Origin: Bacteroidota bacterium
GTDB lineage: Bacteria > Bacteroidota > Bacteroidia > Sphingobacteriales > Sphingobacteriaceae
Assembly: GCA_013288465.1 (NCBI GenBank)
Contig: JABDBT010000007.1
Location: 1-35,779, forward strand
Length of the DNA: 35,779 bases
Direction of reading: 5' to 3'
Position 1 is the first letter of the stretch. The number at the start of each line of letters is the position of its first letter. This document shows positions 1-35,779 of this stretch, piece after piece. The position numbers and the translations under genes were made by a program. The notes under the pieces were generated by a model, which did no database searches, was not told the origin of the DNA, and saw only the letters and a program-made list of their open reading frames with translations.

Positions 1-1241
1 ATGCAAATGACCTGCTTATCGACTCGCTAACGCAAACTGATAAATCGAGGTTTCTTTATTGCAGGGATGTGGTGGTTGAGTTAAATAATTACACCGGTAA
101 AACGCCCAGCGGGTTATATACCTACACCCTCAGGTACCTCAAGCTATCATCCCTAACCTCTCAATTAAATGCCGAAGGGATAACGTTAGAGCCGGTTACT
201 ACCAATGCTTTTTTTAATAAAAGCAAAAACGATAAGTACAGCGCGCGCATAGAATCGGTGCAACTTAACAGGTTTGATTTTTTGAATTACCATAAATACC
301 GGTCATTTTCGGCATCAAGCTTAGTTTTAGATAAGGGCACATTTTCTTTATACAGCAACCCTAATCGCGCGCCAACAAATACGGATAAAATAAAAACATT
401 CCCGGCCATGGTATTGGCTAATTTACAAGTTGATACTAAGGTGGATACTGTTTTGGTAAAGCACCTTAGTATCAGTTATAGCGAGCTTAACAATAAATCA
501 AAAGAAACCGGCACTATTACCTTTAACAATACCAACGGCCAGTTTTTAAATATCACTAATAATAAGACGGCCCTTCAAACAAATAATTTTTGTATTGCCC
601 GCTTAAGCAGTTATTTTATGAACCAGGGCGAGCTGAACGTGCTTTTTACTTTTAACCTAACGGATAAAGATGCAGCCTATACCTACAAAGGTAACCTGGG
701 GGCAATGGACCTGAAAGCAGTTAACCCGGCTGCTGTACCGCTGGCCATGGTAAAAATAACATCCGGTAAGCTTGAAAACTTAGATTTTGATTTTAAATCT
801 AACGGTAAAATAGCCAAGGGCAAGGTCACCGTTTTATATAACGACCTTAAAGTGACTATTTTAAAGCCAGACAGCGATAGCGAAAAACTGAAAAAGATGC
901 GGATCGCGTCACTGTATGCAAACATATTCATTGTTAAACATGATAACCCTGATGAACCGGGCGAGATACCCCGGTCATATAATGTAGCCTTCCCGCGGCC
1001 AATTACCTCGCCATTTTTTAATTACACCTGGAAATCGCTATTTGAAGGTATTAAACCAGGCGTAGGCCTTACTAAAAAAACTCAGGAAACTACCAAAGCC
1101 CTGGTTGCCAAAGGTGTTCTGAACAAACAAAACCGTATAATAAAAAGAGAACAAAGAAAATTACGCAGGGCCGAACGACGAAAAAAACGGGAAGACAAAA
1201 AATTGCAGGAAAGCCTTCAAAATGATGATCTGCTAAATTGA
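1..1241 (+). CDS. AsmA-like / hypothetical exported protein, 5'-partial
   Basis: The reading frame is open to the left edge (codons start at base 3, no stop), so the N-terminus lies outside the window. The GTG at 69 is only an internal codon. The visible 413 residues are rich in alternating beta-strand segments (for example SARIESVQLNRFDFLNYHKY), as in AsmA/TamB-like or DUF748-like proteins of Bacteroidota that span the periplasm or sit in the outer membrane. The C-terminus (about the last 55 residues) is a very basic, probably helical tail with repeated R/K/E. I do not recognise a specific family member, and no catalytic motif is seen. The next gene lies 90 bases downstream on the same strand. 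The AsmA-like call rests on overall style only. Confidence 0.6.
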   Translation, partial: ANDLLIDSLTQTDKSRFLYCRDVVVELNNYTGKTPSGLYTYTLRYLKLSSLTSQLNAEGITLEPVTTNAFFNKSKNDKYSARIESVQLNRFDFLNYHKYRSFSASSLVLDKGTFSLYSNPNRAPTNTDKIKTFPAMVLANLQVDTKVDTVLVKHLSISYSELNNKSKETGTITFNNTNGQFLNITNNKTALQTNNFCIARLSSYFMNQGELNVLFTFNLTDKDAAYTYKGNLGAMDLKAVNPAAVPLAMVKITSGKLENLDFDFKSNGKIAKGKVTVLYNDLKVTILKPDSDSEKLKKMRIASLYANIFIVKHDNPDEPGEIPRSYNVAFPRPITSPFFNYTWKSLFEGIKPGVGLTKKTQETTKALVAKGVLNKQNRIIKREQRKLRRAERRKKREDKKLQESLQNDDLLN

Positions 1242-1331
1242 ATCCTCTATCATCCATTACTTTATTATATTTTTTTACCCACCATGCAACGCCCGCGTTA
1301 ATAACCGCATCTTATAGTAAAACAACTTAAA

Positions 1332-2039
1332 ATGAAAAGAATTTCAATTACCCTGTTTGCCGCGATAGTGTTTATTGCCGCAACACTAAACGCATCGGCC
1401 CAAAATGAGCAAACCAGGCAGGTGTCGGGCTTTAACGGCATCGCATCATCAGGTTCATTTAATGTGCATGTAAAAATTGACGGCACCGAAAGTTTAAAAT
1501 TAACCGCCGACGCGTCAATTATCAACGAGATCGAAACCGTGGTTGAAAACGGCAAATTAGAGATCAGGTTTAAAAAATCGCATAAATGGGATGATGGCAA
1601 CCATGGCAAGATCGAAGTTTACGTTACTGCCAAATCGCTTTCTAACCTGGCAGAAGCGGGGTCAGGTAATATTAATGTTGAAGGCGCTTTAGGTGGCGAT
1701 AACGCTAAAATTGCTGTTAGCGGATCGGGCAATGTAACCACCACCGTTAAAGCAAATGATCTTCATGCGGTTATCAGCGGCTCGGGTAATATTAAGCTCG
1801 ACGGCAGTTCAAGTAATGCCAATATTGCGATCAGTGGGTCGGGAGGGTTAAAAGCTAAAGAATTTAAAGCAGGCTCGGTATCAGCAGTTATTACCGGCTC
1901 GGGTAACGCGTATATAGGGGCCGATAAAACCGTGACCGCCCATATTGTAGGTTCGGGTTCGCTTGTTTATTCGGGCCAGGCAACCATTAGTGATGTCCGT
2001 ACAGTAGGTTCGGGCAGGGTTACGAAAGCTAATGAATAA
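1332..2039 (+). CDS. Head GIN domain protein (DUF2807), copy 1
   Basis: This is a 235-residue exported protein. An N-terminal signal peptide (KRISITLFAAIVFIAATLNASA) is followed by the typical head-GIN opening QVSGFNGIASSGSFNVHV at about residues 30-47. The rest is a series of short repeats each carrying a GSGN or GSGS turn, the pattern of a right-handed beta-helix in the DUF2807 (putative auto-transporter adhesin, head GIN) family. Family function is not established; members are periplasmic or surface proteins common in Bacteroidota. It is followed after 96 bases by a clear paralogue on the same strand, so the two arose by tandem duplication and are probably co-expressed. The ATG at 1332 is chosen because it gives a complete signal peptide. 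Confidence 0.9.
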   Translation: MKRISITLFAAIVFIAATLNASAQNEQTRQVSGFNGIASSGSFNVHVKIDGTESLKLTADASIINEIETVVENGKLEIRFKKSHKWDDGNHGKIEVYVTAKSLSNLAEAGSGNINVEGALGGDNAKIAVSGSGNVTTTVKANDLHAVISGSGNIKLDGSSSNANIAISGSGGLKAKEFKAGSVSAVITGSGNAYIGADKTVTAHIVGSGSLVYSGQATISDVRTVGSGRVTKANE

Positions 2040-2135
2040 TCAACTCTTATACTTAAATAGAAGCTAAAAGCAGAATGCGCAAAGCTTAAAGCCAAATTTT
2101 TTAATTATCAATAACTTATATAAACCAAAACAATC

Positions 2136-2837
2136 ATGAAAAAAATTGCACTTACATTATTCGCTGTAGTATTGGTTATCGCCACAACATTAAAAGCGTC
2201 GGCGTTTACCGAGCAAACCAGGCAGGTTTCGGGGTTTAACAGCATTTCGGGTTCAAGTTCATTTGCCATACATGTTAATATTAATGGCACCGAGAGCTTG
2301 AAAATAGATGCTGATCAAAGTATTATTAATGACATTGAAACGGTGGTTGAAAACGGCACCCTGAAAATAGGGTTTAAGCGGTCCTTCGAGTGGCATCATA
2401 ATGTGGGCAAGGTTGATGTATATGTTACAGCCAAATCACTATCAGCCCTTTCAAACTCCGGTTCGGGTTCAATTAAAGTTGATGGCGGCGAGCTACAGGG
2501 CAAAGAGGCCGAAGTGCATATAAGCGGCTCGGGCAACATTACAACTGGTGTTAAAACCGAAGCTTTAAATGTGCATATCAGCGGTTCGGGTTCCATTAAT
2601 CTTAGCGGTAATGCAAACAATGCCGAAATTCAAATCAGTGGTTCGGGGCAATTGAGAGGGAAAGAATTAAAAACTGAAGCTATAAAGGCACATCTGTCAG
2701 GTTCGGGCAGCGCTTATATCAATGCTGATAAAAGTATATCTGCCCATATTTCAGGCTCGGGTAGCCTGATGTACTCAGGCAGTGCAAGTATTACCGACAT
2801 CAGCACATCAGGCTCGGGCAGGGTGAGGAAAGGATAA
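2136..2837 (+). CDS. Head GIN domain protein (DUF2807), copy 2
   Basis: This 233-residue protein has the same build as its upstream neighbour: signal peptide (IALTLFAVVLVIATTLKASA), the motif EQTRQVSGFNSISGSSSF, then about seven beta-helix turns marked by SGSG (GSGSIKVDGG, SGSGNITTG, SGSGSINLSG, SGSGQLRG, SGSGSAYINA, SGSGSLMYSG, SGSGRVRKG). Runs such as RQVSGFN, DIETVVENG, VYVTAKSLS and the closing SGSGRV region are shared with copy 1, so it is a tandem paralogue. A GC-rich hairpin followed by a T run ends the unit about 35 bases after the stop. A surface or periplasmic structural role is likely, but no substrate can be read from the sequence. Confidence 0.9.
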   Translation: MKKIALTLFAVVLVIATTLKASAFTEQTRQVSGFNSISGSSSFAIHVNINGTESLKIDADQSIINDIETVVENGTLKIGFKRSFEWHHNVGKVDVYVTAKSLSALSNSGSGSIKVDGGELQGKEAEVHISGSGNITTGVKTEALNVHISGSGSINLSGNANNAEIQISGSGQLRGKELKTEAIKAHLSGSGSAYINADKSISAHISGSGSLMYSGSASITDISTSGSGRVRKG

Positions 2838-2873
2838 GATCAAACATTTTCCATAATAAATTAGTAATGAAAG

Positions 2874-2898
2874 GCCGCCCTTATACAGGGCGGTTTTT
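2874..2898 (+). terminator. Rho-independent terminator after the head-GIN pair
   Basis: CCGCCC (2875-2880) pairs with GGGCGG (2888-2893) across a 7-base loop and is followed at once by TTTTT. It lies 37 bases after the stop of the second head-GIN gene and upstream of the PAP2 gene, so it should close the head-GIN unit. Confidence 0.8.
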
Positions 2899-3025
2899 GT
2901 TATTTGATAATACTGATCAAACAAAACAGGGAAAAAGATAATTTATCACCCACCCTTAACTCAAACAAAAAAACCTATATGTAAACCAAAATAGTTAAAC
3001 ATTGTTAATATGGTAAACTACTCCT

Positions 3026-3793
3026 GTGAAAAATATCATATTCGCATTACTATGTACAGTGGTGTTTAAAGTAAGCGCCCAGGATACAGATACCGTGAAA
3101 AAGGACAGTCCTGCTGTTAACGATACGGTAAAACATTTATACCGTAAACCCGGGACCTTTATTGCCCCGGCAGTTTTGATAGGCTATGGCGCATTGTCAT
3201 TTGTGGTGCACCCGATACGCAATTTTGATTATTACGTTAGGGGGCGTATAGCAACAAGTGCACCTAATTATAACTCAAAACTTGATGATTACCTACAGTT
3301 ATCGCCTGCTGTGTTGGTATATGGTTTAAACCTTGCGGGCGATGAAGGCCAAAACAGGTTTGTTGACCGTACCGCGCTGTTGGCCTTATCCGGCGGGATC
3401 TTAACCGTTACCGATGGCTTAAAATACATCGCGCACCGCAGGCGACCGTATGGTACAGATCCGCTTTCTTTTCCTTCGGGCCATACAGGCGCGGCTTTCC
3501 TGGCCGCCGAATTCCTTGCACAGGAGTATGGCGATAAATCCCCATTATATAGCGTATTGGGCTACACCGTTGCCTCTACTACCGCAGTTTTGAGGATGTA
3601 TGGCAGGGCGCATTGGTTTAGCGATTGTGTTGCCGGGGCTGGCTTTGGAATGCTTTCAACCAAAGTGGCTTATTTGGTTTATCCTTATATCCGCAGTAAA
3701 CTAACACATAGAGGCAAACATGGAAGAACCACTATGGTTATGCCAACCTACCAGGATGGCGCACCCGGTTTAGCATTTGCTATGCAGTTGTGA
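3026..3793 (+). CDS. PAP2 superfamily phosphatase
   Basis: This 255-residue exported or membrane protein begins with a signal peptide (KNIIFALLCTVVFKVSAQ). All three PAP2 phosphatase signatures are present: K133-x6-R140-P141 (KYIAHRRRP), PSGH at residues 150-153, and R190-x5-H196-x3-D200 (RMYGRAHWFSD). This acid-phosphatase fold typically dephosphorylates phospholipid-type substrates such as phosphatidic acid, undecaprenyl pyrophosphate or lipid A phosphates, at the periplasmic face. Which substrate applies cannot be read here. The start is a GTG at 3026; it gives a complete signal peptide and no better ATG lies upstream. It follows the head-GIN terminator, so it likely has its own promoter, and it converges on sprA. 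Confidence 0.88.
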   Translation: MKNIIFALLCTVVFKVSAQDTDTVKKDSPAVNDTVKHLYRKPGTFIAPAVLIGYGALSFVVHPIRNFDYYVRGRIATSAPNYNSKLDDYLQLSPAVLVYGLNLAGDEGQNRFVDRTALLALSGGILTVTDGLKYIAHRRRPYGTDPLSFPSGHTGAAFLAAEFLAQEYGDKSPLYSVLGYTVASTTAVLRMYGRAHWFSDCVAGAGFGMLSTKVAYLVYPYIRSKLTHRGKHGRTTMVMPTYQDGAPGLAFAMQL

Positions 3794-3906
3794 GCAGTAC
3801 ACCAAAAAGCAGACAAGGCCTTATGTAAACCAATTGCAGAATTAGGCTGGATGAGGTAGCATTAGTCAGAATTAGGTAGTGTTCCAGCCGTTCCAGAGTG
3901 TACCAG

Positions 3907-3931
3907 GTGTTCCACTTCGCAGTTGGAACAC
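3907..3931. other. Hairpin between convergent PAP2 and sprA genes
   Basis: GTGTTCCA (3907-3914) and TGGAACAC (3924-3931) form a perfect 8-bp stem with a 9-base loop. An outer AGTGTTCCA at 3878-3886 can compete for the same right arm (TGGAACACT, 3924-3932), and GTTCCA occurs three times in 50 bases. There is no T run on either strand, so a simple intrinsic terminator is doubtful. The 167-base gap holds no gene. Confidence 0.4.
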
Positions 3932-3960
3932 TCATCATCAAACCGAATCTTTGCGCTTTC

Positions 3961-6900
3961 TTACTGCAGCAACAATTTCAAATTAATACCGAAATTGGTA
4001 AACGCGGTATTAAAGCTTTGGGAGGTAAATGGCCGGGTAAGGTTTGAATCATAAAACAAGTCTAAATTAAACCGCTGGCTTATGGCATAATCAATTGATG
4101 GCCGGTAAGTAATGTTTTGCGCACCCGACGATACCTGGGCGGCCTGCACATCGGCCTGGTAAATAAGCGTTTTATTATTACGCAGGGCAAAATCAATTTT
4201 AAAGTTGATATCGTTTTTCAAAATGGTATTATTAAACAAGCCAAACGGGAATCTGAAATCCTTGGTTTTATAACCAAAGCCAATAACTATATCCTGCTCA
4301 TTTTGCTGTGTAAGCTGGCTGTTTAACACGCTCAGGCTCAGTATCCGGCTTTGGCGGAACTCAACATTGGCGGTTATATTGTTTTTAAAACGCATATCGG
4401 CGCCCAATAAAGGCACAAACTGTTCCATAATAGTTATGGCCGAAAACTGGTAAAGGGGCAAAAAGTCATTATTAACATCCCTTGCGCTTGGCGCACCATT
4501 GGTTTCCTGGTATTGTAATAGGCTACTATAATTACTTACTACATAAGACGAAGTATAACCATGCCGCAAATTAAATGAGTCAAATATATCTGCCAAAAAT
4601 GGTATGTGGATAAGCCCGTTATAGCTTATGAGCCAGTTGGGTATAGGTATATCCGGAAACTGGGTTAAACTTGATGATGTGGCGCTTTTACCGGTATAAG
4701 CGGCCAGGAAAGCCGGCACCAGTACGTTTTGCGAATTGGGGCCATACCCATCTGCATATCCCCCGGGGGTAGGTATCGAATTGGGGTTTAAATGGCCCAG
4801 GCGTTGCGAAATGGTAAGCCTGTCAGCTAAAAAGTTTTGAAATGCTTTTGACGTATTGTCAATACCGCTTTCTTTTGAAAATGCCGTGGCAATGGCTAAA
4901 TATGAAATGCTGTAATCGCCTGATGTTACAGGCGACAGGTCCTGGAACCCGTTTGCGGTTGGCAAATATTTAAAACTGGTTTGATAAGTACGGTCAATTG
5001 TCTTAAATCCGGTCAGTTCTATCCTCAGATCACGTATAGGCTCAATAGTAGCTTTAAGGTGATAATCCTGCGTGTATGAGGTTACGTACAATTGGTTTTG
5101 AAGTGTATCTGTGGATATCCAGTTATTGGCTATGGCACGGCTCCGCAAATCGGCCTGGCTGCCTAATAAAAACCCAATGCCAGGCGCGTTGTAATTAATA
5201 TCCTCGCCAAATAAATTTGATTGCGGCAAATAACCCGGAATAAACGTGCTTTGTGTAAGGGTATATGTTCCGCTTATGGTTTTAATGCCTGTTAAAAAGC
5301 TCAGCAAAACCTTCTTTAAACCGCTATTATCGTCGGCTTTAGCGGCATCCCTTAAAAACGGAAACTTGTTGTATAAACTAATAAAATTAAGCGCCGGGGT
5401 TATTTGTATGGTGCGGGCGTTTTGTATGCTGTTACCCACATTATATTGCGGGTCGCTTATAGCAAACTCAGGCTCAGCCTGCCAGTTAAAATGTGTTTGG
5501 TAATGGGCTATGGTACTTATCCAGTTAAGAGCGGGTATTTTATTAAACGGTACATTATAGTTAAAGGTAAGGTCATGAAAATAGTTGGTTGTGCGGCCAA
5601 GCCTTTTTAAATTTGACCAAAGGGTATCCATTTTAAGCCCGGTAAGGCGGCCATAAGGTTCATCAACTACCGATAGGTTGGTGGCATCAATATCCATGGT
5701 TAATGATTTGGTCAAATTCCATCCTATACCATATTTCCGGGTAATATTAAAGGTTTTATTAAAAGTGGTTGGTATAAAAGTTGGGTTGGTAGGGTCGTTA
5801 TTACGAAGGGTATTTTCTGAGTAAAACCTGTCAAAATTGATCCCGAAGTTTAACCTGGTTGGTAACAGATCAAAATTAATATCCTTTATCAAAGTGAGTA
5901 AATTGCTTTTAATGATCTTGGCAAAAGGGCTAAAATATTTTGGCTGATTGGCGTAGCTGTATATTAAAGCGGCATGGTACGTTTTTTCAATATCATTCAG
6001 GGTGGTAAAATCATGGTGCAGGTATTCGCTGTACGAGTACGAGAGGTTGAAGTTTTCAATATCCCATATATGTGGTTTGGCGGTCGTGCTGGTCCTATCT
6101 TTACGCACATTGGTGAAATTATAACTTTTACGCATCGTATAATCCTCGGCGGCATTTTTTATCGAGTCGCGCTGTTGTGAACTGGTTGCAGCAGCTAAGG
6201 TTTGCTTTAACAAAACATCGGGTTGAGCCGGATCATACTCGGGCGTATTTACCTGGTTTGAAACATTTATATAGGTAGGTATCTTAACGCCGCTTTTTTG
6301 CGGGAAAAATTTACCCAGGTCCATGGTAGCAGCTATATTATAACCCTGGTTATCGCTCAGGCTGCGGTCTTCCAGTTTCGAATCAAGCGTACCAAAACCT
6401 ATGGTAGTTTTACTGCCCGATATTGTAATATCGGCAAAGTCGGCCAGTTTTATATCTGCCCGACCTAAGGCGGCCCATCCGCCCTGCTCATTAAAATCAG
6501 TTAACCGCAATTCATCAAACCATACAATTGCCGATTTATTAAGCCCGTCATCAACACCGGGTGGGCTGTTGCCCCTATATGGGTTGCGCACGCCCAGCAT
6601 AATAGTAGCCACGCGGCTCAGATCAGGCATCCCCATAACGGTAACCTTATTATGCCCGTCGGTAAAAGTAAAAGGCATGTTAAGCGGCCATGGCAACCCT
6701 TTGTATTTTGCATTATTGCGCGCCTCTTTTGCATTGGTTAATAGTGAAAGCGCTATGTCCAATTCATTTACTGATGGCCATATCAAATTAGGGTCGGTTG
6801 TGGCGGTGGTAACTTTTAGCGGTATTTCATACTCATAATAATTATCCTGATAATCTGCCCCCAAACGTATAAAGGCGCTCACATCATTATCCTTTAGCTG

Positions 6901-9900
6901 GGTACCGGTAGCGGCCTCGGCATGGATAAACATTTGCAAATGTTTGTATTGGCGCAGGTCGTTACTAAATAACTTATATGCCGCCCTTGAATACCCATCG
7001 CTAAGGTTAAGCACATTTAACGATAATGATTGCTCATTTAATTGTGTATTAGTTTGCAGGTTATTATAATCGCGCTGGCGGGTAATGCCCGGCGGCACCA
7101 CATAAGGTATAGGCGTACGGTTACCATTAGCTTCAATATTCACAGCCTCAACAGTAATGGTTGAGTTATCTAAAGGAGGGTTAACCAATGCCGGGTCGGC
7201 AATTACGTTAAGCGGGTTGGCTTCGGTGTTATAAGCGCGCCAGTCGCCGCGTGTCAGTTGTAATTCGGCAAAGCGCAAAATGGCCGTATCGGCAAAGTTT
7301 GTCATAAACATCCGCATAAACCTGATGGCTTTAAAATCCTGTATGCCGCCAACGGCCTGCTGGTAACTGTTAATGGGTATGCGAAACTGGTACCAGGTTA
7401 CCGCCTGTGTTGTACCGTTTGCCAGTTTAACCTGCGATGTTACTTTGTCGTTCACAAAATTTTGGCCAATTACCAGGTCCTTGGGGCGCATGGATACCTT
7501 GTATTGAAAATATTCATCATCCTGGCTCATGTTGTTATCATGGTCAATGTCTTCCCCGTCGGGTATAGATGTAGATGCCGATGTTGATAGCCCAAGTAAT
7601 GCCTGCGACTGAGCAGAGGTTGGCGAGTTGCCTTCGGTGCCATTATACATGCTATAACGCTGCAAAATACCTGCCCTGCTTTGGTCAAGCTGCGGCCCCT
7701 GGTAGTATTGAAAATTATCAGACGATGGGTCATTTGAAAAAATGGAAGCTGCCTGCGGGCTAAGTTGGTTTTTAAGTCGCTGCACTATTGGAGCAAACTT
7801 CACCCTTTCGTCCGCGTCGCCTAATCCGTCAAGGCCCACGTCCTGTAATTGTCGCGAAGCTGGGTTACTGTCAAAAGCATTCACAACCGGCTGGTTACGG
7901 GGTACGCGGCCCCATGCGGTGGTATCAACGGTGCTATAGTCGCCATTAACCGGCAAGCCGTTTTCTAAACTCTTGCGGCCATCTTTCAATACATCTTCTG
8001 ATATACTGCCCAGGTTAAAATACAAATCGCCACCTGCTGAGTTTGGTTTATAAATAAAAGGGTCCATCACCCAAAACTCAATGTACTCCACATTTAACGA
8101 TTGGAAATCGGTAGTTGAAATAGGACGATATATGCCACCCCAGCGCGCGGTTGGATTTTGCAATGAGCCATCGGTATTAATACCTGTTGTTGCGTAATTG
8201 TACGGCCCGCGTACAGTTGGGTAAAAAGCCATATCCAGGGTGGCTATGCTTAGTGGCTGCCCTGTAACTGATTGTTTGTATGGGAAAACCTCGGTTTCTA
8301 AAACCTGCCTTACATAATGGTTTGACAGTTCGGTGCGCGAGACCGGTATGGTTGAACTGGTATAAAATATGGGGTCGATATTATAAAAGGCCAGCCGCGC
8401 GCGGTTAAAACCATAGCCCAGGTTATTGAATAAGCTCGATTCGGGAAATAGCTGCGGCGTTGCCGAAATGCCCCAGGCATTGGCGCTTTTAACATCAATA
8501 ACCGACTGGCTGTTTTCAAAATCATCCAGGTATGATGTCCCGCTTGTTGATCCTGCGTAATTTAACACACTTGGGCTGCCGGGCAGCAGCTGGGCAAACT
8601 CGCCGTATAAACTTACTGAAGAGGGTACTTTGGTATGAATAAAAGGTATTTTATCAACCCATTTGGTAAGCATCCGCGAGGGCGAATTATAAGTAGCATC
8701 AAAACCCCAAATGGTATTGGAGATCGACTCTTGCCCAATGGCCTCATTTTGCGATATGGGTTGCTCCGTAAGGTGCATAATGGTTGCGCCTAACGCAAGT
8801 TTGGGGCTTACTTTATAATCAAACCGGGAGCCATATAATGATTTTTGCTGTACGCCAAATAGTTCATTGTTTTCTAAATTAACGGTAATTGGTTGCCCCG
8901 ATGAAAGTAATGCCTGGTTAATAATATTAATACGGCCCGTGTTATAATCAATGGTATAATCGGTGCCTTCGGCCAGTTTTTGCGAGCCAGAGTTTACTAT
9001 TACCGACCCCTGAGGTATATTTATGGCATTTAACTGATACGACCCGCCACCACCTGCCGCGCTATAGGTGCCTTTAATGGTGTAGCGGTTTAATTGCGGA
9101 AAATATTGCTGCGCCACGGTTTTGGTCGAATCATATAATTGCTGATAAACATACCTGCTCACCAGGTCCGTCTCGCCCGGGGCAAACTGGTTCTTCAAAT
9201 CAGACCCAAAAGGTTCGAGCACCGGGAATATGACGAGCCCGTTTTGCGCGTCGATGGTTATTTTATCCAGGAAATCAAAATAACCGTCGGGCTGCTTTTG
9301 ATTTTGCTGATCAAGGTTATCCAGGTCTGTTAGCTGTATCCAGAGTTTTCCCTTTGTGTTTTGCCCCTCTTCCATTATCGGTTTGGATATGCCCGACTTA
9401 TCGTCAAGCCTTGCTATTTGCAGTTTGAAATTTTGAGAACTAACCTGTGACGCATTTAAATAATAAATATTCTTCATCATTAACTTCCAGGTAGGCAGGT
9501 TGGTTTTCAGCAACGAGTTCTTCAGCAATTTGAGGTATAAAACCTTGGGTGTAGTTGGGTCAACCGGGATATCGCTTGAAAACTCACCCACCTGGTATTG
9601 CACGCCGTTTACCGTGTATTGATAAGCTACGGCCAATACCTCATCATTATTTAAGGGATAATTTAATGAGATATACCCCAATTGCGGGTTTAGCGTAAAC
9701 TCTTTCGAGGTAAGTTTACGGGCATAGGTTAGTTTGGCATAATTATCAGTGCCCCCTTTGCTGGCAAAATAGTTGATCAACGCGTTTGCAGGGTCGTTAG
9801 TTAAGCGGGCGCTTGCGGGCAAATTACGTAACAAGGAATTTGATTGTTGGGTAAAGCCCGGCCCCTGGAAACCGGCCGGCAATGCTGAGAAACCACTGCC

Positions 9901-11076
9901 ACCTTGTATCAATGCCGTATTATATGGGCTATTTTCGGCAAGGTCCAAAAAACCCAGCACATCGCGCGAGTCGGTGGTTGAATTGGTGCGGTTGGTGGTC
10001 CAAACCTCAATTTTGGTAATATTTATGTTTGAACTGATGATGGGGATATTAGCCAGCGCCTTATTATAGTTGTTCCGGAAATACTGAGACAGGAAATAGT
10101 GTTTATTGGCATCATAGTCAGCCGCGGTAGCGCTAAACTGGCCCTGCTGCGCGCCATTAGTTATAGTAATTGTTTTTGATTGTGACCGTTGTTGTGATAA
10201 AATACTGGTTACACTTAAATTGCCGAACTTGAGTCGGGTTTTTACGCCAAACAACGCCTGTACCCCGGTAATTAAAGTAGTGTTTAAAGGCATACTTACC
10301 GTACCTGCCTGTATTTCCTGTATAATTTCATCAGGGTGGCCCACATAATCCATTTTCACCTGGTTATCAAACTGGAACTGGGCATCGGTATTATAATTGG
10401 TGGCAATTTTTAGTTTATCGCCAATCATACCGGTAACATTCAGCTGAATTTTTTGATCAAAGTTAAAATTAAACTGGCTGCGCTGAACAGTGTTAAATAA
10501 AGGGTTTTGGTTGCTGTTTATCTGCCCCGATAATATGGCCTCGGCCGACCCCTGCGGCCTTATATCAATATTGGGGCTGCCAAATATGCGCTCAAAAGTT
10601 TCATTACGCACCTGTATTTGCGGTATAAAACCCGGCTGCTGTGATTGATAGGCATAATTATCTGCCAGCTTTTTAAAGTAACTACGCTGGTCTTCTAATT
10701 GTTTATATCGTAAGTACTCAAGAAATGTAAGGGTTTGCGGTGGGCGATAAGGTAAATTACCAATAGTTTGGTAAAGTATGTAGGTGTTGGTGGTAGGGTC
10801 ATATATTATTGTACGTACCAGGGTAGGAGGGTCGGGGTCAAAAAGCCCCTGCCTTAACAGATCATTATTTGATGGTATATAGTTAAACGGCGCTGATAAC
10901 GAAACAGAATCTTTTTTTACAGGGGCGGTGGGTTGCTGCTGCTGTGGTTGTTGTACAGGGGGCGGCTGTTTTTGCGGCTGTTGTGCAAAAACGCTTCCAG
11001 CTCTGCATATAGCAGCAGTAAATAAAACACCAATAAGAATTTTTTTCGTAAAAATCCCTGTCACATTCAACTCCAA
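3961..11076 (-). CDS. sprA: SprA, outer-membrane translocon of the type IX secretion system
   Basis: This 2371-residue protein is close to the usual ~2400 residues of SprA/Sov. An N-terminal signal peptide (KKILIGVLFTAAICRAGSVFA, cleavage near residue 31) is followed by a Q/P-rich linker at 32-52. Most of the rest is long beta-strand sequence with repeated blocks, as expected for the giant 36-stranded SprA barrel that carries type IX substrates across the outer membrane. In gliding species it also exports the SprB adhesin. The protein ends in a barrel-like strand (FTNFGINLKLLLQ). It follows ruvA by only 10 bases, so the two are probably co-transcribed; a ruvA-sprA link is, from memory, common in Bacteroidota. 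Long antisense ORFs inside it are shadows. No type IX substrate with a C-terminal sorting domain was noticed elsewhere in the window. Confidence 0.96.
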   Translation of the reverse strand: MELNVTGIFTKKILIGVLFTAAICRAGSVFAQQPQKQPPPVQQPQQQQPTAPVKKDSVSLSAPFNYIPSNNDLLRQGLFDPDPPTLVRTIIYDPTTNTYILYQTIGNLPYRPPQTLTFLEYLRYKQLEDQRSYFKKLADNYAYQSQQPGFIPQIQVRNETFERIFGSPNIDIRPQGSAEAILSGQINSNQNPLFNTVQRSQFNFNFDQKIQLNVTGMIGDKLKIATNYNTDAQFQFDNQVKMDYVGHPDEIIQEIQAGTVSMPLNTTLITGVQALFGVKTRLKFGNLSVTSILSQQRSQSKTITITNGAQQGQFSATAADYDANKHYFLSQYFRNNYNKALANIPIISSNINITKIEVWTTNRTNSTTDSRDVLGFLDLAENSPYNTALIQGGSGFSALPAGFQGPGFTQQSNSLLRNLPASARLTNDPANALINYFASKGGTDNYAKLTYARKLTSKEFTLNPQLGYISLNYPLNNDEVLAVAYQYTVNGVQYQVGEFSSDIPVDPTTPKVLYLKLLKNSLLKTNLPTWKLMMKNIYYLNASQVSSQNFKLQIARLDDKSGISKPIMEEGQNTKGKLWIQLTDLDNLDQQNQKQPDGYFDFLDKITIDAQNGLVIFPVLEPFGSDLKNQFAPGETDLVSRYVYQQLYDSTKTVAQQYFPQLNRYTIKGTYSAAGGGGSYQLNAINIPQGSVIVNSGSQKLAEGTDYTIDYNTGRINIINQALLSSGQPITVNLENNELFGVQQKSLYGSRFDYKVSPKLALGATIMHLTEQPISQNEAIGQESISNTIWGFDATYNSPSRMLTKWVDKIPFIHTKVPSSVSLYGEFAQLLPGSPSVLNYAGSTSGTSYLDDFENSQSVIDVKSANAWGISATPQLFPESSLFNNLGYGFNRARLAFYNIDPIFYTSSTIPVSRTELSNHYVRQVLETEVFPYKQSVTGQPLSIATLDMAFYPTVRGPYNYATTGINTDGSLQNPTARWGGIYRPISTTDFQSLNVEYIEFWVMDPFIYKPNSAGGDLYFNLGSISEDVLKDGRKSLENGLPVNGDYSTVDTTAWGRVPRNQPVVNAFDSNPASRQLQDVGLDGLGDADERVKFAPIVQRLKNQLSPQAASIFSNDPSSDNFQYYQGPQLDQSRAGILQRYSMYNGTEGNSPTSAQSQALLGLSTSASTSIPDGEDIDHDNNMSQDDEYFQYKVSMRPKDLVIGQNFVNDKVTSQVKLANGTTQAVTWYQFRIPINSYQQAVGGIQDFKAIRFMRMFMTNFADTAILRFAELQLTRGDWRAYNTEANPLNVIADPALVNPPLDNSTITVEAVNIEANGNRTPIPYVVPPGITRQRDYNNLQTNTQLNEQSLSLNVLNLSDGYSRAAYKLFSNDLRQYKHLQMFIHAEAATGTQLKDNDVSAFIRLGADYQDNYYEYEIPLKVTTATTDPNLIWPSVNELDIALSLLTNAKEARNNAKYKGLPWPLNMPFTFTDGHNKVTVMGMPDLSRVATIMLGVRNPYRGNSPPGVDDGLNKSAIVWFDELRLTDFNEQGGWAALGRADIKLADFADITISGSKTTIGFGTLDSKLEDRSLSDNQGYNIAATMDLGKFFPQKSGVKIPTYINVSNQVNTPEYDPAQPDVLLKQTLAAATSSQQRDSIKNAAEDYTMRKSYNFTNVRKDRTSTTAKPHIWDIENFNLSYSYSEYLHHDFTTLNDIEKTYHAALIYSYANQPKYFSPFAKIIKSNLLTLIKDINFDLLPTRLNFGINFDRFYSENTLRNNDPTNPTFIPTTFNKTFNITRKYGIGWNLTKSLTMDIDATNLSVVDEPYGRLTGLKMDTLWSNLKRLGRTTNYFHDLTFNYNVPFNKIPALNWISTIAHYQTHFNWQAEPEFAISDPQYNVGNSIQNARTIQITPALNFISLYNKFPFLRDAAKADDNSGLKKVLLSFLTGIKTISGTYTLTQSTFIPGYLPQSNLFGEDINYNAPGIGFLLGSQADLRSRAIANNWISTDTLQNQLYVTSYTQDYHLKATIEPIRDLRIELTGFKTIDRTYQTSFKYLPTANGFQDLSPVTSGDYSISYLAIATAFSKESGIDNTSKAFQNFLADRLTISQRLGHLNPNSIPTPGGYADGYGPNSQNVLVPAFLAAYTGKSATSSSLTQFPDIPIPNWLISYNGLIHIPFLADIFDSFNLRHGYTSSYVVSNYSSLLQYQETNGAPSARDVNNDFLPLYQFSAITIMEQFVPLLGADMRFKNNITANVEFRQSRILSLSVLNSQLTQQNEQDIVIGFGYKTKDFRFPFGLFNNTILKNDINFKIDFALRNNKTLIYQADVQAAQVSSGAQNITYRPSIDYAISQRFNLDLFYDSNLTRPFTSQSFNTAFTNFGINLKLLLQ

Positions 11077-11086
11077 TTATGCGTAA

Positions 11087-11671
11087 TTATAAACTTTTTA
11101 GCGCTAATTTGATCAACTGTTCAACAGTTAATACCCCATTGTTTTTATTAATTTCTTGTTCAAGCACCTTTTCGGCAACATTACGGGCAAAACCCAGCAT
11201 TACCAATGCCGATAAAGCTTCATCCTTAACTGTTTTATTGATAGGTGCTGCCGTTAATGTATCCGGGCCTTCCTTGCGCAATTTATCCTGCAATTCTAAA
11301 ATAATGCGTTGTGCCGATTTAGGCCCGATACCTTTTATACGTTGTATTAATGAAACATTGCCACCGATAATGGCAGTTTGAATTTCGAGAGGAGTGATGG
11401 ACGAAAGCATCATGCGGCCGGTGTTTGGCCCAATGCCCGATATAGATATGAGGTGCAAAAATAAACGGCGCTCACCTTCATCAGCAAAACCGTATAAGGT
11501 ATGCGCGTCTTCTTTTACATGCAGCCATGTATAAAGTTTACACCGCTCACTATCGCCCAAAAAGGAGTAAGTGTTTAAAGAGATATTGATGTGATAGCCC
11601 ACGCCACCGGCATCAATTACTACGTATGCAGGGCATTTGAAAACTAATTTACCATCAATATAAGCGTACAT
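11087..11671 (-). CDS. ruvA: Holliday junction branch migration protein RuvA
   Basis: This 194-residue protein has the normal RuvA length. It has an N-terminal OB-fold (residues 1-62, starting MYAYIDGKLV), two helix-hairpin-helix motifs (ISGIGPNTG at 77-85 and IKGIGPKSA at 112-120) that grip the DNA backbone, and a C-terminal domain III (about 147-194) that contacts RuvB. RuvA tetramers bind four-way junctions and load the RuvB motor for recombination repair. No ruvB or ruvC is present here. It lies 51 bases after maeB and 10 bases before sprA, all on the minus strand, which suggests a maeB-ruvA-sprA transcript. Confidence 0.97.
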   Translation of the reverse strand: MYAYIDGKLVFKCPAYVVIDAGGVGYHINISLNTYSFLGDSERCKLYTWLHVKEDAHTLYGFADEGERRLFLHLISISGIGPNTGRMMLSSITPLEIQTAIIGGNVSLIQRIKGIGPKSAQRIILELQDKLRKEGPDTLTAAPINKTVKDEALSALVMLGFARNVAEKVLEQEINKNNGVLTVEQLIKLALKSL

Positions 11672-11722
11672 AAAATTTTATCCAGATTTACTTTATTTTA
11701 TTGAGTGAAACAATACCCATTT

Positions 11723-13993
11723 TTAGGCATTTTTTTCCTGGGCATCAACTACTGCTATCGTAACCATATTTACAATTTCGCGCACCGAACTGCCTAACTG
11801 TAATACGTGTACCGATTTTTTTAACCCCAGCAATATAGGGCCAACTGCTTCGGCGCCGCCAATTTCCTGCAATAGCTTATAAGCGATGTTGCCCGATTCA
11901 AGGTTAGGGAATATCAGCGTATTTGCCGGTTTCCCTTTTAATGCCGAAAATGGAAAATTATCAGCCAATAAACTTGCATTTAAGGCAAAGTTGGCTTGCA
12001 TGTCCCCATCAACAATCATATCAGGGTATTTCTCATGCAAAATACGAACGGTTTCCCGCGTCCCTTCGGGGATAACGCCGTCATTTGACCCGAAATTTGA
12101 ATACGACAGGATGGCAACCCTTGGGCTTACATTAAATTTCTTCACCGCACGCTCGATCAATACTGTAATATCAACCAAATCATTAACCGTTGGGTTAACG
12201 TTTACAGTGGTATCACCAAAAAATACCGGGCCTTTTGGGGTTATCATCAAATACATACCTGCAACGCGGTTTACCCCCGCTTCGGTACCAATAATTTGCA
12301 ATGATGGTTTAACCGTAGTAGCGTAGTTTTTAGTTAAGCCGGATATTAACGCATCGGCCTCACCAAACTGCACCATGCAGGCGCCATAATAATTGGGGTC
12401 GCTCATTAACTTGCGGGCCTCAAACATAGTTATGCCCCGGCGCTGGCGCTTGCTATACAGGTACTCGGCATATTTTTCGGTATTTTCAGTACCTAAATGC
12501 GGGTCAATAACCTGCACATCACCCAAATCAAGGTCATTGGCTTTTATTATTTGTTTTATTTTTTCAACATCGCCCAGCAAAATAGGGGTGGCAATACACT
12601 CGTCCCTTACAATTTGCGCGGCGCGTAAAATTTTATAGGTATCAGCATCGGCAAAAACCACGCGCTGCGGGTTTTGTTTGGCCTTGTTGGTTACGTTGCG
12701 CAATAACTTATCATTTTGCCCCACGCGCGATCTTAGCTCCTCAGTATAAGCATCCCAGTCGGTTATTGCTTTGCGGGCTACGCCCGAGTCCATAGCTGCT
12801 TTGGCAACTGCCGACGATACCTCGATGATCAATCGCTGATCCATTGGTTTTGGGATGATATATTCCCTCCCAAATTTCAGGTTTTTGGTATTATAAGCCA
12901 GGTTTACTGATTCGGGCACCGATTTTTTAGCCATAGCCGCAATAGCATGTACTGCAGCTATCTTCATTTCTTCATTAATGGCGGTGGCCCTAACATCAAG
13001 CGCACCCCTGAAGATATAAGGGAACCCCAGTACATTGTTTACCTGGTTAGGATAATCTGACCGGCCTGAAGCCATAATAATATCTTTACGGGCAGCAATG
13101 GCCAATTCATAAGCAATTTCAGGGTCGGGATTGGCCATGGCAAAAACAATTGGGTTTTTTGCCATCCCTTTCAACATATCAGGTGTAACCACATTACCTG
13201 CCGAAAGGCCGATAAAAACATCAGCACCCTTCAATGCATCGGTTAAAGTTTGTATATCCGTGCGGCTGGTGGCAAACTGCTGCCGCATTTCGTCCAGGTC
13301 GGTACGCGCAGCGGATAGCAGGCCATTAATATCAAACATCACCAGGTTCTCTTTCTTCACCCCTAATGACAGGTACATTTTTGAGCAGGATACGGCGGCA
13401 GCTCCCGCGCCGTTAACAACCATTTTTATTTTGTCCAGCTTTTTGCCCTGTATCTCGCAGGCGTTCATCAAAGCCGCGCCTGATATAATGGCTGTACCGT
13501 GCTGGTCGTCATGCATCACCGGAATTTTCATTTCGGCTTTTAGCCTGCGCTCAATTTCAAAGCAGGTTGGCGCTGATATATCTTCGAGGTTTATGCCGCC
13601 AAAAGTAGGTTCAAGCGCTTTAACAATATTTACAAATTCATCAACCGTTTTGGCGTTCAACTCCAGGTCAAAAACATCAATATCAGCATAGATTTTAAAC
13701 AGGAGCCCCTTGCCTTCCATTACAGGCTTACTGGCTTCGGGCCCTATATTGCCCAAACCTAACACGGCTGTGCCGTTAGTTATTACGCCTACCAGGTTAC
13801 CCTTGGCGGTATATTTGTAAACATCTTCAACATTTTCGGCTATGCGTAAACAAGGCTCGGCAACACCAGGCGAATAAGCCAAAGTCAAATCACGCTGTGA
13901 GTTGGTGGGTTTGGTAGGTACAACTTGTATTTTTCCCGGGCGGCCTTTTGAGTGATAGTTTAAGGCGTCCTGTTTACGGTTTGGTTTATTCAT
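11723..13993 (-). CDS. maeB: NADP-dependent malic enzyme with C-terminal phosphotransacetylase domain
   Basis: This 756-residue fusion is typical of MaeB. The malic N-domain (about 1-150) carries [15 protein letters not shown] and [20 protein letters not shown] with the catalytic Tyr and Lys region. The metal site DDQHGT is at 162-167. A Rossmann NAD(P) domain follows (NGAGAAA at 194-200). From about residue 425 there is a phosphate acetyl/butyryl-transferase-like domain ([17 protein letters not shown], then [11 protein letters not shown]). The enzyme decarboxylates malate to pyruvate and makes NADPH; in MaeB the PTA-like domain is generally thought to be regulatory rather than catalytic. A TAnnTTTG box (TAACTTTG on the minus strand at 14011-14018) lies 17 bases before the ATG. 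The terminator of the upstream transglycosylase gene separates the two units. Confidence 0.95.
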
Positions 13994-14010
13994 TGCGTTA
14001 ATTCAAAGCT

Positions 14011-14018
14011 CAAAGTTA
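14011..14018 (-). promoter_or_regulatory. Bacteroidota -7 box upstream of maeB
   Basis: Read on the minus strand, TAACTTTG matches the Bacteroidota sigma-A -7 consensus TAnnTTTG and ends 17 bases before the maeB ATG. No convincing -33 TTTG was found, so this is a single-box call. Confidence 0.45.
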
Positions 14019-14047
14019 ATTTTTTTGAACTGGTATAGGGTATATTA

Positions 14048-14087
14048 AAAAGGCCCGGCTTCGAAATATCTCAAAGCCGGGCCTTTT
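14048..14087 (-). terminator. Strong Rho-independent terminator after the mltD-like gene
   Basis: A perfect 14-bp inverted repeat: AAAAGGCCCGGCTT (14048-14061) pairs with AAGCCGGGCCTTTT (14074-14087) around a 12-base loop. On the minus strand the GC-rich stem is followed by a T run. It sits 11 bases beyond the stop of the transglycosylase gene and before maeB, so the two genes are separate units. Confidence 0.92.
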
Positions 14088-14097
14088 ATGTTTTTAG

Positions 14098-15471
14098 TTA
14101 ACCACGGCTTATTTTAAGCTTCATGCCTGGTTGTAAAGCGCCTTTTTTTAAGCCGTTTAATGCTCTGATCCGTTCAACGGTATCATCAAATTTTTCGGCA
14201 ATGGCACCCAGGGTATCCCCGGGCTTAACTTTGTAGGTTATAAATTTAGCTTCGCTTTTGGGCGATGATCCGGCCAATGATTCATGCGCATCATTTAGCC
14301 ATAGTTTTTTACCAACTACCGCTTTATTGCCGTGCAGGTTGTTCCAGTCTTTTAAATCCTGTACCTCTACACCAAATTTATCAGCTATTTCGGCTAATGT
14401 TTCGCCACGCTTTATCTTGTGGGAACCTGGAAGCTTATTTTCATCAGCGCTGGTATTGGTAATAACCGGTGCTTGTACGGGCACATCTGTATTTAAGGCA
14501 TCATACAAAGCCGCATAATTTTCGCTCCCCGTTTGAGGGATAACCAGCCTGCGCGGGGCGGCAACCGTACCATTTATAATTTGTTTTTTATACGCCGGGT
14601 TTAAGATGGTTAACTGGCGGGCATCAACATTTAATATTTTTGAAATATTGCTGAGTGCGACAAACCTATCCACTAAAATTGTATCGGTTTTTAAAGCAAG
14701 GTCCCAGCTTTCGGGCAAAATGCTATGCTTGTTTGCATAGTTCATTACGTAAGATATGGCAATATAAGCAGGCACATAACCACGCGTTTCCTGCGGTAGG
14801 TATTGACGTATTGACCAAAAATCAAGCGCACCCGCTTTTGCTACGGCTCGCTCGACATTGCTTTTACCACAATTATAGGATGCAATGGCCAGTAACCAAT
14901 CGCCAAACTCCATGTACGCGTCCTTTAAATAGGCAGCGGCTGCATAACTTGCCTGTACGGGGTCGCGGCGGTCATCAACATAGTTATCCATGTTTAGGCC
15001 ATATGCCTTAGCCGTAGCCGACATAAACTGCCACGGGCCGGTAGCGCCAACCCTTGATACGGCTGTAGGGTCGAGCTTGGATTCAACTATTGATAAATAT
15101 TTTATTTCTTCGGGAATGCCTGCTTCACGAAACGCCTTTTCATAAATAGGGAAATAGTATTTAGCCAGCCCTAATACATGGCTCATTTCGTCTTTATGGC
15201 GGGTATATATGTCAATATAGCTTTGTACGTACTCGTTATAATCTAACGGTACATCCTTTTTTATTGAATCTAAACGAAGTTTGAATACCGATAAATAACC
15301 CGGAAGTGGTATTTGAGGAACCACAAGGGCTTTAATGGTATCCTTGAAATTTGCTTGTGAAATGACGGCTGTTTTGCCGGGGAGCGCCGATGAGTCGGCC
15401 TTGAGCCGTGTACGGGCTTCAACAATGTTTAATGATAAAATACAGACAGCGAATGTAAATAATCTCTTCAT
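14098..15471 (-). CDS. Membrane-bound lytic transglycosylase, MltD-like, with two LysM domains
   Basis: This 457-residue exported protein has a signal peptide at about 1-19. An SLT-type lytic transglycosylase domain follows at about 100-245, with catalytic Glu130 in LSIVESKLDPTAVS, then GATGPWQFM (142-150) and ASYNCGKSNV (197-206). A linker leads to two LysM peptidoglycan-binding modules at about 350-392 (HKIKRGETLAEIADKFGV) and 411-455 (YKVKPGDTLGAIAEKFDD). Such enzymes cut the MurNAc-GlcNAc bond to give 1,6-anhydro products and help remodel the wall. There is no lipobox, so it is probably periplasmic rather than lipid-anchored, unlike E. coli MltD. It lies 64 bases after gatA and ends at a strong terminator. 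Confidence 0.92.
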   Translation of the reverse strand: MKRLFTFAVCILSLNIVEARTRLKADSSALPGKTAVISQANFKDTIKALVVPQIPLPGYLSVFKLRLDSIKKDVPLDYNEYVQSYIDIYTRHKDEMSHVLGLAKYYFPIYEKAFREAGIPEEIKYLSIVESKLDPTAVSRVGATGPWQFMSATAKAYGLNMDNYVDDRRDPVQASYAAAAYLKDAYMEFGDWLLAIASYNCGKSNVERAVAKAGALDFWSIRQYLPQETRGYVPAYIAISYVMNYANKHSILPESWDLALKTDTILVDRFVALSNISKILNVDARQLTILNPAYKKQIINGTVAAPRRLVIPQTGSENYAALYDALNTDVPVQAPVITNTSADENKLPGSHKIKRGETLAEIADKFGVEVQDLKDWNNLHGNKAVVGKKLWLNDAHESLAGSSPKSEAKFITYKVKPGDTLGAIAEKFDDTVERIRALNGLKKGALQPGMKLKISRG

Positions 15472-15535
15472 TCTTTTCGTTAGGGGTTACAAACTGACGC
15501 ATTTAGCATCTTGATTTTACTAAACTATAAAAAAA

Positions 15536-16963
15536 TTATAGTAGGAGGAAATATTTGGAAAAATTTAACAATTCCTGCTCACCAAAATGCTTAGTTAATA
15601 ATTGTAAACCTAACGGCAATCCCCTGCTGTTATTGCCTGCGGGCAAAGAAATAGCCGGTACCCCGGCCAATGACGCCTGTACGGTAAAAATATCAGACAG
15701 GTAACTCACTACCGGGTCTGTTTCAACTTTACCAATAGCGCCTGCCGGTTCGGGTGCCGACGGTACCAGGATAAAATCGTAATCGTTTAGTATTTGTTCT
15801 GTTTTTTCTCTTATCAACCGCCTCACTTTTTGCGCTTTGGCATAGTAAGCATCGTAATAACCGGCGCTTAATATAAAAGTGCCCAGCATAATGCGGCGTT
15901 TCACTTCCTTTCCAAACCCCTCAGACCGCGAACGTTTATAGGTTGATTGCAGATCGACCGCCGATGGGCTTCTGTAACCATAATGCACCCCATCATACCG
16001 GGCAAGGTTTGATGAAGCTTCGGCAGTAGCCAGGATATAATAAGCCGGAACCAGGTAATCCAGGTGCTCAAATGCTATTGGGGTAACGGTATGGCCATCT
16101 GCCCGCATTTTTTCAATATAGGTTATCATTTTGCCTTTCACCTCGTCATCAACGCCGGGGCTTGACAAGGCTTCCTGCAAATAAGCTATTTTCTTTTTTC
16201 CAGCGGAAGTTTGAAGATCGGCAGCATACGCCGGAACAGGCTTTTGCGAAAGGGTGCTGTCATACTCATCCGCGCCCGCCATAACCTCCAACAAAAGCGC
16301 AGCATCTTCAACCGACCGTGTTACCGGCCCAACCTGGTCAAATGACGATGCATAAGCAATGATGCCGTACCGCGAAATACGGCCATAAGTTGGCTTTAAG
16401 CCAATTAACCCGCAAAAAGAAGCAGGCTGGCGTACAGAGCCGCCCGTATCAGTACCTATTGCTGCATGGCACATATTTGCCTGCACAGCAACAGCCGAGC
16501 CACCCGACGAACCGCCCGAAACTTTACTTTCATCAGCATGATTTTTTACCGGGCCAAAAAACGAGGTTTCATTGGTAGCACCCATGGCAAATTCATCGCA
16601 GTTGCAACGGCCAATGATGATAGCATCTTCGGCCAGCAAACGCTCAACAATGGTTGATGAATAAATAGCGGTGAAACCCTTTAAAATTTTGGAAGACGCG
16701 CTTACCTGGTGGCCTTTATAACAAATGTTATCTTTTATAGCGATAACCATGCCCGCCAGTTTGCCGGCAATGCCTTGTTGCAGCCGGGTATCAATTTCTT
16801 TGGCACGCACCAATGCTTCCTGCGTAAATACTTCATTAAAAGCATTTAAATGAGCATTTAATTCTATCTGGTGCAGATAATCATTTACCAGTGATTCGAC
16901 GGTAAATTCTTTCCGCAGCAACCCATCCTTTATCTCATTTAATGAGGAATAAAACTTAGCCAT
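15536..16963 (-). CDS. gatA: Asp-tRNA(Asn)/Glu-tRNA(Gln) amidotransferase subunit A
   Basis: This 475-residue protein has the usual GatA length and the amidase-signature triad: Lys77 in AIKDN, cis-Ser152 in SGGSSGGSA, and the nucleophile Ser176 in GTDTGGSVRQPASF. GatA releases ammonia from glutamine or asparagine, and GatB uses it to amidate misacylated Glu-tRNA(Gln) or Asp-tRNA(Asn). gatB and gatC are not in this window. The upstream neighbour is tatA. The 108-base gap between them contains a hairpin with a T run ending only 6 bases before the gatA ATG, which makes readthrough or attenuation a possibility. Confidence 0.95.
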   Translation of the reverse strand: MAKFYSSLNEIKDGLLRKEFTVESLVNDYLHQIELNAHLNAFNEVFTQEALVRAKEIDTRLQQGIAGKLAGMVIAIKDNICYKGHQVSASSKILKGFTAIYSSTIVERLLAEDAIIIGRCNCDEFAMGATNETSFFGPVKNHADESKVSGGSSGGSAVAVQANMCHAAIGTDTGGSVRQPASFCGLIGLKPTYGRISRYGIIAYASSFDQVGPVTRSVEDAALLLEVMAGADEYDSTLSQKPVPAYAADLQTSAGKKKIAYLQEALSSPGVDDEVKGKMITYIEKMRADGHTVTPIAFEHLDYLVPAYYILATAEASSNLARYDGVHYGYRSPSAVDLQSTYKRSRSEGFGKEVKRRIMLGTFILSAGYYDAYYAKAQKVRRLIREKTEQILNDYDFILVPSAPEPAGAIGKVETDPVVSYLSDIFTVQASLAGVPAISLPAGNNSRGLPLGLQLLTKHFGEQELLNFSKYFLLL

Positions 16964-16969
16964 GGGCCG

Positions 16970-17017
16970 AAAATAAAAACTTATCTATTGAAATTATAAA
17001 TAATTCAACAGATAAGT
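16970..17017 (-). terminator. Terminator-like hairpin between tatA and gatA
   Basis: On the minus strand, ACTTATCT (17017-17010) pairs with AGATAAGT (16986-16979). After one mismatch, TTGAA pairs with TTCAA, giving 13 paired bases around an 11-base loop. It is followed at once by TTTTATTTT, the form of an intrinsic terminator. It would end the tat unit, but the T run stops 6 bases before the gatA start codon, so it could also act as a leader attenuator for gatA. Confidence 0.6.
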
Positions 17018-17071
17018 ATATCAATAAACAAAGTGTAAGCAAAATTAAGTTAACTAAAGCCTTTTTAAAGA

Positions 17072-17239
17072 TTAAGATTTGGGCTTCTCGTCAGTTTCGT
17101 TTTGTCCGTTTTGCGCGTCTTTAAATTCCTTTACGCCTTTTCCTAAACCTTTCATCAGTTCAGGAATTTTTTTACCGCCAAACAATAATAATACTACACA
17201 GAATATTAAAATGAGGGTCATTGGATTATCAAATCCCAT
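17072..17239 (-). CDS. tatA: Sec-independent protein translocase subunit TatA, small
   Basis: This is a 55-residue gene. It begins MGFDNPMTLILIFCVVLLLF and continues with FGGKKIPELMKGLGKGVKEF, then a polar tail ending DEKPKS. One N-terminal membrane helix (about 6-20), the FG turn (20-21) and the amphipathic helix with KIPELMKGLGKG are the full TatA/E signature. TatA oligomers form the pore or membrane-thinning patch that lets folded twin-arginine proteins across the inner membrane. It lies 34 bases downstream of a longer TatA/B-like gene on the same strand, and the two are probably co-transcribed. tatC is not in the window. The ATG at 17239 gives the standard short periplasmic N-terminus. 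Confidence 0.93.
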   Translation of the reverse strand: MGFDNPMTLILIFCVVLLLFGGKKIPELMKGLGKGVKEFKDAQNGQNETDEKPKS

Positions 17240-17273
17240 AATTTTAAGTTTTTATATTATGATTTATAATTAA

Positions 17274-17717
17274 TTAAGATTTATAGTGATCCTTAACAGG
17301 CTCAGCAGTTGCATGAGCAGCCTCGTCATGGCCTTCCAGTTTTTCGGTAATGGCATGATCGTGTGTCATTTCCATATTGTCATTAGCCGTATGGCTTTCG
17401 CCGGCAGGTATTGTATTGGCCACATGATTTTCTGCAATAGGTGTTTCAATAACTACTGCCGTTTCTTCATTTGCAGCCGGTAATTCCTTAGCGGGTGCCG
17501 CAGGCGTTTCTTCTTTTTTATTCTCGTAACTATCTATCTGGTTGGCAATCTCGCGTTTAACGCCTTCCGATGCATCCTTAAAATCACGAATACCTTTTCC
17601 CAGGCCACGGGCAAGTTCAGGAAGTTTTTCACCTCCAAATAACAACAAAGCGACCAACATGATCAGCATTATTTCCCCGCCGCCTATATCAAAAAATAAT
17701 AGAGCTGAACTAAACAT
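17274..17717 (-). CDS. TatA/TatB-like translocase subunit with long polar tail
   Basis: This 147-residue protein has the TatA/B core at its N-terminus: a membrane helix at about 14-27 (IMLIMLVALLLF), the FGGEKLPELARGLGKGIRDF hinge and amphipathic helix at 27-46, then a roughly 95-residue acidic and Ala/His/Thr-rich tail of low complexity. It resembles the downstream 55-residue TatA strongly in the core (FGG-K-PEL--GLGKG--DFKDA), so the pair are paralogues. The longer tail suggests a TatB-like role in substrate handling, but many Bacteroidota lack a true TatB and carry several TatA-type proteins, so I leave the symbol open. A TAnnTTTG promoter box lies 22 bases upstream of the ATG. Confidence 0.88.
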   Translation of the reverse strand: MFSSALLFFDIGGGEIMLIMLVALLLFGGEKLPELARGLGKGIRDFKDASEGVKREIANQIDSYENKKEETPAAPAKELPAANEETAVVIETPIAENHVANTIPAGESHTANDNMEMTHDHAITEKLEGHDEAAHATAEPVKDHYKS

Positions 17718-17739
17718 ACTTTTTTTATTATTAAGGTTA

Positions 17740-17767
17740 CAAATATAAACAATTAATATTTTACAAA
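17740..17767 (-). promoter_or_regulatory. Putative promoter of the tat gene pair
   Basis: Read on the minus strand, TATATTTG (17747-17740) matches the TAnnTTTG -7 box. A TTTG (17767-17764) lies 16 bases upstream, near the expected -33 position. It falls in the 57-base gap after the envC-like stop, and the ATG is 22 bases downstream. Confidence 0.55.
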
Positions 17768-17774
17768 ACTTAAT

Positions 17775-19067
17775 CTATTTGTCAAGTAACCATGCCTGAG
17801 GGTTAACGGCGGTAACACCTTTCCAAAGCTCAAAGTGTATTTCCGACTCCCCTGTTGACGCATCAGTAGCTGCCGAACCAATATTTTGTTTAGTACCAAC
17901 TTTTTGTCCTTTTGATACGTTGACAGACCGTAAATTGGAGTAAATTGTAAAATACTCCCCATGCCTTAAAATCAAAGTAAATGTGCCACTCATATCAGCA
18001 ACCCTGGTTACCTCGCCCTCAAATACTGCTCTTACTGCGGCGCCCGGGTTTGTTTTAATATCCAGGCCGGTGTTATCCATTTTAATACCTTCGGTAGTAT
18101 AGGCACCAAACCCATGGCTAACATTGCCGTTGACTACAGGCCATGGCAAACGGCCACGGTTCCCTAAAAAGTCGCTCGAAAGTTTAGCTGCTTCGGGCGT
18201 TGCGTTCAAAGCTTCACTGTTGGTACGCCTGGTAATTGTTTTTACTGCCGGCGCATCCCTGTTCCCCGCCCTGGCTTTCGCTGCATCATTTTTAGCCGCC
18301 AGCCTGTCCCTTTCTTCGGCCGCACGCCTCTCTTCTTCAATTTCCTTTTTTACCACAGCTATGATTTCCCTGTCCAAATTAGCCTTGCGGCGCTGTATAT
18401 CCAACTGTTGTTGCCTAAGCTGGCCGCCGTGTTTTGACAGGTCGGCAACTACTTGTAGCTGGCTGTTTTTCTGTTTCCCTAATGTCGCTTTCGCTTTTTC
18501 CTGGTCTAATAATAAAGTGTGCTTTTCTTCCTTATCCTTATCCAGTTTAACTATTTTAATGCCGAGGTCTTTTTGTGTGCCCTGTATATATCCCGCCTGG
18601 CGCTCGCGATAGGTGCCAAACTGCTGTAAATATTTTAAACGTTTATAGGCCTGGTTAAAGTCTTTTGAAGCGAAAATAAACATCAATTTATTATAGCCGC
18701 TTTGATTGCGATAAGCAAAAAGCACCATGCCCGCATAGTCTTTTTTTAACTGCTCTAACTGGCTTTGTAACCGATGGACCGTATTAGTGCTCTCAGATAT
18801 CTGGTTGTCTAAATTTCTCACCGCTGTGTTGATATTGTCAATTTTATCAACCAGGATATTGATCTGTTTCTTTAATAAACTTAATTGCTGTAAGGTGGCT
18901 CTTTTATTATTTAATGTTTCCTGGTACTCCCGGCTAACCTGTTCATATTGTTCGTTTAATTTATCTCGCTGGCGCTTAAGGTCGGCGCTGCTTTGTGCGC
19001 GCGCGTTAACCGCTATAAAAACACAAATAAAAAGCAATGCTGTTTTTAAAAATTTCATTTGTCCCAA
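17775..19067 (-). CDS. EnvC-like LytM (degenerate M23) protein, amidase activator
   Basis: This 430-residue exported protein has a signal peptide ending near NARA (residues 21-24), a long coiled coil at about 25-255, and a C-terminal LytM/M23 domain at about 305-428. Active M23 enzymes need five key residues. Here the first zinc His is Asn332 (NTGLD), the catalytic His of the HL motif is Asn378 (YSNL), and the first His of HxH is Glu409 (EIH). Only Asp336 and His411 remain. That is the pattern of EnvC/NlpD-type proteins, which do not cut peptidoglycan but switch on N-acetylmuramoyl-L-alanine amidases at division. It lies 5 bases after the DUF4292 gene. A start at the second Met (19058) is equally possible. 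Confidence 0.88.
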   Translation of the reverse strand: MGQMKFLKTALLFICVFIAVNARAQSSADLKRQRDKLNEQYEQVSREYQETLNNKRATLQQLSLLKKQINILVDKIDNINTAVRNLDNQISESTNTVHRLQSQLEQLKKDYAGMVLFAYRNQSGYNKLMFIFASKDFNQAYKRLKYLQQFGTYRERQAGYIQGTQKDLGIKIVKLDKDKEEKHTLLLDQEKAKATLGKQKNSQLQVVADLSKHGGQLRQQQLDIQRRKANLDREIIAVVKKEIEEERRAAEERDRLAAKNDAAKARAGNRDAPAVKTITRRTNSEALNATPEAAKLSSDFLGNRGRLPWPVVNGNVSHGFGAYTTEGIKMDNTGLDIKTNPGAAVRAVFEGEVTRVADMSGTFTLILRHGEYFTIYSNLRSVNVSKGQKVGTKQNIGSAATDASTGESEIHFELWKGVTAVNPQAWLLDK

Positions 19068-19072
19068 AAGTA

Positions 19073-19870
19073 TTAATTTTGATCTGCCGGTTTATAACTT
19101 TCCGGAATATTAAATGGATATTGTAAAGGTTGATCTAAATCAACCCTAATATAATGCAAATTAGCTTGTATTTTTTTACTCTGGCTGGCAGATAAAATAT
19201 CTATCTGCGAAGGAACAAGCTGTGTGCCCTGGTTGATAAAAACACTATTAGCTACCTGTAACGACTGCTCTTCATTTGCGTTGTTTAAATTTAGCTGCGC
19301 AACTTTCATATCGGGGTTTAACATTAATGTATATACCAGATCCTGTAGATTACCTGTTAAATTAATTCGCCCGCTATCCTCTTGCAAATTAGTCTTATCA
19401 TCGGTCAATATCTCGGGAATGGCATTGCCCACTAAAATTGCTTCCAACATTTTATAATTTATTTGCTTGTTGGCATAGCTGTATATATAGCTAAACGGCT
19501 TTTTGATGTAAACACCCTGCAACTTATTAATTATCTGTATGCTATCGGGCGTGATAACAGCGCGGGCAACCTCAATACCCAAAAGCGCTGTAATAGAAAC
19601 CCATATTTTTTTATCGTGATTTATACGCATATTGAGGGTTACATCGTTACTGCTGCCATCAATATTCAGTTTGGTAGCGGCCTTTGCCGAAAATGTATTA
19701 AAAACAAGTTGGTGCGATTTGATAGCCACCAACCTGCTATCGGGTTTTATTACTACTACCGGTGAGTTAACAGGAGCCTTATTAACCACCAGTTGCTTAT
19801 GTGCTGCACAACCCGTTATAGCTATTAGACAGCCGGCGATTAGCAATTTATTCGATATATTTTTTCTCAT
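19073..19870 (-). CDS. DUF4292 family lipoprotein
   Basis: This 265-residue protein has a lipoprotein signal (KLLIAGCLIAITGC, lipid-attachment Cys21). The body has LolA/LolB-like beta-rich character (LNIDGSSNDVTLNMRINHDK, then WVSITALLGIEVARAVITPD), as in the DUF4292 family of Bacteroidota. Its function is not established; the fold and lipid anchor suggest an outer-membrane or periplasmic lipid or lipoprotein handling role. It overlaps the upstream TPR gene by 23 bases and precedes the EnvC-like gene by 5, so the three are translated from one message. I recall the TPR-DUF4292-LytM order as recurrent in Bacteroidota; a genome-neighbourhood search would test this. Confidence 0.85.
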   Translation of the reverse strand: MRKNISNKLLIAGCLIAITGCAAHKQLVVNKAPVNSPVVVIKPDSRLVAIKSHQLVFNTFSAKAATKLNIDGSSNDVTLNMRINHDKKIWVSITALLGIEVARAVITPDSIQIINKLQGVYIKKPFSYIYSYANKQINYKMLEAILVGNAIPEILTDDKTNLQEDSGRINLTGNLQDLVYTLMLNPDMKVAQLNLNNANEEQSLQVANSVFINQGTQLVPSQIDILSASQSKKIQANLHYIRVDLDQPLQYPFNIPESYKPADQN

Positions 19871-21644
19871 TAATTTTACGATCTAATAAAGGCGATTTTC
19901 CTCCGTACTCCTTAGCTTTTTTCCAGCTGTTTACTGCACCGTCAACATCACCCAGGTAAAATACAATATCCCCGTAATGCTCGGTTTGTACGGCGCTTTT
20001 ATCTTTGTCATTTGCCAATGCTTTTTGAATCCACGTTTTAGCTTCGGCATACTTTTTTTGCTTAAACAGTATCCAGGCGTAGGTATCTTCAAACGATGCC
20101 GTATTGGGTTGCAGTTCATTGGCATGTTTGGCCATTTGCGCCGCTTTATCTAACTGGTCGCCCCGTACTGATAAATAATAAGCGTAATTATTTAGAGTAT
20201 AAACATTATCGGGGTTATAGGTTAACGATTTGTCATAAGCATCATCAGAACCTTTAACATCTTTCAGTTCATGGTAATTATCGCCTAATGCCGAAAAAAC
20301 GAGCGAAAGCAACTGCTTATCCTGGAATTCCAATGCCGCGGCATTTTTTAAATAGCTTAGTGCTTTGTTATAATCCTTTTTTTGCACCCAGGCAATCCCC
20401 ACTAAATAATTCATCCAAGCCTGATTAGGGAAAAACGACAGGGCATTTTCGCCATCTTTAATAACCCCGTCAATATCATTGGTAGTTAGCTCAAGGCGTA
20501 CAAGTTGCTCACGCACATCATATATTTGGTCATTGAGTGCGATAGATTTCTGATAGGCCGCTTTTGCTTCGGTTAATTTATCATTCTGCTCCAGCATATC
20601 ACCATATAATGCATTGGCTTTGGCATCATTTGGTGATGTGGTAACCATAACCTTACTTAACTCCAGCGCGCTGGCCCTGGCATTTGGTTCGGGAAACTGG
20701 GGCACATACCCCATAATTATCCGCACCTTTTGATCAACGTCCACATCGGGTAAGGCAAATGCCAGCATTAGCTCATTAAAACAAGCTTGTTTGTCTTTTT
20801 TGTCGCGATAAATATCGGCAAGCGCCAAATGCAGCAAACCATTATTGGGGGCTATTTTTTTAGCCCGCTCCAAAACTTTAAGCGCTTTATCATTTAATCC
20901 GTTCGAATTATAAATCTCGGCCAGCATTAAATAATACCTCACCTGGTTTGGGTCTGAGTTTATTCTTTCTTCTAACCCTTCAGCAGCCAGGTCAATTTTA
21001 CCTTGTTTAAGATAAATTTTTTGGCGATCAATCACCAGTTCATCGGTGGGGCCTGTTAGTTTTTCTAACTGGTCATAAACTTTTAACGCCTCATCGTACT
21101 TCTTTTGAAAAAAATAAGCATTGGCACTATCAAAATAATACTCGGGCTTATCGGGGTTTATTTTTATAAGTTGTTGAAATACATTTTCAATTTTTGCCAG
21201 GTCATTGGTTTTCTCGTAACTATCGGCCAGTGCTACCCAATACCATTCGTTATTGGGTTTAATAGCTACCGCTTTTTCAAGTAACGCCTGCGCATCGGCA
21301 TAGTTTTTTTGAGCTTTATCCAGATCGGCCAGTTCATACATCGAAGCATCATTAGCCGGATCGAGCTGTAATATGTGATTAAACGAGCCCGATGCCTTAC
21401 TATCCTCGCTTACCTTTTCGGCAATGGCCGAAAAAAACAATTGCTGTATCATCGCACTGTCAACCACCGCACCGGGTTTACCGGCATCTTTGTTATCAGC
21501 TTTGCCCGGCGTTTTGTTTTGCGCTAAACTTACACCGGGCCATAGCAATATAAAAAGCAGCGCTACAACAATGGGGCATAGCCAATTGCATTTAAACGCT
21601 TTTTTTTCTTTTTTCAATTGTATGTTCATAGGTTTGTTACCCAA
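19848..21644 (-). CDS. Exported tetratricopeptide repeat protein
   Basis: This 598-residue protein has a signal or anchor segment (WLCPIVVALLFILLWPGVSLAQ, about 21-42) and an array of TPR units covering roughly 70-590. Examples are ASMYELADLDKAQKNYADAQ, WYWVALADSYEKTNDLAKIE and RYYLMLAEIYNSNGLNDKAL. TPR solenoids are protein-interaction scaffolds; no enzyme motif is seen. The position between dut (3-base gap) and the DUF4292 lipoprotein (23-base overlap) places it in the envelope operon. Two starts fit: the ATG at 21644 and the Met at 21629, which gives a shorter N-terminus with the same signal segment. Confidence 0.9.
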   Translation of the reverse strand: MGNKPMNIQLKKEKKAFKCNWLCPIVVALLFILLWPGVSLAQNKTPGKADNKDAGKPGAVVDSAMIQQLFFSAIAEKVSEDSKASGSFNHILQLDPANDASMYELADLDKAQKNYADAQALLEKAVAIKPNNEWYWVALADSYEKTNDLAKIENVFQQLIKINPDKPEYYFDSANAYFFQKKYDEALKVYDQLEKLTGPTDELVIDRQKIYLKQGKIDLAAEGLEERINSDPNQVRYYLMLAEIYNSNGLNDKALKVLERAKKIAPNNGLLHLALADIYRDKKDKQACFNELMLAFALPDVDVDQKVRIIMGYVPQFPEPNARASALELSKVMVTTSPNDAKANALYGDMLEQNDKLTEAKAAYQKSIALNDQIYDVREQLVRLELTTNDIDGVIKDGENALSFFPNQAWMNYLVGIAWVQKKDYNKALSYLKNAAALEFQDKQLLSLVFSALGDNYHELKDVKGSDDAYDKSLTYNPDNVYTLNNYAYYLSVRGDQLDKAAQMAKHANELQPNTASFEDTYAWILFKQKKYAEAKTWIQKALANDKDKSAVQTEHYGDIVFYLGDVDGAVNSWKKAKEYGGKSPLLDRKINEKKYIE

Positions 21645-21647
21645 TTA

Positions 21648-22079
21648 TTAGATGCCTGTATGGCCATAACCACCTGCGCCCCTTAAAGTTTCGTTTAAAA
21701 CTTCTACCTGCTGCCAGTTTACTTTTTCATGTTTGGCAACTATCATCTGCGCTATCCTGTCGCCTGTATTAATTTCAAATGCCTGGTCTGAAAAATTAAT
21801 GAGCAGCACTTTTATTTCACCGCGGTAATCAGCATCAATTGTTCCCGGCGAATTAACAATACCAATGCCATGTTTAAAAGCCAGGCCGCTTCGGGGGCGT
21901 ATTTGCGCCTCAAAACCTTCGGGCAGTTCCATATACAAACCTGTGGGGACGAGTTTCCGCTCCATAGGTTGAAGTGTAACTGTACTTTCCAGGTCGGCAC
22001 GCAGATCCATACCAGCGGCGTTAATGGTTTCATAAGCCGGGAGGTTATTTTTTGACCTGTTAATTACGCGGATGATCAT
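21648..22079 (-). CDS. dut: dUTP diphosphatase (dUTPase)
   Basis: This 143-residue trimeric-type dUTPase has all five motifs: AGMDLRAD (22-29), RPRSGLA (61-67), [11 protein letters not shown] (79-89, with the general base Asp82 and the uracil-pocket Tyr85), GDRIAQMIV (106-114) and the glycine-rich C-terminal [10 protein letters not shown] (133-142). The last usually reads GGFGSTG; Tyr replaces the stacking Phe, a tolerated change. It hydrolyses dUTP to dUMP and pyrophosphate, keeping uracil out of DNA and supplying dTMP synthesis. Its ATG overlaps the flippase stop by 4 bases, so the two are translationally coupled. Confidence 0.97.
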
Positions 22080-23563
22080 TGTTTAATAAATATAGCTTTT
22101 AAATTTTTCCACTCAAAATATAACGCTGCCGCAGCAAATGCTATCAGCAAACCATCCCCCACAAATATATTTCGTTTAAATACGTAGAACGATAAATAAA
22201 CGAGTAAAATAGACGAAATAATATAGGCAAGGTTCTTTTTAAGATTATACGGGATGGGATAGTTTTTTTGCCCCCATATATAGGATAGCACCATCATAAT
22301 AGTGTAAGCAGCTAACGAAGCCCATGCCGAAGCCATATAACTATACTCGGGGATGAAGGCCACATTCAATATAATAGTTGCAATGGCCCCAGCCCCTGAT
22401 ATATATAAACCATATTTGGTTTGGTCGGATAGTTTATACCATACTGATAGGTTCATATAAACACCCAGCGCAACATAGCCAAACAATAAGGGAGGTACAA
22501 CATTAAGCCCAACCCAATAGGTGTTATTTACATAATATTTTAATATTTCGATATTAGCTACTACGCCTAAAAACATTACGCACATGGTTATCACAAAATA
22601 ATCCATAATACGAGCGTAGGTATAGCCCGAGTTTTTGTTTTTAGCATGACTGAAGAAAAAGGGCTCGGCCCCCAGGCGAAAAGCCTGGTTAAATAAACTT
22701 GCGAATATAGATAGCCGGGCACATCCCGAATAGATACCTACCTGCTGTTCGCTTATGTCGGAAGGCAACAGTTTACCGAGTAAAATTTTATCAAGGTTTT
22801 CATTTACAAGGTATGACAAATTGGCTATTAAAATTGGGCCGCTATAAATCAGCATCAACCTGAACATCGCCTTATCAAATTTTAATTGAAGATCCAATAG
22901 TTCCGGCAATAACATGATGAGCGTACTGAAGCTGGCCACCAGGTTCGATAAAAACACATAAGCTACCCAACCATGTACATACCAGGTAGAAAGCCACTGC
23001 GAGCCATAAAATTGATGCCGCATCCAAAATGGAATAGCAATAATGAATATTACATTTAAGGTTACGGTAATAACAATATTGGTCAGCTTAACAATACCGT
23101 ATCTAACAGGGCGACTATCTGCACGTAGTTTAGCAAACGGAATAACACACCATGCATCCAACACCAGTATAGCTATAAAGTATTTAATAAAAAGCTCAAA
23201 TTCGCTTTGCGGGATATCTTTCCCAATTTTAATTAAACCTGCCAGCGAATGGGTAAATGGAACTGTAAGCAACAAAAAGCAAACGGTCACTATAACTATC
23301 ACCCAAAAACCATTATTGTAAACTTGCTTTTTTTTATCGGGGAATTTATTTAAAAATCTAAAGAAGGTTGTTTCCATACCAAATGCCAGTAACGCCTGGA
23401 ATATAGAGGCGTAAGCAAACATGGTACTGAAAATACTATAAACTTTGGGGAGATATGCCCGGGTATAAAGCGGAGTTAGCAGCGAGCTTAATAAGCGTTG
23501 TATTATGGTACTTAAACCATATAAAGCTGTTTGCCCGGCAAATTTTTTAGCTGTTGATGACAA
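22076..23563 (-). CDS. Polysaccharide (lipid-linked oligosaccharide) flippase, Wzx/MATE-like
   Basis: This 495-residue, very hydrophobic protein has about 12-14 predicted membrane spans. It opens with the family-typical [20 protein letters not shown] followed by [17 protein letters not shown], the N-terminal signature of the MOP/PST polysaccharide exporter group (Wzx, RfbX, MurJ relatives). Such proteins move undecaprenyl-linked sugars across the inner membrane. The substrate cannot be told from the sequence. There are no glycosyltransferase genes next to it; it is instead embedded between acyP and dut in a housekeeping and envelope operon, so an LPS, capsule or peptidoglycan-related role is open. 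It overlaps dut by 4 bases. Confidence 0.88.
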
Positions 23564-23592
23564 TAGTTATACGTAATTAAGTACTGGTTTGA

Positions 23593-23880
23593 TTATTTAA
23601 ATAAACCTCTTTTGATAACCTCAAAATTACGATAGTTTTTTAATTCGCCCTCATTGGTTTCAACAGATGTTACTGATGCATCCTGCGGGCCTTCGTTGCA
23701 CCAGTCTAAAAACATTTCTAAAGTAGTGTTATCAGCCTCGGCTTCAATAAATACATTGCCATCGGGCATGTTTTTTATCAGGCCACGCACCCCTAACTGG
23801 TCGGCAACTGCTTTGGTAGATGCTCTGTAAAATACGCCTTGTACCTGGCCTGCTACTATAATATCAAGATGCTTAATCAT
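23593..23880 (-). CDS. acyP: Acylphosphatase
   Basis: This 95-residue protein has the usual acylphosphatase length. It has the signature GQVQGVFYRAST with the catalytic Arg19, and GLIKNMPDGNVFIEAEAD with the catalytic Asn37; both key residues match the spacing of characterised family members. It hydrolyses carboxyl-phosphate bonds such as those in acetyl phosphate or 1,3-bisphosphoglycerate. The start ATG at 23880 gives the normal N-terminus. It lies 29 bases upstream of the flippase gene on the same strand and 77 bases downstream of the amidohydrolase gene. Confidence 0.95.
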   Translation of the reverse strand: MIKHLDIIVAGQVQGVFYRASTKAVADQLGVRGLIKNMPDGNVFIEAEADNTTLEMFLDWCNEGPQDASVTSVETNEGELKNYRNFEVIKRGLFK

Positions 23881-23920
23881 GGTTGACGAGTGAAGTTGAT
23901 ATGCTGTTATTTAAAATACA

Positions 23921-23957
23921 AATTAACCTAATCCAACTTAATCAACCTAATCAACTT
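23921..23957. repeat. Degenerate AATCAAC(C/T)T short repeats
   Basis: Four imperfect 9-10-base units in a row: AATTAACCT, AATCCAACTT, AATCAACCT, AATCAACTT. They lie between the amidohydrolase stop and acyP. The unit is close to the reverse complement of the 8-base unit (AGTTGATT) that is repeated about ten times at 30844-30925. Confidence 0.6.
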
Positions 23958-25130
23958 TTACAACAACCGCCTCACCTTAGTATCGGGAGTGATTTTCAGA
24001 TTATCAAGGCCTGTGATAAGATTTAAACCGGGGGTTTTACCTTTTTCTATCGTTCCTTTTTCTTTATCAATACCCAAATAACTGGCGCCGTTTATGGTAG
24101 CCCATTCCATTAATTTAGCGGTGCTTAACGATGGGAATTTTTGCTGCAAGGTGCGCATTTCGCTTAAAATACACAGCTTGCTGTTGGAGGCAAGGCTATC
24201 GGTACCCAGTGTAATGTTAAATCCCTGGCCTAAAAAAAGATCGATCTTTGGCAGCCTGTTTTCGATATATAAATTTGCGTTGGGACAAAAACACCAGTGT
24301 ATCTTGCGGTCAAACCGTTTTATAAAATAAATATCCTTCAAATTGGTGCAGGTATTATGTACCATTAAAATATCCTGCTTGTTGGTAAGCAACGGCACAA
24401 CCGACTGTAGCGAGTTACGGGCCTGCGGCTTAAAATAACTGATATCTAACCCAAAGTGTTCGTACAGACTATTAAAATCGCCTAATTTATATCGGTAAAA
24501 TTTGTTTTCATCCTCGCATTCCTGGTTATGCATACTGATGAGGTTGTTACCGGTTTCACAGTATTTTTTGAGCAGTTTAAAAAGGTCTTTTGATACCGAA
24601 TAAGGTGCATGAGGCGTAACCGAGCATGATTGCGGCTTAAATTCTTTTAGCAGATCAAGGGCCTTATTAAATACATCATCGGCCCGCTCGGGCAAAAAAC
24701 TAAATGTTTCAATAAAACTATGGTAGTATAATTTGCTGTTAGCTTTTATGGATATTGATGCGTTGGTATTAGCAATGTCGCCAACAGCCACAATACCATT
24801 TTCATACATTTCGGCATCGGCACGGCTAGCGGCTTCGCCAATTTCCTCCGCAGTTGCTCCCCTCAATTGTTGTATGCTTTTAATAAATGCTACCAGGCCG
24901 TCGCATGTGGGTATCTTGTCTTTAAGATGTGATAGTTCAATATGGCAGTGGGTATTGACAAAGCCGGGGCAAATAATTCCGCTCAATTGTTCAACGGATG
25001 CCGGGTCGGCCCGCTTTGGGATTTCATCAGAAACGGAAATGATCTTACCCGAATCATCAACGGTAACAACTCCATTTTTAATAGGATCGGCACAAACAGG
25101 AAAAACGTAATCGGCTCTAAAAATTTTCAT
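23958..25130 (-). CDS. Amidohydrolase family protein (deaminase-like)
   Basis: This 390-residue metal-dependent hydrolase belongs to the ATZ/TRZ-like deaminase branch of the amidohydrolase superfamily. Metal and catalytic residues appear in order: His61 and His63 in NTHCHIELSH, His174 in VTPHAPYSVS, His201 and Glu204 in SMHNQE, His258 in MVHNT, and Asp311 in LGTDSLASNSKL. The C-terminal ending KGTIEKGKTPGLNLI is the small beta-sandwich typical of the group. Family members deaminate purine or pterin-like compounds. Aminodeoxyfutalosine deaminase of the alternative menaquinone pathway is one possibility, but nothing in the neighbourhood confirms it. It is divergent from rlmN across 141 bases and may head the long minus-strand operon. 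Confidence 0.83.
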   Translation of the reverse strand: MKIFRADYVFPVCADPIKNGVVTVDDSGKIISVSDEIPKRADPASVEQLSGIICPGFVNTHCHIELSHLKDKIPTCDGLVAFIKSIQQLRGATAEEIGEAASRADAEMYENGIVAVGDIANTNASISIKANSKLYYHSFIETFSFLPERADDVFNKALDLLKEFKPQSCSVTPHAPYSVSKDLFKLLKKYCETGNNLISMHNQECEDENKFYRYKLGDFNSLYEHFGLDISYFKPQARNSLQSVVPLLTNKQDILMVHNTCTNLKDIYFIKRFDRKIHWCFCPNANLYIENRLPKIDLFLGQGFNITLGTDSLASNSKLCILSEMRTLQQKFPSLSTAKLMEWATINGASYLGIDKEKGTIEKGKTPGLNLITGLDNLKITPDTKVRRLL

Positions 25131-25259
25131 TCGGGTAATATTAGCATTTGCTCAACCGTTTTTACACTATTCACCGTTAATCAATACAATTACTTTGACG
25201 GTATTGTTTGTTATATGTAAAGAGAACAGATAATAAAAAGATAGATTTTTAAATTTCAG

Positions 25260-25267
25260 TACCTTTG
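25260..25267 (+). promoter_or_regulatory. -7 box directly upstream of rlmN
   Basis: TACCTTTG is an exact match to the Bacteroidota -7 consensus TAnnTTTG. It ends only 4 bases before the GTG start, so transcription would begin at or next to the start codon (leaderless or near-leaderless mRNA). No clear -33 TTTG is present. Confidence 0.55.
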
Positions 25268-25271
25268 CCGC

Positions 25272-26324
25272 GTGAACGCCGCTATAACAAAAATTGACAT
25301 CCGTAGCTTAAGTTTAGAAAACCTGCAAAAGCACTTTATCCAAATGGACGAAAAGAGCTTCAGGGCTAAACAGGTTTACGAATGGTTGTGGAAAAAATCA
25401 TGCTTTTCTTTTAACGAGATGAGCAATATTTCAAAAGAACTGCGCACTAAACTGGATGAAACTTTTGTTATTAATAACGTTAAGATCTACAACTCACAGG
25501 TTAGTGCTGATAAAACTATAAAAAATTCTTTTATTTTACACGATACCCACCTAATTGAGGGTGTTTTAATTCCAACCCCCGGCCGGATGACGGCCTGCGT
25601 ATCATCACAAGTGGGTTGCAGCCTAACCTGCAAGTTTTGCGCTACCGGCTATATGGAGCGCAAACGCAACCTCAACCCTGATGAAATATATGACCAGGTG
25701 GTGCTGATAGACCAGCAAGCTAAAGAAAATTATGGCGTGCCGTTAAGCAATATTGTTTATATGGGTATGGGTGAGCCGTTGCTGAATTATAAAAACGTGC
25801 TGGAATCGGTTGAGAAAATAACTTCGGAAGAAGGCCTTAACATGGCTGCCAAACGAATTACCGTTTCGACCGCCGGTATTGCCAAAATGATCAAAAAACT
25901 GGGCGACGACCAGGTAAAGTTTAACCTGGCCCTATCATTACATGCCGCTAACGACGAGAAACGCAATACCATAATGCCCATCAATGAGCAAAACTCATTA
26001 AAAGCATTAGCCGAGGCTTTAAAATACTACTACGCTAAAACCAAGAACCCGGTAACTTACGAGTATATTATTTTTGACGGTTTTAATGATAATCTATCAG
26101 ATGCTGCCGAACTGGCCCAATTTTGCAAACACCTGCCCTGCAAAGTAAATATTATTGAATATAACCCCATATCATTTGCCAGCTTCATTAATGCGGGTGA
26201 AGATAAAGTAGATGCGTTTGCCGACTACCTGCGCAAACAAGGCGTTAACACCCACCTGCGCCGCAGCCGCGGAAAAGATATTGATGCCGCCTGTGGCCAA
26301 CTGGCTATAAAGGACGGGCAATAA
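25272..26324 (+). CDS. rlmN: Dual-specificity 23S rRNA/tRNA methyltransferase RlmN
   Basis: This 350-residue radical-SAM methyltransferase carries the 4Fe-4S motif C116-x3-C120-x2-C123 (CSLTCKFC) in VSSQVGCSLTCKFCATG, the GMGEPLLNYKNV SAM-binding motif, and the C-terminal methyl-carrying Cys341 in DIDAACGQL. It methylates C2 of A2503 in 23S rRNA and of A37 in some tRNAs. The absence of Cfr-specific context and the full RlmN N-terminal domain (LQKHFIQMDEKSFRAKQVYE) favour RlmN over Cfr. The start is a GTG at 25272; no upstream ATG lies in frame, and the -7 box 4 bases before it supports this choice. It is divergent from the amidohydrolase gene. Confidence 0.95.
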   Translation: MNAAITKIDIRSLSLENLQKHFIQMDEKSFRAKQVYEWLWKKSCFSFNEMSNISKELRTKLDETFVINNVKIYNSQVSADKTIKNSFILHDTHLIEGVLIPTPGRMTACVSSQVGCSLTCKFCATGYMERKRNLNPDEIYDQVVLIDQQAKENYGVPLSNIVYMGMGEPLLNYKNVLESVEKITSEEGLNMAAKRITVSTAGIAKMIKKLGDDQVKFNLALSLHAANDEKRNTIMPINEQNSLKALAEALKYYYAKTKNPVTYEYIIFDGFNDNLSDAAELAQFCKHLPCKVNIIEYNPISFASFINAGEDKVDAFADYLRKQGVNTHLRRSRGKDIDAACGQLAIKDGQ

Positions 26325-26451
26325 TTTCTTCCTGAAATTTCTTTTCAATTGATTTATATTTAGAGAGAATATTCTATTCTTCTCATAAAATATTTAAACC
26401 CATGCGAAGGAATTTAAAACAACGCACGTCTAATTAACAGAACAACCGGTA

Positions 26452-27021
26452 TTGGACGAACAGGACCTGATTAAACATTTGCTTGAAGGCGATGAAAACG
26501 CTTTTAAAACTGTAGTGGATACCTATAAAAAAATGGTGTACAATACGGTATTGGCCTTTGTGCAAAACACGGATGATGCCGAAGATATTACGCAGGATGT
26601 TTTTATTAAGGTATATGAAAACATCCGCCGGTTTAAGCAGCAATCAAAATTAAGCACCTGGATATACCGTATAAGTATTACACAGGCTACTGATTTTATA
26701 CGTTATAAAAACAGGAAGAAGCGGGCAGGTTTTTTGGTAACCCTGTTTGGCAACAATAACGAATTGGTACATGAACCGGTTGATTTTGTTCATCCCGGTG
26801 TATTAGCCGAAAATAAGGAGCGGTCTGTTTTATTATTTAAGGCGATAAACCAATTGCCCGAAAATCAAAAAACCGCGTTCCTGTTACAAAAGGTACAGGA
26901 TTGCAGTCAGCAAAAAATAAGTGAAATCATGCAGTTGAGCGAGGGTGCAGTTGAATCATTATTAACGCGGGCAAAAGGAAACCTTAAAAAACAACTCATC
27001 AACTATTATTCATCATTATGA
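26452..27021 (+). CDS. ECF-family RNA polymerase sigma factor
   Basis: This 189-residue sigma-70 family protein has region 2 at about 15-90 (FVQNTDDAEDITQDVFIKVY, then WIYRISITQATDFIRYKNRK) and region 4 at about 130-185 (INQLPENQKTAFLL, then SEIMQLSEGAVESLLTRAKG, a helix-turn-helix). It has no region 1 or 3, so it is an extracytoplasmic-function sigma factor. The frame is closed by TAA at 26431, with no ATG or GTG between that and the conserved start, so the start must be the TTG at 26452. Its stop overlaps the ATG of the next gene (ATGA at 27018-27021), which suggests coupled translation with a small membrane protein that could be its anti-sigma factor. Confidence 0.93.
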   Translation: MDEQDLIKHLLEGDENAFKTVVDTYKKMVYNTVLAFVQNTDDAEDITQDVFIKVYENIRRFKQQSKLSTWIYRISITQATDFIRYKNRKKRAGFLVTLFGNNNELVHEPVDFVHPGVLAENKERSVLLFKAINQLPENQKTAFLLQKVQDCSQQKISEIMQLSEGAVESLLTRAKGNLKKQLINYYSSL

Positions 27022-27335
27022 AAAATAAACAGGAAATAGAAAAACTAGCGGAAGCAGCACTTAGCAGCCTTGATAACCTGCAACCGGTTGATGCCAATGA
27101 ATTTTTACATGCCAAAGTATTGAACAAGATGCGCATGATCGAGGTAAATGAACGCAAGACCTACAATCGTTTAATGCTAAAGCTATCGGCAGCATTAGGC
27201 ATTTTCATATGTATTAATGGTGTAAGCTTTTACGCGCTTAAACAGCAACAGCATAAAACAGGCAAAAAAGCAACAACAGGGGTTGCTGCATTTGCAGAAG
27301 AATATTCGCTTAAAAATAATTCATACAGTTATTAA
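27018..27335 (+). CDS. Small single-span membrane protein, putative anti-sigma factor
   Basis: This 105-residue protein has a cytoplasmic-looking helical N-terminus (residues 1-50, EKLAEAALSSLDNLQPVDAN), one membrane span at about 52-74 (LMLKLSAALGIFICINGVSF) and a short outside tail. Size, topology and the 4-base overlap with the ECF sigma gene fit an anti-sigma factor. There is, however, no HxxxCxxC zinc motif, so it would belong to a non-zinc type. The function is inferred from position; the sequence itself matches no family I can name. It is followed after 11 bases by the Spy-like sensor gene. Confidence 0.75.
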   Translation: MKNKQEIEKLAEAALSSLDNLQPVDANEFLHAKVLNKMRMIEVNERKTYNRLMLKLSAALGIFICINGVSFYALKQQQHKTGKKATTGVAAFAEEYSLKNNSYSY

Positions 27336-27346
27336 AATATTTCGAA

Positions 27347-28024
27347 ATGAAAAACAATAAGATATTAGTGCTATTTGTGCTATTTCTGATAGTGGTTAAT
27401 TGCGGGTTATTAGGTTTCTTTTGGTTTAATGCTTACCATCAGAAAAAACAGCCGGTACAGGATGGCCCTGCATTTGATTATTTATCAAAAGAGCTGCATT
27501 TAAATACAGCCCAAAAAATACAGTATGAAAAAATGCGGATTTTACACGGCGTGTTTGCCGATAGCGTAAATGACCATACCCGTATGATGCGCGACTCATT
27601 TTTTGAATATTTAAAAAACCCATCAATAAAACCGGCGATAGTTAACGCGCTGGAAAAGAAAATAAGCACTAATATGGCTATGCTTGACACTTCTACCTTT
27701 TATCATTTTAGCAGGTTTAGGGCCATCTTAAATGCGGGGCAACAAAAGAAGTTTGACCAAATTATACAGGATGTATTACGGGGTATGGGCGGCCCGCAAC
27801 GCGGTCCCCGCCCCGGCGGTGGCGACGGGCAACCACCTGCCGGGCCGCAACAGGACGAGCGACCTATGGGGCCACATGGCAAAGGTCGCCCACATCCGGG
27901 TGGGCCACCACGAGGAGAAAGGCCACCTTACGGACGTCCCGGTGATGATATGCCTCCGCCACCAGATGGCGGCCCACCTCCGGGCGGAGGACCGCCTCCA
28001 CCGGGCGGACCGCCCCCGAAATAA
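27347..28024 (+). CDS. Membrane-anchored Spy/CpxP-like periplasmic sensor with Pro/Gly-rich tail
   Basis: This 225-residue protein has an N-terminal membrane anchor at about 5-27. A helical periplasmic domain at 42-147 holds two LTxxQ-like repeats (LHLNTAQKIQYEKMR at 50-64 and ILNAGQQKKFDQIIQDVL at 127-144). This is the layout of the Spy/CpxP/CnrX periplasmic heavy-metal-sensor and chaperone family. Residues 148-225 are a proline, glycine and arginine tail with stretches such as MPPPPDGGPPPGGGPPPPGG. The coding DNA there is strikingly GC-rich compared with its neighbours. Next to an ECF sigma factor and a putative anti-sigma, a role in sensing envelope or metal stress is likely (compare CnrX with CnrY/CnrH). 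The tail's function is unknown; it may bind wall or membrane surfaces. Confidence 0.82.
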   Translation: MKNNKILVLFVLFLIVVNCGLLGFFWFNAYHQKKQPVQDGPAFDYLSKELHLNTAQKIQYEKMRILHGVFADSVNDHTRMMRDSFFEYLKNPSIKPAIVNALEKKISTNMAMLDTSTFYHFSRFRAILNAGQQKKFDQIIQDVLRGMGGPQRGPRPGGGDGQPPAGPQQDERPMGPHGKGRPHPGGPPRGERPPYGRPGDDMPPPPDGGPPPGGGPPPPGGPPPK

Positions 28025-28092
28025 AAATTTAATTTTGCTGCGAAGGAAATTTCAACAACCGGCATCTAATGTTATATAAACACTAACAGATC

Positions 28093-28872
28093 ATGAAAAC
28101 CAGGCCGATTATCCTTTTGAGCAGCGTGTTAACCTTATTTGTGGCCATTATAGCCTGTAAAAAAGATTCTTCATCAACTGCTGCAACAAGCTCAACTACT
28201 TCAACAACAAATACAACCGCCATACCTGCTGTATATAAAAAAATATACGGAGCTACGGATATGTACATTGACGGCAACTACCTGGTAATTAAAGCTACCA
28301 GCCTGCCCGATCATAAATCGCCTTATTACAAGGGTACACAATGGGCCGCTACACTATATGAAGCCTATAACGGCACTAATACGCTTTGGTCGCAAAACCC
28401 AAATGTTATTGCCGAAAGTGATTGCACCTACAAGATACCTTTAAACCCAGCTGCGGCAACCAGTCATTCGGCTACACCGCTTGGGCCAATGGGTGTGGCT
28501 ATAAACGGCGTGCCAATATTTAATCAATACGCTGCAGGCGGGTCGCCGTTAACCAACGAGGTAAATAGCTTTGACCAATATGACGGGCACCCGCAGCAAC
28601 AAGGCATGTACCATTATCATGCTGAACCTTATTATTTAACCACTAACAAAGGCAAAGACGCATTGCTGGGGTTTTTACTGGATGGTTTCCCGGTATATGG
28701 CCCGCTTGAAAACGGGAAAACCATTACCGACGCCGATCTGGATGTTTATCATGGACACTTCGCGGTAACCGCCGATTATCCAAATGGTATTTATCATTAT
28801 CATACCACTACTGCCGACCCTTATATAAACGGAAACGGATTTTATGGCACACCGGGTACAGTTACGCAATAA
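28093..28872 (+). CDS. YHYH domain lipoprotein
   Basis: This 259-residue lipoprotein has a signal sequence ending in the lipobox IIAC (Cys22), a Ser/Thr-rich linker (about 25-45), then a domain with two YHYH motifs: GMYHYHAEP at 171-179 and GIYHYHTTT at 232-240. Further His residues sit in DQYDGHPQ and VYHGHFAV. The YHYH family is named for this motif and is of unknown function; the clustered His and Tyr residues suggest metal binding, which is inference. It lies 68 bases after the Spy-like gene, and its 3' end overlaps the next gene by 29 bases. A TAATTTTG box at 28030-28037 might give it a private promoter. Confidence 0.9.
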   Translation: MKTRPIILLSSVLTLFVAIIACKKDSSSTAATSSTTSTTNTTAIPAVYKKIYGATDMYIDGNYLVIKATSLPDHKSPYYKGTQWAATLYEAYNGTNTLWSQNPNVIAESDCTYKIPLNPAAATSHSATPLGPMGVAINGVPIFNQYAAGGSPLTNEVNSFDQYDGHPQQQGMYHYHAEPYYLTTNKGKDALLGFLLDGFPVYGPLENGKTITDADLDVYHGHFAVTADYPNGIYHYHTTTADPYINGNGFYGTPGTVTQ

Positions 28873-29425
28873 GTTAGTTGTTATTGGGTTGTTGTTGGGC
28901 GTTAGCTGTTTTGTTGTTTTTAAAATTAATCACCGGGCCCAATTTTCCATCAATAGCGACAGCGCTTTTTTAAGGCAGCATGAGGGGGTATTGTATTATG
29001 AAGGTGCGCCATTTACCGGTTATACTTATCGCCTTTTCCCTAACGGTAATATGGCCAGGCTAACACCTTACGATAAAGGACGGGAAGATGGCGTGATGCG
29101 ATGCTGGTATCCCGATAAAACATTAGAACAGGAACGGATTTTTCTTGACGGTAAAAAAACAGGCACACATAAAGGCTGGTGGCAAAACGGTCGGCCTAAA
29201 TTTGAGTATGAGTTTGCTAACGACGAGCACAACGGAACTGCAAAAGAATGGTTTAGTGATGGGAAGCTTTACCGCTTTTTTCATTACAACAACGGTCATG
29301 AAGAAGGGCTGGAACAAATGTGGTGGGCCGACGGCACCATAAGGGCAAACTATGTTGTAAAAGACGGGCAACAGTATGGGTTGATAGGACGAAAACTCTG
29401 CAGAAATATTGGTAAATGGAGATGA
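28844..29425 (+). CDS. MORN-type repeat protein (YwqK-like)
   Basis: This 193-residue protein has an N-terminal membrane or signal segment (NKLVVIGLLLGVSCFVVFKI, about 9-28) and then MORN-variant repeats of about 20-23 residues. Examples are YTYRLFPNGNMARLTPYDKG, DGVMRCWYPDKTLEQERIFL, GTHKGWWQNGRPKFEYEFAN and GTAKEWFSDGKLYRFFHYNN. This matches the family often labelled YwqK antitoxin. That label is not supported here by any toxin gene; an envelope repeat protein is the safer call. It overlaps the YHYH gene by 29 bases in another frame, so translation is likely coupled, and it precedes the SCO gene by about 40 bases. Confidence 0.82.
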   Translation: MAHRVQLRNKLVVIGLLLGVSCFVVFKINHRAQFSINSDSAFLRQHEGVLYYEGAPFTGYTYRLFPNGNMARLTPYDKGREDGVMRCWYPDKTLEQERIFLDGKKTGTHKGWWQNGRPKFEYEFANDEHNGTAKEWFSDGKLYRFFHYNNGHEEGLEQMWWADGTIRANYVVKDGQQYGLIGRKLCRNIGKWR

Positions 29426-29465
29426 AAGCTGAATGGCTAAAGCTAAAGCTAATAAATGGATATTA

Positions 29466-30107
29466 ATGAAAAAGTATATATACATCTTGCTGTTGGGTAG
29501 CCTTTTATTAGCCTGCAAATCCCCGGGTAAAAAACCGGTTTTACCTTTTTATAACACGCCCGATTTTACGCCGGTATGGCTTATGCCCGGTGATGCGGGG
29601 TATAATACCATTCATACCATATCAAAATTTAACTTTACCAACCAGTTAGGACAAACTATAAGCAACAAAACCGTGGCGGGGAAAATATATGTAGCTAACT
29701 TCTTTTTTACCTCGTGCGGCAGTATTTGCCCCCAAATGATGGGTAACCTTGCTAAGGTGCAGGATGTTTTTGCAAAGGATACTGATGTGGTTATCTTATC
29801 GCATAGCGTAACGCCTTTACATGATAATGTGTCCGTTTTATTTAAGTACGCTAACACTCATCATATTGATGGCAAAAAGTGGTGGCTGTTAACCGGCGAT
29901 AAACAAGCTATTTACCAATTGGCACGGCAAAGTTATTTTGCCGAAAACGATAATGGTTTTGGTAAAAGCGTAAATGAGTTTTTACATACCGAAAACCTGG
30001 TTTTGATTGATAAACATGGCCGGATAAGGGGCGTTTATAATGGCTCGTTACGATTAGAGGTTGATAACCTCGTAGCGCATATTAAATTATTGTCAAATGA
30101 AAATTAA
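29466..30107 (+). CDS. SCO1/SenC family lipoprotein
   Basis: This 213-residue protein is counted from the ATG at 29466. That start is preferred over 29433 because it begins directly with a lipoprotein signal (MKKYIYILLLGSLLLAC, lipid-attachment Cys17). The thioredoxin-like fold carries the SCO copper motif C84-x3-C88 (FFTSCGSICPQMM) and the third ligand His174 in NEFLHTENLVLIDKHG, followed by the family ending RGVYNGS. SCO proteins bind copper and act as thiol-disulfide factors that help build the CuA site of cytochrome c oxidase, or answer copper and redox stress. No oxidase genes are next to it; it closes the sigma-factor cluster. Confidence 0.92.
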   Translation: MKKYIYILLLGSLLLACKSPGKKPVLPFYNTPDFTPVWLMPGDAGYNTIHTISKFNFTNQLGQTISNKTVAGKIYVANFFFTSCGSICPQMMGNLAKVQDVFAKDTDVVILSHSVTPLHDNVSVLFKYANTHHIDGKKWWLLTGDKQAIYQLARQSYFAENDNGFGKSVNEFLHTENLVLIDKHGRIRGVYNGSLRLEVDNLVAHIKLLSNEN

Positions 30108-30143
30108 TTTACTATTTATCAGCAAAATAACTACATTCAACCC

Positions 30144-30842
30144 ATGAAACTACAGGGCGGTTACCTGGCCGATTTTGTCGCATTATTATTCCCCGAACTT
30201 TGCTCGGCTTGTGGGGAATCGCTTGTGGCAACTGAAAACCTAATCTGTACAGATTGCCGCTATACCTTACCCTATACCAATTTTCATTTACAGCCCGATA
30301 ATATTGTTGCCCAGCAGTTTTGGGGCAAAATTAACCTTGAAAGTGCCTACTCCCTTTACTATTTTGCCAAAGGCGGTAAAGTGCAAAGCCTGATGCACCA
30401 TTTTAAATATAAAGGAATGTACCGCATAGGTAATTTGCTTGGGAAAATAGCCGGCGAACAATTAAACAAAAGCGATTTATTTAATACCGTTGATTTTATT
30501 ATACCCGTGCCTTTACATAAAAGCAGGTTAAAAGAGCGCGGCTACAACCAAAGCGCCTGCTTTGCCGAAGGGTTGGCAAAAAAATTAAATGCTGATGTTG
30601 AGGAGAATAACCTGGTGCGGATAAAAGCCACCGAAACACAAACGCATAGATCGCGCTTTGACCGGTTTGAAAACATGCAGGAAGTTTTTTCAGTTAAAAA
30701 TCCCGAAAAATTAGTTAACAAACATGTGTTACTGGTGGATGATATTGTAACCACCGGCTCAACATTAGAAGCCTGCGGCCTGCAATTACTTCAAATACCG
30801 GGGCTAAAATTAAGTATCGCCACTATTGCGTATGCGGAGTAA
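30144..30842 (+). CDS. comF: ComF family protein (phosphoribosyltransferase-type)
   Basis: This 232-residue protein has the usual ComF length. It has an N-terminal zinc site Cys20-x2-Cys23 and Cys35-x2-Cys38 (LCSACGES, ICTDCR), the conserved PVPLHKSRLKERGYNQS block (121-137), and the PRPP-binding loop VLLVDDIVTTGST at 195-207. ComF proteins take part in DNA uptake during competence, probably helping pull single-stranded DNA inward; in many bacteria the exact role is untested. It follows the SCO gene by 36 bases on the same strand but is functionally unrelated. A run of ten 8-base repeats starts 2 bases after its stop codon. Confidence 0.93.
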   Translation: MKLQGGYLADFVALLFPELCSACGESLVATENLICTDCRYTLPYTNFHLQPDNIVAQQFWGKINLESAYSLYYFAKGGKVQSLMHHFKYKGMYRIGNLLGKIAGEQLNKSDLFNTVDFIIPVPLHKSRLKERGYNQSACFAEGLAKKLNADVEENNLVRIKATETQTHRSRFDRFENMQEVFSVKNPEKLVNKHVLLVDDIVTTGSTLEACGLQLLQIPGLKLSIATIAYAE

Positions 30843-30843
30843 T

Positions 30844-30925
30844 TTAGTTGATTAGTTGATTAGTTGATTAGTTGATTAGTTGATTAGTTGATTAGTTGAT
30901 TAGTTGATTAGTTGATTAGTTGATT
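30844..30925. repeat. Tandem 8-bp microsatellite, about 10.25 copies
   Basis: Ten perfect copies of TTAGTTGA (30844-30923) plus TT follow the comF stop almost at once, in the gap between convergent comF and the glycine-rich protein gene. Copy number is likely to vary by slippage. No gene reads through it as drawn. Confidence 0.95.
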
Positions 30926-30989
30926 GGGATATCAAGTTAATCAAAAATCTTATCCAATTTACCGACTATTCAATAATACAACCCTAAAC

Positions 30990-31868
30990 CTACTGTGCGT
31001 TTGATAAATAGAATTTTCCTGAAAAATCAATAGATTTAGCTAATATACCGCCATCGGTACCGGCATTGGTTGCAGCTTGTCTGTTTCCGCCGCCTCTACC
31101 TCCGCGACCGCCGCCGCCACCCATGCCGCCGCGACCGCCACCTCCGCCGCTCATACCACCACGGCCACCACCGCCTGCATTGCCGTTATCACCATCCATT
31201 TTTGGCGCCTGGCGGCTTATGCCGTTTATTTTAACATCATATATCCATTCGGTTTTTGAGCGGTCATCTAAATGGAGCAGCTTTAATGCAATAGATGCTT
31301 CGCAAACAAGGTTACCTTTATCATCATAATTTATAGCTGTTTTGATGCCATAAGTGTTTGCTATGGTAATCATATCGCCTTCTATATCTTTAAAGCCTTC
31401 CACTTTTATACCCCTTAAAGTAGTCATGATTTCTTTTTCCAGTTCATCGCGATCAGCCTCAGTAACTTCATTGAAATTATCTTGTTTAACCGTCAACAAC
31501 GGGGTGCTAACCTGTGTGTTTAACGGAAAAGTTATACTATAAGCGCTTTTCTTTTTGCCCTTGGGGTCAAAGCTTAAAGTAATGCCGGCTTTTAAAATGC
31601 GGATAGCTTCCGACCGGTCGTCTATTCTTACCGCGAAATATAGATTGTCTTTATCGTTTGAAAAACCGTACCTGATATTATTTTCAGCGTTAAAATATTG
31701 TAAGCTATCGCCCCAATCTTTCAGGTTGGCATCAATGGTTATGTTAGCCGGCGGAGTCTTTAAAACGGATGGGTCGGATTTAGCAACTTGCGCATTCGAA
31801 ACAGTTATCGAAAATAATTGCAGGGCAATAATACAAACAAGATAGGGGTATCTATTTTTCATGGGCAA
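30990..31868 (-). CDS. Exported protein with CBM9/DOMON-like domain and Gly/Arg-rich segment
   Basis: This 292-residue protein has a signal peptide (YLVCIIALQLFSITVSNAQ, cleavage near residue 27). A beta-rich domain at about 37-220 opens ITIDANLKDWGDSLQYFNAE and continues with NDKDNLYFAVRIDDR, the pattern of carbohydrate-binding family 9/DOMON-like domains in Bacteroidota surface proteins. Residues 231-262 are almost only Gly, Arg and Met (GGGGRGGMSGGGGGRGGMG), followed by a short ordered tail. I cannot assign a function; sugar or outer-surface binding is a guess. Start choice: Met1 or Met3 (31862); the latter gives a cleaner signal peptide. It stands alone between convergent comF and the ilvE terminator. 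Confidence 0.78.
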   Translation of the reverse strand: MPMKNRYPYLVCIIALQLFSITVSNAQVAKSDPSVLKTPPANITIDANLKDWGDSLQYFNAENNIRYGFSNDKDNLYFAVRIDDRSEAIRILKAGITLSFDPKGKKKSAYSITFPLNTQVSTPLLTVKQDNFNEVTEADRDELEKEIMTTLRGIKVEGFKDIEGDMITIANTYGIKTAINYDDKGNLVCEASIALKLLHLDDRSKTEWIYDVKINGISRQAPKMDGDNGNAGGGGRGGMSGGGGGRGGMGGGGGRGGRGGGNRQAATNAGTDGGILAKSIDFSGKFYLSNAQ

Positions 31869-31963
31869 TAATACAGTAATATTTTACTCCTTAACAACCC
31901 AATTTCAGAACTTTTATTGTGAGGAAGGTGAGCGTTGTGAACTTAAAGTTTTTGAAACCTATG

Positions 31964-31999
31964 AAAAGCTTTGACAACTTTTTAAAAGTTGTCAAAGCT
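31964..31999 (-). terminator. Rho-independent terminator of ilvE
   Basis: A perfect 15-bp inverted repeat: AGCTTTGACAACTTT (31967-31981) and AAAGTTGTCAAAGCT (31985-31999) with a 3-base loop. It lies 11 bases beyond the ilvE stop on the minus strand and is followed by a short T run. Confidence 0.85.
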
Positions 32000-32010
32000 A
32001 ATTAGTAAAA

Positions 32011-33075
32011 TTAAACCATATAATTCCATCCATGGGTATCGGGCGCGTTGCCGTATCTTATGGCATCAAGGGTTCTTAACACTTTTTGCGAAAATTCCCT
32101 TTCTTTTGGGTCGCTTAAAAAATATTCTTCGCCTTCAAAACCAATTGAACCAACAGGCGCTATAGTGGCAGCGGTTCCCGCTCCAAAAGCATCGGTAAGT
32201 TTGCCATTTTTGGCGCCTTCAATGATTTCGGCAACCGCTACCCGGCGTTCCTCAACAGGATAGCCCCACTCGCGTGCCAGGGTTAAAACGGTGTTACGGG
32301 TTACGCCATCTAATATGGTATCCTGGGTAGTAGGTGTTATCAGTTTGCCATCCAAAACAAACATAGCATTAGCGGCGCCCATTTCTTCAATATATTTATG
32401 CTCTTTCGCATCTGTCCATATCAATTGGTCAAAGCCTTCTTCGGTAGCTTTACGTGCCGGCAACATAGCGCCGCCATAATTTCCTGAAGATTTAGCATAG
32501 CCCATACCGCCCTCTGCCGAGCGGGTATAATGTGTTTCTATTTTTACCTTTAACGGTTTGGTAAAATATGGCCCGGTTGGCCCGGTTAAAACCATGTATT
32601 TATAAGTTTTTGAAGGCGCTACACCCAAAAAGCCATCGGTAGCAAACATAAATGGCCTGATGTATAACGAGTGGTTGGGCTTTGCCGGTATCCACTCCCT
32701 GTCAATATCAACCACGGCGGCAATGCTTTGGATGAAAATATCCTCGGGCAATTGCGGCATACATAACCTTTCGGCCGATTTATTAAAACGCGCGGCATTT
32801 TTTTCCGGGCGAAATACAGAAACCTGGCCATCGGCATGTTTGTAGGCTTTTAATCCTTCAAAAAATGACTGCCCGTAATGTAAAGCCGAAGTAGCCGGAC
32901 TTAGCGAAATATCGCCGTAGGGCAGAATCTGAAAATTTCCCCATTCGCCATCGGCGTAATCAGCCACAAACATGTGGTCAGAAAAAATGCGCCCAAATGG
33001 TAAATTGTTAAAATCCGTTTCTTGCAAACGGGAATTTGTTGTTTTGGTGATCTTGATATCCAGCGTCTCGGTCAT
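32011..33075 (-). CDS. ilvE: Branched-chain amino acid aminotransferase
   Basis: This 354-residue PLP fold-type IV enzyme has the long BCAT form usual in Bacteroidota and eukaryotes. Motifs: LHYGQSFFEGLKAYKHADG (65-83), the PLP-binding Lys195 in GMGYAKSSGNYGGAML, and EEMGAANAMFV, the counterpart of the EVGTMNIFF segment. The C-terminal GAGTAATIAPVGSIGFEG binds the cofactor phosphate. It interconverts Leu, Ile and Val with their 2-oxo acids using glutamate. It stands alone; other ilv and leu genes are absent here. The nearest upstream 269 bases contain no gene and no exact TAnnTTTG box that I could place. Confidence 0.95.
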   Translation of the reverse strand: MTETLDIKITKTTNSRLQETDFNNLPFGRIFSDHMFVADYADGEWGNFQILPYGDISLSPATSALHYGQSFFEGLKAYKHADGQVSVFRPEKNAARFNKSAERLCMPQLPEDIFIQSIAAVVDIDREWIPAKPNHSLYIRPFMFATDGFLGVAPSKTYKYMVLTGPTGPYFTKPLKVKIETHYTRSAEGGMGYAKSSGNYGGAMLPARKATEEGFDQLIWTDAKEHKYIEEMGAANAMFVLDGKLITPTTQDTILDGVTRNTVLTLAREWGYPVEERRVAVAEIIEGAKNGKLTDAFGAGTAATIAPVGSIGFEGEEYFLSDPKEREFSQKVLRTLDAIRYGNAPDTHGWNYMV

Positions 33076-33344
33076 GGCGGTAAGTATTAAATTCAGATGG
33101 CGGCAATTTACCTAAAAAAGGGTTGTTTTGCCAAATTAATATGGTTTTTGTACGAATAATGCTGATGGAATTCCGAGGTAAAATTAATTATATGGTGGTT
33201 ATGTTTTGTGGTCAATATGTAAATTAATTTTCGTTTCCAGGCGTGGTTTAATGGTGAATAAATGACGGTTGGGAATGAAAACTATTTTTTCGCTCCATAA
33301 ACAATTGCCTGTTTATATCGATATTTATAAAAAAAGTAGAAGAC

Positions 33345-33548
33345 ATGAACTTTTTAAAAATCAAAACCAGCTGGTCAAACGCCGAATTTATTGTATTAAA
33401 ACTTTGTATCGCTTCCGCGTATATTTTGGTAGGCGCTTATTTCCATTCATTCTTTCGTCATTACTATGTTCCTGTATTAGGGGTGTTCGGCATTACGTGT
33501 GTTTGGGCCGTTTACTTGTGGGTTAGTAAAATGAAAAGTGCTAAATAA
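33345..33548 (+). CDS. Small two-span membrane protein, unknown function
   Basis: This 67-residue protein has two hydrophobic helices, about 16-34 (IVLKLCIASAYILVGAYF) and 42-60 (VPVLGVFGITCVWAVYLWV), joined by a short HSFFRHYY loop and ending in a basic KMKSAK tail. A purine-rich stretch (AAAAAAAGTAGAAG) precedes the ATG. The composition and clean two-helix layout favour a real gene over chance. I do not recognise the family. It lies alone in a 650-base interval between divergently read ilvE and the higBA promoter, with no sign of an operon. Confidence 0.65.
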   Translation: MNFLKIKTSWSNAEFIVLKLCIASAYILVGAYFHSFFRHYYVPVLGVFGITCVWAVYLWVSKMKSAK

Positions 33549-33681
33549 TATGCTATCATGGTACTATTATTTTTATGCTTGCAAGAGCCCCTCAATAACG
33601 GAACCATGTCATGTTGGTCAAATCTGTTGAGTACCCCGGAGGATGTGAAATCCCAATAACTGCCACCATTAAATTTCATAT

Positions 33682-33699
33682 TTTGAAACTTATTTCAAA
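33682..33699. promoter_or_regulatory. Candidate HigA operator (palindrome)
   Basis: TTTGAAA (33682-33688) and TTTCAAA (33693-33699) form a perfect inverted repeat with a 4-base spacer. It lies 15 bases upstream of the -7 box and 27 bases before the higB ATG, where an antitoxin repressor would be expected to bind. Confidence 0.45.
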
Positions 33700-33714
33700 T
33701 AATAAAATTATTGG

Positions 33715-33722
33715 TAACTTTG
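33715..33722 (+). promoter_or_regulatory. -7 box of the higBA operon
   Basis: TAACTTTG matches TAnnTTTG exactly and ends 4 bases before the higB ATG, the same spacing as for rlmN, so the message is probably leaderless or nearly so. The TTTG at 33682-33685 is 29 bases upstream, longer than the normal -33 spacing. Confidence 0.6.
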
Positions 33723-33726
33723 AATA

Positions 33727-34020
33727 ATGGTAATTATTATCAAAAAAACACTTTCAGCATTTGCGGAGAAACATCCGGAGGCTGCTTTGCCATTAAATAA
33801 TTGGTATAGTATAGCAAAAACAGCTAACTGGAGCAAATTGGCCGATGTAAAGAACATGTTTAATAATGTGGACTATGTTGGAAATAACAGGTATGTTTTC
33901 AATATCAAAGGAAATGATTTTAGACTTGTTACGATGATATTTTTTGATACACGCACCATATTTATACGCTTTATTGGTACACATAAGGAGTATGATAAAA
34001 TAGATTGTTCAACTATTTAA
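33727..34020 (+). CDS. higB: HigB-family mRNA interferase toxin
   Basis: This 97-residue protein matches the HigB toxin family (RelE-like fold): LNNWYSIAKTANWSKLADVK, then VFNIKGNDFRLVTMIFFDTR and FIRFIGTHKEYDKID. These toxins cut mRNA on the ribosome. Toxin-before-antitoxin order with an 11-base gap to higA is normal for HigBA. The final 63 bases of the gene and the next 10 bases of spacer are repeated perfectly, inverted, at the right end of the window (35707-35779), so a second higB tail exists there. Expression is probably repressed by HigA through the palindrome upstream. Confidence 0.93.
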   Translation: MVIIIKKTLSAFAEKHPEAALPLNNWYSIAKTANWSKLADVKNMFNNVDYVGNNRYVFNIKGNDFRLVTMIFFDTRTIFIRFIGTHKEYDKIDCSTI

Positions 34021-34030
34021 AATAAAAAAC
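33958..34030 (+). repeat. Left arm of 73-bp perfect inverted repeat
   Basis: The 3' end of higB (last 20 codons and stop) and the first 10 bases of the higB-higA spacer are identical to the reverse complement of 35707-35779. Identity stops at 34031, one base before the higA start codon. Confidence 0.97.
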
Positions 34031-34031
34031 G

Positions 34032-34418
34032 ATGATCGATAAAATAAGAAACGAAGAACAATACAACCAGGTAATGACGTTGATAGAAACCTTTATAAAA
34101 AAAGCGACTGATGGTGGTGGTTTTCATTCTTTATCAAAAATAGAAGCCGATGAACTAAGCCATATTAGTTTATTGGCCGAGCAGTATGAGGATAATGTAT
34201 TGAAATTAATGCCCTTACCGGTTACTATTAATGCCGTTGTACAACATAAAATAAATGAGTTAAATATAACCCAGGCCAAACTTGCCGAAATATTAGGTTT
34301 GGGGACATCCAAATTATCTCAAATATTAAACGGTAAACGTGAGCCTGACGTTACGTTTTTAAAGGCTATACATAGTAAATTAGGTATTAGCGGCGACTTT
34401 TTGTTAGAAAATGTTTAA
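34032..34418 (+). CDS. higA: HigA-family antitoxin, XRE-type repressor
   Basis: This 128-residue protein has an N-terminal region (about 1-60) that should wrap the toxin and a C-terminal helix-turn-helix of the XRE/Cro type at about 78-122 (ITQAKLAEILGLGTSKLSQI, then LNGKREPDVTFLKAIHSKLG). It neutralises HigB and, with it, represses the operon. The start lies 11 bases after the higB stop, so translation is likely coupled. A hairpin with a T run begins right after its stop. Confidence 0.93.
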   Translation: MIDKIRNEEQYNQVMTLIETFIKKATDGGGFHSLSKIEADELSHISLLAEQYEDNVLKLMPLPVTINAVVQHKINELNITQAKLAEILGLGTSKLSQILNGKREPDVTFLKAIHSKLGISGDFLLENV

Positions 34419-34452
34419 CGGGCTAAAACAACAAAGCCCGATCTGCTTTTTT
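34419..34452 (+). terminator. Terminator after higA
   Basis: CGGGCT (34419-34424) pairs with AGCCCG (34435-34440) and is followed by ATCTGC and six T. It starts at the base after the higA stop codon. Confidence 0.6.
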
Positions 34453-34537
34453 CTATCGCAGGGATATCCGCCGAACGACCTGCAAGGAAGAGAAAATAAA
34501 AATTCGAAATTGAACATCCGAAATCCGATATCGCGCG

Positions 34538-35218
34538 CTATTTTACCAAATTAATATTTTGATAATACAGGTTGCCAACGGGTAAAACCGAGCCATTTAC
34601 CAGTAACTGGTGCCTTTCAATTTTATCAATTTTATTGAGCGCCGCTATAAACGACCGGTGGATACGGATAAATTGCCCTGCGGGAAGCATGGCCTCTACC
34701 TCGGTTATAGTCATGCGCGAGAGGATGGTTTTATCTTTCAATACAAAATTAACGTAGTTGCCCGTAGCCTCCAGGTAACAGATATCTTCAAAGTTTACCC
34801 TCAGTTGCTCATAGCCTGTTTTTAGGAACAGGTAAGTTTTTTTATCGACCGAGCTGTTTCGTAAATTGTAAATTTCATTGGCTTTGTTACAGGCTTTAAT
34901 AAAACGGGTTAGGGCAAATGGTTTTAGCAGGTAGTCGATAGCATCCAGTTCAAAGCTTTCAACTGCATGTTCGGAGTAGGCGGTGGTAAAAATAACCATC
35001 GGCTTTTTGTTGAGGCAGTTTAGCAGGTCGATACCCGAAATGTCGGGCATTTTAATATCCAGGAACAATAGGTCAACCGGTTCATGCTGTAAATATTCCA
35101 TGGCTTTAAAAGCGTCGGTAAACTCTGCTTTTAAATTCAAGAACGGCACCTTAGCCGCATGCGAGCGCACCACTTCTAAAGCTAAAGGTTCGTCATCAAT
35201 GGCAATGGCAGATAACAT
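34538..35218 (-). CDS. LytTR family response regulator
   Basis: This 226-residue two-domain regulator has a receiver at about 1-120 with the acidic pocket (AIDDEP, Asp8-Asp9), the phosphorylation site Asp54 in DLLFLDIKMPD, Thr in VIFTTAYSEHA and Lys in DYLLKPF. A LytTR DNA-binding domain follows at about 128-226 (YLFLKTGYEQLRVNFEDICY, then IRIHRSFIAALNKIDKIE, a typical LytTR core). Partners are usually a LytS/YehU-type histidine kinase encoded next door; none is present here. The upstream gene, 16 bases away on the same strand, is instead a thioredoxin-like ORF. Targets are unknown. It converges on higA. Confidence 0.94.
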   Translation of the reverse strand: MLSAIAIDDEPLALEVVRSHAAKVPFLNLKAEFTDAFKAMEYLQHEPVDLLFLDIKMPDISGIDLLNCLNKKPMVIFTTAYSEHAVESFELDAIDYLLKPFALTRFIKACNKANEIYNLRNSSVDKKTYLFLKTGYEQLRVNFEDICYLEATGNYVNFVLKDKTILSRMTITEVEAMLPAGQFIRIHRSFIAALNKIDKIERHQLLVNGSVLPVGNLYYQNINLVK

Positions 35219-35234
35219 AGGATAAATATAGGGT

Positions 35235-35705
35235 TTATTTGTTCAGTGCAGCTTCTATCTGGCTGTATAATAATTCGCCGTCACTGGGCCGTTTTGCATT
35301 TTTATCTGATAAATTACCATGTGTATCAAAAATAACATAAGTAGGAAATAACCTTGGAACATTACGGGTATTTAACAAGTCGATCCAGATATTTTCCATC
35401 TCTGTCTGGCTCGCACGCACATGATAGCCGGTAAGGTTATGTATGTTCACAAATTCTTTCCACTTTGCAGTGTCTTTATTATAGTCCATTTCCAGGTATA
35501 GGAAAACAACATTTTTATCTTTAAACTTTGTTTTTAATTGAGCGGAATGTTCAACAATTTCCTGTACACAAGGCCCGCACCAGGTTCCCCATATATCAAC
35601 ATAAACTGCTTTACCTTTATAGGGCGCTATCAAATCTTTTAAGGATGTGATCTTTGTATCGGCAGGGATAAAAACAATGTCTTTGTTCTTCTCATTTTCG
35701 GCCAT
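35235..35705 (-). CDS. Thioredoxin-like (TlpA/AhpC-type) domain protein, possibly 5'-truncated
   Basis: This 156-residue thioredoxin-fold domain has the active site WCGPC at 42-46 (VDIWGTWCGPCVQEI) and the cis-Pro121 in LFPTYVIFD. TlpA-type proteins in Bacteroidota are usually exported and often carry a longer N-terminal domain. Here there is no signal peptide, only about 30 residues before the domain, and the sequence reads like the C-terminal part of a larger protein. Its ATG lies at the junction with the inverted repeat: a TAA sits in frame 6 bases upstream, within the repeat spacer. It therefore occupies the place higA holds after the other higB copy. A redox role is clear from the motif; whether the ORF is complete is doubtful. 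Confidence 0.8.
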   Translation of the reverse strand: MAENEKNKDIVFIPADTKITSLKDLIAPYKGKAVYVDIWGTWCGPCVQEIVEHSAQLKTKFKDKNVVFLYLEMDYNKDTAKWKEFVNIHNLTGYHVRASQTEMENIWIDLLNTRNVPRLFPTYVIFDTHGNLSDKNAKRPSDGELLYSQIEAALNK

Positions 35706-35706
35706 G

Positions 35707-35779
35707 GTTTTTTATTTTAAATAGTTGAACAATCTATTTTATCATACTCCTTATGTGTACCAATAAAGCGTATAAATAT
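35707..35779 (-). repeat. Right arm of 73-bp inverted repeat, cut by the window end
   Basis: This is the reverse complement of 33958-34030 with no mismatch over 73 bases. The arm reaches the last base of the window, so its true length is unknown. The arms enclose 1676 bases (34031-35706). Confidence 0.97.
35717..35779 (-). CDS. 3' end of a second higB copy, partial
   Basis: Reading in from the right edge on the minus strand, 20 codons and a stop encode IFIRFIGTHKEYDKIDCSTI, identical to the end of the HigB at 33727-34020. The rest of the gene lies outside the window. The thioredoxin-like ORF starts 11 bases after this stop, the same gap that separates the other higB from higA. Confidence 0.8.
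   Translation of the reverse strand: MFIRFIGTHKEYDKIDCSTI

Follow-up and report, generated by a model that had tools for sequence, protein, structure and literature searches.

The right end of the analysed window, a stretch of 35,779 bases, is probably a chimeric join or a misassembled end. The last 73 bases (35707-35779, minus strand) carry an inverted copy of the tail of a higB toxin gene, joined in front of a truncated tlpA-type gene, and the gene structure suggests that this copy does not naturally belong beside the thioredoxin domain encoded there. Arguments for such a join are that the gene is cut short, that the repeat lies at the end of the window and that its two copies match perfectly, are inverted and lie close together. 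Bases 35707-35779 should be flagged, and neither a second higB nor an invertible segment should be claimed from them.

The bases 33958-34030 (left arm, plus strand) and the reverse complement of 35707-35779 (right arm) are identical in 73 of 73 positions, which confirms the perfect inverted repeat described in an earlier reading of the letters alone. That sequence-only reading was also correct on the content of an arm, i.e., higB codons 78-97 (the last 20 codons), the stop codon and 10 bases of the spacer between higB and higA, and on the 1676 bases enclosed by the arms and the gene positions. The coding end of higB including its stop makes up 63 of the 73 bases. By simple counting with equal base frequencies, a match of 73 bases has a chance expectation of about 7e-36. 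Beyond these bases the repeat breaks, the next base being G versus C, and the outer edge of the right arm coincides with the final base of the window, 35779. A second inverted repeat with an exact core of 25 bases was not present in the window. A looser scan (seed 14, minimum 30) yielded three more inverted repeats of 30-34 nt with 74-77 % complementarity and extended the 73-base repeat to 100 nt at 89 %. An unusual local hairpin was also considered as the cause of the end and rejected, since the predicted DNA folding of the right end of the window was ordinary (z 0.10).

The left copy lies in a regular higBA type II toxin-antitoxin operon. The toxin gene comes first: higB (33727-34020, plus strand) codes for a HigB-type (RelE-like) toxin of 97 aa with a HigB_toxin domain (Pfam PF09907, E 1.6e-32) and is followed by higA (34032-34418, plus strand) for an HTH antitoxin of 128 aa (Pfam HTH_3). 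At E<=1e-25, HigB was detected in 11 of 61 genomes of a relative's genus, with 13 matches in all, and each of the 12 loci fetched from these had a HigA homologue downstream of HigB. In the four closest relatives (L052-L055) HigB was 75-80 % identical and stood beside a HigA partner with 80-84 % identity, separated by a spacer of 8-11 bases, compared with 11 in the window. The DNA alignment of higBA with these four ran unbroken from about 33670 to about 34416 and spanned the whole left arm. Because higB was followed by higA in 12 of 12 loci and the higBA alignment was continuous in four relatives, the left copy is, by these comparisons, the native one. No difference from a higBA operon was observed; the left copy is unremarkable.

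The reading frame adjoining the right arm (35235-35705, minus strand) codes for a thioredoxin domain of 156 aa and was called from an ATG at 35705. Judged by its homologues, it is the C-terminal third of a TlpA-type protein of about 500 aa. Among the best 120 of 213 matches, the eight closest relatives had 493-508 aa and were 59-63 % identical to the thioredoxin domain. Their match to the window began at window residue 1 (five relatives) or 2 (three relatives), and the domain extended in them from residue 336-350 to the C-terminus, i.e., over the last 158 or so residues, preceded by 335-349 others. Since the homology reaches the very start of the thioredoxin frame and these relatives have 335-349 more residues upstream, the right arm is probably not a natural context. 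By the same comparison the arm lies where tlpA should have its first two thirds; the coding region of tlpA is interrupted by the higB tail and lacks its first 335-349 codons or so. The ATG at 35705 most likely encodes a methionine inside the protein. Both arms had earlier been described as ending one base before a start codon; the positions hold (higA at 34032, the thioredoxin frame at 35705), but the second of these ATGs does not appear to be a natural start. Read upstream in frame, the arm presents a TAA stop 9 bases before this ATG. It would be wrong to annotate the 156-aa frame as a complete gene. For suspicious inverted repeats in general, a cheap check is to ask if relatives have a full-length version of any gene that the repeat cuts.

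The long relatives were obtained after a change in the protein search. A length filter had left out long proteins from the first search, and a longer length range was then used. Besides the window's own copy, the length-filtered search had yielded partners only up to 44 % identical; some of these were short (167-212 aa), so that the domain can occur in short reading frames. Short stand-alone thioredoxin-domain proteins were present in more distant relatives, e.g., P0004-P0008 with 167-178 aa and 38-43 % identity. Comparison of the thioredoxin protein with a genome contig collection revealed 17 loci, the best segments being 26-46 % identical, and among plasmid records 3 of 72,556 had matches, all weak, to LytTR or TlpA. 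A full-length TlpA with 100 % identity was absent from the best 120 of 213 matches of the composite protein search, and P0137 had no match in 149 genomes of the genus at a strict E<=1e-110, a negative that carries no weight by itself. Another relative, P0136 (713 aa), carries two tandem C-terminal thioredoxin domains with 47 % and 54 % identity to the domain in the window.

Gene order in relatives was consistent with a full-length tlpA at this site. The thioredoxin frame is followed by the gene of a LytTR response regulator of 226 aa (34538-35218, minus strand; Pfam Response_reg and LytTR), which is itself in place as far as the sequence comparisons indicate. Among the matches listed, at least 9 of 61 relative genomes had a TlpA frame of about 500 aa directly before a LytTR gene, full length there, unlike in the window; seven of these were viewed as loci, and five of the frames measured 495-509 aa. 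In L040, the sole tlpA-LytTR locus read gene by gene, a histidine kinase gene precedes tlpA. A LytTR protein at least 72 % identical was encoded in 8 of 18 fetched stretches. In L034, L039 and L050, LytTR was followed about 150 bases on by an aminotransferase gene and further on by a homologue of the 292-aa ORF of the window, while the aminotransferase gene was absent from the fetched stretch of L035-L038 and L049. The window keeps the order of LytTR, aminotransferase and 292-aa ORF, with a gap of 1462 bases that holds higBA and a 67-aa ORF. Relative to L034, L039 and L050, these genes form an insertion between the LytTR and aminotransferase genes (33116-34540). The 67-aa ORF (33345-33548) has hydrophobic stretches, and exact direct repeats of 9 bases around the higBA insertion were not found between 33076-33730 and 34419-34540. 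A histidine-kinase gene (Pfam-tested in L034 only) precedes LytTR in L034 and L050, with no tlpA between. No relative examined showed the complete tlpA-LytTR pair of the window, in which LytTR belongs to the 77-87 % class; the native order can therefore be reconstructed with less than full confidence.

A chimeric join may have formed as follows. After copying higB to about 34030, a 3' end would have been displaced and would have paired again, through a few common bases such as AAAAAAC, with the displaced strand of tlpA close by. Extension from about 35706 would then have copied back and produced a fold-back molecule. The assembler may have followed this molecule off the end where coverage of the true tlpA path was low; alternatively, it may have stopped where the path met higB k-mers already used. 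The apparent junction of tlpA and the higB tail lies at 35706..35707 (no strand assigned), a point uncertain by any bases common to both. At the cut, nine relatives have Glu at position -3 in eight cases and Lys at -2 in five. Native codons GAA AAA ACC, as predicted from these residues, would have AAAAAAC in common with the higB-higA spacer.

The best-described source of molecules of this shape is strand-displacement amplification (MDA); a library chimera or an assembler misjoin would look alike. Among the MDA chimeras reported by Lasken and Stockwell (2007, PMC1855051), 406 of 475 were inverted, 337 of these joined segments less than 10 kb apart, and 93.5 % of the inverted joins within this distance had complementarity at the junction. 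Nanopore ligation libraries are described to yield inverted chimeric reads likewise (PMC13141652). The window resembles the MDA chimeras of that report (PMC1855051) in an inverted second segment, in junction points separated by 1676 bases, well below 10 kb, and in the few common bases that may exist at the join, where MDA-type chimeras share 2-21 nt; in addition, a gene structure is broken, tlpA being cut 335-349 residues in by the measure of the eight closest relatives found. The reported chimeras differ in that they occurred in single reads, whereas the present join stands in assembled sequence.

The earlier suggestion that the repeat, if not real, marks a chimeric or k-mer-overlap contig end is supported, though not proven, by the cut tlpA, the end position, the identity and the geometry. 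According to the COBRA paper (PMC10914622), contigs broken at repeats usually end in an overlap of the assembler's k. Like such de Bruijn contig-end overlaps, the present repeat reaches the sequence end and copies another place exactly. Yet neither 73 nor 74 is a k setting or maxK noted from that paper, which does not favour a simple overlap, and the other copy is internal. The window end, moreover, need not be a contig end. The protein database records the identical 156-aa thioredoxin frame on a single contig (37,469 bases) and the identical HigB on two contigs, the longest of 37,469 bases. The parent contig may thus exceed the window by 1,690 bases, on one side or the other, and in that case 73 bases would be the minimum length of the right arm. 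The first ORF of the window was absent from the best 120 of 213 protein-database matches.

Among the alternatives, a real and recent inverted duplication fared best, but it is unlikely. Such an event would have truncated tlpA and set the tail of higB, possibly together with further higB sequence, in inverted orientation before the last 156 codons of tlpA. The perfect identity of 73/73 bases fits a recent event, the database contigs carry the same 156-aa frame (one contig) and HigB (two contigs), and the short stand-alone thioredoxin-domain proteins show that the domain exists by itself. The same geometry can also arise in cells, a template switch or a tandem inversion duplication being possible sources. 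Nevertheless, the repeat stops exactly at the window end and the gene is full length in the eight closest relatives found. The junction also had no independent source: an exact 55-base junction pattern had no match in IMG/VR, which covers viral contigs only, and the thioredoxin frame was recorded on the one contig. After such a duplication, tlpA would survive as a pseudogene or code for a small thioredoxin fragment without the N-terminal part. An extended version, a real duplication with the tail of higB or an entire second higB before the truncated tlpA, in which the toxin-antitoxin operon and LytTR stand in a fold-back repeat able to rearrange in the population, is very improbable.

Less probable than the simple duplication is a second copy of higB, or of higBA, that lies inverted inside tlpA, the contig halting 73 bases into it where the assembler was unable to resolve the repeat. 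This is how repeat-broken contigs usually end, with an overlap of k (COBRA, PMC10914622), but neither 73 nor 74 figures among the k values noted from that paper, and the left copy was assembled straight through where such a repeat should break too. HigB occurs patchily (at E<=1e-25 in 11 of the 61 relatives) and is recorded on two contigs, and higBA occupies a place between the LytTR gene and the aminotransferase gene that spans about 150 bases in three colinear relatives; these points would suit an additional copy. This copy, however, would have to meet tlpA no more than one base from the start of higA. An inverted duplication and a second higB inside tlpA, taken jointly, are still rather doubtful, and the chimeric or misassembled end is preferred over both.

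An invertible switch, in which the arms recombine and flip the segment of higA, LytTR and the thioredoxin frame, is barely credible, although the segment is flanked by perfect inverted repeats. The inversion had been proposed to exchange the gene following each higB. This does not agree with the gene structure: the arm lies inside tlpA, and a flip of 34031-35706 never rejoins the N-terminal two thirds, so that tlpA is intact in neither orientation and the 5' end of the thioredoxin frame adjoins an arm either way. No domain of a site-specific recombinase, transposase or integrase was detected in 32 window proteins (Pfam, E<=0.001; a set without the 67-aa ORF or the small and antisense frames), although a recombinase, usually but not obligatorily near an inverton, could lie elsewhere in the genome. 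The Holliday-junction protein RuvA was present among the window proteins (Pfam). Known invertible sites, as described in PMC5903667, typically carry repeats of 10-20 nt and often lie between genes or in 5' untranslated regions. The window has in common with the site-specific DNA inversion of that source a segment between inverted repeats; it differs in a far longer repeat of 73 bases, 63 of them coding sequence of higB and not a known recombinase site, in the lack of a recombinase among the proteins scanned and in a gene that is cut both ways.

Two further observations concern other parts of the window. A perfect tandem array of TTAGTTGA with 10.2 copies (30844-30925) directly follows a gene with a phosphoribosyltransferase domain (end at 30842). 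At 1332-2837, two adjacent genes code for DUF2807 (head GIN domain) proteins of 235 and 233 aa, a pair that perhaps originated from a tandem duplication.
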